This document shows, piece after piece, positions 1-47,119 of a stretch of 47,119 nucleotides of DNA. The notes under the pieces were generated by a model, which had not been told where the DNA came from, ran no database searches, and saw only the letters and a list, made by a program, of their open reading frames with translations. The DNA comes from Nitrospirota bacterium (GTDB lineage Bacteria; Nitrospirota; Thermodesulfovibrionia; Thermodesulfovibrionales; JdFR-85): positions 1 to 47,119 of the forward strand of contig JAYWMQ010000028.1 of assembly GCA_035873375.1 (NCBI GenBank). Direction: 5' to 3'. Made by a program: the position numbers and the translations under genes. Position 1 is the first letter of the stretch. Every line of letters begins with the position of its first letter.

Positions 1-237
1 ACAGGACGTAATATAGTGGTTGCCATTATTTTTCATATCACTGCTGGGTATTTTAACGAAATATTTGCAACACATCCTGATAGTAAAGTTATCCAAACAA
101 TTATATTGATTATCATAGCAACTGTTATTGTGATAAAAGAAAAGAATTTTTTCTTTACAAAAGAACTTGATCTGACCGCTATTCCCTCGGAGCAGACAAT
201 GCAGAGGGCAGTGAAGGAGAAAATGAGGATGTCGTGA
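1..237 (+). CDS. C-terminal fragment of a CPBP/CAAX-like membrane protease (partial)
   Basis: The reading frame is open from base 1, so the gene begins outside the window; about 78 residues remain before the TGA. The start of the fragment (TGRN, then a hydrophobic helix with FHITAG) resembles the last motif helix of CPBP (type II CAAX/Rce1-like) intramembrane proteases, where a His lies in the final conserved helix. A second hydrophobic helix (IILIIIATVIVI) follows, then a charged cytoplasmic tail. The catalytic EExxxR motif would lie upstream and cannot be seen. The family call rests on one motif and could be wrong; that this is the end of a polytopic membrane protein is more secure. Confidence 0.5.
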   Translation, partial: TGRNIVVAIIFHITAGYFNEIFATHPDSKVIQTIILIIIATVIVIKEKNFFFTKELDLTAIPSEQTMQRAVKEKMRMS

Positions 238-269
238 GCTGGAAAATGAGGTTACTATATGCTCTGTTG

Positions 270-1511
270 TTAGCTGCTCGTCTTACATTTAAATTTTGAA
301 AACCATTTCCGGTTAACGGTGTCTATGTCCTCGCCGAGTATCTCTTTAAAATCCTTGTCCGTTTTATTGCTTAAGAGCAGTTTGACAAATTTATCATTTC
401 CATAATTGTTAATGATAAACCGGGTAATCGAGTGCCCTTGTTGATAGATTAATTCCCTGTTGTATCCGAGCCCCAATAAATCCCATATGCTTACAGCATG
501 AACATCATGTTTCTTCAGAAGCTCTTTCAATGATAACAATCCATTTGAACAAAATTCATAATTCAGTTCCTCGTCAACATCTGATAAGAGATGGTACTTG
601 TAGAACAGGCTGTACTTCTCGGTTATATATTCCGCCAACCCTTCTCCCAATATAACACCACCGGCGCTCCTCTTGATGGATTCAGATATCCTCTTTACTT
701 CTTCAACTGAGAATCCTTCCACCGGAGTAAGATTCCCGATGATCGAATCCGGTATGTTTGATATTAGAAAGATCAGGTGTGTCAACTCGTGAACAAATAC
801 TGCACTGGACAGTATGTTGTAATATTTGATGGCAATACCGGCATCTGCATGATAGTTTGCATCATCAACCTTTTCCGACCGTATGAAGGCCTGGGCAGTA
901 CTGCTGAAACCGGGAAAATATTTTTTGGCCTGGCCGGTGTTTTCGAAAAAGTAGACCTCTATTTTTGGTGGGGACATCTTGTTCAGCAACAGCTGAACTT
1001 TATTGTTTAAGCGATAGCTGCTCAGGTAAATCCTGGAAAGTTCTTCATAATAAGTCTTCAGAAGATACTTGATGTAAGGCATGTCATGGTCTGCCTTAGA
1101 GTCCTTGACATAATAAATCCTGAAGATACCAAGATCGGTTGAGAGCAGAGAAGAGCCTGTATCAGATGAAGTCGTGTCGAGGTCCCTGAACATCTCAATC
1201 CCCAACCGATAAAGCCGTTTACCGTACACATCGCGTATGCTTGCGGCAAGATCACTGCTTTTCAGGGCTTTTTGATAAAATTGATCAAACTTGTCAGACC
1301 CGTATTTTTCGTTGAGGTAATAAAATATATTGTAGAGAATATCAGAGACTATTTCGTTTTCGGTCTGGTTGTCAAAAACCATGTTATTAATCATGCGTGC
1401 TGATTTCTGCCTTAACTCGTCATTGTTGTCTTTGACCACTATGTGGCTGGCACAGCCCCATTGGAGCATAAGGTAAATAAGCAGAATAAATATGAGCCTT
1501 GTTCTGTTCAT
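270..1511 (-). CDS. putative lipoprotein with a gluzincin-type HExxH metallopeptidase motif
   Basis: The frame is open further upstream to a TTG at 1595, but the ATG at 1511 gives an exported N-terminus: Arg3 and Arg5, a hydrophobic stretch, then LQWGC. The lipobox is imperfect (Gln and Trp at -3 and -2), so lipidation is uncertain. The protein has 413 residues. HELTH at about residues 241-245 and GEGLAEY, with Glu at about 294, fit the HExxH plus downstream Glu zinc ligands of gluzincin (clan MA) peptidases. No clear Shine-Dalgarno stands before either start. The first two thirds are not recognisable. It is most likely an envelope-anchored zinc peptidase of unknown substrate. It lies downstream of the GT/GH15 pair, 263 bases from GH15, and may or may not share its transcript. 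Confidence 0.6.
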   Translation of the reverse strand: MNRTRLIFILLIYLMLQWGCASHIVVKDNNDELRQKSARMINNMVFDNQTENEIVSDILYNIFYYLNEKYGSDKFDQFYQKALKSSDLAASIRDVYGKRLYRLGIEMFRDLDTTSSDTGSSLLSTDLGIFRIYYVKDSKADHDMPYIKYLLKTYYEELSRIYLSSYRLNNKVQLLLNKMSPPKIEVYFFENTGQAKKYFPGFSSTAQAFIRSEKVDDANYHADAGIAIKYYNILSSAVFVHELTHLIFLISNIPDSIIGNLTPVEGFSVEEVKRISESIKRSAGGVILGEGLAEYITEKYSLFYKYHLLSDVDEELNYEFCSNGLLSLKELLKKHDVHAVSIWDLLGLGYNRELIYQQGHSITRFIINNYGNDKFVKLLLSNKTDKDFKEILGEDIDTVNRKWFSKFKCKTSS

Positions 1512-1774
1512 GGGGCTAAGGGGATGAAAGTTCTCTGTTAGGTGAACGCTGCCGAGTTTATTTTTAATATTAGCAGAAGTACCGGTGAAAGGCAAGGATG
1601 TGGTCAGGCTGACCCGGCAAGGTCAGCCCTGTTACCCAAAACAGCCTTAAGCAAAAATGGGTAAAAAAGGCCATGGTGATCCTATAGAAGGTACACTGAA
1701 GGTAAAACTATTGGCAACTGACTTGTGCAAGAAATGGGAAAGGTTGAAAATATTGAACGTTAAGACCTGCTATT

Positions 1775-3736
1775 TTATTTTTTTAATGAATTGAACTTTT
1801 CGGTGTATTGCAGGACTACCCACACGAAAGCGGAATGGCTCCATGTGAGTGGTGAAACCGAGAGGGGAGAACCGTTTATGGGATGTACCTGCTCGGCAAG
1901 CACACCGGAAGGAAGCGCATTCTTTTCGCACCATTCAAGGTAGGGAAGGGCTTCGTGGAGTTCCTCCAGATTTTCAGCCCGAGAGATAAAGTACTCCCCC
2001 AACCAAAGCGTTGAGATAAACCATGGATTGCCGGGGATGCCCTTTGGGCTGTCATCCGCCAGTTGATAGATGTCATTTTGGTATCGGGCACAACCTTCAA
2101 CAGGAGTCTTGAGCCATAATTGACGGCGTATAGCCTCCATTGTTTCGACCATCCGTGGGTCGTTGGGGGGCAATGCTCCCAGAGTAGCGAGTCCCATCAA
2201 ACTGACGTCAATCACTTCATCAAGTACATAGCCCTTGCCCTTCCTGTAACCAGAGCGTGCGTACCTCTTCAGGCCGGGGTGGTACAGATGCGTGACAAGC
2301 CCTTCCTTCATCTGTTCAGCTACAATCTCATATTCTCCGGCCAGGGAGGTATCCTGAAAAAGTCTCGCAAAATTTGCCGCTGCCCTGAGCCCCGCAATCA
2401 CGGCTGCAACGGTAAAGGAGTGCACACCGTAACGCTCTTCCCAGAGATCATATGAGGGTGTAGGCAACAGGGTTTCGGGATCCCGGTACGTTACAAGAAA
2501 GTCTGCTGACTTTTTAATAAAATTATTGTAAAAAGGCCTGATGAATTCTATGTCTTTCGAGCTCTGATAATGTATCCAGAGCGCCCAGAGAATCAAGGCT
2601 GTTGAGTCTTCCTGTATGGGGAGCACCTCTTTTCCATCCACTAACCATGGGTGCCAGTTACTTGCCAGCGATTCATCAGGATTGTAATGCTGGTAAAGAA
2701 ATCCTTCCTCTGTCAGAACACGGGAGCAGAAGTCGAAAAATTTCATGCACACATGCGAGTAGCCTGCCTTTGCCAGGGCAACGGCTACAAAGGCCCCGTC
2801 GCGGCCCCACATATAAGAATATGTATCCCTTCCGAAACGGACTATATCCGAGTCGTTTGCGGCTATTATCGCTCCACGGTTGTCGATCTGTGTTCTTAAA
2901 ATGAGAAGGCTTCGGTTGAAAATCTCGGTGACTGATTTGGGAAGGTCTCCAAATGATCTGGCCTCTTTTTGTACCCAGGCTTTCCAGTAATCAGATGATC
3001 GCTTGATCAGTTTTTCAGGTGTCTTCTCTATTACATCCCGGTTGAGTTGGGCCACCTCATTGTAATGCCTGCCTGCTGCAATCCAGTAAAAGCACTCTGC
3101 CTTTCCGCCGGGGGGCAGGTTCAGCCATATTCCTATTGTTGAATCAGCAGAACCCCAGGAGATCGGGTTTCCGCTGAGTTTACCGTCCTCGGCGTCTCTC
3201 CATGTTCCTTCCCTTCCACCCAGCTCCTTGTCTCCGCAGGCATAGTAAGTCACGCCGGGCTTTCCGGCCCAGGAACAACTGATTAGAAAGTAGCGGTTGG
3301 CCTTGTAGTGTATGATTGAATGTGTCCGCGGATCAAAATAAGCCGTATCACCTATGTCATTGCCGTAAAGGTGAAAGTCGTGGCTGAAAAAGAGCCTTAC
3401 ATGACGCTCCTTCCCTTGCAGGTCCTTCACCTCGACCTTTTTAATATATACATTCAGGTCTATGTCAACCACATCATGGCAATGCAGTTCTATCCCTATT
3501 GCCGAGTTTCTCAGCACTACGTTGGTAACGAGGCTGTTATCATGATACCGCAGGTCCTTTTCCCATTCCGGCCCCATCCAGGAGCAGCGTCCATCCACCC
3601 ACACCCCAAAACGGAAGGGATCTCCTTTTGAATGGTTCTCCTGGCCGATTAAAGGGAAATACACATCGCGGATCTGATAATCCGAGTCAAAGTTGAAAAG
3701 AAGATTACCGTTGCTTACGGGAATGTCTTTGGGCAT
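1775..3736 (-). CDS. glycoside hydrolase family 15 (glucoamylase-like)
   Basis: The protein has 653 residues, normal for bacterial GH15 enzymes with an N-terminal beta-sandwich (residues about 1-250) followed by an (alpha/alpha)6 barrel. Barrel features include RDTYSYMWGRDGAFVA, typical of the GH15 active-site entrance, and YDLWEERYGVHSFT, which carries the general-acid Glu (WEER). A second acidic residue is expected near LAEQVHP. There is no signal peptide, so it should work in the cytoplasm, splitting alpha-linked glucose from glucans or a small glucoside. It begins 7 bases after the glycosyltransferase stop, so the two are almost certainly co-transcribed. Substrates seen in this family include starch, glycogen, isomalto-oligosaccharides and trehalose; the sequence does not decide between them. 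Confidence 0.85.
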   Translation of the reverse strand: MPKDIPVSNGNLLFNFDSDYQIRDVYFPLIGQENHSKGDPFRFGVWVDGRCSWMGPEWEKDLRYHDNSLVTNVVLRNSAIGIELHCHDVVDIDLNVYIKKVEVKDLQGKERHVRLFFSHDFHLYGNDIGDTAYFDPRTHSIIHYKANRYFLISCSWAGKPGVTYYACGDKELGGREGTWRDAEDGKLSGNPISWGSADSTIGIWLNLPPGGKAECFYWIAAGRHYNEVAQLNRDVIEKTPEKLIKRSSDYWKAWVQKEARSFGDLPKSVTEIFNRSLLILRTQIDNRGAIIAANDSDIVRFGRDTYSYMWGRDGAFVAVALAKAGYSHVCMKFFDFCSRVLTEEGFLYQHYNPDESLASNWHPWLVDGKEVLPIQEDSTALILWALWIHYQSSKDIEFIRPFYNNFIKKSADFLVTYRDPETLLPTPSYDLWEERYGVHSFTVAAVIAGLRAAANFARLFQDTSLAGEYEIVAEQMKEGLVTHLYHPGLKRYARSGYRKGKGYVLDEVIDVSLMGLATLGALPPNDPRMVETMEAIRRQLWLKTPVEGCARYQNDIYQLADDSPKGIPGNPWFISTLWLGEYFISRAENLEELHEALPYLEWCEKNALPSGVLAEQVHPINGSPLSVSPLTWSHSAFVWVVLQYTEKFNSLKK

Positions 3737-3743
3737 GGCTCTT

Positions 3744-5006
3744 TTATGTGGCTATGATGCCAAGCTGGAGAGGGTTCGGAAAATAGTCGATTAACAGCTG
3801 CCTGTAATTGAATGATGTTTTATGGTCAATGACTATCTGTTGATACAAGTCTGAATATTTATATGCCATGCTTGCTATGGAGAAATTATCCTGCACATGT
3901 CTCCGGCATTCATGAGGATCAATGCTATCGATGCGGTCAACGGCCTCAATCATGGCATTCAGTGAATCCACAACAAATCCCGTCGTACCATTCACAATTA
4001 TTTCCGGAACTGCACCCCTGTTGAATGCTATGACCGGCGTGCCGCATGCCATGGACTCGATCAGGACAAGCCCGAACGGCTCCCCCCATTGTATGGGGAA
4101 TAATGTGGCCCGTGCATGCCGGTACCATTGTTTCTTATACTCGCTGCCGACCTCTCCGATATAAATAATCTGCTCATCGCAGTCCAGTAACGGTTTTATC
4201 ACATCTTCAAAATAGTCACCATCAACAGGCTGTTTACCGATATCAACGAACAGGTCGATAGAGTCTTTCAATTCCTCAAAAAACTCCCTGTCTGCTGCTT
4301 TGTCCTGGACACAGCCGGCAATGATAAGTTTAGAGCCTGTTTTCCTGGCAACCTCTATGGCCTTATCCTGTCCCTTGTCCCGGGTTACCCTGCCGATAGT
4401 GAATAAATAGCTTTCCTTGTCAGGGTTCCTTTTGACCGGGTATTTTTCCACTTCAATTCCATGATATACAACATTCCCGGCCTTCAGCCCGTTATAGTCC
4501 TGTTTCTGATATTCGCTTATCGGGACACAATACACCTGTGGAGATGTCATGGGCTTACACCAGCGCCTGAAAGCTCCTTCCACCAGGTAGTTTTTTGCAG
4601 CCACGTGAAGGGTCAGCACGATCGGCACATGCATGCTCGATACAGATACAGCGTCATGAATGTACTCAAGGGTCCTCAGATCATGCGTGTGGATGACGTC
4701 AATGTCGCCTCTTCCTATCCTGTCTGCTGCCTTTAAAAGGTGAACATTCAGGGTTTTCCGTTTTTCCGGGTTGTCTTGACTCCAATAGTTACCCATGCTT
4801 TTCTCAATGGTCACATAATGCTCACCGGCAACTCCGGAATCACCTGAACAGGCAACAATCGAGCGGTGACCTAAAGCATGGAGTCCCTTGTCGATATTAT
4901 AAATAACCGTCTCAATGGGACCATAACCAAGGTCCGGCTTTATGGGCTGGTTAAGAGTTGCCACGTGCAACACCGTCAGTCTTCTATCTCGCGCTTTTAT
5001 TGCCAT
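3744..5006 (-). CDS. family 4 glycosyltransferase (GT-B)
   Basis: The best start is the ATG at 5006, because MAIKARDRRLTVLHVATLN begins with the first Rossmann strand; the longer version from a TTG at 5090 adds 28 atypical residues. The product has about 420 residues. LGYGPIETVIYNIDKGLHALGH is the N-terminal GT-B glycine/alpha region. TIGRVTRDKGQDKAIEVAR starts the nucleotide-sugar half, and GEPFGLVLIESMACGTPVIA holds the EX7E motif typical of GT4 retaining enzymes. It is upstream of and tightly linked to the GH15 gene, suggesting a make-and-break pair acting on an alpha-glucoside or glucan. The donor (UDP/ADP/GDP-sugar) cannot be read from the sequence. Confidence 0.8.
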   Translation of the reverse strand: MAIKARDRRLTVLHVATLNQPIKPDLGYGPIETVIYNIDKGLHALGHRSIVACSGDSGVAGEHYVTIEKSMGNYWSQDNPEKRKTLNVHLLKAADRIGRGDIDVIHTHDLRTLEYIHDAVSVSSMHVPIVLTLHVAAKNYLVEGAFRRWCKPMTSPQVYCVPISEYQKQDYNGLKAGNVVYHGIEVEKYPVKRNPDKESYLFTIGRVTRDKGQDKAIEVARKTGSKLIIAGCVQDKAADREFFEELKDSIDLFVDIGKQPVDGDYFEDVIKPLLDCDEQIIYIGEVGSEYKKQWYRHARATLFPIQWGEPFGLVLIESMACGTPVIAFNRGAVPEIIVNGTTGFVVDSLNAMIEAVDRIDSIDPHECRRHVQDNFSIASMAYKYSDLYQQIVIDHKTSFNYRQLLIDYFPNPLQLGIIAT

Positions 5007-5180
5007 GGCAGGTATAGCTTTATATGAGAATGGTGAGAAATTAATGGAAAGAAATTTTTGATTACATATAATACAACAATAACGAGGCAAATTACAATCC
5101 GGGTCCAGTAATAAAAAGCCTCAACCTATGGAAAGGAAGCAATATGATAGACTCTGAACGGTTTTAATTTCGCATTAAAC

Positions 5181-7238
5181 TCACCTGGATGGTGAACTGC
5201 GAAATTCCCTCGGTTTTCCAGCCCCTCTCGGTGGTCCGACAAAGCCTTCTTCTTCAAGCAGTTCCATTATCCTTGCCGCCCTGTTATAGCCTATCTTGAA
5301 CCTCCGCTGAATCGATGATATTGAGACCTCGCCCATGGTCTCGGCATGATCTATCACCTGCTGATAGAGCTCGTCTCCCTCGGTTGAGCCTTCCTCGGCC
5401 CTCTCAGCCGTCTCAAGCTGGATTGCATCAAACATTGAAAAGTCCGGTTCTCCCTGTGCCTTTATGAAGGATGTGACGGATCTTACCTCATCTTCAGCTA
5501 CATAAGCGCCGTGCAGCCGGGTAAGCCTTGCGCCTGTGGCCATAAAGAGCATATCACCCTTGCCGATGAGTTGCTCAGCCCCCTGGGCATCCAGGATTGT
5601 CCTTGAATCCACCTTTGTGGTTACCTGAAAGGCTATCCTGGTTGGAAAGTTTGCCTTGATAATTCCGGTGATAACATCAACGGATGGCCTCTGCGTGGCA
5701 AGTATGAGATGGATGCCCGAGGCCCTTGCCATCTGTGCGAGACGGACAATGGAGTCCTCGACCTCCTTGGAGGCGGTAAACATCAGGTCGGCAAGCTCAT
5801 CTATTATAACAATGATGTAGGGAAGCCGTTCTTCTTCAGGGACCTGGCGATTAAAGTTGTCCAGGTTTCTTGCCCCCTGCTCTGCAATGAGCCTGTATCT
5901 CCGCTCCATCTCCAGAACCATCTTTTTCAGCGCCAGGGTTGCCTCTTTAGGGTTCGTGACCACCGGGGTGACAAGGTGGGGAATTCCGTCATAGGTGGAA
6001 AGCTCGAGCAGCTTTGGATCAATCATCAACATCTTCACCTCTTTTGGGGTGGACTTGAAGAGGATGCTCATAATCATGGAATTAATGGAGACACTCTTGC
6101 CTGAACCCGTGGTGCCGGCCACAAGTAGGTGGGGCATCCGGGCAAGGTCTGAGACTATGGGCCTTCCATAGATGTCCTTTCCCAGTGCAATGGTCAGTCT
6201 TGACTGGCTCTTCTGGAAGTTTCCCGAGCCTATTATCTCCTTCAGGGGGACTATTCCCATCTGTTTATTGGGTACCTCTATGCCGAGCGGTGTTTTTCCC
6301 GGTATGGCAGCAATCCTTATACTGAGTCCGCCCAGGGCCCTTCCGAGGTCGTCTGACAGGGAGACGATTTTGCTTATCTTTATTCCGGGGGAGGGCTCAA
6401 ACTCATACATGGTGACTACAGGGCCGGGATGGACACGGGTAATCTTGCCGGTTATCTTGAAATCAGAGAGTTTCTCCTCAAGGAGGTGTGCCCGCTCAAA
6501 GAGTTCTTCCTTTCCCGGCTTTGCCACAGTCTCGTAAGTGCTCAGGAGTTGCAGCGGTGGAACGACGTATGCACCTGCTTTACGGGTACTCATATCCGGT
6601 AATTCCCCGGATTTTTTTTCCTTTACCCTCTCCTGTTTTGTCATCTTTTTTATCATTGGTTGAGAAGGCTCCTCCACTACCTTTATCTTCCTGATCGGCT
6701 CGGGTGTATCCTCCTTCTTGTTTTCAAAGACTTTTCTTAATACATCAGATGTGGAAACAGGACTCATTATGATAATGGACGAGAAGAAGACCGAGAGGGT
6801 GAAGATATAGGCCCCGGGTAATGAGAGGAGCATTCTGAGTATCACGGATGCCTCTTCTCCCCATAACCCTCCGTAGAAGACGTTGTTTATGCCGAAGGTC
6901 TTTGAGATAAGGGAGAGGAGAACTGGGGTGGATATTATAAAGAGGGGAAGTCCTGCGAGCAGTTCCTTCCTCTTCTTCTTGCCCAGCAGCCTCTTGATAC
7001 CATATAAGATAAGGAAGAGTGGAAAGAGGTAGGAAGTATAGCCTAAAAGGCTGAGCAGGGTATCCGAGATATAAGAACCGATGATTCCGCCATAGTTTTT
7101 TGCAGGGCCCCTGCTGTGGGTGAGGAAGGAGGGGTCCCACTTTGAGTAGCTGATGAGGCTCAGTGTAATGTACACACTGAACAGGGTGACCACAACCCCC
7201 AATACTTCTTCCTTTATTCTTCTTATTCCCTCAGCCAT
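5181..7238 (-). CDS. ftsK: FtsK/SpoIIIE DNA translocase
   Basis: The 685-residue protein has four predicted N-terminal membrane helices (within about residues 10-160) and a short charged linker (170-220), then the alpha/beta motor. Walker A is GTTGSGKS at 375-382, followed by Walker B (IIVIIDELADLM) and LILATQRPS. The C-terminal winged-helix gamma domain (about 620-685, IGYNRAARIMELLEEEG) reads KOPS-type sites. The role is chromosome dimer resolution and terminus segregation at the septum. The linker is short compared with E. coli FtsK, as in most non-enterobacterial forms. It follows uppP by 44 bases on the same strand. Confidence 0.95.
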   Translation of the reverse strand: MAEGIRRIKEEVLGVVVTLFSVYITLSLISYSKWDPSFLTHSRGPAKNYGGIIGSYISDTLLSLLGYTSYLFPLFLILYGIKRLLGKKKRKELLAGLPLFIISTPVLLSLISKTFGINNVFYGGLWGEEASVILRMLLSLPGAYIFTLSVFFSSIIIMSPVSTSDVLRKVFENKKEDTPEPIRKIKVVEEPSQPMIKKMTKQERVKEKKSGELPDMSTRKAGAYVVPPLQLLSTYETVAKPGKEELFERAHLLEEKLSDFKITGKITRVHPGPVVTMYEFEPSPGIKISKIVSLSDDLGRALGGLSIRIAAIPGKTPLGIEVPNKQMGIVPLKEIIGSGNFQKSQSRLTIALGKDIYGRPIVSDLARMPHLLVAGTTGSGKSVSINSMIMSILFKSTPKEVKMLMIDPKLLELSTYDGIPHLVTPVVTNPKEATLALKKMVLEMERRYRLIAEQGARNLDNFNRQVPEEERLPYIIVIIDELADLMFTASKEVEDSIVRLAQMARASGIHLILATQRPSVDVITGIIKANFPTRIAFQVTTKVDSRTILDAQGAEQLIGKGDMLFMATGARLTRLHGAYVAEDEVRSVTSFIKAQGEPDFSMFDAIQLETAERAEEGSTEGDELYQQVIDHAETMGEVSISSIQRRFKIGYNRAARIMELLEEEGFVGPPRGAGKPREFRSSPSR

Positions 7239-7263
7239 GATCAGTAATCAGTGATTTAAAGAG

Positions 7264-7277
7264 TTTTGCATGCAAAA
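7264..7277. repeat. 14-bp perfect palindrome between uppP and ftsK
   Basis: TTTTGCATGCAAAA is a perfect inverted repeat in the 44-base gap between the uppP stop and the ftsK start. It could be a small operator or chance in AT-rich sequence; no T-run supports a terminator. Confidence 0.35.
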
Positions 7278-7282
7278 TGCGC

Positions 7283-8044
7283 TTATAATAAATAACCGAT
7301 AACTATTATACCAGCAAGGGCAAACCTGTAGTAAACAAAGGAGCGAAGACTGAATCGTCTGAAGAACCAGAGCAGGGATTTGATGGTGATAAAACCCGTG
7401 ACAGCCGAGGCAATAAAGCCGGCGACAAAGAGACTCAAGTCGTAGCTTACCGGGTTTTTCAGCACATGAATTCCTTCAAGCAGCGTGGCTCCGGCAATAA
7501 CAGGCATTGAAAGCAGGAATGAAAACCTTGCGGATGCCTCTCTCTCAATACCTCCGAAAAGACCGGCTGATATGGTTATGCCGGACCTCGACACACCCGG
7601 TATAAGGGCCAGTGCCTGGGCAAGACCTATTGCCAGGGCATTCTTTGTCGTTATAGAGGAGAAAGTCTTTTGACCTTTGTTTCTTTCGGCTATCAGCATG
7701 ACAATACCAACCACTACGAGTGAGGCAGCTATTACATAAGCGCTCCTCAGGGTTGTTGAGACCGCATCCTTAAACAGAATGCCGGCAACTCCGGCCGGAA
7801 TTGTGGCTAATATAATCTTCAGCAGCAGGGGTCTCTCCACTGTAAGAAGGCTCAGCCATTGTTTTCTGAAATATACCAGCAGGGCAAGCAGAGTCCCGCC
7901 ATGAAGTGCGATATCATAGCTCAGGGTGTCGAGACCGCCCTGCCAGCCAAAAAACTTTGGTATCAGTATCAGGTGGGCGGTACTGCTTACCGGAATAAAC
8001 TCTGTAAGCCCCTGAACGATTCCTAATATTATTGCCTCAATCAT
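7283..8044 (-). CDS. uppP: undecaprenyl-diphosphate phosphatase
   Basis: This 253-residue polytopic membrane protein of the UppP/BacA family dephosphorylates undecaprenyl pyrophosphate to recycle the lipid carrier for peptidoglycan and surface glycans. Both signature regions are present: GLTEFIPVSSTAHLIL near residues 12-27, with the catalytic Glu and Ser, and PGVSRSG with the catalytic Arg. Length is normal. The ATG start is followed directly by the family's usual IEAIILGIVQG. It is divergent from glycerate kinase and upstream of ftsK on the same strand. Confidence 0.95.
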   Translation of the reverse strand: MIEAIILGIVQGLTEFIPVSSTAHLILIPKFFGWQGGLDTLSYDIALHGGTLLALLVYFRKQWLSLLTVERPLLLKIILATIPAGVAGILFKDAVSTTLRSAYVIAASLVVVGIVMLIAERNKGQKTFSSITTKNALAIGLAQALALIPGVSRSGITISAGLFGGIEREASARFSFLLSMPVIAGATLLEGIHVLKNPVSYDLSLFVAGFIASAVTGFITIKSLLWFFRRFSLRSFVYYRFALAGIIVIGYLL

Positions 8045-8146
8045 AATCTGTAATTATAGCAGTTATGTCATGGGAATTTGAAACCGGGTCAATATTTATT
8101 ATTTTGAGAGCATGTATCAGGGCGGTATGACGTTCTCCCTTGCAGT

Positions 8147-8174
8147 TTGAGTATTTTGAAGGCGGCTGTATAAA
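8147..8174 (+). promoter_or_regulatory. sigma70-like promoter very close to the glycerate kinase start
   Basis: TTGAGT (8147-8152), a 16-base spacer and TATAAA (8169-8174). The predicted +1 is near 8181, only about two bases before the ATG at 8183, and no Shine-Dalgarno is seen, so the message may be leaderless. Confidence 0.45.
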
Positions 8175-8182
8175 ATAGAGCA

Positions 8183-9469
8183 ATGTTCTTAAATTACAGG
8201 AAAGATCTGGAAAGAGTCTTTTTTGATGCCCTCAGGGCTGTTGACCCGTACCTTGCAACAGCAAGGAGGCTGTCGGATTTCAGGGACGCAGCTGGCAATC
8301 TGGGTGGCAGGCTCAATATCCTCGGTTTTGGAAAGGCCTCGGCGCGCATGGCACAGGCGGCAGAAGAGACCCTTGCAGGCCTTATATCCAGATCAGTTGT
8401 CGTAACCAAATACGGCCACTCCGTTGCCCTCAAAAAGACCGAGATAATAGAGGCCGGACACCCCATACCTGATGCAAACGGGCTTGAGGGGACGGAAAAG
8501 ATCAGGGCGGTTGCAAATGCCTCTTCTGCAGACGATATAAATATATGCCTTATATCAGGAGGGGGGTCGGCGTTACTGGTTTGTCCCCTTGAGGGTATCA
8601 GCCTTGAGGATAAGCAGGAGATTACAGGACTCCTCCTGAATGCCGGGGCCGATATATTCGAGCTCAATACAGTGAGAAAACATATATCCGCTGTCAAGGG
8701 TGGAAGGCTGGCTGAGACCCTTTATCCGTCAAGGACGATATCCCTGCTGCTCTCCGATGTTATCGGTGACCGCCTTGATGTAATAGCATCAGGGCCCACG
8801 GCGCCGGATGAGACTACCTATCTCGATGCCCTAAATGTACTGAAGAGATATAATCTCATGGATAAGGCTCCGAAGGGTGTTTTAAAGATAATCGAGGACG
8901 GTATTGAGGGACGAGTGCCGGATACCCCCGCCCCTGACAGCAAGGTCTTCAGCAGGGTTGAAAACATTATCATTGGCAGTAACAGGATTGCCCTTGAGGC
9001 TGCCAGGCAGGAGGCCGGTGATCTGGGCTATAGTGCAGAGATTCTCACGGATTCACTCTCGGGTGAGGCACGGGAGGCTGCAAAGTGGCTTTACAGGGAA
9101 GTGATGAAGCGGGGGGAAATAAAAAAGGCGTGTTTTGTCTCGGGTGGTGAGACAACCGTGGTCGTCAAAGGCAGCGGACTTGGCGGCAGGAATCTCGAGT
9201 TTGCCCTTGTATTTGCAATGGAGATAGCAGGTACTGAAGGAGTCTCCCTTTTGTCAGCCGGAACAGATGGCACGGATGGTCCCACGGACGCTGCAGGGGC
9301 AATTGTGGACGGAGAGACAATACCGAGGGCAAGGGCTATGGGCCTGTCTCCCGAAAAGTTCCTTGAAGAGAATGACTCGTATAATTTCTTCAAACAGGTT
9401 GGGGGGCTTTTTATAACCGGTCCCACCGGCACAAACGTGATGGACATACAGATAGTTATCAGGCGGTAA
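8183..9469 (+). CDS. glycerate 2-kinase (DUF4147/MOFRL type)
   Basis: The 428-residue protein has the N-terminal glycerate kinase (DUF4147) domain, with SGGGSALLVCPLEGISL and NTVRKHISAVKGGRLAE, and a C-terminal MOFRL domain, with SGGETTVVVKGSGLGGRN. The family phosphorylates D-glycerate with ATP, usually giving 2-phosphoglycerate. The next gene, 19 bases away, is an MPGP-like phosphatase, so the pair may salvage glycerate from glucosyl- or mannosylglycerate. This is inference; the kinase also fits serine-cycle or hydroxypyruvate metabolism. There is no obvious ribosome binding site; see the adjacent promoter. Confidence 0.9.
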   Translation: MFLNYRKDLERVFFDALRAVDPYLATARRLSDFRDAAGNLGGRLNILGFGKASARMAQAAEETLAGLISRSVVVTKYGHSVALKKTEIIEAGHPIPDANGLEGTEKIRAVANASSADDINICLISGGGSALLVCPLEGISLEDKQEITGLLLNAGADIFELNTVRKHISAVKGGRLAETLYPSRTISLLLSDVIGDRLDVIASGPTAPDETTYLDALNVLKRYNLMDKAPKGVLKIIEDGIEGRVPDTPAPDSKVFSRVENIIIGSNRIALEAARQEAGDLGYSAEILTDSLSGEAREAAKWLYREVMKRGEIKKACFVSGGETTVVVKGSGLGGRNLEFALVFAMEIAGTEGVSLLSAGTDGTDGPTDAAGAIVDGETIPRARAMGLSPEKFLEENDSYNFFKQVGGLFITGPTGTNVMDIQIVIRR

Positions 9470-9488
9470 AGCGGGTAAGGAGATTTTT

Positions 9489-10307
9489 ATGGATAAACAT
9501 ATTGTTATATTTACAGACCTCGACGGCACCCTCCTCAGTTATGACAGCTACTCTTTTGAAGAGGCCGCCGATGCCCTTGCGCTTATAAAAGAGAAAAGAA
9601 TCCCCCTTGTTCTCTGCTCAAGCAAGACCAGGGGAGAGATTGAACTTTACAGGGAGCGCCTTGAAAACAGAGACCCCTTTGTCTCTGAAAACGGTGGCGG
9701 AATTTTTATCCCTGTTGGTTATTTCAAAAAATCCCCGGACATTGGTGTCAGGCATGACAACAGATATCGTGTCATAACCATAGGGAAGAGGTACAGTGAG
9801 CTGAGGGACGGACTCAGAAGACTGAGGGAGATGGGGTTCGGGGTAAAAGGGTTCGGGGACATGACTGTGGAGGAGATTGTCTCCCTTACCGGACTGAGCC
9901 CGGAAGAGGCAAGGTTATCAAAGGAGAGGGATTTTGATGAACCGTTTATTGTAGAGGACGGTACGGATGAAGAGCGGCTCAGGGATGCCGTTCAATCACT
10001 TGGTCTGACCTGCACGGTCGGGAGATACTACCATCTTATGGGAGAAAGCGATAAGGGCAAGGCAGTACGGATACTGATAGAGTTGTACAGAAAAGAGTTT
10101 GGAGATATCAGGACCATTGCAATAGGTGACAGTCCAAATGACATCCCCATGCTTGAGGCAGTGGATATACCCGTGGTTGTTCAGAAACCGGGAGGTGTTT
10201 ATGACAGCAGGATCGTTGTCCCTGATCTTGTAAGGGCTGATGGTATCGGACCGGATGGGTGGCGTAAGGTGATTATGGAGCTGATTGGAAATTTTCAGGG
10301 TAAATGA
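9489..10307 (+). CDS. mannosyl-3-phosphoglycerate phosphatase family (HAD-IIB)
   Basis: The 272 residues begin with the HAD motif I FTDLDGTLLSYD (Asp10 and Asp12), then LVLCSSKTRGEIELY (motif II region) and AIGDSPNDIPMLEAV (motif IV). SSKTR and FVSENGGGIF are characteristic of MPGP enzymes, which dephosphorylate mannosyl- or glucosyl-3-phosphoglycerate to the compatible solute. Because the only matching synthase in the window is GpgS-like (17972-19183), glucosyl-3-phosphoglycerate is a likely substrate here; some MPGP homologues accept both. It is co-oriented with glycerate kinase across a 19-base gap. Confidence 0.85.
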   Translation: MDKHIVIFTDLDGTLLSYDSYSFEEAADALALIKEKRIPLVLCSSKTRGEIELYRERLENRDPFVSENGGGIFIPVGYFKKSPDIGVRHDNRYRVITIGKRYSELRDGLRRLREMGFGVKGFGDMTVEEIVSLTGLSPEEARLSKERDFDEPFIVEDGTDEERLRDAVQSLGLTCTVGRYYHLMGESDKGKAVRILIELYRKEFGDIRTIAIGDSPNDIPMLEAVDIPVVVQKPGGVYDSRIVVPDLVRADGIGPDGWRKVIMELIGNFQGK

Positions 10308-10395
10308 GTTATTCTAACAGTCATCTTTACTCTACATTGTCGCTCGATATTTAATCATTTAATCGCTAAGCCAAAAACTAAAAGGGAGTTTTGAT

Positions 10396-11169
10396 ATGGA
10401 AGAAGCAAGTAAGCAGCCGGATAAAAACCCTGTAGAGCCTGTCAGGATGAACCTGGACAGCAAGTTTAAATTTTCCTGTCATAAAGGGCTTGAGTGTTTC
10501 GGGGAGTGTTGCGGAAAGATAACAATATCTCTCACTCCATACGATGTGCTGAGGATCAAAAACAAACTTGGCATTACTTCGGCTGAGTTCCTCTCATTAT
10601 ATACCCGGATTGTTGACCTTAAGAGCACCAAACTGCCCTTTTTCCTGCTCAATATGACAGAGGACGGCAAATGTCCGTTTGTTGGCGAAGATGGCTGTAA
10701 TATTTATGCAGACAGGCCACTTATATGCAGATACTATCCCATTGGTCTCGGAGCGATGGAAAGCACTGAAGCAGAGAGCGGTGATTTTTATTACCAGATT
10801 AAAGATCCCTTCTGCAAGGGGTTTGAAGAGGATAAGGAATGGACGGTTCGTCAGTGGAGAGAGTCCCAGGAGATAGACCGATATGATTTTGTCAACAAGG
10901 ACTGGTTTGAGATTGTTCTTAACAAGAAACTCCTTGCCGGTGCTGTGGAGCCTGACGAAAAGAGTCAGAGATTGTACATGCTGGGCAGCTTTGATACGGA
11001 CAGCTTCAGAAACTTTGTCTTTGAGAGCAGGTTTCTTGACCTCTATGAAGTCGATGAGGTAACAATACAGATGATAAGGGAAGATGAGGTGGAGCTGCTG
11101 AAGTTTGCACACAAGTGGCTGAAGGGTGTACTCTTTGGTGAGTATATATACCCAAGAAGGGAGCCATAA
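10396..11169 (+). CDS. YkgJ-family cysteine cluster protein
   Basis: The protein has 257 residues. FSCHKGLECFGECCGK near residues 27-42 and a second cluster, CPFVGEDGCNIYADRPLICRYYP, supply the conserved Cys set of the YkgJ/UPF0153 zinc- or iron-chelating family. The second half (about 150-257) is unlike short YkgJ proteins and not recognised. GGGAG precedes the ATG. Its stop nearly touches the stop of the HD gene on the other strand. The function of the family is unsettled; metal binding is the safe statement. Confidence 0.8.
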   Translation: MEEASKQPDKNPVEPVRMNLDSKFKFSCHKGLECFGECCGKITISLTPYDVLRIKNKLGITSAEFLSLYTRIVDLKSTKLPFFLLNMTEDGKCPFVGEDGCNIYADRPLICRYYPIGLGAMESTEAESGDFYYQIKDPFCKGFEEDKEWTVRQWRESQEIDRYDFVNKDWFEIVLNKKLLAGAVEPDEKSQRLYMLGSFDTDSFRNFVFESRFLDLYEVDEVTIQMIREDEVELLKFAHKWLKGVLFGEYIYPRREP

Positions 11170-11170
11170 T

Positions 11171-11923
11171 CTACCTGCAGAGGGTTCTCTTTAACTCGGA
11201 ATATATTACCTTGCCGATCTCAAGCCCCATATCAATTATCTCGGGTCCGTATCTCTTTCCTGTCTCTGTCCTGAATGTCTCCTTTATGCGTTCAATATAC
11301 TCAATACCTTTCTTGTAATTTTCGAGAAATACCTCGGGAGAGATATTGCCGAACTCAAGCATGTCCCAGACGGTCTTCGTGAAGTTTTCCTGTCCCCACC
11401 TGAATTTGTCTGCATCGTAGAGTGCATTGCTTACCAGTCTTCCATACTCATCCTCCGGAGCTACAACTGTCGTGAATGCCTCATGGTTTCTTATGGCCAT
11501 GGCAATATAGCGCTTGAATCTGCTGTCAATGCCGGAGCAGACCAGTATCCGCATGGCTTCCTCGCTGCCGGCTATGGCATGGTTTTCATTTCCCCGCTTG
11601 ATATCATGGAGGAGTCCTGAAATATGTGCGGTAACAATGAGTTTTTCGATTATATCCTTGGAGATACCCATTTCCCCCCCCTCTATTATTACGAGGGCTC
11701 CTGCATCTACGGCAACGGCCTTTGAGTGCTCATAACCGTGCCCCATCCCTTCCTGGATAATGTCTATATGACTTATACACTGTTTCAGTATCACATTGTC
11801 CTGCAAGCATTGAAGGGATTCCTGAAGCTCTTTTTTAAAGACCCTGTAGAAGGAAGGTGTTCCCTGTGAGGCTGCCATCTCTGAGGCCATTGTTCTTAAA
11901 GGAGTGTAAAAATCACCAGTCAT
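11171..11923 (-). CDS. HD-domain metal-dependent phosphohydrolase
   Basis: The 250 residues contain the HD signature His66, His106-Asp107 (LLHDIKRGNE), His147 (RNHEAF) and a distal Asp near 170-172 (DADKFRWG). Such proteins hydrolyse nucleotides, dNTPs or cyclic dinucleotides; nothing here fixes the substrate. GHGYEHSKAV in front of the first His resembles RelA/YfbR-like and HDIG relatives. It converges with the YkgJ gene, the two stops lying one base apart. Confidence 0.75.
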   Translation of the reverse strand: MTGDFYTPLRTMASEMAASQGTPSFYRVFKKELQESLQCLQDNVILKQCISHIDIIQEGMGHGYEHSKAVAVDAGALVIIEGGEMGISKDIIEKLIVTAHISGLLHDIKRGNENHAIAGSEEAMRILVCSGIDSRFKRYIAMAIRNHEAFTTVVAPEDEYGRLVSNALYDADKFRWGQENFTKTVWDMLEFGNISPEVFLENYKKGIEYIERIKETFRTETGKRYGPEIIDMGLEIGKVIYSELKRTLCR

Positions 11924-11979
11924 TATATATATTAAGATTTAATACGGATATTATGTCAAGAAGGGGCCTGTTTGGTTTT

Positions 11980-12009
11980 TTGTTATTTTACAGGGATTTG
12001 GAGTATAAT
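11980..12009 (+). promoter_or_regulatory. sigma70-like promoter for fabG
   Basis: TTGTTA (11980-11985), an 18-base spacer and a consensus TATAAT (12004-12009). It would give an untranslated leader of about 165 bases before fabG at 12184. The fatty-acid genes follow in the same direction. Confidence 0.5.
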
Positions 12010-12183
12010 ACACGTCACGAAAAACAAATCCGGGATATGTATTGGTTAACAATGAGTTGTAGCAGGGCTTGGAAAAGATAGCTGAAGTCTGTTAAAATGG
12101 GTGCCGGGTGAAGAAGACAAATCAGAGGGGCAGGGCAGAACCCGCGGGCCCCATGTATCTGCTTGCTATGAAAGGGGGAGCTG

Positions 12184-12924
12184 ATGGATTTTAAGGGACA
12201 GGTAGCTGTGGTTACCGGGGCAGGCCGGGGCATCGGTCAGGCTATAGCTGAAAGCCTTGCAACCCTGGGAGTTAATATTGCAGTTGTTGACCTTAGCGCT
12301 GATGATGCCGGAGCAGTTGCAGAAGGCCTTGTCAGAATGGGTGTAAGGGCAATTCCTGTAACTGCTGATGTGTCAAGTGCTGATAGTGTCAAGGATATGT
12401 TCAGCACTGTGGTAAAGGAGTTCGGCGGTATGGATATCCTTGTCAACAATGCAGGTATTACCCGTGATGCCTTACTGCTGAGAATGAAGGAAGAAGACTG
12501 GGACAGTGTGATAGACGTTAACCTTAAAAGTGTTTTTCTCTGCTCAAAAGAGGCAGTAAAGATAATGTCAAAGAGGCGTTATGGCAGGGTTGTCAATATT
12601 GCATCCGTTGTTGCCTTTATGGGCAATCCCGGTCAGGCCAACTACTCTGCCTCAAAGGCCGGCATTGTCGGACTGACCAAGACCATTGCAAGGGAGTATG
12701 CCGGCAGGGGGATAACGGCAAATGCAGTGGCCCCGGGGTTTATCATGACTGCAATGACCGAGAAACTGCCGGACAATGTAAAGGATGAGATGAAGAAAGC
12801 AATACCAATGGGAAAGATGGGGACTGTACAGGATGTTGCCAATGCCGTGGTCTTCCTGTCATCTCCTGATGCCGGGTATATCACGGGACAGGTGGTTCAT
12901 GTAAACGGCGGTATGTACATGTAA
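12184..12924 (+). CDS. fabG: 3-oxoacyl-[acyl-carrier-protein] reductase
   Basis: A classical short-chain dehydrogenase of 246 residues. The cofactor loop is TGAGRGIG (11-18), the structural motif NNAG is at 88-91, and the catalytic set is Asn113, Ser141, Tyr154 and Lys158 (YSASK). VNGGMYM at the end is typical of FabG. It reduces beta-ketoacyl-ACP with NADPH in the elongation cycle. It is followed by acpP, fabF and rnc, a standard bacterial order. GGGGGAG precedes the ATG by about four bases. Confidence 0.97.
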   Translation: MDFKGQVAVVTGAGRGIGQAIAESLATLGVNIAVVDLSADDAGAVAEGLVRMGVRAIPVTADVSSADSVKDMFSTVVKEFGGMDILVNNAGITRDALLLRMKEEDWDSVIDVNLKSVFLCSKEAVKIMSKRRYGRVVNIASVVAFMGNPGQANYSASKAGIVGLTKTIAREYAGRGITANAVAPGFIMTAMTEKLPDNVKDEMKKAIPMGKMGTVQDVANAVVFLSSPDAGYITGQVVHVNGGMYM

Positions 12925-12930
12925 TAACTG

Positions 12931-12954
12931 AAACCGGTTGATGTCCGGTTTTTG
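12931..12954 (+). terminator. hairpin between fabG and acpP
   Basis: AAACCGG (12931-12937) pairs with CCGGTTT (12945-12951) around a seven-base loop, and the 3' arm ends in a short T-run. It sits six bases after the fabG stop and may be a partial terminator or processing site letting acpP be expressed at a different level from fabG. Confidence 0.55.
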
Positions 12955-13044
12955 TGTTTATATCAGGTGCTTTGTGCCTGGACAAGTCGTGGGCCGAAGA
13001 GAAACGCAGTTCGGTTCTTAATCTTATATTTTGGAGGTTGTGAG

Positions 13045-13278
13045 ATGGTAGAGGAGAAAGTAAAGGAACTTATATCAAACCAGCTTGGTGTTGATCTTGC
13101 TCAGGTAACACCAGCGGCATCATTTGTGGAAGACTTGGGGGCTGACTCTCTTGATACTGTAGAACTCGTAATGGCGTTTGAGGAGACATTCGGGATTGAG
13201 ATACCCGATGAGGACGCAGAGAAAATCCTGAAAGTCGAGGATGCCGTAGAGTATATAAAGAACAAGAGCCAGGCGTAG
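13045..13278 (+). CDS. acpP: acyl carrier protein
   Basis: The ATG at 13045 follows GGAGG at 13033-13037, and gives the normal 77 residues; the frame extends upstream but that part is not ACP-like. The acidic helix bundle carries [16 protein letters not shown], with Ser35 as the 4'-phosphopantetheine site, and [12 protein letters not shown]. It is the carrier for all acyl intermediates of fatty-acid synthesis. The TAG stop is directly followed by the fabF ATG. Confidence 0.97.
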
Positions 13279-14526
13279 ATGAATCTCCGAAGGGTTGTTA
13301 TAACAGGTCTTGGTCTCATAACTCCCCTTGGCATCGGGGTGGAAGAAAACTGGACTGCTATGTTGGAAGGCAAATCGGGTATCGGGACTATTACGTCTTT
13401 TGACTCTTCTCCTCTCCCGGTGCATATTGCAGGGGAGGTAAAAGATTTCGACCCGGCTGATTATATAGAGAAGAAAGAGATAAAAAAAATGGACCGTTTT
13501 ATCCACTTTGCAATTGCAGCCGCACAGATGGCCATGGATGACTCGGGGCTCAGGATTACCGAGGCCAATGCCGAGAGGGTCGGTGTTGTTGTCGGCTCCG
13601 GTATTGGAGGATTACCTGCAATCGAGCATTATCATCAGGCCCTGCTTGAGAAGGGATACAAGCGTGTAACCCCTTTCTTTATTCCGATGTTAATCATAAA
13701 CCTTGCTGCCGGCAGAGTTTCAATGAGGTTTGGCGCCAAGGGCCCTAATTCTGCTGTTTGTACGGCATGTGCAACAGGCACCCATGCAATAGGTGATGCC
13801 TTCAGGATTGTCCAGCGCGGGGAAGCAGATGCCATGATTGCCGGGGGTACAGAGGCGGTAATAGCACCGCTTGGGATGGTTGGTTTTGCCGTTATGAAGG
13901 CACTTTCAAGGAGGAATGACGAGCCTGAAAAGGCGAGCAGGCCCTTTGACCGTGACAGGGATGGTTTTGTTATGGGTGAGGGATCCGGGATTGTGATCCT
14001 TGAAAGCCTTGAGAGTGCAATTGACCGGGGAGCAAAGATTTATGCCGAGGTAGTTGGATACGGTATGACCGGAGACGCCTATCATATTACATCCCCTGCC
14101 CCGGGAGGTGAAGGGGCTGTGAGATGCATGACAATAACCCTTAAGGATGCCGGGGTTTCACCTGATGAGGTGGACTATATAAATGCCCATGGGACTTCCA
14201 CGAAATTCAATGATGAAGTTGAGACAGAGGCCATAAAAACGGTCTTTGGCAAGCACGCGTATGAGATGGTGGTGAGTTCCACCAAGTCCATGACAGGCCA
14301 TCTCCTTGGCGCTGCCGGAGGTGTGGAGGCTGCTGTCAGTGCGCTCAGTGTTTTTAACAACATAGTTCCTCCGACAATAAACCTTGAAAACCCGGACCCG
14401 CAGTGTGACCTTGATTACGTTACCAAGACTTGCCGTGAAAGAACTGTTAACTATGCACTTTCAAATTCTTTTGGATTCGGTGGTACAAATGCCTGTCTCC
14501 TTTTCAAGAAGTTTGAAGAAGCTTGA
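13279..14526 (+). CDS. fabF: 3-oxoacyl-[acyl-carrier-protein] synthase II
   Basis: This 415-residue condensing enzyme has the Cys-His-His triad: Cys164 (TACATGTH), His304 (NAHGTST) and His341 ([10 protein letters not shown]). The C-terminal [11 protein letters not shown] is the usual FabF ending. It extends malonyl-ACP condensations in type II fatty-acid synthesis. The start abuts the acpP stop, indicating translational coupling; the 3' end overlaps rnc. Confidence 0.97.
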
Positions 14527-15199
14527 GTCTGCCCTTGATTATACGTTTCGAGACCCCTCTTTGCTCATTGAGGCTGTAACGCATAGTTCTTACTCAAATG
14601 AGCACCCTGATGAAGCCCCCACATATAATGAAAGGCTTGAGTTCCTTGGAGATGCAGTGCTGGGACTCTCGGTAGTTGAAGAACTCTTCAGGGTGGAAGA
14701 GACGCTTTCGGAATCGGATATGGCCAAGCTCAAGTCTTTTCTTGTCTCAAGGCCTGTCCTGTCCGGGGCAGCACGCGAATTAGAACTTGGCATGGTGCTG
14801 AGGCTTGGAAAGGGAGAGGAAGCCTCGGGAGGACGCGATAAAGAGAATATTCTTGCCGATGCCCTGGAGGCAATTGTGGGAGCTGTCTTTATTGACAGTG
14901 ACTATTATGTTGCAAGGGAGGTAATTCTCCATATAATAGGGAAGAAGATAGAAAACACGATAAAAACACGGAAGTCGCACGATTACAAGACTGAGCTTCA
15001 GGAACTCACCCAGGACATTTATGGCTCCTTACCCGAGTACAGGGTTGTGAAAGAAGAGGGAGAAGAACACAACAAGACCTTTACCGTGGAGGTCCTGATA
15101 GGGGGTGAATGCATGGGCAGCGGTAAGGGACGGAGCAAAAAAGAAGCACAGATGAAAGCAGCCAATGAGGCACTTAAGAGATTGACTATTGATGATTGA
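14489..15199 (+). CDS. rnc: ribonuclease III
   Basis: From the ATG at 14489 the protein has 236 residues, the expected length; upstream in-frame starts lie inside fabF and add non-homologous sequence. The RNase III signature [13 protein letters not shown] carries the catalytic acidic residues, with [14 protein letters not shown] as the second acidic motif. The double-stranded RNA-binding domain (about 160-232) ends in [19 protein letters not shown]. It processes rRNA and other structured RNAs. The gene overlaps fabF by 38 bases, a common linkage. Its last few codons run into a TTGAC/ATTGAT repeat. Confidence 0.95.
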
Positions 15200-15256
15200 C
15201 AATTGGCTATTGATAGAACGGTAAAATATTTCATTAGTCAATAATCAATAATCAAT
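15181..15256. repeat. degenerate ATTGAC/ATTGAT repeats in inverted arrangement
   Basis: On the + strand the left arm has ATTGACT, ATTGATG, ATTGACA and similar units. The right arm from about 15233 (TAGTCAATAATCAATAATCA) is their reverse complement with few mismatches. The arms span the end of rnc, the 45-base gap and the end of the convergent MFS gene, and could form a hairpin at the convergent junction. Similar units recur at 17427-17453. Confidence 0.6.
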
Positions 15257-16462
15257 CCTCCCTCTCCTTGTCCTCAGGAAAAAGACGCTGCCTGCAATAA
15301 GGCAGATTGTACCGGCTGCAGTTAATGCCTGAGGCGTACCGATTTTATCTGCAGTATACCCTATTACGGCGCTGCCGATAGGCGCCATACCAAGAAAGAC
15401 AAGGGAATAGACACTCATAACCCTGCCCCTCAGTCCATCTCTTACATTCTCCTGAATGGAACTGTTTGCTGTGGCAAGAAAGCTGACCGCTGCCCAGCCC
15501 ATGGTGACAAGGATAATGATGGACAGGGGATATGACCTGCTCAGAGAGAAGGCGACCAGCGCAGCAGGGAATATAAGGGCTGCAATGGACATGTACCTGC
15601 GTGTGTTTCTGATCTTGCCCCTGAAGGCGATTACCATCGCCGCAGTGAATGCCCCGGCTCCGGCAGAGCTCATCATGTATCCCAGGCCTTTTGCTCCTAC
15701 ACCTAATATATCCTCTGCAAAAACAGGAAAAAACTGGCTGAAAGGTATACCGAAGAGGCTGAACACCATTATTGTCAGAATCAGCGTCAGTATATCCTGC
15801 TGTTTCAGGATGAAGTGTATTCCCTCCTTAAACTCACTAAAAAAACCTTTTGAACTGCCTGTTCTTGCGGTTCCCTTTATTGCCATCATTTTTAAGACAA
15901 AAACCACAGGTATAAAGCTCAGGGCGTTTATATAGAAGCACGCAGGGAGTCCGGCCCATGAGATGATGAGACCTGCGATCAGGGGGCCAAGTATGCGTGC
16001 GCCATTGAAGGCCGCTGAGCTGAGGGCTATTGCGTTAAGGAGATGTCCCTTGCCGACCATCTCGATCAGAAATGACTGTCTGGCAGGGATGTCAAAGGCA
16101 TTTATAGTGCCCATAAGAAAGGCCGTCAATATTGCATGCCAGACGTTTATTGTCCCGGTATACGTGAGGGTTCCAAGTATCAGGGGAGGGAATATGCTTA
16201 GGGTTTGCGTAACAATGAGAATATTCCTTTTCGAATATCTGTCGGCAATAATGCCCCCAAAGAGGGTAAACATGAGCACCGGCAGGGTCAGGGCAGCTCC
16301 GGCTATACCGAGATAGAGAGGAGAGCGTGTCAGTTGGTAGATAAGCCATCCCTGAGCCATCTGGTGCATCCAGGAGCCTGACAGGGATATCACCTGGGCA
16401 ATCCAGAAGAGTCTGAAGTTCTGAACATACAGGGCCGGGAAGGGTTTTTTTCTCTCGGTCAT
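15245..16462 (-). CDS. MFS transporter (EntS/MFS_3-like exporter)
   Basis: The 405 residues have about twelve hydrophobic helices. The N-terminus NFRLFWIAQVISLSGSWMH, the loop GGIIADRYSKRN (motif A between helices 2 and 3) and NAFDIPARQSFLIEMVG are typical of the EntS-like MFS_3 group of exporters. Substrates in this group include siderophores, macrolides and other drugs; none can be assigned. It is alone on its strand between rnc and dapB. Confidence 0.85.
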   Translation of the reverse strand: MTERKKPFPALYVQNFRLFWIAQVISLSGSWMHQMAQGWLIYQLTRSPLYLGIAGAALTLPVLMFTLFGGIIADRYSKRNILIVTQTLSIFPPLILGTLTYTGTINVWHAILTAFLMGTINAFDIPARQSFLIEMVGKGHLLNAIALSSAAFNGARILGPLIAGLIISWAGLPACFYINALSFIPVVFVLKMMAIKGTARTGSSKGFFSEFKEGIHFILKQQDILTLILTIMVFSLFGIPFSQFFPVFAEDILGVGAKGLGYMMSSAGAGAFTAAMVIAFRGKIRNTRRYMSIAALIFPAALVAFSLSRSYPLSIIILVTMGWAAVSFLATANSSIQENVRDGLRGRVMSVYSLVFLGMAPIGSAVIGYTADKIGTPQALTAAGTICLIAGSVFFLRTRRGRIDY

Positions 16463-16577
16463 CTCAGTATTTTAACATTAAATCCTGCCTTTATTTCCCG
16501 GCTTTTAACGGGAGCTTTTCATGTTAAATGGATATTTGTTATGATAGTTGACCTGAGTTAGACGGAGGAGGAAAGCC

Positions 16578-17381
16578 ATGATAAATGTAACAGTTGCCGG
16601 AGCTACGGGAAGGACGGGAAGCAGGATTGCCGCCCTGTGCATTGATCACCCCGAGATAAACCTTGTAGGCGCCCTTGAACGCAAGGGACATGAAAAGATT
16701 GGACAGGATATAGGAGTTATTATCGGGACGGGCGAGGTCAACATCCCGCTTGGTGATAAAATCGAGGATCTGGTTGACAGTACCGATGTGGTGATTGATT
16801 TCACATCAGTTGGCGCTACGATTCACAACCTCAGGGTTGCATCAGAGAAGGGAACGGCAATGGTCATAGGGACTACCGGCTTCAGCAAGGAGGATATGCA
16901 GGAAGTCCTGGCTCTTGCACGCAGCATTCCATGTGTTATGGCACCAAACATGTCTGTTGGGGTAAATCTTCTGTTCAAGGTGTTGAAGGATGTTGCAGTG
17001 GTCCTTGGCGATGACTATGACATAGAGATAATAGAGGCGCACCACAGGTTGAAGCAGGACGCCCCCAGCGGCACCGCACTTAAGTTGGCCCAGGTGGTAG
17101 CCGAGGCACTTGGAAGGAACCTTGATGAGGTAGCGATATATGCCAGAAAGGGATTTATTGGTGAGAGGGGCAGAAAGGAGATCGGGATCCAGACCATCAG
17201 GGGCGGCGACATTGTGGGAGAACACACCGTTATGTTTGCCGGAGCCGGTGAGAGGATAGAGATTACCCACAAGGCATCAAGCAGGGATACCTTTGCAACA
17301 GGTGCAGTAAGGGCTGCTCTATGGGTCTATGGCCGTGAGCCGGGACTGTACGATATGCTCGATGTGCTTGGATTGAGGTAG
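16578..17381 (+). CDS. dapB: 4-hydroxy-tetrahydrodipicolinate reductase
   Basis: The 267 residues contain the NAD(P)H loop AGATGRTGSRI (7-17), the substrate region EAHHRLKQDAPSGTAL with the catalytic His and Lys, and SRDTFATGAVRAALWV near the end. It reduces the DapA product in lysine and diaminopimelate synthesis. GGAGGAGG stands just before the ATG. It is isolated: no other dap gene is nearby, and both neighbours are on the opposite strand. Confidence 0.97.
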   Translation: MINVTVAGATGRTGSRIAALCIDHPEINLVGALERKGHEKIGQDIGVIIGTGEVNIPLGDKIEDLVDSTDVVIDFTSVGATIHNLRVASEKGTAMVIGTTGFSKEDMQEVLALARSIPCVMAPNMSVGVNLLFKVLKDVAVVLGDDYDIEIIEAHHRLKQDAPSGTALKLAQVVAEALGRNLDEVAIYARKGFIGERGRKEIGIQTIRGGDIVGEHTVMFAGAGERIEITHKASSRDTFATGAVRAALWVYGREPGLYDMLDVLGLR

Positions 17382-17426
17382 TAATAAACCTGATTATTCA
17401 GCCCTGTGTTTAGAAATCGTCGTTCG

Positions 17427-17453
17427 TCAATTGTCAATATTCAATTGTCAATA
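17427..17453. repeat. 13-bp direct repeat of the TTGACAAT family
   Basis: TCAATTGTCAATA occurs at 17427-17439 and again at 17441-17453, period 14, at the convergent junction of dapB and the ferritin-like gene. Each unit contains the palindrome CAATTG. The sequence resembles the repeat at 15181-15256. Confidence 0.7.
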
Positions 17454-17455
17454 CG

Positions 17456-17956
17456 TCACGCCCACGGAGTGCCGCCGTCAACAATGGCATGTTCATCCCA
17501 CATAAACCAGTTGCCGGTGTCTGAGAGAAAGGCATAGGTGTTCTGCAGTATATTGTAGTGTTTTTCCTCTTCCCCGGCAAGCCTCTGAAAGAGTCTCTTT
17601 TCCTTTTCATCAGAGGTCCCGTCAGCGACCTCCTTATAGTATTCAAAGCCCTCTTTTTCCATATCGAGGGCCATTTTCAGGGCATTTATCTCATCAGTTG
17701 TGGCCTCGATCCTCTCCATCATCCCGGATTTCAGGGTTTCAAAAATGGATTTTACAGCCTTACCGGGATCCCCTTCCCTGATCTCAATGTTGAGGCCCTT
17801 AAAAATGTCTTTGAGCATCTCAAGATGCCTCTTTTCATCCAGTGCAAAGGACTCAAACATCTTCTTCCCAAATGGATGCCCTGTCTTTTCTGCAGCCTCT
17901 GAATAGAAATTAATGGCATCCTCCTCCATCTTCATAGCCATCTCTACAGCCTTCAT
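17456..17956 (-). CDS. rubrerythrin-type ferritin-like diiron protein
   Basis: This 166-residue four-helix bundle has regularly spaced Glu/His ligands: KMEEDAINFYSEAAE, ALDEKRHLEMLKDIFK, MEKEGFEYYKEVAD and LAGEEEKHYNILQNT. The arrangement is that of the rubrerythrin/ferritin-like diiron domain, without a rubredoxin zinc-ribbon tail; WFMWDEHAIVDGG near the end is common in stand-alone forms. The likely role is peroxide reduction or iron handling in an anaerobe or microaerophile. GAGGGG precedes the ATG. It lies 15 bases downstream of the GpgS-like gene, so they may be co-transcribed. Confidence 0.85.
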   Translation of the reverse strand: MKAVEMAMKMEEDAINFYSEAAEKTGHPFGKKMFESFALDEKRHLEMLKDIFKGLNIEIREGDPGKAVKSIFETLKSGMMERIEATTDEINALKMALDMEKEGFEYYKEVADGTSDEKEKRLFQRLAGEEEKHYNILQNTYAFLSDTGNWFMWDEHAIVDGGTPWA

Positions 17957-17971
17957 ATACCCCTCCTTTTT

Positions 17972-19183
17972 CTAAAACTTGTTGTCCTCTTCCACGGCCT
18001 CCTTGAGCTTGTTCAGTATGTCGGGAATTGCAGATGTGACCCTGTCCCAGCTCGGTATCAAGGGCACACCAAGCGGGTCTTTCATAATGATATCTGCAGC
18101 CATCTTTATCCCGTTAGTGAATGTCTCCACAGCGAGGCTCTCAGCATGCCGGTCAAAGAAGAGTCCGTTTATTGCGGCATCATCCTCAAACCTCTTCAGC
18201 ATGTCCTGTGCAGTCCGGACATATGTGGCGATAAGTGCCTTAAAAAACCCCTCTGAGAAGATAACACCCTCAGAGGCAAGGGTTCTGAAGAGGGATTTGC
18301 TGATGTCTATGCACATCTTCATGAGCCCTCTGGAGGCATCGTCAGGTGACAGCTCCTGATGTTTATGTTCATAGTTTTCTGCAATATCCACCTGGCATAT
18401 CCTCCTGGTTGCGGAGTTCCGGTGCACCTCTGCCAGGACACCAACCTCAAGCCCCCAGTCAGCCGGAATCCTTATAACCCTTGCAAGCTCCACATTCATG
18501 GAAAATTCTCCGGCAAGGGGGTACCGGAAGCTGTCAAAATATACAAGCAACGGGGTAAAGCCGATAATCTTCTGGAGGGCCCTTACAAGTGGGAAGACCA
18601 GTAATCTCGTAACCCTTCCGTGAAGCCTGTCTGTTACACGGCTGTAATAACCCTTGCAGAATTCATAGTCCAGGTTTGGATTCACTACCGGATAACAGAG
18701 CCTTGCAAGCAGCTCTCTCCTGTAATCAACTATATCACAATCATGAAGGGCAATGACCCTCGGTTCCCTGCGGGCAAGCACATAACCATAGGCCATCCAT
18801 GCTGATTTGCCCTTGCCGGGCTCTCCCAGCGGCAGTCTTGCCTCTTCAATATCCCTGTAAACATCCGATACCTTTTCACCGTTATTCCAGATGAGGGTGG
18901 TCTTCTGAGGCAGAACAGAGAAGAAATCCCTGGCATGCTGAAACTCTTCCCTGGTACAGGGACCAAGGGTAACTACGACTTCAGCTATATATCGCACCTC
19001 CTTCAGTTCCCTGATTATGGAGTTAAGGGCCTCACCCTCGATCTCTGAGAAAAGGGACGGCAGCACAAGTGCAATAGGTCTGTCCTGACTATGCCATATT
19101 AATTCGGCCTCTATTTTTTCGAGATTTAATGTCCCAAGCTTATGGAAAGTGGATATTACTCCGGTCTGATAAAAGTCTGACAT
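17972..19183 (-). CDS. glucosyl-3-phosphoglycerate synthase-like glycosyltransferase (GT-A)
   Basis: The 403 residues read as a GT-A enzyme: IALVLPSLFSEIEGEAL (about 37-53), EPGKGKSAW (121-129), and the metal-binding DxD HDCD at 147-150. YPVVNPNLDYEFCKGYYSRV and PLAGEFSMNVEL follow, as in GpgS/MpgS-type enzymes that join a sugar nucleotide to 3-phosphoglycerate. The probable product is glucosyl-3-phosphoglycerate, a precursor of the solute glucosylglycerate. The partner phosphatase would be the MPGP gene at 9489-10307. Donor specificity (GDP- or UDP-glucose, GDP-mannose) is not visible. Confidence 0.75.
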   Translation of the reverse strand: MSDFYQTGVISTFHKLGTLNLEKIEAELIWHSQDRPIALVLPSLFSEIEGEALNSIIRELKEVRYIAEVVVTLGPCTREEFQHARDFFSVLPQKTTLIWNNGEKVSDVYRDIEEARLPLGEPGKGKSAWMAYGYVLARREPRVIALHDCDIVDYRRELLARLCYPVVNPNLDYEFCKGYYSRVTDRLHGRVTRLLVFPLVRALQKIIGFTPLLVYFDSFRYPLAGEFSMNVELARVIRIPADWGLEVGVLAEVHRNSATRRICQVDIAENYEHKHQELSPDDASRGLMKMCIDISKSLFRTLASEGVIFSEGFFKALIATYVRTAQDMLKRFEDDAAINGLFFDRHAESLAVETFTNGIKMAADIIMKDPLGVPLIPSWDRVTSAIPDILNKLKEAVEEDNKF

Positions 19184-19291
19184 ACAAATCCTCCCTACTG
19201 TGCTGTTGGTAGTTGTTTAAGATTGAAAGGTAAACCAGTGCCTCTGCAAGGTATATTACCGGTTCCCGTTTTTTTTATTAATTTTTGTTTA

Positions 19292-19316
19292 TTAAGTATA
19301 ATATTACTTAAGTATA
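19292..19316. repeat. TTAAGTATA direct repeat in a divergent promoter region
   Basis: TTAAGTATA at 19292-19300 and 19308-19316, period 16, about 1.5 helical turns, within the AT-rich gap between the GpgS-like gene and fmdB. The right copy includes the palindrome ACTTAAGT. It could be a regulator site for the solute gene, for fmdB, or both. Confidence 0.5.
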
Positions 19317-19341
19317 CTATCAGGCGCAAAATTGGTCAAGA

Positions 19342-19371
19342 TTGACAGAAAGTCGCCAGGTTTATTATAGT
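19342..19371 (+). promoter_or_regulatory. sigma70-like promoter for the FmdB gene
   Basis: Consensus TTGACA (19342-19347), an 18-base spacer and TATAGT (19366-19371). The predicted start is near 19378, leaving about 25 bases before the ATG at 19404, which includes GGAGGTGA. Confidence 0.6.
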
Positions 19372-19403
19372 TAAAAATATATTTTTTGCTGGAGGTGACA
19401 GTT

Positions 19404-19688
19404 ATGCCCATTTATGAATATCTCTGTCTTCAATGCGAAAGGCAACTTGAGGCGGTCCAGAAGTTCAGTGATGCACCCCTTAGCACATGTCCTGAGTGTG
19501 GAGGGGAGCTTAAAAAATTGATATCATCCACATCCTTTGTCCTGAAGGGCAGCGGATGGTATGTGACCGACTATCCGTCGGCTGAAAGAAAAAAGGCGAT
19601 GGGAAAGGAAGGCAAGGAAGACAAGGGGAAAACGAAGAAGGGACAGGACAGCAAAAAGGATAAAAAAACTGAGACTACAAAGACTTAA
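19404..19688 (+). CDS. FmdB-family zinc ribbon protein
   Basis: The start at 19404 is fixed by GGAGGTGA and by the family N-terminus [16 protein letters not shown]. The protein has 94 residues. Four Cys in two pairs (CLQC and CPECGG) form a zinc ribbon within the first 40 residues, followed by the usual [17 protein letters not shown]. The C-terminal 35 residues are almost only Lys, Gly, Glu, Asp and Thr. The family regulates or assists unknown partners; the old link to formamidase transcription is not proof of function here. Confidence 0.9.
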
Positions 19689-19692
19689 CTCC

Positions 19693-20448
19693 ATTGTTTA
19701 TTTTCATATTCCGTACATCAGAGTAGGGGAGTATTTATCTTTTATAAATGAACACAGGCTGAACCTTGAGGTCTATTTTAGTGCTGATGACCTTGAGGCC
19801 GCAGGCGAAACCTCAATAGAAGGTTTGTTGAATTCCTTTACCTATACCCCCTCCCTGACCGTCCATGGCCCTTTTATGGACCTTTCTCCAGGTGCAGTTG
19901 ACCCACTGATACGCAAGGTGACCATGGAGAGATTTTCTCGGACCCTCAATGTCTCGGGATTACTCAGGGCAAGAAATGTAGTCTTTCATTCGGGTTACGA
20001 GAAGTGGAAATACGAACACAGGACGGATCTATGGCTGGAAAGCAGTTTAAGGACGTGGGAACCCGTTTTGGCGCAGGCCGAGGCGCAGGGCCTTACCATC
20101 TCCATTGAAAATATATTCGAGGAGGAGCCGGAAAACCTCAGGATGCTTGCAGAGGCCGTAAATTCCAGGAATTTCGGCTTGTGTTTTGATGCAGGACACT
20201 TCAATCTTTTTTCCACGATTTCCCTGAAACAATGGCTGAGCATTGTCAGTCCTTATCTCCTGGAGCTTCACCTTCATGACAATGACGGCACCAGAGACTC
20301 CCATATGCCGCCGGGCAAAGGGGTCTTTGATTTTAAGACACTTTTTGATGATCTTGAAATCCTCAATGCAGATAACCTTATAGTTACAGTAGAGACGCAT
20401 TCCATTGATGATGTTAAGGAGAGTATCCGTTTCCTTGATGCAGTATAG
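19693..20448 (+). CDS. sugar phosphate isomerase/epimerase-like TIM barrel (AP endonuclease 2 superfamily)
   Basis: The frame from 19693 reads VYFHIPYIRVGEYLSFINEH, which is the first strand and helix expected for this superfamily. Later landmarks are HGPFMDLSPGAVD, VVFHSGYEKW, ENIFEE, FGLCFDAGHFN and LELHLHDNDG, giving the metal-binding His/Glu/Asp set. No ATG, GTG or TTG is in frame near the true N-terminus. Candidates are an ATT at 19693 or, with loss of about 44 residues including the first strand, a TTG at 19825. It immediately follows fmdB and is probably co-transcribed. The actual substrate is unknown. Confidence 0.75.
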   Translation: MVYFHIPYIRVGEYLSFINEHRLNLEVYFSADDLEAAGETSIEGLLNSFTYTPSLTVHGPFMDLSPGAVDPLIRKVTMERFSRTLNVSGLLRARNVVFHSGYEKWKYEHRTDLWLESSLRTWEPVLAQAEAQGLTISIENIFEEEPENLRMLAEAVNSRNFGLCFDAGHFNLFSTISLKQWLSIVSPYLLELHLHDNDGTRDSHMPPGKGVFDFKTLFDDLEILNADNLIVTVETHSIDDVKESIRFLDAV

Positions 20449-20459
20449 TCATACTCTTC

Positions 20460-20906
20460 TCAGTGGAATTGCAGACCCATGACAACGGCATCTTCTCTTG
20501 GAAGAAAATAGTATCCCCTTTCCAGGCCCACCATCCTGAACCCTATGGATTCATATAATCTTATTGCAGCTGTATTGGATGCCCTGACCTCAAGGAAAAT
20601 CTTTTTGCAACCACATGCGCGTAGTTCTTTCAGAATGGACAGGGCCAACATCCTTCCTATCCCCTTTCTTCTGTAGTCAGGCCGCACAGCGAGATTTAAT
20701 ATGTGACCTTCATCAAGGATGCAGGAGGCACATACATACCCGATCAAGGAATCTCCTGCCATGGCAACACGGCAGATGGAGGCGGGATTATTAATCTCTG
20801 AAAAGAAAGCTGCCTCTGACCAGGGGGTGAAAAAGGACTCGTTCTCTATTGCGGTCACCTCAGGGATGTCGGAAACCGTCATTTCCCTGATGAAAATCCT
20901 TGTCAT
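20460..20906 (-). CDS. rimI: ribosomal protein S18-alanine N-acetyltransferase
   Basis: A 148-residue GNAT enzyme. ENESFFTPWSEAAFFSE is the typical RimI substrate-side motif, HILNLAVRPDYRRKGIG holds the acetyl-CoA loop (RRKGIG), and NTAAIRLYESIGF is the C-terminal motif. It acetylates the N-terminal Ala of S18; RimI-like proteins also have broader N-terminal acetylation roles. It is convergent with the TIM-barrel gene, with an 11-base gap. Confidence 0.88.
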   Translation of the reverse strand: MTRIFIREMTVSDIPEVTAIENESFFTPWSEAAFFSEINNPASICRVAMAGDSLIGYVCASCILDEGHILNLAVRPDYRRKGIGRMLALSILKELRACGCKKIFLEVRASNTAAIRLYESIGFRMVGLERGYYFLPREDAVVMGLQFH

Positions 20907-20966
20907 TGTAAAAACACCGTTTCATTATTATGGCATGGGGCCTGCAGGAATTCAGGGAGAGAAGAT

Positions 20967-22352
20967 TTACGCATCATCAACCGGCAGTGTTATTGTAAAT
21001 ATTGCTCCTCCTTCTTTATGGTTTTTTACAGAGATATCTCCTCCATGGGTTTCAATAATCCATTTTGTTATGGCAAGTCCGAGACCTGAACCACCGGAGA
21101 GTCGTGACCTTGTCTTGTCAACACGGTAAAACCTTTCAAAAACTCTATCCCTGTCTTTTTCAGGTATTCCGGGTCCTGTGTCGTGAAATGTTACGGTTAT
21201 CCCCTGGAAGGACTGTTCTGTCTTCAGGAAGATAGAGCCTTTGTCAGGTGTATACTTCAGTGCATTGTCAAAAAGGTTGGATAGGGCCTCGTCAAGGAGG
21301 TCCCTGTCGCTCAGGAATTCAAGTGGCTCCTGATATTCTTCAATTACATTCAGTGATTTTTCCAGTATCTTGGTTTTGTGTCTCTCCACAATGAGGCCAA
21401 GCAGTTCGTTAATGTCAACCCATGACTTCCTGAGTTCAATAATATCATGGTCAGCCCTTGCAAGGAGCAGGAGGTTGTCGCTTATTTTATGAAGTCTGTT
21501 TACTTCAAAGAGGTTTTTCTTCAGTATATCCTCATATTCCTCCGGATTCCGTTTCCTCCTCAGGGTCACCTCTATGCTGCCTTTAAGTGCGGTAAGGGGT
21601 GAACGGATCTCGTGGGAGACATCAGAGGTAAAACGTTTGTGCCCTTCAACATGTTTCTGGATGCTGTCGAGCATGTCATTAAAGACCCTTACCAGATTCC
21701 TGATCTCAAGGCCGGGGGAATCCAGTTGTATCCGTTCCTTTAAATCCCCTTTCTTGATCTTGTCTGCCGTTTCCGTCAGCCTGACAACCGGGAGTATGGT
21801 CCTTCCTGCCATGTTATAACCGAAGACAGCTACGGTTAAGAGTAGAAACGGAAGAAAAAAGAAGAAAAGATTCCGGAGTTCTTTAAGCTCCCCGTCCACC
21901 TCTTGTAACGAATACCCGAGCCTGAGTATTCTGCTCTTATCCACAGGAAAATGCAGAACCCTATATGGTTCCCCCCTGAAGGATACGGTATCAAATGAAT
22001 AAGCGCCATTAAATGCCTTGTCGATCAAGGACATCTTTATAGGCCAACTGAGGTTTTCGGATTTCAGCGATGTAATGGATATATCTCCGCGAATATTAGA
22101 AACCTGCACATATTCATTTCCTGTCTTTTTTATCATTACCTTTCCGATTTTGTCCGTATTGTTGTCGGTTATCCCCTTGGTTGCTGCAATACGGGCCTCG
22201 GCTAATAAAGTACTGTCAATCTTCTTGATGATGCTGTTTTTGAAGGAGAGATAAAGAGCTGATACAAAGATGAATATGAGGCAGAGGGTAACAAAGGAGT
22301 AGACGAAGGTGAGTTTATGCCTGAAGGTTATAGTCATCTTCTTTAATAACAT
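20967..22352 (-). CDS. membrane sensor histidine kinase (HAMP-HisKA-HATPase)
   Basis: The 461 residues contain two membrane helices (about 14-36 and 161-183) around a periplasmic domain of about 125 residues, a HAMP domain (about 184-237), HisKA with SHEIRSPLTALKG (His247), and the ATPase boxes: N (LSNLFDNALKYT), G1 (DTGPGIPEKD) and G2 (GGSGLGLAITKW). It overlaps the response regulator gene by 38 bases, so the pair is translationally coupled. An internal ATG at 22337 is an alternative start. The architecture fits heavy-metal or envelope-stress kinases, but the signal is unknown. Confidence 0.93.
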   Translation of the reverse strand: MLLKKMTITFRHKLTFVYSFVTLCLIFIFVSALYLSFKNSIIKKIDSTLLAEARIAATKGITDNNTDKIGKVMIKKTGNEYVQVSNIRGDISITSLKSENLSWPIKMSLIDKAFNGAYSFDTVSFRGEPYRVLHFPVDKSRILRLGYSLQEVDGELKELRNLFFFFLPFLLLTVAVFGYNMAGRTILPVVRLTETADKIKKGDLKERIQLDSPGLEIRNLVRVFNDMLDSIQKHVEGHKRFTSDVSHEIRSPLTALKGSIEVTLRRKRNPEEYEDILKKNLFEVNRLHKISDNLLLLARADHDIIELRKSWVDINELLGLIVERHKTKILEKSLNVIEEYQEPLEFLSDRDLLDEALSNLFDNALKYTPDKGSIFLKTEQSFQGITVTFHDTGPGIPEKDRDRVFERFYRVDKTRSRLSGGSGLGLAITKWIIETHGGDISVKNHKEGGAIFTITLPVDDA

Positions 22353-23001
22353 AACCGATGCCGCGTACGGTATGGATGAGTTTTTTTAAAGAACCGCGGT
22401 CGATTTTGTCTCTTAGGAAATTGATGTGTACATCAACCACGTTTGTGTTGGGATCAAAGTTGTATCCCCATACATTCTGAAGTATCTGGGTACGTGTGAG
22501 AACCTTGGTTTTGTTCTTTAAGAGATATTCAAGGAGGGCAAACTCTTTTGGTCTGAGGTATATTTCTTTATCCGACCTTGTGACTTTTCTCGTTATAGGG
22601 TCGATTTTGAGGTCTCCGCAACGGAGCGGTTCAACAGGAAACTGTCTCCTTCTTGCAAGGGCCCTTATTCGGGCAAGTAGTTCTTCAAAGGAGAAGGGTT
22701 TTGTGAGATAATCGTCAGCCCCACTGTCAAGTCCTTTTACCTTGTCCTCTACAGTATCTCTTGCAGTGAGCATGAGGACAGGTGTATGAATCCCCTTCAT
22801 CCTGATCAGCCTGCAAAGGTCCAATCCGTCAATTTCAGGTAGCATTACGTCGAGTATAATGAGGTTGTAGTCAGTTGTTGTTGCCAGTAGAAAACCGTCT
22901 TTTCCGTTAGTCGCAACATCTACCTTGTGGGATTCTTCTTCCAGCCCCGTCTTTATGAAAGAAGCGACGTTTTCTTCATCTTCGACCACAAGTATTTTCA
23001 T
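22315..23001 (-). CDS. OmpR/PhoB-family response regulator
   Basis: The 228 residues comprise a receiver domain (1-118) with Asp8, Asp51 as phosphoacceptor (IILDVMLP) and Lys101 region (YLTKPFS), then a winged-helix DNA-binding domain (about 128-224, with RPKEFALLEYLLKN and DVHINFLRDKID). It regulates transcription in response to the overlapping kinase gene. AGGAGG is positioned before the ATG. Confidence 0.95.
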   Translation of the reverse strand: MKILVVEDEENVASFIKTGLEEESHKVDVATNGKDGFLLATTTDYNLIILDVMLPEIDGLDLCRLIRMKGIHTPVLMLTARDTVEDKVKGLDSGADDYLTKPFSFEELLARIRALARRRQFPVEPLRCGDLKIDPITRKVTRSDKEIYLRPKEFALLEYLLKNKTKVLTRTQILQNVWGYNFDPNTNVVDVHINFLRDKIDRGSLKKLIHTVRGIGYVIKEDDYNLQA

Positions 23002-23022
23002 CAGAATGCTTCCTCCTTGACT

Positions 23023-23457
23023 CTATTTTACCACGAGAACAGGGCAGTGTGCGTGGTCGAGGACCTTTGAGGAAACGCTGCCGAGCAGGAATTTGCTGGC
23101 CCCATGACGCCCGTGGGAACCTGTAACAATCAGGTTGACCTTCATCTTTTTTGCGGTGTCAAGGATTACCTCGGCAGGATCGCCCTGTCTGACAAGGGTT
23201 TTATGTTCGATGGTGTGAGAGGCGAGGGAGCTCCTCACCTTTTCCATGGTCTTGTTTGTCTCCTCGGTAAGGGCTTCCATGATCCTCTGACGATCAAAGT
23301 CTGTTAGCTCGGTAAGGTATAATTCAGGGACAACGGAAAGGACGTAGAGTATTGAATCGAACTTTACCGCTATCTCTACCGCTATCTTGAGGGCCTTGTT
23401 CGAGTTTTTTGAACCATCATGGGCGATGAGGATTTTTTTCATGGTGTTTTTCGTCAT
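23023..23457 (-). CDS. universal stress protein (UspA family)
   Basis: The start at 23457 follows AGGAGG by about six bases. The 144 residues show the Usp fold: MKKILIAHDGSKNSNKAL, VTGSHGRHGASKFLLGSVS (the ATP-binding G-2X-G-9X-GS motif) and HCPVLVVK. It likely binds ATP. It sits just upstream of the two-component pair on the same strand with 21 bases between, so stress protein and regulators may share a transcript. Confidence 0.93.
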   Translation of the reverse strand: MTKNTMKKILIAHDGSKNSNKALKIAVEIAVKFDSILYVLSVVPELYLTELTDFDRQRIMEALTEETNKTMEKVRSSLASHTIEHKTLVRQGDPAEVILDTAKKMKVNLIVTGSHGRHGASKFLLGSVSSKVLDHAHCPVLVVK

Positions 23458-23606
23458 TCTTTTCCTCCTGCGATTATTTCAGGGTATTGTCAGCTCTTTG
23501 CCCGGAATCCGGATCAACAACAAGTAATATAATATTAACATATAATGCTATATTCCAGTAGGGCTTTTCATGCTGTTGCGTGAACATCCCCTTGTTCAAT
23601 TTGTTT

Positions 23607-23635
23607 TTGACAAAAACATAATAGTATAATAATAT
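23607..23635 (+). promoter_or_regulatory. sigma70-like promoter for metK
   Basis: Consensus TTGACA (23607-23612), a 17-base spacer and TAATAT (23630-23635). The predicted start near 23643 would leave a leader of about 190 bases before metK. Confidence 0.5.
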
Positions 23636-23642
23636 TTGAATG

Positions 23643-23834
23643 TAATGTGATTAGCAGGTTCAGGAAGAGTTGGAGGGCTATGTGAGAAGAAAGTGCTGAA
23701 AGCAGAACGATTGTTGCGCAGTACGGAAGGGGCGGTATAGTCAAAAAGCCTGTAAATCAGAGTTTTCTCTTTTAATTTTTGAGTGCAAACGTTTAATATA
23801 TTAGACCAAATATTTTCATTCAGGGAGGTGAGGC
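23643..23834 (+). other. long untranslated leader of metK
   Basis: If the promoter at 23607-23635 is used, about 190 bases precede the metK ATG. The left half is purine-rich with GGAGGG and GGAAGGGGCGG runs, and the right half is T-rich. It does not match the SAM-I, SAM-II or SAH riboswitch consensus that I can recall, but its length in front of an S-adenosylmethionine synthase gene makes it a candidate regulatory leader. The ribosome site GGGAGGTGAGG is at 23823-23833. The remaining part of the uspA-metK gap (23458-23606) is AT-rich, with no other feature that I see. Confidence 0.3.
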
Positions 23835-24986
23835 ATGCCGAGAAGGAACTATTTTTTTACTTCTGAATCAGTAACAGAGGGGCATCCTGACAAGATTGCC
23901 GATCAGATATCCGATGCAATTCTGGATGCTATACTTTCAGAGGACCCCTATGGCAGGGTTGCCTGTGAAACGCTTACAACAACCGGTCTTGTCTTTGTTT
24001 CAGGTGAGATCACCACAAGCTGTTATGTCCATATACCGGAGCTTGTCAGGGAGACCATAAAAGATATCGGGTATACAAGGGCGAAATACGGATTTGATTA
24101 TGAGACCTGTGCTGTAATCACAGCGATTGACCGTCAATCAGGTGATATAGCGATGGGCGTGGATACAGGGGGTGCCGGAGATCAGGGACTCATGTTTGGT
24201 TTTGCATGTAACGAAACTCCTGAACTGATGCCGCTTCCAATTATACTTGCCCACAAGTTTGCCAGAAGGCTTTCAGAGGTGAGAAAGAAGGATATACTTG
24301 GCTATCTGAGACCGGACGGAAAGACACAGGTGACCATTGAATACAGGGAGGGCAAGCCCTACAGGATTGATTCCATAGTGGTCTCAACACAACACAACCC
24401 TGACGTGACGCTCAAAGAGATAAGAGAGGATATTATAGAGAAGGTAATAAAGCCTGTTGTGCCTAACGAACTTCTTGATGAAGAGAATGTAAAATATCAT
24501 ATTAATCCAACCGGCAGATTTGTTGTTGGTGGTCCCATGGGTGACACGGGGCTGACAGGCAGAAAGATAATCGTTGACACCTATGGAGGGATTTCCAGGC
24601 ATGGCGGAGGGTGTTTTTCAGGTAAGGACCCGACAAAGGTGGACCGTTCAGGTGCTTACATGGCGCGCTATATTGCCAAAAACATTGTAGCTGCAGGTCT
24701 TGCTGACAGGGCTGAGGTACAGGTTGCTTATGCCATCGGTATTCCTGAGCCGGTATCCATACTCGTTGACGGATTTGGTACTGAAAAGATTCCCTATCAG
24801 GATATCGTCACGCTTGTAAGAAAGAACTTTGACTTGACGCCAAAGGGGATTATGGAGACCCTTGACCTGAGAAGGCCGATTTACAAGAAGACCGCTGTTT
24901 ACGGTCACTTCGGCAGGAATGATGTTGATTTTACATGGGAAAAGACTGATCGCGCCGAGACCTTGAGAAAGCAGGCAGGGTTATAA
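23835..24986 (+). CDS. metK: S-adenosylmethionine synthase
   Basis: The 383 residues have the full set of MetK motifs: [21 protein letters not shown]'like start (residues 8 onward, with the catalytic His), [13 protein letters not shown] (the ATP loop) and [20 protein letters not shown] (the phosphate-binding loop). It makes S-adenosylmethionine from methionine and ATP. ahcY follows 90 bases downstream and then the SAM-using rRNA methylase rlmN, so the run forms part of the methyl cycle. Confidence 0.98.
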
Positions 24987-25076
24987 AAGAAGGATAGACA
25001 GGGTTGGAGTAATGGAGTTTTGGAGCAGTGGAGTAAAGACAATATTGTATGTGGATTAACAGGAAGGGAGAAGTGG

Positions 25077-26336
25077 ATGCTGAAGCACGATGTGAAGGAT
25101 TTGAAACTTGCCAGACAGGGCAGGTTGAGGATCGAATGGGCAGAGATGGAAATGCCTGTGCTCAGAAAGATCCGGGAGCAGTTTGAGAAGGAAAAACCGT
25201 TTAAGGGTATCACGATAGCTGCATGTCTGCATGTTACAACCGAGACAGCCAGTCTTATGGAGACCCTTAAGGCTGGTGGCGCAAAGGTGGTGCTCTGTGC
25301 ATCAAACCCCCTCAGTACACAGGATGATGTTGCAGCATCACTTGTAAAATATTCCAAAATACCTGTTTTTGCCGTTAAGGGCGAAGACAATCGCAAATAT
25401 TACAGCCATATCCGCTCTGTGCTCTCAATCAAGCCGCACATAACCATGGATGACGGAGCTGATCTCGTATCCACCCTCCATACGTCTGAAAAGGATAAAA
25501 CCGGGAACCTGATCGGCGGTACTGAAGAGACAACCACGGGTGTTGTAAGATTGAGGGCGATGGCTGAGAAAGGTATACTTGAGTATCCGATTATTGCTGT
25601 TAATGATGCCTATACCAAGTATCTCTTTGATAACCGGTATGGTACCGGACAGAGCACAATTGACGGTATTCTCCGGTCAACCAACAGGTTGATAGCAGGC
25701 TCGGTATTTGTAGTCAGCGGTTACGGATGGTGTGGGCGGGGCGTGGCAATGAGGGCCAGGGGCCTGGGGGCACGGGTTGTTGTGACAGAGGTTGACCCCC
25801 TGAAGGCACTTGAAGCCATTATGGACGGTTATGAATTAATGACCATAAAGGAGGCATCCCGCATAGGTGATATTTTTGTTACTGTTACGGGTGATATAAA
25901 CGTAATATCAAGGGACTGTTTCAGGGGTATGAAGGATGGGGCAATTGTGTGTAATTCAGGACACTTTAATGTAGAGATAGATATCAAGGCCTTAAAGTCT
26001 CTGGCAAAGGCCTCACGAAAGATGAGGGATTTTGTTCAGGAGTTTACCCTGAAAAACAACAGACGCATATACCTGCTTGGCGAAGGAAGGCTCGTAAACC
26101 TTGCTGCCGCTGAAGGGCATCCCTCTGCAGTGATGGATATGAGTTTTGCCAACCAGGCACTCTGTGCCCGGTATATAGTGAAAAATCACAAAAAACTTCA
26201 GCAACAGGTTTACAGGGTGCCGGAGGAAATAGACAGAAAGATTGCGTCACTGAAATTAAAGGCAATGGGTGTAGTGATAGATAAACTTACCAGGGAACAG
26301 AACAAGTATCTCCACAGTTGGGAGATGGGGACGTAA
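25077..26336 (+). CDS. ahcY: adenosylhomocysteinase
   Basis: The ATG at 25077 gives [20 protein letters not shown], the standard N-terminus, preceded by AGGGAG; the longer open frame from 25020 is not homologous. The 419 residues are the length of the form without the long insertion found in many proteobacterial enzymes. [20 protein letters not shown] is the NAD loop, and the C-terminal [18 protein letters not shown] supplies conserved Lys/Tyr contacts. It splits S-adenosylhomocysteine into adenosine and homocysteine, removing the methyltransferase inhibitor. Confidence 0.97.
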
Positions 26337-26352
26337 TTCGTAATCAATAGTT

Positions 26353-27393
26353 ATGATTAATCTTAAGGCACTTTCAGAGGAAGAACTCACCGGGTTTCTC
26401 CTCTCTCTTGACCTTCCCGCCTTCAGGGTGAAACAACTCCTTTACTGGATATATGAGAAACGGGTCCTCCATATACAGGACATAACAGAACTGTCAAAAG
26501 CCCTAAGGGAGAGGCTTTCGAAGATAGCCTGTATCAGTAATCTCAAACTCCTTGAACGCAGGGTATCAATTGACGGGACCGAGAAGTTCCTTTTCGGCCT
26601 TGAGGATGGTGAAGCCATTGAGGCTGTTTTAATACCTGATAGTGACAGATTTACACTGTGTGTCTCTTCCCAGATTGGCTGTGCTATGGGTTGCAGGTTC
26701 TGTCTCACCGGGAAGATGGGTTTTATCAGAAACCTCCAGGCCCATGAAATAGTGGATCAGGTGATAGCGGTACAGAGGTTGATCGAACCACGGATGACGA
26801 CGAATATTGTCTTTATGGGGATGGGAGAACCTATGAATAACCTTGATAACGTTTCTCACGCCCTTAAGAGGATGAATAGTCTGTTAAAGATATCCAGGAG
26901 GAGGATTACAGTCTCGACCTCTGGTGTTGTTCCCGGAATAAAGAGATTGGCAGGTCTTACTCCGGCTGTAAACCTTGCCGTATCACTAAATGCCACAACT
27001 GATGAGGTGAGGGAGCATATAATGCCTGTTAACAGGCGCTATCCTGTCAAGACACTGCTGCGGGCATGCAGGGAGTATCCCCTTGAACCGCGTAGAAGGA
27101 TAACCTTTGAGTATATACTGTTTGAAGGCCTTAATGACTCTTCCGGGGATGCTGACAGACTTGTGAAGCTTCTCAAGGGGATACCTTCGAAGATTAATCT
27201 CATACCCTTTAACCCCTACAAGGGGGCTGAGTTCAGGAGGCCTCGTGAGGAAAGGGTGCAGTTCTTCAGGAGTCTGTTACAGACGGGAGGCCTTACAGCG
27301 ATTGTGAGGAAGAGTAAGGGACAGGATATACTGGCTGCCTGTGGTCAGTTGAGGGGATATTACACGGGCAGGGTCTCCTGCCATTGTGTTTGA
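26353..27393 (+). CDS. rlmN: 23S rRNA/tRNA adenine-C2 methyltransferase (radical SAM)
   Basis: The 346 residues contain the radical-SAM cluster CAMGCRFC, followed by TGKMGFIRNL, and MGMGEPMNNLDNV. A second conserved Cys lies near the end (AACGQLRGYY), used for the methyl-carrying step. It methylates A2503 of 23S rRNA and A37 of some tRNAs. The start follows the ahcY stop by 16 bases, so the three genes metK-ahcY-rlmN probably form one unit. Its stop lies two bases from the stop of the convergent cheY. Confidence 0.95.
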   Translation: MINLKALSEEELTGFLLSLDLPAFRVKQLLYWIYEKRVLHIQDITELSKALRERLSKIACISNLKLLERRVSIDGTEKFLFGLEDGEAIEAVLIPDSDRFTLCVSSQIGCAMGCRFCLTGKMGFIRNLQAHEIVDQVIAVQRLIEPRMTTNIVFMGMGEPMNNLDNVSHALKRMNSLLKISRRRITVSTSGVVPGIKRLAGLTPAVNLAVSLNATTDEVREHIMPVNRRYPVKTLLRACREYPLEPRRRITFEYILFEGLNDSSGDADRLVKLLKGIPSKINLIPFNPYKGAEFRRPREERVQFFRSLLQTGGLTAIVRKSKGQDILAACGQLRGYYTGRVSCHCV

Positions 27394-27395
27394 AA

Positions 27396-27767
27396 CTACC
27401 CTTTGTCAAGCTGCTGTGTTACCAGCTTAATCAGTTCCTGGGTCTGTATCGGTTTTGGAAGGTAGGCATTGGCGCCTATGTCCATTGCCTTTTTTCTATC
27501 CTCCTCAGTCCCCTCGGTAGTTATTATTATTATCGGTATATTCCTGAATTCCGAATTTCCCCTCACGAGGCTTATCAGTTTCAGTCCGTCCATTACAGGC
27601 ATATTTATATCGGCAAGGATAATGTCAGCCTTCTCTGTTGACAGCTTTTTAAGTGCATCAACGCCGTCGGTGGCTTCTATAACCTTTGACCCGGGGATTC
27701 GGCGCATGGCAAAGCTTATAAGTTGTCTCATTGTTGGTGAATCCTCAACTACCAGGATAGTTGGCAT
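27396..27767 (-). CDS. CheY-like single-domain response regulator, last gene of the che operon
   Basis: The 123 residues are a lone receiver domain with Glu8-Asp9, phosphoacceptor Asp53 (LADINMP), Thr near 82-83 and Lys in PKPIQ. It is the last of the twelve minus-strand chemosensory genes, 10 bases after the GAF gene. It probably receives phosphate from the CheA at 39506-41479. There is no output domain, so it must act by protein binding; the target is not in the window. Confidence 0.92.
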   Translation of the reverse strand: MPTILVVEDSPTMRQLISFAMRRIPGSKVIEATDGVDALKKLSTEKADIILADINMPVMDGLKLISLVRGNSEFRNIPIIIITTEGTEEDRKKAMDIGANAYLPKPIQTQELIKLVTQQLDKG

Positions 27768-27777
27768 GGCCCCTCCT

Positions 27778-28605
27778 CTATTGTGTTGGTTTTCCTTTTA
27801 GAAGTGCAAGGAAGTTCTGGATAGTTGTGAACTCCCTCTCAGACCGGTTGTATAACCGGGATGAAAATATGGCAGTGGCTGCATGGCCTGCCAGAAGATT
27901 GAACAGTTCGTAATCAACATCGGAAAAACCGGTCTTCTGGTCGAGGAAGGAATAGATTGCAATCACACCAATCACATGCTCTTTGATCTTAAGTGGTATG
28001 CATACAATGGGGTTTGCGGGGTCCTCTGATTCCGTGTGAATCGATTCATCTGAAAAGTAGCTTTCCCCTTCCCTGACCACTTCTCCTATAACTCCCTTGT
28101 CTATTGGAATTTTTGCAGTATTGTCCATGTCAATATCTTCTGAGGCAATTGGTTCTAACTCTTCGAGCTTTTTATCAATTAACATTACAGAAAACTTCCT
28201 TGCACCTATCAGATTAATTATGATTTCAAGGACTATCTTCAGTACCTCTTCATAATCGAGTGTTGAGTGAAGTTGGTAACTTGCTACATACATATTGGCG
28301 AGGTTATTGTTTTCTTCTGCTACAAGTATATATTTCTGTGCAAAGTCCCTGTTCTCTGTCTCAGCTTTTCTGAATCTTTCTTTCAGGGACTCTGTCTCAT
28401 CTTCAAGCATTCTGATATGGTTTTCATAATTCCTTATCTTTGCTGCATTGGAATCCTGTGCCTGGGCTTCTTCAAGTTCTGCAATCCTGAACCGGAGATG
28501 TTCGTTCTCCTTAAGGAGGTCTCTGGTAAATTCCTCCCCCTTTTTGAATATCTGTAAAAACTCGTCTGCCTTTTTCAGGATGCCGGGCTCCTTATCCTTA
28601 TCCAT
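27778..28605 (-). CDS. coiled-coil GAF-domain protein
   Basis: The 275 residues have a charged helical N-terminus predicted as coiled coil (about 25-105) and a GAF domain (about 115-262: YEEVLKIVLEIIINLIGARK, PIDKGVIGEVVREGE, PIVCIPLKIKEHVIGVIAIY). There is no membrane segment and no catalytic output domain. It sits between cheB and cheY in the chemosensory operon and could link a small-molecule signal to the array or to the terminal CheY. The ligand is unknown. Confidence 0.8.
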   Translation of the reverse strand: MDKDKEPGILKKADEFLQIFKKGEEFTRDLLKENEHLRFRIAELEEAQAQDSNAAKIRNYENHIRMLEDETESLKERFRKAETENRDFAQKYILVAEENNNLANMYVASYQLHSTLDYEEVLKIVLEIIINLIGARKFSVMLIDKKLEELEPIASEDIDMDNTAKIPIDKGVIGEVVREGESYFSDESIHTESEDPANPIVCIPLKIKEHVIGVIAIYSFLDQKTGFSDVDYELFNLLAGHAATAIFSSRLYNRSEREFTTIQNFLALLKGKPTQ

Positions 28606-28663
28606 CTTGATTTATTTTCCTTTCAACTGACAAAAATCACTTTTTACGTCTGGAGGGAGAGAT

Positions 28664-29722
28664 TTATTTTTCTTTCATTACAACCCTTACAAGTTCTGAG
28701 GAAACCTCACTGAGGGGCAGGATCCTTTGTGCAGCGCCTGCTTTTATAACCTCATTGGGCATGCCAAAGACAACGGCAGTCTCTTCAGACTCGGTAATAG
28801 TATAACCGCCCCGCCTGAAAATTTCCACCATTCCCCTTGTTCCGTCATTTCCCATGCCGGTGAGCACAACGCCAAGAGTCATGTCTTTAAATATCTTTGC
28901 TGCTGATTCCATCATCAGGTTAATAGACGGCACATATCTGTCATTGTCTTCGGCATTTTTAAGCCTCGTATAAATCCTGTCATTCCCGGTCTTCAGCAGT
29001 AGGTGGCATCCCCCCGGGCATATAAGGGCCTTTCCGGGCTCAAGTGGTTCATCGTCCTCTGCCTCTTTAACCCTTATTGCCGAGAGTCTGTTCAGTCTTT
29101 CAGAGAATGAACCGGTGAATCCTCTGGGCATGTGCTGGCTTATAACTATCGGGGCCGGGAAGTTTTCCGGCATTTCTGTCAGGATTAACTGAAGTGCCTG
29201 GGGACCTCCGGTAGAGGCCCCGATGGCAACAATCCTGTCCGGAACTCTATTGGAGAAAACGGGAACCTTTTTCAACGGTCTTTTCCCGGATGTAACTCTC
29301 AGATTTCTGTTGAGCTTGCTCAGAGATGAGGCATCTATGTTCCTTACTTTTGCCAACAGGTCATTTTCAATGTTTTGAAGCTCAAACGATGCCCTTCTGG
29401 TTGGTTTGGCAATGAAGTCCACGGCACCCAGATCCAGTGCCTTGAAGACGGTTTTGCTGTCTGAATGGGAACTTACCATTATTACAGGTGTGGGACATTC
29501 TCTCATAAGCCATCTGAGGAAGCTGAACCCGTCCATCTCCGGCATCTCAAGATCCAAAGTGATTATATCCGGCCTGTAACGGAGAGTTTTACTTATGGCG
29601 TCTACTCCATTCACAGCAACCCCGATCACATCAACCATAGGGGTTTTCAACAGCATGTTTTTAATTGTCTGCCTGCTGAAGGCGGAATCATCGACAACCA
29701 GGACTTTTATCTTTTCCGGCAT
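28664..29722 (-). CDS. cheB: chemotaxis response regulator methylesterase
   Basis: The 352 residues contain a receiver domain (1-120; Asp57 in LDLEMPEMDG) and the CheB methylesterase domain with the triad Ser170 (GASTGG), His197 (SQHMPRG) and Asp293 (GMGNDGTRG). It removes methyl groups from, and deamidates, receptor glutamates and glutamines. Its start overlaps the cheR end by 16 bases. It presumably adapts the two receptors of the same operon. Confidence 0.96.
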   Translation of the reverse strand: MPEKIKVLVVDDSAFSRQTIKNMLLKTPMVDVIGVAVNGVDAISKTLRYRPDIITLDLEMPEMDGFSFLRWLMRECPTPVIMVSSHSDSKTVFKALDLGAVDFIAKPTRRASFELQNIENDLLAKVRNIDASSLSKLNRNLRVTSGKRPLKKVPVFSNRVPDRIVAIGASTGGPQALQLILTEMPENFPAPIVISQHMPRGFTGSFSERLNRLSAIRVKEAEDDEPLEPGKALICPGGCHLLLKTGNDRIYTRLKNAEDNDRYVPSINLMMESAAKIFKDMTLGVVLTGMGNDGTRGMVEIFRRGGYTITESEETAVVFGMPNEVIKAGAAQRILPLSEVSSELVRVVMKEK

Positions 29723-30606
29723 GAGATCATCCTTTGTAATGAAGATTTCTGTGATGAAGATTCCGGTTTCTGGTACACAAGGTCATGTTTGAGATGTTTG
29801 AGGGCAAAAGCGGTTGACATATTTATCAGGGACTCTGCATGTCCCAGGAGCAGGTACCCACCATCAGGCAACACATTATAAAATTCCTCTACCACCTTTT
29901 TCTTTGACGGCATGTCAAAATATATCAGCGCATTCCTGCAAAAGACTACATCCATACTGCCCAAAGAACTCATCTTTACCGCGTCAAACAGGTTGAGATA
30001 ACCGAAATTCAAGAGCCTTTTCACCCTGTCGAGTATTTTGAAGGAACCATCCGGCAGGGGTTCAAAATATTTGTTGATATAATACCTCTCTATGGACCTG
30101 AAGGAGTTCTGTCTGTAAATCCCTCTTCTTGCAGTCTGGAGCACCCTTCTGTTGATATCACTGCCAAGAATTTCGATGTCCCAGCCGTTGAAAAGATTAC
30201 TCTCAAGTATCAGCATGCCTATTGTATATGGCTCCTCACCTGTGGAACAGCCTGCTGACCAGATTCTTATCTTCCTGCTGTTTTTGTTCTTTTGTCTTAA
30301 TTCCGGCAGTATCTCATCGCTGAAAGAGAGAAGCTGATTCTTTTCTCTAAAGAAATATGTTTCATTTACTGTGAGAACGTCCATTATAGCTGCAAGTTCA
30401 TCTTCACGGTTTCTGTCGTAAAGGAGATACCTGTAGTAGTCCCTGTAATTGTTTATATTGTTTGTTCTGAGCCTGGCCGTGAGGCGTTTTTCGAGCAGAT
30501 ATCTGGCACTGTCGTCAAAGTAGATTCCTGAATAGTCCCTGATGAGATCTCTAAGGAGTCTGAAAGCATCGTCGGAGAGGGCAAAGGCCTCATGTTTTTC
30601 AAACAC
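29707..30606 (-). CDS. cheR: chemotaxis protein methyltransferase
   Basis: The 299 residues have the helical CheR_N domain (about 15-75) and the SAM-binding Rossmann domain with WSAGCSTGEEPYTIGM and DVVFCRNALIYFD. It methylates receptor glutamates. No C-terminal pentapeptide tether is seen on the receptors, so it must act without it. It overlaps the HEAT gene by 8 bases upstream and cheB by 16 bases downstream. Confidence 0.95.
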   Translation of the reverse strand: MFEKHEAFALSDDAFRLLRDLIRDYSGIYFDDSARYLLEKRLTARLRTNNINNYRDYYRYLLYDRNREDELAAIMDVLTVNETYFFREKNQLLSFSDEILPELRQKNKNSRKIRIWSAGCSTGEEPYTIGMLILESNLFNGWDIEILGSDINRRVLQTARRGIYRQNSFRSIERYYINKYFEPLPDGSFKILDRVKRLLNFGYLNLFDAVKMSSLGSMDVVFCRNALIYFDMPSKKKVVEEFYNVLPDGGYLLLGHAESLINMSTAFALKHLKHDLVYQKPESSSQKSSLQRMISCRKR

Positions 30607-32584
30607 CTAAGGCCACCTCGATAGCCTTTCTGACAGTAGGGTCGTCTTCAATATCATATATCCCTTCAAGACAGACTCTTGATTGTTGAGTGCCTGTTTT
30701 TGACAGTACCTGTACGGCAGCAAGTCTTGTCGCCCAGTCCTTACTGAAGAGATGTGGTTCAACCTCGTTTTCCACGTCAGGAAATGATGAAAGTGACAGG
30801 ATTGCCGTTCTTCGAATCTCTCTATCATCTGACAGGAGTAATTTTATCAGGGACTCTCTGGCCTCTTTTCTGTCATTGAAGAGCGAAATTGACTCAATAG
30901 CCTGTGTTACAACAAAACCATTAGCATCTTTTAACAACCCTGTCAGCGTTTTCAGAGATAAATCATTTTTGTATCTGGAGAGTGCGCGGGCTGCCGAGGC
31001 CCTGACGATTTCGTCAGGGTCATTTGTCATAACGATGATGGAGTTCAGGGTATCCATGTCACCAGGCAAAGAAAGATTTTCTGTGGCAATAGCACGTATC
31101 TCTGCTGACTCATCAGTTAATGCCGTACGGAGGTATCTGTTTGCATGTTCGCCTCCGATCATGGATATCGCCTTTACAGCAGCCTTTCTCACTTCTTCAG
31201 ACTCGTCCTTTACTGCAAAACCAAGTGCTTCAATTGACTCCCCGGCATGGATGTTTCCGAGAATAAGGGCGGTATTTTTCCTTGAGAGTATATTCGGAGA
31301 ATTTAGCTTATCGATCAGCTCGTTAATGGAAAGGAACTTTTTCAGTTCGGTCAGTGCAGCAACTGCAGCTTCCTGTACGTCCGGATAGGGATGTATGAGG
31401 AGAGGGAAAATTTCTTCTACAGCCCTCCTGTCTCCTATCCAGCCCAAACCCCTTGCAGCATAAGCAACCACATGGCCGTCGTGTTCCATCAGGAGCCATA
31501 AGAGTATGTCGTAAAACGCAGGGTTTTGAAGTTCGGAAATGACCTCAACTATTAATCTGCTCCTTTCAGGGATTTCCGTCTTTACGATGGGGATAAGGTA
31601 ATCAGGGTCTTCCTTGCCGATAAAGACCAGTGAACGTTTAACCGTATCCCTGAGAAACTCGTCTTTGGAAAGTTCAAGGAGCGGTCTTATTGCACGATGG
31701 TCACATAGAAGACCGAGAAGGACAATTGCCGGGCCTTTGACATCCTTGTTTTTATGGTTGATGTGTCTTACCAGTATGTCAAAGGCATCATCACCAAGTA
31801 TGTTGTGAAGTTGTTCGGATATGAACTCCTCAGATGCTCCGGCCTGGTAGAATTTCTCAATGGTCCTCAGTGTTTCTTCCACAATGGAGCGTCTCTGGTC
31901 ATGGAGAAAGGGGATGATTTCCTTCAGTGTTTCGGGTTCCGAGAACTCCGAGAGTGACTTAAGGGCCGGTTCGGTAAGAAGGCTGTTTTTGAGGACCTTC
32001 AAGAGATAAGGGATGACGGTTCTGTCCCCTATCTGCCCAAGGGCATCCACTGCGGGGTAAGCTGTCCAGACCTCTCCGGTCTCTATGATCTCCACAAGGG
32101 AGCCTATAACAGAGGCTTCCTTGAGCCTTCCAAGGCACTCAACGGCTGATGCCCTTACATTGACATCCTCATCCTTTATTGCCCTGAGCAGCAGGGGCAG
32201 GACCTCCTTTCCACCGATAAATCCCAGGACATCAATGATAAACTTTCTCACGTCGTGATTATCAGACTCAAAGGCATCGATGAGTTGAGGAACCGCTTTT
32301 TTGCCGAGCGTTATAAGGGCCTCTATCGCGGTATTGCGTGCCCCCGCATTATCTTCAACATAAAGAAGACCGATCAGGTCTTTTATATAACTATCCGGGC
32401 TGAAGCCCTCAAGCAGGACATTGAGTGCGGTTTTCCTTATTCTCCAGCTTTCATCCTTAAAAGAATCAAGAACGTAATTCAGACCCTCAGGCCTGTTCTT
32501 CATGGAGAGGATATTCTGCCGCCTTGATTCTATCTCTTTATTTTTTGTCTTTTTCGGGTCTTCTCTTGACACTTTCCCTTCCAT
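30599..32584 (-). CDS. HEAT-repeat scaffold protein in the che operon
   Basis: The 661 residues are built almost entirely of roughly 30-residue HEAT/PBS-lyase-like repeats, for example DVRKFIIDVLGFIGGKEVLP, NVRASAVECLGRLKEASVI, RAVEEIFPLLIHPYPDVQEA. GAGGTGA six bases before the ATG supports the 32584 start, which lies inside the end of cheW (47-base overlap). No enzyme motif is visible. The inferred role is a protein-binding scaffold for CheR, CheB or the signalling array. Confidence 0.85.
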   Translation of the reverse strand: MEGKVSREDPKKTKNKEIESRRQNILSMKNRPEGLNYVLDSFKDESWRIRKTALNVLLEGFSPDSYIKDLIGLLYVEDNAGARNTAIEALITLGKKAVPQLIDAFESDNHDVRKFIIDVLGFIGGKEVLPLLLRAIKDEDVNVRASAVECLGRLKEASVIGSLVEIIETGEVWTAYPAVDALGQIGDRTVIPYLLKVLKNSLLTEPALKSLSEFSEPETLKEIIPFLHDQRRSIVEETLRTIEKFYQAGASEEFISEQLHNILGDDAFDILVRHINHKNKDVKGPAIVLLGLLCDHRAIRPLLELSKDEFLRDTVKRSLVFIGKEDPDYLIPIVKTEIPERSRLIVEVISELQNPAFYDILLWLLMEHDGHVVAYAARGLGWIGDRRAVEEIFPLLIHPYPDVQEAAVAALTELKKFLSINELIDKLNSPNILSRKNTALILGNIHAGESIEALGFAVKDESEEVRKAAVKAISMIGGEHANRYLRTALTDESAEIRAIATENLSLPGDMDTLNSIIVMTNDPDEIVRASAARALSRYKNDLSLKTLTGLLKDANGFVVTQAIESISLFNDRKEARESLIKLLLSDDREIRRTAILSLSSFPDVENEVEPHLFSKDWATRLAAVQVLSKTGTQQSRVCLEGIYDIEDDPTVRKAIEVALGV

Positions 32585-33080
32585 GAGGGCTCACCTCTTC
32601 ATTTTTCAGTTTTTTCCTGGATCTCTTCAACTTGATTTTTTCCTCGCTTGTGAGTATACGTTCAATATCGAGAATTATTATTACCTTGTTGCTGTTGGAA
32701 GTTTTTGCCCCAACATAGGCATCTTTCTGTCCGAGTCCTTTTATAAACTCCGCCCTGAACCCTTTAAAGAGTTTAGGGGGCTTTGATATCTTTTCTTCGG
32801 ATATTTCCACTATATCCGTCACGTTATCCACAAGCAGACCAACCTTGTCCTCTTCAAGCCTGATAAGGATGACCCTCTGTTTGCCGGTCTTCTCCGTTAT
32901 GCCAAACCTGATCCTCAGGTCAATGACAGGGATAATCTCTCCCCTTACGGTTATCACTCCGGAGACGAAATCCGGAAGTTCCGGTATTTTGCACAACTCC
33001 TGAGTTTTGAGTATCTCAACAACACCCTGAATGTCCATGCCGAAGTTCTCATCAGCAATATCAAAGATAGTGTATCTCAT
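32538..33080 (-). CDS. cheW: CheW-like coupling protein with basic tail
   Basis: The 180 residues form a CheW domain (1-145: DIQGVVEILKTQELCKIPE, VRGEIIPVIDLR, GLLVDNVTDIVE) plus a Lys/Arg-rich tail of about 35 residues. It joins CheA to receptors. It starts inside the end of the receptor gene (ATGA overlap of 4 bases), suggesting it serves that receptor. It is the second CheW of the operon. GKTS-like region YVGAKTSNSNKVI is a loop, not a nucleotide site. Confidence 0.92.
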   Translation of the reverse strand: MRYTIFDIADENFGMDIQGVVEILKTQELCKIPELPDFVSGVITVRGEIIPVIDLRIRFGITEKTGKQRVILIRLEEDKVGLLVDNVTDIVEISEEKISKPPKLFKGFRAEFIKGLGQKDAYVGAKTSNSNKVIIILDIERILTSEEKIKLKRSRKKLKNEEVSPHGRESVKRRPEKDKK

Positions 33081-35071
33081 TGAGCACTGGTCCTGAAGAG
33101 TTCCACTTCTTTTCTCAATACCTCCACTTCGTTATGCAGGGATGTAATGAAGAGCGAGACCTCTTTAACATTCCTTGTTGTTTCCTTCCCTATCACCATA
33201 ACCTCTTCCATTGCCTCTATGATCCTCCTGTTGACTTTCTGCTGTTCAGCCGAGGCCCTTGCTATCTCAGCAGTCTTCTCGTTTGCGAGTTCGATATTAT
33301 CTGTGATAAATCGGGTACTCTCTGCCTGTTCATCCGTGGCATTTCTGGCAGCCTCCATTGACTCCTTGATTGAACTTATGCTTTCAAGGAGAGAGGCCGT
33401 GCCCCTTTCCTGTTGCTCTGTTGTCCTGTTGACATCCAGAATCATATTCTTGATATGCTCGATGGCATTGACGATAAGCTCAAGCCCCTTTGCCTGCTGC
33501 GCGGCGGCACGCTCAATGCTTGCTGCCATTTGTGTGGATTTTTGCGAGGCCTGCAGTATCTCTCTCAGGGTATCACCGGTCTTGAGTACCACATGGTTTC
33601 CCTCTTCAACCATCCTGACGGTCTCCATCGTACTCTCCATGGCCTCTCTAATCTCCTTCTGCAGGGTTGAGACAATGGTTGCAATGTCACGTGTGGATGC
33701 TGCGGTTTTTTCCGAGAGGTTCCTCATTTCATCGGCAACTATGGAAAAACTCTTTCCATGCTCCCCGGCCTGAACAGCGAGTATCTGTGCATTCAGGCTG
33801 AGCATGCCTGTCTGTTCAGTCACATCCTTGATAACCGACAGTATCTTTTCAATATCCCTTGACCTTCTTCCGAGCCTTTCAATTGTCTCTGTGAGGGAGT
33901 TGACGGAATTTTCAATCCTTTCCATCCCCTCAATTGCATCTACAACGGATAACATGCCCTTTTCTGCAATAATATTTGTTGTCCGGTTGCTCAGTTCAGC
34001 GGATTCCTTGATGGTTTTTTCTACTTCCTTGACAGAGGCATTGATTTCCTCAATAGAGTTTGAAGCCTGGTGTACGGCAGAAGTAGCATTATCCGCCATT
34101 GATGCTACTTCCTGTGCCGACTGTGTCAGTCCTGCCACTGTGGAGTATGAATTACTGATATTTCTATTGAGATTGCCTATATTGGATGCTATCTCCTCTG
34201 ATGAGGCCCTCATCTCAAGGAGCGCAGATACATTGTCATTTGACAATGAGAGGAGTTTTTCCGTATTGGCTATAGTCTGTTCCTGGGACCCGGAGGCATT
34301 TTTAACAGCCTTTGATATCTCCTCCAGGAACCTCTGTCGATTACTTATCCCGTTTATTACATTCTTGAATGTCAGGTTTAACTGGCTTATTGCCGCAGAG
34401 ACATTGCCTGTGATACTTTTTAGTTTCCTCACCGTGACCAGGAGCCGTTCAATGAGGAAGTCAAACCCCTTTGCTATGATTCCGATCTCATTGTCTTCTA
34501 CAATCTCTATCTTCTGCGTGAGGTCTCCAAGTGTGACCTTTTCTATGTTTGCGCTTAAACTCTCTATCTGTGTGCCGATATGCCTTTGAAAAAAGAGGTA
34601 GATCAGAAAGGTCAGGACAAGAAAGACGATACCCTGAAGTATCAGATTGGTGAGGATGAAAGCCATATCAGGTTTTACCTTTTTATAATGTACCGTTACT
34701 GTTCCGACCTTTCTATCCCCTTCCATTATTGGTGTCTCCATGCTTTGTGAAGCCCTCTCTTCAGGTGACCGAGCTTTTCTGAGCAGAAGCTTGCTGTTTT
34801 TGGTTACCTCTATTTCGACTATGTTTTCATCCTCGATAGCCCCGTCTGTTATCTGTTCAAGATATGTATAATCCTGACTTGTATTAACAGCGGCTGCAGC
34901 GTTTTCAATCAGGGTGGATACCATGTATATTCTTTTTCTTAAATCATTCTCGATTGTGATATTATGCCGGGAAAAAGACCAGTACCAGATAAAGGACTGT
35001 CCTATAAGGAGTATTATAAGGACCCTGAGTATGAATGTTGTGGAAAGTTTCTTTTTTATCTTCATGCGCAT
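33077..35071 (-). CDS. methyl-accepting chemotaxis protein with degenerate hairpin tip
   Basis: The 664 residues have membrane helices at about 12-33 and 138-161 around a periplasmic domain of about 105 residues, then HAMP (about 162-215) and a long coiled-coil signalling domain. The tip (about 420-445) reads QTGMLSLNAQILAVQAGEHG, whereas the usual form is [18 protein letters not shown]; several contacts for CheA and CheW are changed. The sister receptor at 35103-37955 keeps a more regular tip. It lies 31 bases after that receptor. Confidence 0.9.
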   Translation of the reverse strand: MRMKIKKKLSTTFILRVLIILLIGQSFIWYWSFSRHNITIENDLRKRIYMVSTLIENAAAAVNTSQDYTYLEQITDGAIEDENIVEIEVTKNSKLLLRKARSPEERASQSMETPIMEGDRKVGTVTVHYKKVKPDMAFILTNLILQGIVFLVLTFLIYLFFQRHIGTQIESLSANIEKVTLGDLTQKIEIVEDNEIGIIAKGFDFLIERLLVTVRKLKSITGNVSAAISQLNLTFKNVINGISNRQRFLEEISKAVKNASGSQEQTIANTEKLLSLSNDNVSALLEMRASSEEIASNIGNLNRNISNSYSTVAGLTQSAQEVASMADNATSAVHQASNSIEEINASVKEVEKTIKESAELSNRTTNIIAEKGMLSVVDAIEGMERIENSVNSLTETIERLGRRSRDIEKILSVIKDVTEQTGMLSLNAQILAVQAGEHGKSFSIVADEMRNLSEKTAASTRDIATIVSTLQKEIREAMESTMETVRMVEEGNHVVLKTGDTLREILQASQKSTQMAASIERAAAQQAKGLELIVNAIEHIKNMILDVNRTTEQQERGTASLLESISSIKESMEAARNATDEQAESTRFITDNIELANEKTAEIARASAEQQKVNRRIIEAMEEVMVIGKETTRNVKEVSLFITSLHNEVEVLRKEVELFRTSAQ

Positions 35072-35102
35072 TCCTTGAAAGAATTTCTGTCTAAAAGGTA
35101 TC

Positions 35103-37955
35103 TCATATCATCTTCAGTCTCGACATGATATCCCTTATCCAGGCATAGTCGTCACCATGTGCCTCAACAAAACCTGTATAGTGTTCATCAATGGATTTCA
35201 GTACCGTTATCCCTTCAGTGCCGGTATCCTTCAGCGCGAGGATGGCGGATTTTATCTCTTCTGCACTTTCCTCGGGTATATCCCTGGTAATACATATATT
35301 GAACTCGGGTATTTCTTCAGAGAATTTTATAAATTTCAATCCCTGTTCCTTATATTTATCCGCAGTTGATTCCATTACTCCTCCAGCGTCATACCCACCT
35401 GAAAGCACTGCCTTTGCCACATCATCGTGATGGCCGAGATAGTTATAGAAGAGGAGGTCGTCAAGGTCTATGCCGGCTTCAAGTAACATATACCGTGGCA
35501 CTATATGAGATGAGGTAGACTCCTGATCGCCAAAGGCAAATGAGCAGTCCCTCAGGTCCTCAATGCTTGATACAGGGCTGTCACTCCTTGCAATAATGAC
35601 CGAGTGGTGAAAGGGCTTGCCGTCCCTCAGGGCCTTGGCAATTACCCTTACGCCATAATCACGATTGGCCTTTATGTATGTTGAGGGGGTCATATAGCAG
35701 AGTTGTGTTACACCACTGCCGATCTCCTTTATTGCACTGTTGAAATCCACGCCCACCTTTAATTCCACCTTCTTGCCGAGTTTCCTGCCCAGGTACTCAG
35801 CGAGGGGGGTAAACTTTCTATACATATCCGCCGGAGATTCCAGGGGTATTACACCGAGCCTGAGGGTCTTTTCAGGCCTTGCGGATACAGAGAATCTGAA
35901 ACTTTCCATTTCCGTCACAATAAGTTCGGAGTCTTTAACGAGGGACCTGAGAGAATTGTTGACCTTGAATGAGAGGTTCCTGTTTTTAACCGGAAGGTCT
36001 GATATATTTTCTGCAGATCTCTTTATCTGTTCAGACTCTGTTTTCTGTTCATTTATGGCGCTGGCTATCTGCTGACTCTTTTCTGAAACCACATCAGTGC
36101 TCTTTATTATCTGTTTGCTCTGCAGGGATTGCTCCTCTGTAGCGGTTTTCACCTGCACGGCTATATCCTTAACCTTCTCCGCGGCATTCGTTATAAGGTT
36201 CATTCCCCTTGATTGCTCGGATGTTGCCTTTGCAATCTGACTTGCCATATTACGGACATTTTCCATTGACCTTGATACAAACCGTGCTGCCTCAGCCTGC
36301 TCCGAAGTTGAGTGTTCAATGGCCGTAGACATCTCTGAAGAAAGCTGTGCGCTCTCCACAATCTTTTTCAGTACCCCTGAGGCCTCCTGTGAGAGCCCGA
36401 GTCCCTCATTGACCGATTCAAGGCCGTGCTTCATTGCATCCACTGCGTCCCTGACCTCCTGCTGCACCGTCTGTATCAGTGATGAAATCTCCTGGGTAGA
36501 GAAGGATGTCCTTTCTGCGAGGTCTTTTATTTCATCGGCAACAACAGAAAACCCCTTGCCGTGTTCTCCTGCCTGGGCTGCCAAAATAGCCGCATTCAGT
36601 GCAAGGAGATTCGTCTGGTCGGTAACATCGTCGATTACTGTGAGTATCTTTCCTATCTCTTCCGACCTCCCGCCGAGCTTCTTTATATACTCTGCGGTCT
36701 TTTCAACAGAGGTCTTTATCCGTTCCATCCCCTCGATAGTCTTCCCGATGGAAGTCATTCCGTAAGTGGATGCCTCGTTCATGACCCGTTCACTCAATTT
36801 GGCGGATTCCTTGGTATTCCCTTCGACTTCCCTGATAGAGGCTGTAATCTCTTCAATTGCTGAAAGGGTGTCCTCAGCAGACCTGAAGAGATCATCAGCG
36901 CTCAGCGCAACCTCTTTTATGGAAGATGAGAGTTCCTCAATGGAAGCTGATGTAGATTCGGTTGATTCAAAGAGTTCGTTGCTGTTGTTGGCGATCTGGG
37001 AGGTGCTGGCAGCCATCTCTTCAACCGCAGCGGTGGTCTGTTCTGAAGATGCCGCAAGGTCTTCCGTATTTGCTGCAATCTCGGTGATTGCAGCGTTCAG
37101 TTCCTCTATGGAAGAGGAGATATTCGAAATAGCCTCGGCTTCGAGTTGAGTGCCTTCAAGAATATCCCTCGACTCCGATTCAACCTCTGAGGAGACCTTG
37201 GAGATTCTTTTAGTGACGTCCTTTACCCTCTGGAGGATTGAAGATATGGATTGAAGCGCATCCTGCAGCGCAGTGCTCGCCTGTCCGATTTCATCGGTAG
37301 AATCTATATCGACATTGAAGGTCAGGTCTCCATCCGAGAGGAGCCTGGCAGCCTTTTCTATCTTCTTTATCGGGTTAAGCACTATCTTTCTCAGAAGCAG
37401 CCACATAATAAAAGAGAGTATGGCTATGGCAAACAAGGAAGCGATGATAGTAACAGTTGCCATCTCTGCAATCTTTTCTTTCTCACTTTCAAGTGTCATG
37501 GAGACCTTGACCGCCCCGATGAAAGGGCTGTCAATCTTGTGGCATTTTTGGCATGCAGATCTTTTTATCAGTGGCTTGTAAACGGTCATTAGCCCGTTTT
37601 CGATCAGGGCGTAAGGGGAGAGGTTTGTCCTGAACCTTTCGACATAGCGCTTCTCTGTTGCAGGTGCTTTTCTGTCAAATGCTACCCGGCCTTCATGATT
37701 CAGGATAGTGATGGCCTCTACGCCTTTAAGTGCCTTGAGGTCGCCTGCCATGGCTTTGGTGATTTCAGCCCGTCCTTCAATCATGGTCCTTTCAATGCTT
37801 GTGCTGATTACCGTTGCGGTTTCAAACATTTTTTCCTGTGCGGTTTCGTAGATGTTTTTCTTCTGAAGATAAATAACCGTAGTTACGGCAAAGATAGCGC
37901 CCAAAATAATGACTGATATAACTACTCCAAGGACCTTTTTTTCAAGTTTTCCCAT
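35103..37955 (-). CDS. heme-motif receptor with cytoplasmic PhnD-like domain (MCP fusion)
   Basis: The 950 residues, in order: membrane helix 8-30; a periplasmic sensor with the c-type heme motif CQKCH at 135-139; membrane helix about 167-188; HAMP about 189-241; a methyl-accepting signalling domain about 250-690 with tip [20 protein letters not shown] at 447-466; and, after RPEK, a PhnD/phosphonate-type periplasmic-binding fold at 696-950 ([52 protein letters not shown]). With only two membrane helices the PhnD-like part must be cytoplasmic. AAGGAG precedes the ATG. Usual receptors end soon after the coiled coil; this has two candidate input domains. Confidence 0.93.
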
Positions 37956-38017
37956 TCTCTTCTCCTTTGAGAGGCTTAACTATAAGGTATAAAGGTATAA
38001 TTCAGTATTATAATAAC

Positions 38018-38713
38018 CTATTGATTACCTTGAGGATGCGCCTTTTTTGTTATAGTTAACCCAAGCGCCTCCTCAGTCCTGAGTATTGTCATAAAGATTC
38101 CATCGGAGATAATAATACCTTCAATAAATCTTGCCTCTTCTTCTGTGATATGTGGAGGGGCCGGGTTGAGGTCTGATTCGGGCATCCGCCTGACCCCGAC
38201 AATCCTGTCTGCCATAACACCGATAGGCCCCCTTGGGCCTCTGACAATAACTATCTTGGCCCTTTGAGTGACCCTGTTCCGGTTTCTGTCCGTATCCGGG
38301 ATTTTTTCAGTATCAGTGATATTCAGTCTTGCCTTCAGGTCCACAATGGGGACCATCTTTCCCCGTAATGAACTTAGCCCCTTTACATAAGACGGAGTTC
38401 CGGGGACGGGTGTTATAGCGGGTGGATGGGCTATCTCCTGCACATCCCTCATATGGAAGGCATATGTTTCCGGTCCAAGCTGAAAACAGAGCAGATCAAT
38501 CCTTACCTCCGGTGTCTCAACCCCGATTGATTCCTCAGGAGAGGCTTTCTCCCCTGATTCTGCCGGCCCTTCCTTGATAACAGGTTTGGTATTTTCCGTC
38601 TTCTCTTCAGTGGTTTTCAACGTCTCAGTTTCCGTATCAGAAGGTTTGTGAGTAGATGGCTTTGCTGTCTTTCCGGCCTGTGCAGCCTTTTTCCTGATTT
38701 TAGCTATATCCAT
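38018..38713 (-). CDS. cheW: CheW-like coupling protein with disordered N-terminus
   Basis: The 231 residues start with about 70 low-complexity residues rich in Lys, Thr, Glu and Pro, then a CheW domain (about 71-225: LLCFQLGPETYAFHMRDVQE, GLSSLRGKMVPIVDLKARLN, IGVMADRIVGVRRMP). It couples the array. Its start overlaps the ATPase stop by one base. The long flexible N-terminus could bind the ATPase or reach neighbouring receptors (inference). Confidence 0.92.
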   Translation of the reverse strand: MDIAKIRKKAAQAGKTAKPSTHKPSDTETETLKTTEEKTENTKPVIKEGPAESGEKASPEESIGVETPEVRIDLLCFQLGPETYAFHMRDVQEIAHPPAITPVPGTPSYVKGLSSLRGKMVPIVDLKARLNITDTEKIPDTDRNRNRVTQRAKIVIVRGPRGPIGVMADRIVGVRRMPESDLNPAPPHITEEEARFIEGIIISDGIFMTILRTEEALGLTITKKAHPQGNQ

Positions 38714-39513
38714 CAGAGTCCGAGTTCCTCCACTGCATCCATGACATTGGTGTTGTCAATGAGTTGAGAGTCTTTTGAGAAGGCATCAAGCAGTGCCGAG
38801 GTTGCAATACTGTTTATAAGTCTCGGTATTCCCCCGGAATATATGTGGATAAGGCCTATCGCTTCATCAGTAAAGAGTCTGGTTTCCCTGCCTGATACCT
38901 TCAACCTGTGGTTGATGTATTCCGAGACCTCTTCTTCAGACAGGGGCGGCAGGTGATAGAATATCCCGATCCTCTGCCTAAGTGGGGCATATGCCCTGTG
39001 TTTCAACCGTCTGAGAATATCCGGTTGAGCCACAAAAATCAGGCTTATAAGGTTGGTATCGTCGAGCTGGAAATTGGTAAGGAGCCTTATTTCTTCAAAT
39101 GTCTCCTTTTTAGGTATAAGCTGTGCCTCATCAATAATAATCACAGGTGTAATGCCGTTTTCATGGTCCTCATAGACCTTCCGGTAAATAGCATCCAGGA
39201 GGTCATCCTTATGATTAAAAGGAGGTTTTACCTCCATGCGGCGCGCGATTGTTCTTAAAAACTGGTTTGCCGTCAGCCTTGGATTCACGATAAGTATTAT
39301 CCTGTATTGGTCATTCAAAGAGTCCATTAAAGCCCTTGTGAGCGTGGTCTTTCCGCATCCTATCTCACCTGTAAATAATATGGTTTCCTTTTCTTCCACA
39401 ACGTACTGAAGTCTTGCAAAGGCCTCCTCATGTGCCTTGCTGAGATAGAGAAACCGGGGATCCGGGGTCTTGTTGAAAGGTCTTTCACTCAACCCGTAAA
39501 AGTCTTTATACAT
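38713..39513 (-). CDS. ExeA/GspA-like AAA ATPase in the che operon
   Basis: The 266 residues begin with MYKDFYGLSERPFNKTPDPR, the standard opening of ExeA/GspA-like (AAA_22) ATPases. Walker A is GEIGCGKTT (49-57) and Walker B VIIIDEA (124-130), with a sensor/arginine region LRQRIGIF near 178-185. There is no membrane helix or peptidoglycan-binding domain, unlike full GspA. It sits between cheA and cheW with overlaps on both sides (8 bases and 1 base), so it belongs to the operon. Its job in signalling, perhaps positioning or assembly, is not known. Confidence 0.9.
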   Translation of the reverse strand: MYKDFYGLSERPFNKTPDPRFLYLSKAHEEAFARLQYVVEEKETILFTGEIGCGKTTLTRALMDSLNDQYRIILIVNPRLTANQFLRTIARRMEVKPPFNHKDDLLDAIYRKVYEDHENGITPVIIIDEAQLIPKKETFEEIRLLTNFQLDDTNLISLIFVAQPDILRRLKHRAYAPLRQRIGIFYHLPPLSEEEVSEYINHRLKVSGRETRLFTDEAIGLIHIYSGGIPRLINSIATSALLDAFSKDSQLIDNTNVMDAVEELGL

Positions 39514-41479
39514 GTACCAGTCCCTTGTGCCTGAGCAGGATTTCCTCTGTCAAGGTCTCAACGTCTATGACAAGTATGACATTGTGCCTGCCGATTTCCG
39601 TAACACCTGCAACCCCCTTTAATCCCTCGAAATATCCACCGAGGGACTTTATAACAATCTCCTGCCCACCAATAAGTTCGTCTACAAGGAGTCCAACCCT
39701 CCGTTCTTCGTATCCGGAAACCACAATATATCGGCTCTCATGATGGCCGCTTTCACGGGTCTGAGAACCGATTTCGAAAAAATCCGATACCGGCATAACA
39801 GGCAGCAACTCTCCCCTCAGGTTATACACTTTTTTGCCTTCTATGCTCTGAAGGGCATCCCTGTCGACTATCAGGGTCTCGGAGATCGATGACAGTGGTA
39901 AGGCAAAGGTATTGATGCCGACTCTTATCAGCAGTGACTTGATAATGGCAAGGGTGATGGGGATGGAGAGAGAGAATCGCGTATAAATGTCTTTTTCCGT
40001 CCTTACATCCACAAACCCGCCTATCGAAGATATCCGGTTTTTAACCACATCCATGCCGACTCCTCTTCCCGACACCTCTGTTACCTTCTCTTTTGTGCTG
40101 AATCCTGCCCTGAAGATGAAGCCTATCAATTCTGTATCGTCTATCTCTGTTCCGGCAGTAATAATCCCTTTTTCCAGGGCTTTTTCCCGTATCACTTCCG
40201 TGTCAATTCCTCTGCCGTCGTCCTCTATTTCTACTATTACGTTATTGCCACGTTGAAAAGCCTTAACCCTGATGGTTCCCCTTTCAGGCTTGCCCCTTCT
40301 CTTTCGTTCTTCAGGGCTCTCTATCCCGTGGTCTATGGCATTTCTGACAATGTGCATCAAGGGGTCCACGATCTCTTCGGCGATGAATTTATCCAGCTCG
40401 GTCTCCTCTCCAAAGACCGTCAGATTAACGGGTTTTCCTATCTCCTGAGAGTATCGTTTTACTATCTGTGCAAGGCGTGAAAATATCTGACCGATAGGCA
40501 CCATACGAATCTCCAGTACCTGCTGCTGTAATTCCGACAGTCTCCTTTCAAGACTCTGGTATGCCCTGTGCATATCAAAGACAAGCTCTGAGTGCCCGTA
40601 GATTCCTGCAAGTTCGCCTTCTATGCGTTTAATGGCCCCCTTGGTAAGCGTGAGTTCTCCAATTGTGTTGAGTATCCCGTCAAGTTTTTCTATATCCACT
40701 CTTACAGTGGTTGAAATGCTTTTTAGTGAAGGCTGTAGTTTCCGGGCTGTTGTCTTTTTAGGCTTGCTGCCCGTAATCTGTTCGGGCGCAATGCCAATGG
40801 CGGTTTTCAGGGAATCAGGGTCTTTGTCGGATGCAAAGAGAAGTTTGAATCCAAGAGAGTCTGGCGGCATGTTTTCAGAGGTGGGGAGGATTGATATCAA
40901 TTCCCCTTGCTTTTTGATCTTTTCTGTAAGTTCAGCAAGTGCTTTGTCAAAGTCTTCAAGGGAGAAGACCGCATTTATGGTGAATATTGCCCTCTTCTTT
41001 TTTATATTTGCTCTCAGTCTCTGTTCTTCATAATTGGAGAGTACACTGATAATTGCCTCATCAATAACGCCGCTTAATGACTCCTGCTTTTGCCGGCTTG
41101 AGGTCTTCCGACCGAATACCTTTATATCTTCAAGATAAGGTGTTACATCAAAATCATTCCCCTGCTCTGCCTTTTTAAGCAATTCTCTCAGGATGTCAAT
41201 GTTTTTGAAAAGGAATCTGATAACATCATCGCTGACCTCGATATTGCCAAGCCTCAGACTGTCAAGGATCTCCTCAATGGCATGGCTCAGATCTTTTAGT
41301 CCCTCAAGCCCGAAGAGGCCTGAAATCCCCTTTAGTGTATGGATGGATCGAAAGAGGGCATTAACAGTGTCGGGATTAGCCCCTGTCTCAGCGGATTCCT
41401 GAAGTTCGAGGAGATGTTCCTCGGCCTCTCCAAGTAACTCTTCCGCCTCTGAGATAAACTCCTTTTTTGATGAATTCAT
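39506..41479 (-). CDS. cheA: chemotaxis sensor histidine kinase
   Basis: The 657 residues: P1/Hpt domain with phosphoacceptor His47 (RSIHTLKG); a P2-like alpha/beta domain (about 160-232); P3 dimerisation (about 258-325); P4 ATPase with N box HIVRNAIDHGIE (376-387), G1 DDGRGID (420-426) and G2 GRGVGMDVV (471-479); and the P5 CheW-like domain (about 510-655). It autophosphorylates under receptor control and feeds the two CheY proteins and CheB. It overlaps the upstream cheY by 4 bases. Confidence 0.97.
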   Translation of the reverse strand: MNSSKKEFISEAEELLGEAEEHLLELQESAETGANPDTVNALFRSIHTLKGISGLFGLEGLKDLSHAIEEILDSLRLGNIEVSDDVIRFLFKNIDILRELLKKAEQGNDFDVTPYLEDIKVFGRKTSSRQKQESLSGVIDEAIISVLSNYEEQRLRANIKKKRAIFTINAVFSLEDFDKALAELTEKIKKQGELISILPTSENMPPDSLGFKLLFASDKDPDSLKTAIGIAPEQITGSKPKKTTARKLQPSLKSISTTVRVDIEKLDGILNTIGELTLTKGAIKRIEGELAGIYGHSELVFDMHRAYQSLERRLSELQQQVLEIRMVPIGQIFSRLAQIVKRYSQEIGKPVNLTVFGEETELDKFIAEEIVDPLMHIVRNAIDHGIESPEERKRRGKPERGTIRVKAFQRGNNVIVEIEDDGRGIDTEVIREKALEKGIITAGTEIDDTELIGFIFRAGFSTKEKVTEVSGRGVGMDVVKNRISSIGGFVDVRTEKDIYTRFSLSIPITLAIIKSLLIRVGINTFALPLSSISETLIVDRDALQSIEGKKVYNLRGELLPVMPVSDFFEIGSQTRESGHHESRYIVVSGYEERRVGLLVDELIGGQEIVIKSLGGYFEGLKGVAGVTEIGRHNVILVIDVETLTEEILLRHKGLVHV

Positions 41480-41847
41480 GAACTTAAAACCAACCGAATC
41501 TTCTCCTGAAAGTCTTCAGGCCTGAAGGGTTTTGTAATATATGCCTCTGCCCCAAGTGCCAATCCCCTCTTTTTATCCTCCTCCGACCTTTCAGTACTCA
41601 CTATGATCATTGGTATGTCTTTATATTGCGGTGTGGTTTTTACAAAGTTAATCAACTCAATGCCGTTTATATCAGGCATATTTATATCTGTTATTATCAG
41701 ACTGAAACCTTCGGTAGGGAGTATTTTGAGGGCCTCAAAGCCTGTGCCAGCCTCAAAGACCTGATACTCTTCTCCAAGGTCCTCAATAATTGTTCTCATC
41801 ATGGAGCGGGTTGATTCGGAGTCTTCTACCACAAGTATGTTTTTCAC
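41476..41847 (-). CDS. CheY-like response regulator, first gene of the che operon
   Basis: The 123-residue lone receiver domain has Glu8-Asp9 (VVEDSES), Asp54 (ITDINMP) and Lys in ITKPFRP. It opens the chemosensory operon; the start is a GTG preceded by GGAGGTGA. It overlaps cheA by 4 bases. It is about as similar in style to the terminal CheY as two paralogues usually are; which one is the output and which a phosphate sink cannot be told. Confidence 0.92.
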   Translation of the reverse strand: MKNILVVEDSESTRSMMRTIIEDLGEEYQVFEAGTGFEALKILPTEGFSLIITDINMPDINGIELINFVKTTPQYKDIPMIIVSTERSEEDKKRGLALGAEAYITKPFRPEDFQEKIRLVLSS

Positions 41848-42228
41848 TTCTCACCTCCGGATTTCCGACCATGGGCCGGGAATAATGGCCATCTACAGTA
41901 AACGTTTTGTTATACAGTTTTCTGGTTTGAGTGTGAGTGTAAGGAGTTTAAAACAAATTTCAGGAAAGAGACCCTGTCTCCGGATGCAGCGGGTTCTATT
42001 AGTCATAAATTGACTCACTGCCGTGAAGCACCTGCCATGCTACGGTTTGTGTAGCGTTCAATTTCCTGATCAGGATGCCCGGGGCTTTGCTCAAATAGCT
42101 TCACAACTGAAGTATATCAAGAAAAAATCGATACTGTCAACAAATTCTAATGCCCTAAATTACCGGGAGGGAACCGGTTAACCAGTGTTCTGTCTCAATT
42201 TTTGAGCACTGTCCTTCAGTTTTGCTAA
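41848..42228. other. non-coding region between the che operon and the DUF4832 gene
   Basis: This 380-base stretch separates divergent genes. It should contain the promoter of the large che operon on the minus strand, but I find no convincing -35/-10 pair for it. No ORF of protein-like quality, RNA gene or strong repeat is visible. The DUF4832 promoter begins directly at its right end. Confidence 0.4.
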
Positions 42229-42256
42229 TTGACAATCGAAAGTCATGCAATATAAT
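42229..42256 (+). promoter_or_regulatory. near-consensus sigma70 promoter of the DUF4832 gene
   Basis: TTGACA (42229-42234), a 16-base spacer and TATAAT (42251-42256), the best promoter match in the window. The predicted start is near 42263, followed by GGGGAGG (42270-42275) and the ATG at 42281. Confidence 0.75.
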
Positions 42257-42280
42257 CTATAAAGTAAAGGGGAGGTATTT

Positions 42281-43792
42281 ATGAATGGGGCAAGTTCTTT
42301 CAGAAGTTTTGGACTGATTTTCGTGCTTCTGCCCATACTTGTGGTCCTGTCGGGCTGCAACGCCGATTCCACTGTTGAGTCTCAGGAGATAATTGCAACT
42401 CAAGAGACTCTCGAGGCTCAGGATGTAACGGTTCAGCCTGAAGAGGATCAGACAAGTGTGATCAGAAACCCGGCGATGGGATGGGTGTTGTATGCTGATG
42501 CATTTGCTGATTTCCCTCAGGCCGATATATATTGGGAAAGCCAGAACCCTTATGCAGGGAGTGCGAGCATCCTTTATATAAGACTTCCATGGTCCCAGCT
42601 TGAACCAACAGAAGGCGTTTATGCATGGGAAGACGACCAGAACTTTAAAGACCTCATTCAGGGCGCGCTGGACAGGGGACTCAAGCTTGCCTTCCGCGTC
42701 TATGTCGACAGTGAAGGCTCTTACCAGCAGGCAACACCTCAGTATGTAATAGATGCCGGGGCAGATGGGGCTGTCGATACAAAAGGCAGATGGAGCCCGT
42801 ATGTTGACGACCCTGTTTTTCAGGAGAAGTTCTCCTTGTTCCTTAACGCCTTTGGCAAGGAATACAATGACCCTGCTGTTGTTGATTTTGTTGACGGCAA
42901 TGGTCTTGGAGTCTGGGGGGAAGGAAATCGATTGAAGTTGCAGGAGGGGGATGTATCCGCTGTGCTCCGCTGGATTACCGGAGCGTATGCAGCAAACTTT
43001 ACACGTGTGCTTTTGGGTGTTCAATACAACAAGAACTCAACCGGATTTGGTCTGGACAATATTGATGCTGTTGCCCTTGAAGAATACGGATATGTGATAC
43101 GCAAAGACACCCTGGGTCTTCCATACTGGTTCATAGAGGCCGACAAAGAGAGGATTCGAAGTCACTTTCCCGGAATTCCCTTTTACGCGGAAAATGTTTA
43201 TCAGTACCTTCAGTCCCGGAGGAAGTGGGAAAATGATTATGATACCCTGCGGGCAGCGCTTGAGGCAGTCCTCAATGACGCCTTGTCCCTGCATGCAAAT
43301 ACACTGGACCTTCGCATTCCTGAAGACACGGAAGCCTGGTTTTCAGAGGCCCCCGACCTGGTACAGGAGTTTATTGTCAAAGGTGGATACCGTTTGATTC
43401 CTGCGGAAATTACCTATCCTGACAGAGTAGAGCAGGGAGGAGAGATAACCATATCACATACCTGGAAGAATACAGGTGTCGGGGTGCTGCCCAATAACAA
43501 GCCCCAATGGAATTACAAGTACAAGGTTGCCTTTGCCTTGATCGACCCTGCAACAGAGCAGGTTGTGTTCAGGGCCATTGACGGGGTTGCAGAGCCTTCT
43601 GCCTGGGTAGAAGGGGGTCAATATTCCTACACACTAAAGGCTTTTCTTGATTCAGTGCCGGCTGGGAGTTACAAGTTGGGATGTGCAATTATAGATTCCA
43701 CCCTGGATAACACGCCTGCCATTAGTCTTGCAATCCTGAATGAAAAAACGGATTCCGGCTGGTATATCCTGGGCGATATATCGGTGGATTAA
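42281..43792 (+). CDS. DUF4832-type lipoprotein with GH-like TIM barrel
   Basis: The 503 residues begin with a classical lipoprotein signal: a hydrophobic stretch and the lipobox LSGC, Cys26. NPAMGWVLYADAF and RLPWSQLEPTEGVYAW are typical of DUF4832 proteins, whose N-terminal half resembles GH42-like TIM barrels. The C-terminal part (from about residue 370, EQGGEITISHTWKNTGVGVL) is the beta-sandwich DUF4832 domain. It could bind or cut an extracellular polysaccharide, but no catalytic pair is certain. It stands alone behind a strong promoter and is followed by a terminator hairpin. Confidence 0.8.
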   Translation: MNGASSFRSFGLIFVLLPILVVLSGCNADSTVESQEIIATQETLEAQDVTVQPEEDQTSVIRNPAMGWVLYADAFADFPQADIYWESQNPYAGSASILYIRLPWSQLEPTEGVYAWEDDQNFKDLIQGALDRGLKLAFRVYVDSEGSYQQATPQYVIDAGADGAVDTKGRWSPYVDDPVFQEKFSLFLNAFGKEYNDPAVVDFVDGNGLGVWGEGNRLKLQEGDVSAVLRWITGAYAANFTRVLLGVQYNKNSTGFGLDNIDAVALEEYGYVIRKDTLGLPYWFIEADKERIRSHFPGIPFYAENVYQYLQSRRKWENDYDTLRAALEAVLNDALSLHANTLDLRIPEDTEAWFSEAPDLVQEFIVKGGYRLIPAEITYPDRVEQGGEITISHTWKNTGVGVLPNNKPQWNYKYKVAFALIDPATEQVVFRAIDGVAEPSAWVEGGQYSYTLKAFLDSVPAGSYKLGCAIIDSTLDNTPAISLAILNEKTDSGWYILGDISVD

Positions 43793-43813
43793 CAATACCT
43801 CTTTATTGGTGAT

Positions 43814-43850
43814 AACCGGGAGCAGCCTTAATGCTGTTCCCGGTTGTTAA
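43814..43850 (+). terminator. intrinsic terminator between the DUF4832 and TraF-like genes
   Basis: AACCGGGAGCAGC (43814-43826) pairs with GCTGTTCCCGGTT (43833-43845), 13 pairs with one G-U, around a six-base loop, followed by a short T-rich stretch. It lies between convergent genes and may serve both, though the T-run is only on the + side. Confidence 0.8.
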
Positions 43851-43855
43851 CATTT

Positions 43856-45055
43856 TTACCATTGAAAAGCCACATTGGCACTGGCTCCAATCTCTTCTTT
43901 TGCAAAATCGTATGCGCCGGCAAGATCCAATCTTAATCCAAGGAGACCTAATCCAAGACCTGCTGTAGCCACAAAGTTTGATCCGCTCTCTGCCACGTTC
44001 TTGTATCCCCCCGCCCTGAGGGTGAAGAGATCACTTAATATCTTTCCTTTGGTTCCAAGTGCCTGCTCGAATCCAACAGCAACCTGCCGCTCCTTATATC
44101 CCGGCGTAAGGGTCTCGTTGGAGGTAACATCTATATCAAGTGCGACAGTTGCCCCCCGCCATGGCAGAAAGGCGGCACCAGCCCTTATCTGTGGGGCTAT
44201 CTTTATATCGCTGCCCCTTGCAGAGGAGAATGAGGGGCCTGTAAGGTACTTTCCAACGGCTCCAAGCCTTAACTTCTCCGACGGTATCCAGATTACACCA
44301 ATATCCCCTGTTATCTTCTGGCCGGTGCGTTTGTTATTTTTTACCTTTTCCACGATATTGGTATCGCTGGTATTAAAGGCAAGGATAGACTCAAAGTAGG
44401 TGGCGGCATCCATAAGTTTAACTGTGGCCCCAACGTGGAGGGTATCGTTGATAAAACCGTGTGCCAGGCTCAGACTGTATTCAATAGTCTGTAAGCCGGT
44501 GAGGTCTATTGCTGACGTATTGTTGGCAATAGATTGGGGGAGGACATCGGGGATGGGTTTAACATTAATTAGGTCGATCCTTGGCACAGCATTTGCGTAG
44601 CCTATGCCTGTTACACCTATTGCCAGGGCCATACCCTTGATGTCGGCACTTGCAATAGCCCCTGCCTGGCCATTGATGTCTATTCTGCTGCCATTTTTAT
44701 CTAACTTGAGGAGTATATCCACCAAGCGGACTACATCATCCGGGTTGTCATAGAATTCCGAATCACTAATCTCTCTCCCGTTAAGGACAGTATCAATATC
44801 GTCCCACAAGTCTGCAAGGCCACTGTGGTCCTTGACAACCGCCCCGACGTGAGCCCTGATATCCGTTACCCTGTGCTGGGCACTCAGGCCGGCAGGATTC
44901 CAGTATATAGCCGTAGCATCTGATGCAACTGCAACATGAGCACCTCCCATGCCCATGGCCCGCGGTCCTATTGTTACAAATTCCGCTGCAAAGGCACTGG
45001 TTGTCAGAAGAAGGAAAGAGAGTCCCAATAAAAAAATATGTCTTACACCTGCCAT
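43856..45055 (-). CDS. TraF/PorV-like outer-membrane beta-barrel protein
   Basis: The start at 45055 is chosen because AAGGAGG lies six bases before it and it opens a clear signal peptide (MAGVRHIFLLGLSF..., cleavage after AFA). The frame continues upstream to 45184 but that part is not signal-like. The mature protein of about 375 residues begins EFVTIGPRAMGMGG, then ATAIYWNPAGL, the signature of the TraF (PF13729)/PorV/FadL-like group. It ends in Trp (FQW), typical of beta-barrels. Despite the TraF name no conjugation gene is nearby; it is likely a general outer-membrane barrel. Confidence 0.8.
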   Translation of the reverse strand: MAGVRHIFLLGLSFLLLTTSAFAAEFVTIGPRAMGMGGAHVAVASDATAIYWNPAGLSAQHRVTDIRAHVGAVVKDHSGLADLWDDIDTVLNGREISDSEFYDNPDDVVRLVDILLKLDKNGSRIDINGQAGAIASADIKGMALAIGVTGIGYANAVPRIDLINVKPIPDVLPQSIANNTSAIDLTGLQTIEYSLSLAHGFINDTLHVGATVKLMDAATYFESILAFNTSDTNIVEKVKNNKRTGQKITGDIGVIWIPSEKLRLGAVGKYLTGPSFSSARGSDIKIAPQIRAGAAFLPWRGATVALDIDVTSNETLTPGYKERQVAVGFEQALGTKGKILSDLFTLRAGGYKNVAESGSNFVATAGLGLGLLGLRLDLAGAYDFAKEEIGASANVAFQW

Positions 45056-45095
45056 CGCCATACCTCCTTTAAATCGTTCCGTTAATTTAACAAGT

Positions 45096-45124
45096 AGTAT
45101 AGTATCACTTAGCCCGAATGTCTT
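45096..45124 (-). promoter_or_regulatory. sigma70-like promoter of the TraF-like gene
   Basis: Read on the minus strand: AAGACA (45124-45119), a 17-base spacer and TATACT (45101-45096). The predicted start is about 35 bases before the ATG at 45055, so this gene need not be co-transcribed with the avidin gene upstream. Confidence 0.55.
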
Positions 45125-45153
45125 TATTTTGGTGTTGTTGTTTGAGCAATGCG

Positions 45154-45579
45154 TTATCTCCTTGATTTTGCCGGATGAGACCATGGGGCCTGTTTTGCCC
45201 TTTTTTCAGATTCTGCTTTCGAAGGCTGGCTTCTTTTAAAGACATCCATCCCGACAAGAGTGGATGCCCAGTCATGCTCAGGTTCGGTTTCCTGGGTAAG
45301 GAGCCATGTTGCCGTCAATATTTCCTGGCCGTCAATCATTTGCAGTTGTCCGGACCAGGCGGTTACAGAGTGTGAATTTCCACTTTTATTAACCCAGGCA
45401 ACAGTAAATCCGACAGCCTGACTCTGACCGTAAGGTTCTGTGTCTGTAGTGCCTGCCAGGGTATAGATGCCTTGTGCATCTCCGACAGCAGTCTGGTATG
45501 TTCCCGACACAGAATTTCCATCTACCTGTAGATTCATTTCTGAACCCAACTCGTTATACCAGGTGCCTTCCAATCCCAT
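45154..45579 (-). CDS. avidin/streptavidin-family biotin-binding protein
   Basis: The 141 residues align along their length with core streptavidin. Biotin contacts conserved: Asn9 and Ser13 (streptavidin 23, 27), Tyr28 (43), Thr30 for Ser45, Asp34 for Asn49, Trp62 (79), Ser71 (88), Thr73 (90), Trp75 (92), Trp92 (108), Leu94 (110), Trp104 (120) and Asp112 (128). Motifs are GTWYNELGS, GTYQTAVGDA, FTVAWVNKSGNSHSVTAWSG, TATWLLT and STLVGMDVF. Retained Trp104 favours a tetramer like streptavidin rather than a rhizavidin-type dimer. GGAGGG precedes the ATG by about six bases. There is no signal peptide, so as written it is cytoplasmic. A basic tail of 27 residues ends APWSHPAKSRR. It is not part of any biotin-synthesis cluster. 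Confidence 0.93.
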   Translation of the reverse strand: MGLEGTWYNELGSEMNLQVDGNSVSGTYQTAVGDAQGIYTLAGTTDTEPYGQSQAVGFTVAWVNKSGNSHSVTAWSGQLQMIDGQEILTATWLLTQETEPEHDWASTLVGMDVFKRSQPSKAESEKRAKQAPWSHPAKSRR

Positions 45580-45690
45580 TGATTCCCTCCATTTTTGATA
45601 TGAATTTTCAGGTTTTAAGGTGGCTTCTTATCATTTCCCCCATTTTTTAGATCGAGAATGATATTGTAGAATCCAGGAACTACGTACAGC

Positions 45691-45719
45691 TATATATAGC
45701 GAGGAGCTTAACAATGCAA
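45691..45719 (-). promoter_or_regulatory. possible promoter of the avidin gene, over a palindrome
   Basis: Read on the minus strand: TTGCAT (45719-45714), a 17-base spacer and TATATA (45696-45691). The -10 lies inside the perfect 12-bp palindrome GCTATATATAGC (45689-45700), so a regulator there could block the promoter. The leader to the ATG would be about 105 bases. Confidence 0.4.
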
Positions 45720-45720
45720 C

Positions 45721-46116
45721 CATCCCTTCTATAATATCCCATAAGTAAAGAATAATCAACTGGTCAAGGAGTAATTGGGCTTGTATTTATACATTGCCTA
45801 TCAGTTATCGTTGGTTCCCAAGCCGCCCCTTTCTACCAATAAATTCTCGTTAATCCCCTCGTTCCGGACACCCTCCTTGGCAATTATCCAATATTATACG
45901 TATTACGTATTTCCTGATATTAGAGCATAAATACGAAAAACGATAATTTTTTCTTTATAAAATAACAATCAGAGAGTGCATGTGTTTCTAAAATGTGATA
46001 TAGTATAGGGTAGTTTGGGGGAGAAATAAGTAGTTCGTATATTAATTGTTATCAAAAAACTATATTGAGGATATGCTAAAATATACGCATGAAAGCTGAA
46101 AGAACGGGAGGATTTG
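45721..46116. other. AT-rich non-coding region upstream of hicBA, with a TACGTA palindrome
   Basis: No ORF of protein-like quality is seen. It is clearly more AT-rich than the rest of the window. ATACGTA-T-TACGTAT at 45896-45910 is a perfect 15-bp inverted repeat with a single central base. Near hicB, TATATT (46061-46066 region) and AATATA form a loose inverted pair that could be a HicB operator. GCTTAAC at 45706-45712 just outside the region recalls an attC R-box but has no partner. Confidence 0.4.
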
Positions 46117-46344
46117 ATGATAAAGCAATATAAAATAATAGTAGAAAAACATCCTGATGGCTACGTTGCCTATCCATTGGGACTGAGAGGGATAGTGGTA
46201 GGACAAGGTGAGACCTACGAAGAAGCACTTTCGGATGTAAAATCAGCAATAAAATTTCATATTGAAACATTCGGAGAAGAAGTTCTTGAAGTTGATTCAC
46301 CAGTTCTTGAAGCTTTTGTAGCAGAGGCTGGAGTAGAAGCATAA
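46117..46344 (+). CDS. hicB: HicB-family antitoxin
   Basis: The start at the ATG 46117 follows GGGAGG (46106-46111) by five bases. The 75 residues show the HicB fold: KIIVEKHPDGYVAYPLGL, GQGETYEEALSDVKSAI and a short acidic C-terminus. There is no added ribbon-helix-helix or HTH domain, so DNA binding, if any, is by the fold itself or absent. The TAA stop is directly followed by the hicA ATG. The antitoxin-first order is less usual than hicA first but is common in one large subgroup. Confidence 0.9.
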   Translation: MIKQYKIIVEKHPDGYVAYPLGLRGIVVGQGETYEEALSDVKSAIKFHIETFGEEVLEVDSPVLEAFVAEAGVEA

Positions 46345-46584
46345 ATGACAAAATTCCCAGTTGATGCTCCCAAACGGAGGGTAATAAAGGCATTAGAAAT
46401 TTTAGGGTTTATGATTGTAAGGGAAAGAGAACATATTTCAATGGTTAGAGAAAATCCAGAGGGGACAAAAACTCCTTTAACAATGCCCAATCATCCATAC
46501 ATAAAAGCTTCGACATTAAGAACCATATGCACACAAGCAAGGATATCAAGGAAAGAATTTTTAGATGCATACAACAAGACATGA
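46345..46584 (+). CDS. hicA: HicA-family mRNA interferase toxin
   Basis: The 79 residues have the dsRBD-like HicA fold: KRRVIKALEILGFMIVRERE, the active-site His in REREHISMV, MPNHPYIKASTLRTICTQA and RKEFLDAYN at the end. It cuts mRNA at the ribosome or free in the cytoplasm when not bound by HicB. It abuts hicB and ends about seven bases before an attC-like site, the position typical of a gene in an integron cassette. Confidence 0.9.
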   Translation: MTKFPVDAPKRRVIKALEILGFMIVREREHISMVRENPEGTKTPLTMPNHPYIKASTLRTICTQARISRKEFLDAYNKT

Positions 46585-46590
46585 TCAATA

Positions 46591-46651
46591 GATAACAATG
46601 CCTTCTTCCAGCGGACGGCAAATAGCCGCCGCTGAATTCGGTCGTTGAGGC
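46591..46651 (+). other. attC-like integron recombination site behind hicA
   Basis: GATAACAA at the left (AAC 46594-46596) and GTTGAGGC at the right (GTT 46644-46646) enclose a hairpin. CAGCGG (46609-46614) pairs with CCGCTG (46629-46634) and CGGC (46616-46619) pairs with GCCG (46625-46628), loop AAATA. Two bases are unpaired on the left arm: A46615 and C46608 (the latter before TT/AA pairs at 46606-46607 and 46635-46636). On the opposite strand these are an extrahelical T and G, as in folded attC sites. The GTT box is GTTGAGG, not the strict GTTRRRY, so the site is either divergent or decayed. No integrase is in the window. Confidence 0.6.
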
Positions 46652-46685
46652 GAATAAAAAGTGAATAATAAATCGTCAAAAGGAA

Positions 46686-46841
46686 ATGTTTTTTTGGCCC
46701 TTCATACATGATGAGGCCTCTGCGAGAGAAGCAGCAAAACAAGGATGGATTGCAGCATTATTTAGCGGCGGGATAACGCTTTTAATAATAATTATTGGCA
46801 GTACTCCCTATTATAGTTTAGTTTTAGTTGATGTGGGATGA
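46686..46841 (+). CDS. small membrane protein, possibly truncated
   Basis: This 51-residue ORF starts about 40 bases after the attC-like site. MFFWPFIHDEASAREAAKQG, an amphipathic start, is followed by a hydrophobic helix (IAALFSGGITLLIIIIGS) and ends early at VLVDVG. Homologous-looking small membrane proteins I have in mind continue with a second helix after VDVG, so this may be truncated by a stop. Position and size fit a cassette gene. The family is not identified. The ribosome site is weak (AAAAGGA). Confidence 0.45.
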   Translation: MFFWPFIHDEASAREAAKQGWIAALFSGGITLLIIIIGSTPYYSLVLVDVG

Positions 46842-46862
46842 ATCTTTTTAAATAGGTTATGG

Positions 46863-47119
46863 CTACCGCATTTTACTCAAATCAAACGCATGTTCACAGG
46901 TATGCTGTTCACGCACGAGTCTAAAAGGAGAAAACTTCCATTTAAAACGCTGTTTGTATTTGAATGCAGCAAATGCAGTAATGAAATTGTTTTTCGCATC
47001 GATCTTTGTAATATAAGTAAATGTTTGCTTAGTTCCAGGCTCGACGAAATAGTATTGATAGTTATCTGGAATTATATTTTCTTCAAATATCTTCAAAGGA
47101 AATTTCAACCTGTGAGAAT
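46863..47119 (-). CDS. unknown protein, C-terminal part (partial at window edge)
   Basis: The frame is open to the right edge of the window and ends at a TAG at 46863-46865; about 84 residues are visible. Readable text includes NYQYYFVEPGTKQTFTYITK and FRLVREQHTCEHAFDLSKM, plausible for a folded protein. The opposite strand is also open over this stretch, so the call is uncertain. No family is recognised. Confidence 0.35.
   Translation of the reverse strand, partial: SHRLKFPLKIFEENIIPDNYQYYFVEPGTKQTFTYITKIDAKNNFITAFAAFKYKQRFKWKFSPFRLVREQHTCEHAFDLSKMR

Follow-up and report, generated by a model that had tools for sequence, protein, structure and literature searches.

A conserved Nitrospirota chemoreceptor with a predicted periplasmic heme sensor and a C-terminal PhnD-type domain

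The window, a stretch of 47,119 nucleotides from a Nitrospirota genome (contig JAYWMQ010000028.1 of assembly GCA_035873375.1), contains a chemosensory gene cluster in the order CheY, CheA, AAA ATPase, CheW, fused receptor, second receptor, CheW, HEAT protein, CheR, CheB, GAF protein and CheY. The genes are located as follows.

41476-41847, reverse strand: CheY
39506-41479, reverse strand: CheA
38713-39513, reverse strand: AAA ATPase, ExeA-like, between CheA and CheW (cluster conservation 55-93% identity)
38018-38713, reverse strand: CheW
35103..37955, reverse strand: whole gene of the 950-aa chemoreceptor with a C-terminal PhnD-type domain (single open frame, stop codon within the coordinates, full-length orthologues)
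33077..35071, reverse strand: second chemoreceptor, 664 aa, adjoining gene in the same conserved cluster
27396..33080, reverse strand: CheW, HEAT-repeat protein, CheR, CheB, GAF protein and CheY
30599-32584: the HEAT-repeat protein, 661 aa, a conserved cluster member
27778-28605: the GAF-domain protein, between CheB and the terminal CheY

The association is conserved, with CheW found near the receptor at 34 of 39 named loci, the AAA ATPase at 25 and CheA and the HEAT protein at 24 each, many of these loci being cut by contig ends. Chemoreceptors are few in the genome, where three frames score over the cut-off. Since both PilT-type ATPases and FliG are encoded in the genome, the output could be either pili or flagella.

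The domain order in the 950-aa receptor is TM1, periplasmic sensor, TM2, HAMP, a long hairpin and a PhnD/PtxB-type domain. All of the following features are on the reverse strand.

37872..37928: TM1, residues 10-28 (hydropathy peak 2.67)
37461..37865: periplasmic sensor domain of the c-heme Cache/PAS-like type, about residues 31-165 (profile matches to PDB 3b47 and 3b42; PF21563 and PF11845 in members)
37782..37784: Met58, predicted distal heme ligand (aligned with the Met after helix 1 of 3b47/3b42)
37539..37553: CQKCH, heme c attachment motif, residues 135-139, with His139 as the predicted proximal ligand (sequence and conservation)
37392..37448: TM2, residues 170-188 (hydropathy peak 2.73)
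37245..37397: HAMP domain, residues 187-237 (PF00672, 2.5e-10, Pfam)
35904..37244: receptor hairpin, residues 238-684, tip Glu464 (PF00015 at 396-569; model helices 222-651 and 654-684)
35904..35996: conserved linker helix 654-684 around Pro655 (conservation and model)
35106..35870: PhnD/PtxB-type domain, predicted to be cytoplasmic, about residues 696-950 (PF12974, TIGR01098, AlphaFold2 model and PtxB match)
35511..35519: Ser813-Thr814-Ser815, oxyanion-binding motif, equivalent to S130/T131/S132 of Te_PtxB
35427..35429: His843, equivalent to PtxB H160
35370..35372: Glu862, invariant in the fused family
35301..35303: Phe885, in place of the capping Tyr208 of PtxB

The protein has the hallmarks of an MCP, including a signalling domain over the Pfam cut-off (MCPsignal, 3.4e-43, 147.9 bits against 34.6), two TM helices, HAMP and linked CheA/CheW/CheR/CheB genes. 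The Phosphonate-bd family PF12974 matched over its full model length at residues 700-937 (1.9e-63, 214.5 bits against 27), so that both domain assignments of an earlier note, made from the letters alone, stand well over their cut-offs, in a receptor with a standard hairpin. Only two hydrophobic segments were found in the receptor, at residues 10-28 and 170-188 (mean Kyte-Doolittle 2.7); the hydropathy scan gave no third membrane helix, the next best segment reaching 0.9. Because HAMP and the CheA/CheW-binding hairpin come after TM2 and no later membrane crossing follows, the PhnD-type domain is predicted to be cytoplasmic, as had been proposed from the two helices. A substrate-binding protein of a transporter is secreted by its own signal peptide, whereas this domain lies C-terminal to HAMP and MCP in the same frame.

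The periplasmic domain resembles the solved c-heme sensors of Geobacter. A profile built from 35 sensor domains matched PDB 3b47 at 6.8e-15 and 3b42 at 7.9e-13, and both the CQKCH motif and Met58 were present in 35/35 aligned orthologous domains. Met58 lines up with the Met found in the Geobacter domains, and in GSU0935 His144 and Met60 are the ligands of one heme (PMC8396549). By alignment, the sensor is homologous to GSU0582/GSU0935, distal Met included, and would carry a covalently attached c-type heme; cytochrome c assembly proteins are encoded in the genome. The heme motif noted earlier at residues 135-139 is supported in position, and so is the heme-binding type of the sensor. As to the DUF3365-like assignment suggested with it, PF11845 matched 21 and PF21563 matched 34 of the 35 members; the window protein alone scored 20.4 bits with PF21563 against a cut-off of 27 (relatives reach 5e-15). 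Sensors of this type belong to the recently named sCache_heme / DUF3365-Tll0287 family, whose signalling members show NO-sensor properties (PMC12889525). By analogy, the expected signal would be a redox- or NO-driven release of Met58.

The C-terminal domain was modelled with AlphaFold2 (residues 680-950) at a mean pLDDT of 94, with a disordered start at residues 681-694. In the structure comparison (Foldseek, VIA-align), the closest structure was phosphite-bound PtxB (rmsd 2.0 A over 249 residues, Z 32), followed by ArrX, PhnD, HtxB and AioX, and the open form of PtxB was clearly farther from the model (rmsd 4.9 A); AlphaFold2 favours closed states, and its model is no proof of a ligand. The domain also passed the general phosphate/phosphite/phosphonate-binding subfamily TIGR01098 (153 against a cut-off of 112). 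Thus, the complete-looking PhnD/phosphonate-type domain described earlier at residues 696-950 is borne out by both profile and model.

In PtxB, the ligand is contacted by Y55, Y100, S130-T131-S132 and H160 under a cap formed by Y208 and D22 (PMC5700983). The serine-threonine-serine motif and the histidine are retained in the receptor, and Y55, Y100, D22 and Y208 correspond to F738, H783, L705 and F885, respectively. Among 40 aligned fused domains, the oxyanion residues are highly conserved (S813 in 40, T814 in 35, S815 in 34 and H843 in 39), as are the replaced cap positions (F885 in 38 and L705 in 34), and E862 is present in 40/40 fused domains as compared to 8/34 free relatives. Conservation is higher at the eight pocket positions than elsewhere in the domain (mean entropy 0.66 versus 1.38, p 0.01). 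The alignments indicate that the oxyanion core has been kept and that a new, family-specific cap has been fixed. The earlier note had asked whether the cleft might be closed and devoid of binding residues; the fold is intact and the oxyanion site is in place.

Colinear full-length orthologues of about 950 residues were identified among 60 related genomes and the genome itself, with 88-95% identity in four genomes of the same genus and 49-70% identity in other families; in a fifth genome of the genus, the gene is divided between two contigs. A profile of the linker and PhnD domain gave 94 matches, counted from the match table, over essentially the whole profile (E <= 1.6e-92) in 87 of 395 Nitrospirota genomes, a sample of the phylum spanning several classes. 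The named carriers among the matches listed are Nitrospirota, mostly Thermodesulfovibrionales or Thermodesulfovibrionia, and the MCP and PhnD domains share one frame in the loci inspected. No linker-plus-PhnD match was obtained in 22 genomes, nearly all non-Nitrospirota, that carry the closest free PhnD relatives, the longest frame being 671 aa. Both parts of the receptor are under purifying selection, with a dN/dS of about 0.03-0.12 for the PhnD part against sister genomes. In the tree of PhnD domains, the fused domains cluster with 99/91 support, and a single gammaproteobacterial clade of free domains falls among them at weak support; the other free sequence inside the fused group (L046) comes from a fused gene that is truncated at a contig end and disrupted by frame changes. 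A single ancient origin of the fusion is likely from this tree. We conclude that the fused receptor is an old, conserved and phylum-wide architecture; the arrangement that the earlier note had considered unusual is real and is no isolated curiosity.

The outside part of the receptor varies among relatives. It is replaced by a Cache_3-Cache_2 domain in L037, by an sCache_3_2 match without CxxCH in L130 and by a non-matching domain in L040, and only a TM hairpin stands in its place in L033, L041 and L140. A second, shorter family of 635-655 aa (L125-L128) lacks a periplasmic domain altogether and runs from a TM hairpin through HAMP and MCPsignal to PhnD. The PhnD domain is missing in only a few orthologues (L042, L043), and these retain the linker helix 654-684. 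Across these relatives, it is PhnD that persists and the heme domain that can be exchanged. Its persistence in receptors with another periplasmic sensor or none makes PhnD, on the cytoplasmic side, the probable main input. The two-input receptor envisaged in the earlier note is still the most economical reading, but with the emphasis reversed.

Other arrangements of related domains were also observed. At L126 (similarly at L127), a short MCP-PhnD receptor without periplasmic domain (L126:915-2882) stands ahead of a free-standing Tll0287-like c-heme sensor that carries TM and HAMP (2938-3900; PF11845 9e-37), and the heme input of such short receptors may be supplied by the neighbouring protein. 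On one contig (L040, G039:C113), a free PhnD-type protein is encoded close to two fused receptors. Two PhnD-type domains stand in tandem in proteins of 561-595 aa from several phyla (L095, L105, L106, L107). The genome's other strong PhnD-type protein (L002:1429-2319) is preceded by a 279-aa ORF resembling another binding protein, and no ABC ATPase or permease was seen within the short stretch around it.

Our main reading, to which we give a probability of about 0.6, is that this is a genuine conserved Nitrospirota chemoreceptor which combines a periplasmic redox or NO input with an input from a small intracellular oxyanion or phosphorylated metabolite. On the outside, the Cache/PAS-like domain with its covalent c-type heme (His139 proximal, Met58 distal) would probably report redox or NO, and displacement of the Met ligand would send a signal through TM2 and HAMP. 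The arms of the hairpin on either side of Glu464 are nearly equal in length (about 227 and 221 residues), and the returning arm should therefore end at the level of HAMP, with PhnD beside HAMP and the adaptation region. We base this position on the geometry of receptors and not on the full-length model, which at a pTM of 0.38 is too uncertain for placing PhnD on the bundle. On the inside, the PhnD/PtxB-fold domain would sit on the conserved linker helix, where the second arm reaches the HAMP level, and we infer that it binds a ligand and is coupled to signalling. Its probable ligand is a small oxyanion or phosphorylated metabolite of the cytoplasm; by closing on it, the domain would bias the HAMP/adaptation region, and hence CheA. 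This closure could tilt or clamp the end of the bundle and shift the balance between kinase-on and kinase-off that the periplasmic signal sets. More tentatively, and at somewhat less than even odds, the receptors may form a phylum-wide class in which a venus-flytrap fold serves inside as a constant metabolite sensor, attached beside HAMP where the hairpin returns. The periplasmic input would then be the exchangeable one (heme, another Cache domain or none at all), and the ligand would be new for the PhnD fold.

Several other explanations were weighed against the main reading. The window comes from a draft genome of 63 contigs, where an assembly join or a frameshift could have created the fusion, and the earlier note had singled out residues 690 to 696 for such a break. 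This was rejected, and we give it hardly any probability, since the same colinear fusion occurs in dozens of independent assemblies and genera, with matches across the phylum and a low dN/dS in the PhnD part. Almost as improbable is a PhnD-type domain outside the cell, in a topology unlike the usual receptor layout. The fold is normally periplasmic, but the receptor has two membrane helices only, HAMP and the CheA/CheW-binding tip separate TM2 from the domain, and the short relatives likewise have just a TM hairpin ahead of HAMP.

Weighing against the main reading are the few orthologues that lack the domain and the pocket itself, which lacks two ligand-contact tyrosines of PtxB (F738 and H783 stand in their place) and the Asp/Tyr cap, so that any binding might be weak or different in kind. 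The same changes speak for a rival reading in which the domain no longer takes a small ligand and is instead a structural module or a docking site for proteins such as CheR/CheB, the neighbouring receptor or the HEAT or AAA protein of the cluster; it travels with a conserved cluster that includes the latter two, and a few orthologues manage without it. However, the serine-threonine-serine motif and H843 are almost invariant, the pocket is more conserved than its surroundings, and the family-specific conservation of E862 and F885 is what would be expected of a specific ligand and not of a dead pocket, and we consider docking unlikely. An ordinary phosphite or phosphonate sensor, reporting from inside the level of an imported reduced-P compound, appears more doubtful still. 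PtxB and PhnD are the closest solved relatives and share the oxyanion core, but the cap does not fit: the exchange of Tyr208 alone for Phe in PtxB lowers phosphite affinity by about three orders of magnitude (PMC5700983), and here Asp22 is replaced by Leu as well. Furthermore, the score with the PhnD equivalog TIGR03431 is far below its cut-off (139.6 against 261.1), and no PhnC over its cut-off was found in the genome. Specificity for phosphite or phosphonate by family name was rejected. Since the cap differs from those of phosphite- and phosphonate-specific proteins, "PhnD" names a fold here and not a ligand. With the changed cap and with a PhnC-type transporter gene lacking, the predicted ligand is probably neither phosphite nor a simple imported phosphonate. 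Of the oxyanion or other small ligand suggested earlier, the oxyanion part is consistent with the retained core, but the cap is unlike that of phosphite or phosphonate binders.

If the main reading of a two-input receptor is correct, the family would show intracellular metabolite levels steering motility, and it would provide a natural receptor in which outside redox and inside metabolite are separable by mutation. Binding-protein folds are usually treated as outside sensors, and this would be a conserved receptor family with the fold moved inside. The analysis also provides a hypothesis for the function of a conserved chemosensory cluster in a little-cultivated phylum.

Receptors with heme Cache domains are known, and so are receptors that end in a cytoplasmic sensor, such as DcrH with its hemerythrin and Tlp1 with PilZ (PMC13401364); in the papers searched, we came across no chemoreceptor described as ending in a PhnD-type domain. 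The available text of the single paper found on PF12974 and chemoreceptors contains no description of such a fusion, and survey work acknowledges cytosolic or receptor-borne SBP-like domains and filters cytoplasmic or fused binding-protein folds out as non-SBPs (PMC9602780). GSU0582 and GSU0935 of Geobacter sulfurreducens (PDB 3b47, 3b42) share with the receptor the periplasmic Cache/PAS-like domain, the CxxCH ahead of TM2, the equivalent Met, HAMP and the MCP output, but the identity of the sensors is low and we have seen no C-terminal PhnD-type domain reported for them. DcrA of Desulfovibrio vulgaris is likewise a c-type heme receptor, and DcrH of the same species has the same order of periplasmic domain, HAMP, MCP and C-terminal cytoplasmic sensor (PMC13401364). 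The C-terminal hemerythrin of DcrH is, however, a diiron, O2-binding bundle, whereas the C-terminal domain of this receptor is a two-lobed binding-protein fold of the PF12974 family. PtxB, PhnD and HtxB share this fold and the oxyanion site formed by serine-threonine-serine and histidine, but they are secreted, free components of transporters, and their cap residues differ. The signalling binding proteins ArrX, AioX and XAC2383 also have a PhnD-type fold and are partners of receptors; they are separate proteins that act from the periplasm, whereas the domain described here is fused to the receptor and predicted to lie inside the cell.

Follow-up and report, generated by a model that had tools for sequence, protein, structure and literature searches.

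A leaderless streptavidin-type avidin in a Nitrospirota bacterium, with a conserved His-Pro tail that may act as its own pocket ligand

In full-length streptavidin (PDB 2BC3), the biotin site is filled by the chain's own tail, residues 150-153 (Asn-Gly-Asn-Pro; PMC3344845), and the tail of streptavidin C1 likewise enters its own biotin site (PMC7924230). The tail of bradavidin raises the melting point of the protein and weakens its binding of large biotinylated ligands, which led the authors to speculate about a protection of the host cell's machinery (PMC3344845). Peptides that were selected against streptavidin in the laboratory have HP at their core: HPQ peptides bond through their His and Gln with Ser88 and Thr90 of streptavidin (PMC5608804). 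A 2021 survey of 118 species reported avidins in Actinobacteria, Proteobacteria, Bacteroidetes and one Synergistetes, with no Nitrospirota among them, and about half of the surveyed bacterial avidins were predicted to have signal peptides (PMC8033661).

Here, we describe an avidin gene in a window of 47,119 nucleotides, by which we mean the whole stretch of DNA that was analysed. Its features are as follows.

45154..45579, minus strand: avidin gene, 141 aa; PF01382 match, streptavidin-like from end to end, predicted eight-strand barrel
45232..45579, minus strand: beta-barrel core, residues 1-116, net acidic (3 K/R, 14 D/E), all biotin contacts kept
45157..45231, minus strand: C-terminal tail, residues 117-141, net basic (7 K/R, 2 D/E); predicted helix 121-130, then APWSHPAKSRR
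45172..45183, minus strand: WSHP, residues 133-136; P136 aligns with streptavidin Pro153, and the codons are identical in the sister species
45580..45592, minus strand: strong ribosome-binding site, ATGGAGGGAATCA before the ATG; the same in L017
43856..45055, minus strand: next gene downstream, encoding a PorV/FadL-like outer-membrane protein; the genus keeps it whether or not the avidin is present

Our data confirmed the predicted 141-residue, streptavidin-like reading frame at exactly these coordinates, with a match to the Pfam avidin profile (PF01382) at an E value of 1.3e-26 and 93.7 bits against a curated cut-off of 24. In a phmmer search of the PDB, the best 60 matches were all streptavidins, with E values of about 1e-25 against ordinary streptavidin chains over residues 2-130. 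The pocket residues named in the original prediction all stand at the right positions with respect to streptavidin. The full set of correspondences is N9 (N23 in streptavidin), S13 (S27), Y28 (Y43), T30 (S45), V32 (V47), D34 (N49), W62 (W79), S71 (S88), T73 (T90), W75 (W92), W92 (W108), L94 (L110), W104 (W120) and D112 (D128). Each biotin-contact residue is kept or conservatively replaced, and T30 and D34 recur in relatives. AlphaFold, run on a 14-row alignment, predicts an eight-strand barrel (pLDDT 77) with Z scores of 14 to 15.5 to streptavidin structures; the models are single chains, and W104 is the counterpart of the tryptophan that a neighbour supplies in the streptavidin tetramer. Judged by its sequence, the window protein is a streptavidin-type avidin with a full pocket; biotin binding and the oligomeric state are inferences. 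The host genome (G000; 99.3% complete, 2.67 Mb), of which the window is contig 28, contains no second avidin.

The features that had been taken to make this protein a natural variant do not set it apart. Asp at the Asn49 position is also found in Flavivirga jejuensis and in a secreted streptavidin of Amycolatopsis sacchari, all members of the leaderless set of relatives described below have Thr in the place of Ser45, and the GRYD motif of streptavidin, in whose place the window protein has GTTD, is not known to contact biotin. In this comparison of sequences, the Asp-for-Asn49 and Thr-for-Ser45 replacements are ordinary variation and no mark of a special protein. What is truly unusual is the absence of a leader together with a His-Pro tail, neither of which had been pointed out.

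The host is a member of the Nitrospirota, as had been supposed: a publicly named Nitrospirota genome of the same genus (G397; JAADGU010000152.1, Nitrospirota bacterium isolate M_MetaBat.13) carries an avidin 95% identical to that of the window. The further claim that avidins are new for this group of organisms holds with respect to the literature, as the phylum is missing from the 2021 survey and our search of open-licence papers found no Nitrospirota avidin, but the window genome is not alone, being one of six avidin carriers among 396 sampled Nitrospirota genomes. These avidins are of two kinds, a streptavidin type, present in the window genome, G397 and a genome of the same order (G182; JAJRYC010000063.1, Nitrospirae bacterium), and other types, seen in four genomes that belong to other families. 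A second Nitrospirota avidin type stands, in two genera, head to head with a gene that looks by eye phosphoribosyltransferase-like (L012 10113-11165 and L013 13698-14793). With three carriers among 176 genomes, the avidin gene is rare and dispensable in the order.

The two species' intact avidin genes differ with a dN/dS of 0.095, which points to purifying selection on the intact gene. In another genome of the genus (G396; L058 3986-5297), a deletion of ~420 bases has left an intact ribosome-binding site and 13 avidin codons, which are fused in frame to the leader of the downstream outer-membrane protein. Its rarity and its deletion in this sister species show that the avidin is not essential. 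A phylogenetic tree placed the window avidin with streptavidins and tamavidin and apart from the Rhizobium and other Nitrospirota avidins (branch 100/97); it gave no resolved branching order inside the streptavidin-type clade. The nearest relative outside the genus comes from Bacteroidota, and, in AU tests, neither a common origin for the Nitrospirota copies (p 0.087) nor the grouping of every HP-tailed protein in one clade (p 0.186) was shown or rejected. A leaderless, HP-tailed protein encoded on Streptomyces plasmids is sister to the secreted streptavidins and tamavidin 2 (95/94), and this placement would be compatible with a descent of the secreted streptavidins from a leaderless, HP-tailed ancestor. 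With regard to the way in which the gene was acquired, the viral contigs and phage records that we scanned contained no relative, which makes a phage origin unlikely, and no recent transfer is visible by composition, the GC content of the avidin gene (0.484) being like that of its neighbours. Avidins are present on plasmids of Streptomyces and Burkholderia; that of a Burkholderia glumae plasmid (L062 1-3294) has a signal-peptide-like N terminus and lies between polyketide synthase and transporter genes, as in a biosynthetic cluster.

The avidin reading frame starts with an ATG, with GGAGGGAATCA just 5' of it, that by eye stands immediately before strand 1, leaving no N-terminal signal peptide. 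The open frame upstream comprises only 16 codons, is hydrophilic and contains no start; further 5', we found neither an in-frame start nor a hydrophobic leader, and the upstream frame of the sister species (YEATLKPENTYQKWRES) is likewise devoid of both. Compared by eye with the secreted streptavidins, the window avidin thus has no counterpart of their signal peptide. A missing leader is not new in itself, given the proportion of predicted signal peptides among surveyed bacterial avidins, but it implies that the avidin and the biotin enzymes of the host should occur together in the cytoplasm. A search for biotin synthesis genes recovered bioB, bioW and bioA in the host genome, so the host probably makes its own biotin. 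This poses a sharp question, namely, how a leaderless avidin in a biotin-making cell avoids starving the cell's own carboxylases.

Scanning 85,000 species genomes and a plasmid collection, we recovered leaderless relatives, at 43 to 57% identity, from Flavivirga (Bacteroidota), a second Nitrospirota, a Rickettsiales MAG, a Thermoanaerobaculia MAG (Acidobacteriota) and two Streptomyces plasmids, which encode the same protein. H135-P136 is invariant in all seven aligned leaderless relatives (six lineages), within the motif [SA]HP, and in the six lineages it sits 22 to 23 residues past the same Phe. Across these lineages, mean identity is 100% for HP, 17% for the linker (residues 120-133), 50% for the core and 8% for the residues after HP; the residue directly following HP is Ala in the window protein and Lys, Val, Asp or Met elsewhere. 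On a crude star tree, chance alone would retain HP with a probability of about 1.5e-4 if the rate of residues 117-134 is assumed, but of 1.6e-2 if that of the core is. At the corresponding position, secreted streptavidins carry [N/D/L]P; all 14 rows of the alignment share the Pro, which lines up with Pro153. The complete WSHP is restricted to the window protein (P0001) and its sister; as the Trp is not conserved elsewhere, the identity of WSHP with Strep-tag II may be due to chance, which does not apply to HP. Not every leaderless relative has the tail, since L046, an Acidobacteriota protein on a long branch, ends in RQRR and lacks HP, and samples of Flavobacteriaceae, Cyanobacteriota, Acidobacteriota and Rickettsiales yielded no HP-tailed member beyond the known ones. 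A damaged avidin copy in a cyanobacterial MAG of the Pseudanabaenales also ends in MPAHPV; here (L032 2262-2480), the first ~40 avidin residues are in frame with ARKKRMPAHPV, owing to an internal deletion or an assembly error.

Structural models of the window protein and of the Flavivirga homologue, both as single chains, follow 2BC3 and 7CQ0 through their folded-back tails in structural alignments. The Flavivirga model aligns over residues 1-138 with 15-155 of 2BC3 and with 48-187 of 7CQ0, and in the window protein the tail register relative to 2BC3 is off, with residue 136 on 150. Since the tail has a pLDDT of about 50 or less in both models (in the window protein, after residue 130), and AlphaFold may have learnt 2BC3 and 7CQ0, this alignment lends weak support to a tail in the pocket. 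The counterparts of streptavidin Ser88 and Thr90, to which HPQ peptides bond, are retained in the window protein as S71 and T73. A His-Pro tail at the place where the tail of streptavidin plugs its pocket, in a protein without an export signal, suggests a putative self-plugging biotin binder inside the cell.

We propose that the window protein is a leaderless, cytoplasmic, streptavidin-type biotin binder that supplies a weak ligand for its own pocket, admits free biotin and is shielded from the cell's biotinylated proteins, a reading that we regard as having about an even chance of being right. In this scenario, the barrel would bind free biotin via the streptavidin set of contacts, while the short helix after the last strand would lead the basic tail back over the acidic barrel. 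The conserved His-Pro would then sit in the biotin site, comparable to Gly151-Asn152-Pro153 of streptavidin and to the HPQ core of Strep-tag peptides. Free biotin would displace the tail, which bulky biotinylated proteins, such as the cell's own carboxyl carrier protein, would do poorly or not at all; the cell could in this way keep or sequester free biotin while its own carboxylases stay functional. The idea of such a shielding is modelled on the report that the bradavidin tail weakens the binding of large biotinylated ligands (PMC3344845). Speaking against a gating tail, HP is not followed by the Gln that HPQ peptides use, and only six lineages are known. A conserved self-ligand would be a concrete and cheaply testable answer to the question of self-starvation.

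The neighbourhood of the gene bears on its possible role. In the Rickettsiales MAG, the avidin gene ends 79 bases from bioB, which is followed by bioC, bioD and bioA, and in G182 a single gene of opposite orientation separates it from bioA, at a distance of 1.1 kb; thus, an avidin stands beside biotin synthesis genes in two of the six lineages, the window genome not being one of them. An operon partnership with the downstream PorV/FadL-like gene is unlikely, as relatives retain that gene without the avidin. Near the avidin, the window contains a probable HicB-HicA toxin-antitoxin pair (46114-46584, plus strand; HicA, PF07927, E 1.8e-9; HicB-like reading frame without a Pfam match), which is AT-rich (GC 0.36-0.38 versus 0.46 for the window), suggesting a recent arrival. 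A long chemotaxis cluster (CheA, CheW-like, CheB-like, CheR-like, receptors and a HEAT-repeat protein) occupies 27396-41847 of the window. Elsewhere, a cas9 flanked by an apparent CRISPR array stands 426 bases from the avidin of Flavivirga jejuensis (L018 1288-6420), probably by coincidence, and two TAA codons interrupt a weak additional avidin match (E 5e-4) in the Rickettsiales MAG (G403; L045), perhaps a dead copy.

Alternatively, the protein may be an ordinary avidin serving as a weapon, one that lacks a leader, accumulates in the cell and is freed on lysis, whereupon it would deprive competitors or grazers of biotin; the only effect of the tail would be to stabilize the empty protein, just as that of bradavidin raises its melting point (PMC3344845). 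The patchy distribution in the phylum and the order, the loss of the gene in the sister species and the plasmid-borne avidins of Streptomyces and Burkholderia all agree with such a role, and an antibiotic function has been proposed for streptavidin (PMC8033661). However, we recognised no gene for lysis or secretion next to the avidin in the window, and in two of six lineages the avidin gene lies beside biotin synthesis genes; we consider a weapon rather unlikely. It is also conceivable that the HP tail, rather than being a pocket ligand, serves as a signal by which another partner binds or sorts the protein, or that common descent has preserved it as a remnant, consistent with the low confidence at which the models place it and with the free variation of the residues after HP. 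Against this stand the invariance of HP next to a linker that has largely diverged, with the crude chance estimates given above, and the aligned Pro of streptavidin, which is known to lie in the pocket; this explanation seems to us improbable. That the window protein is a degenerate avidin that has lost biotin binding, as the 13-codon remnant in G396 might suggest, seems very remote, given the pocket contacts, all kept or conservatively replaced, and the low dN/dS of the intact pair.

If the self-ligand reading is extended beyond the window, the HP-tailed proteins might constitute a cross-phylum subfamily of cytoplasmic avidins, in which the tail, a natural counterpart of the Strep-tag, bars biotinylated proteins and admits free biotin in the service of biotin homeostasis, the Asn-Pro tail of streptavidin being a relic of it. 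We put this forward tentatively and consider it doubtful in its full extent. If true, it would provide a function for the streptavidin tail, which is usually removed in the laboratory form, and a natural peptide-pocket pair beside the engineered Strep-tag.

Among the known systems, the window avidin is most readily compared with streptavidin (Streptomyces avidinii, P22629; 2BC3), with which it shares 44% core identity, all aromatic and most polar contacts, a nearly equal tail spacing and a Pro at the Pro153 position; it differs in lacking a signal peptide and the RYD motif, in having HP for NP in the tail, and in its Thr for Ser45 and Asp for Asn49. Streptavidin C1 (Streptomyces cinnamonensis, 7CQ0) similarly has a C-terminal helix followed by a tail peptide, which in C1 enters the same-chain pocket, and the models align with it over the tail, although its own tail, VTSANPPAS, has no HP (PMC7924230). 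Bradavidin offers a possible analogy, as its C-terminal intrinsic ligand, the Brad-tag, is reported to disfavour large biotinylated ligands, but the Brad-tag (SEKLSNTK) enters the neighbouring subunit, and bradavidin belongs to a different avidin clade. Tamavidin 2 (Pleurotus, 2ZSC) is likewise of the streptavidin type, and its deposited chain begins shortly before strand 1, whereas its tail (HAQLHCRAPRLK) is without HP. Finally, the artificial Strep-tag II (WSHPQFEK), which binds the streptavidin pocket, has the same first four residues, WSHP, as the window tail; unlike the natural tail, in which Ala follows HP and only HP is conserved, it was selected in the laboratory and has Gln at that position.

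Follow-up and report, generated by a model that had tools for sequence, protein, structure and literature searches.

The only avidin-family gene in the genome of this Nitrospirota bacterium encodes a protein whose C-terminal tail is likely to be an intrinsic ligand of the streptavidin type, one that would fill the biotin pocket of its own subunit. The gene occupies 45154..45579 on the minus strand of the window (the whole stretch of DNA analyzed here, 47,119 nucleotides in length) as an ORF of 141 aa with an ATG start, and Pfam PF01382 (avidin family) matches residues 3–115 (E 1.3e-26), scoring 93.7 bits where the curated cut-off is 24. An eight-stranded barrel is assigned to residues 1–118 (45226..45579) from the Pfam match, alignment to streptavidin positions, and fold comparison. 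A Shine–Dalgarno-like GGAGGG lies 5′ of the ATG at 45585..45590 on the same strand, and no hydrophobic stretch was found in the 16 in-frame codons checked upstream; thus, as read from the sequence, the start is secure and the protein is without a signal peptide.

Past the barrel, the tail reads PSKAESEKRAKQAPWSHPAKSRR, and the minus-strand ORF translation ends in ...SKAESEKRAKQAPWSHPAKSRR (also written ...FKRSQPSKAESEKRAKQAPWSHPAKSRR followed by the stop). The initial annotation had described a tail of about 23 residues carrying WSHP at residues 133–136, and the translation bears this out: the tail spans residues 119–141, and WSHP corresponds to 45172–45183. The interval that it gave, 45154–45216, takes in the stop and residues 122–141 only, the fuller extent being 45157–45225. 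Within the tail, an AlphaFold2 model predicts a helix at residues 121–130 (45190..45219, minus strand; mean pLDDT 77), which would correspond to the streptavidin C1 C-Lid. This is followed by APWSHPAKSRR, residues 131–141 (45157..45189, minus strand), a candidate pocket-binding peptide that aligns with streptavidin 149–154 and with the extension peptide of streptavidin C1. Residues 134–141 fall below a pLDDT of 50 in a model built from two nearly identical sequences, and it therefore says little on the last ten residues. Compared with full-length streptavidin (2bc3_A), the model gives a Z of 10.1 and an rmsd of 3.8 over 124 aligned residues, spanning model residues 1–133. A listed ORF start for the next gene, at 45184, falls inside the avidin tail, but this apparent overlap was set aside since in a relative, G004, the sole start of that gene lies past the end of the avidin ORF and comes with both a good ribosome site and a signal peptide.

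Tailed homologues reveal which part of the tail has been kept. One occurs in G004 (same genus, contig record JAADGU010000152.1, 95% identical to the window avidin), another in G048 (same order but another family, 49–50% identical), and a third on two Streptomyces plasmids (47% identical), their tails ending in APWSHPAKSRK, SPSHPVQGPSAG, and PVSHPMPS, respectively. Past Pro119, the sole invariant columns among these avidins and that of the window are S134, H135, and P136 (SHP; 45172..45180, minus strand), which are preceded by W, P, or V and followed by AKS, VQG, or MPS. Conservation of WSHP in tailed homologues had been set beforehand as a refutation test, and the motif divides under it, with Ser-His-Pro invariant and the Trp free to vary. 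Strep-tag and Strep-tag II have HPQ in common, and this His-Pro-Gln core is absent here. The window tail has HPA, that of G048 HPV, and that of Streptomyces HPM; the letters in common with the tags are His-Pro. The idea that a Strep-tag core, and its Trp in particular, is what matters in this tail is thus not sustained, given that the Trp is replaced by Pro or Val and that no Gln follows His-Pro.

The simplest alternative is that WSHP is meaningless and the tail an unconstrained linker. The initial annotation had itself allowed for chance, and the match was indeed spotted after the fact; moreover, the tail differences within the genus (two synonymous and one non-synonymous) are too few to judge selection. 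SHP nevertheless recurs at an equivalent position in two distant lineages while the remainder of the tail has diverged, and when the independent tails of the window, G048, and Streptomyces were shuffled, any tripeptide common to all three at the same place (within 1 residue) arose in only 28 of 400,000 trials. Chance is accordingly disfavored for SHP, and an unconstrained linker is a very improbable account of the tail. By these comparisons the unit conserved beyond chance is SHP rather than WSHP, with the four-letter match being partly coincidence, and a natural plug for the pocket is a more probable reading of the tail than a fortuitous resemblance to the Strep-tag. A shuffle of five tails for the motif [GAS][NH]P returned 0 of 300,000, but the motif was defined post hoc and the result is not counted as evidence.

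In all, three independent SHP lineages were found (window, G048, and Streptomyces), all without a signal peptide, in a homologue sample that was small outside Nitrospirota. A single-sequence scan of genome contigs for close relatives returned nothing beyond the same-genus copy, and two scans of viral contigs and one of a phage collection yielded no close relatives. SHP-type tail motifs were also absent from the Nitrospirota avidins L005, L006, L008, L024, and L025 (and L007, by its match) and from those of Burkholderia glumae, Xanthomonas, and Rhizobium gallicum, all of which end within a few residues of the last strand or continue free of the motif. L005, L006, L008, L024, and L025 form a second, more distant, tail-less avidin group in another class of the phylum, and several of them have 20–40 additional in-frame residues ahead of the barrel.

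A 13-row tree unites the three SHP lineages with streptavidin in a single clade (support 100/100), while the grouping of the Streptomyces SHP protein with streptavidin is weaker (83/89) and the rows outside the clade are tail-less. The alignments place the motif in a consistent register. With HMMER, the Streptomyces tail aligns ungapped as far as streptavidin residue 154, and its SHP stands opposite G151-N152-P153; with MAFFT, the window SHP occupies the same columns, with one deletion ahead of it. From the Pro at the end of the barrel to the Pro of the motif there are 17 residues in the window and G048, and 18 in the Streptomyces protein, streptavidin, and C1, where the C1 value assumes a Pro before Ser169, the residue from which the published peptide is printed (PMC7924230). 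The window tail is thus a C-terminal extension homologous, by alignment, to the streptavidin tail that has been shown in the pocket.

Pocket-filling tails are already known in streptavidin, streptavidin C1, bradavidin, and hoefavidin. In the full-length structure of streptavidin, residues 150–153 lie in their own subunit's biotin site (PMC3344845, PMC5398887). This protein (Streptomyces avidinii, PDB 2BC3, 150–153 NGNP) is the closest parallel to the window avidin in several respects: the two share a clade, about 42% identity, near-identical pocket residues, a tail length equal within one residue, and a motif in the same alignment columns. Streptavidin differs in being secreted with a signal peptide and in having Gly-Asn-Pro where the window has Ser-His-Pro, and its pocket occupancy comes from a solved structure while that of the window avidin would follow from homology. 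In streptavidin C1 (Streptomyces cinnamonensis, PDB 7CQ0/7CPZ), a C-Lid helix is followed by VTSANPPAS, which runs into the biotin site of the same monomer, and its authors pointed out that -NP- alone is common to the C1 and streptavidin tails and may be key (PMC7924230). The window tail resembles that of C1 in its predicted helix and in the ensuing peptide with small-polar-Pro residues, although C1 is secreted and processed, carries Asn-Pro, and has had its pocket entry solved and its binding measured.

A different arrangement, raised in the initial annotation as a self-assembly signal, is that WSHP acts in trans, with one subunit's motif binding in the pocket of a different subunit or tetramer and thereby driving assembly. 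There are precedents for such binding: Strep-tag II (WSHPQFEK) is a 72 uM ligand of the streptavidin pocket, and the tail of bradavidin goes into the neighboring subunit, a structurally different mode (PMC3344845). The letters WSHP are common to Strep-tag II and the window tail; however, the former is a selected and designed peptide with HPQ, while the latter lacks the Gln, and its Trp is unconserved in the family. The Brad-tag of bradavidin (SEKLSNTK, PDB 2Y32) and the C-terminal peptide of hoefavidin (PDB 4Z6J) are intrinsic avidin-pocket ligands, like the window's candidate, but belong to other avidin groups; the bradavidin tail adopts an S-shaped pose in its neighbor, and [GAS][NH]P is missing from the Brad-tag. 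In streptavidin and C1, the homologous tails, which the window tail matches in both length and layout, act within one subunit, so that assembly through a neighbor's pocket is not implied and such trans binding is distinctly improbable. The broader proposal of a built-in pocket ligand has fared well, with SHP kept at about 50% identity and aligned to G151-N152-P153 of streptavidin.

Under the preferred reading of a same-subunit plug, the chain would turn past the last strand (Phe114–Pro119) into a short helix (residues ~121–130) resting on the barrel, and the peptide that follows would, as suggested by homology to two solved structures, enter the biotin pocket of its own chain, placing Ser134-His135-Pro136 where streptavidin has Gly151-Asn152-Pro153. 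The pose may differ from that of the streptavidin tail, which is longer by one residue and has Asn where the bulkier His stands here. The tail would be expected to fill the empty pocket weakly and, by analogy with C1, to be displaced by free biotin: the C1 tail loses density once biotin is bound, and the affinity of C1 peptides ranges from 49 nM to 21 uM, depending on the peptide and construct, while biotin binds at picomolar levels (PMC7924230). A plug of this kind would hardly hinder free biotin, and its likeliest role would be to stabilize the empty barrel and to make the protein less prone to capture weak or bulky ligands (biotinylated carrier proteins, for example), leaving the binding of free biotin nearly intact.

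It is also conceivable that the conserved SHP stays out of the biotin pocket and serves some other contact, its docking partner being a metal, another protein, or the tetramer's outer surface. Conservation by itself is silent on what SHP touches, and the end of the tail is modeled at low confidence; furthermore, the tail carries a charge of +5 and the barrel −11, which would make surface or nucleic acid contacts possible. The charge is not conserved, however, being +3 in the G048 tail and 0 in that of Streptomyces, and this variation also ruled out a “basic tail” as a conserved property. Considering, too, that SHP aligns exactly to the streptavidin residues observed in the pocket, docking to another partner is judged unlikely, and the intrasubunit plug is retained as the best explanation.

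The pocket that such a plug would occupy appears to be intact. Of the streptavidin biotin-pocket residues compared (N23, S27, Y43, S45, W79, S88, T90, W108, W120, and D128), all are kept except S45, which is Thr, and the streptavidin-type pocket residues of the window avidin are N9, S13, Y28, T30, W62, S71, T73, W75, W92, W104, and D112. Since these contacts and Trp120, the tetramer residue of streptavidin, are retained, the protein should work as a tetrameric biotin binder. Its role would presumably be cytosolic. Besides biotin synthase, the genome encodes a biotin carboxyl carrier protein and two members of the biotin/lipoate ligase superfamily. An avidin in the cytosol would thus encounter free biotin as well as biotinylated enzyme, and one hypothesis is that the plug protects the biotinylated enzymes.

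In G002, a genome from the same genus, a deletion has removed the avidin gene (L028:1408-1500): the ribosome site and first codons (MGLDGAWYNELGA) remain, with GGAGGGAATCATG, the same sequence as at the window ribosome site, preceding the truncated start, and this remnant is directly joined to the spacer found past the window's avidin stop and then to the same outer-membrane-protein gene. Avidin was thus dispensable and lost in G002. In G048, the avidin gene lies about 1.1 kb from an ORF that, on inspection of the sequence by eye, encodes a BioA-like aminotransferase of biotin synthesis; a single gene in the opposing orientation separates the two (L017:4259-5686). In the window, at 46114-46584, a HicA-type toxin gene (PF07927) lies directly upstream of avidin on the other strand and is preceded by a small ORF that is HicB-like but matches no Pfam family. 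Elsewhere in the window, 35103-37955 encodes a chemoreceptor of 950 aa that has HAMP and MCP signalling domains and, C-terminal to the cytoplasmic signalling domain, a phosphonate-type periplasmic binding domain (PF12974, residues 700–937), an unexpected position for a periplasmic sensor.

What is new in these avidins is His-Pro in place of Asn-Pro, its occurrence in proteins without signal peptides, and a phylum outside the published survey. That 2021 survey of avidins covered Proteobacteria, Actinobacteria, Bacteroidetes, and one member of the Synergistetes, and the string “Nitrospir” is absent from its text (PMC8033661); a literature search for avidin together with Nitrospirota found nothing relevant. 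The three SHP lineages are without signal peptides while the secreted streptavidin and C1 have Asn-Pro, a correspondence drawn from too few lineages to make a rule. As a tentative and rather doubtful extension, a streptavidin-like lineage without signal peptides (in Nitrospirota and on Streptomyces plasmids) might have kept the SHP plug so that a cytosolic avidin holds free biotin yet spares the cell's own biotinylated enzymes, with the secreted streptavidins later changing to (Gly/Ala)-Asn-Pro.

The streptavidin tail plug is commonly seen as a by-product taken off in processing. The present findings suggest instead that it is an old, selected feature of the clade, kept even in a seemingly cytosolic protein. 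They also supply a natural core with His-Pro, as in the laboratory Strep-tag, that could seed new tag/receptor pairs, and they raise the testable question of whether a plug causes an avidin to select free biotin in preference to biotinylated protein.
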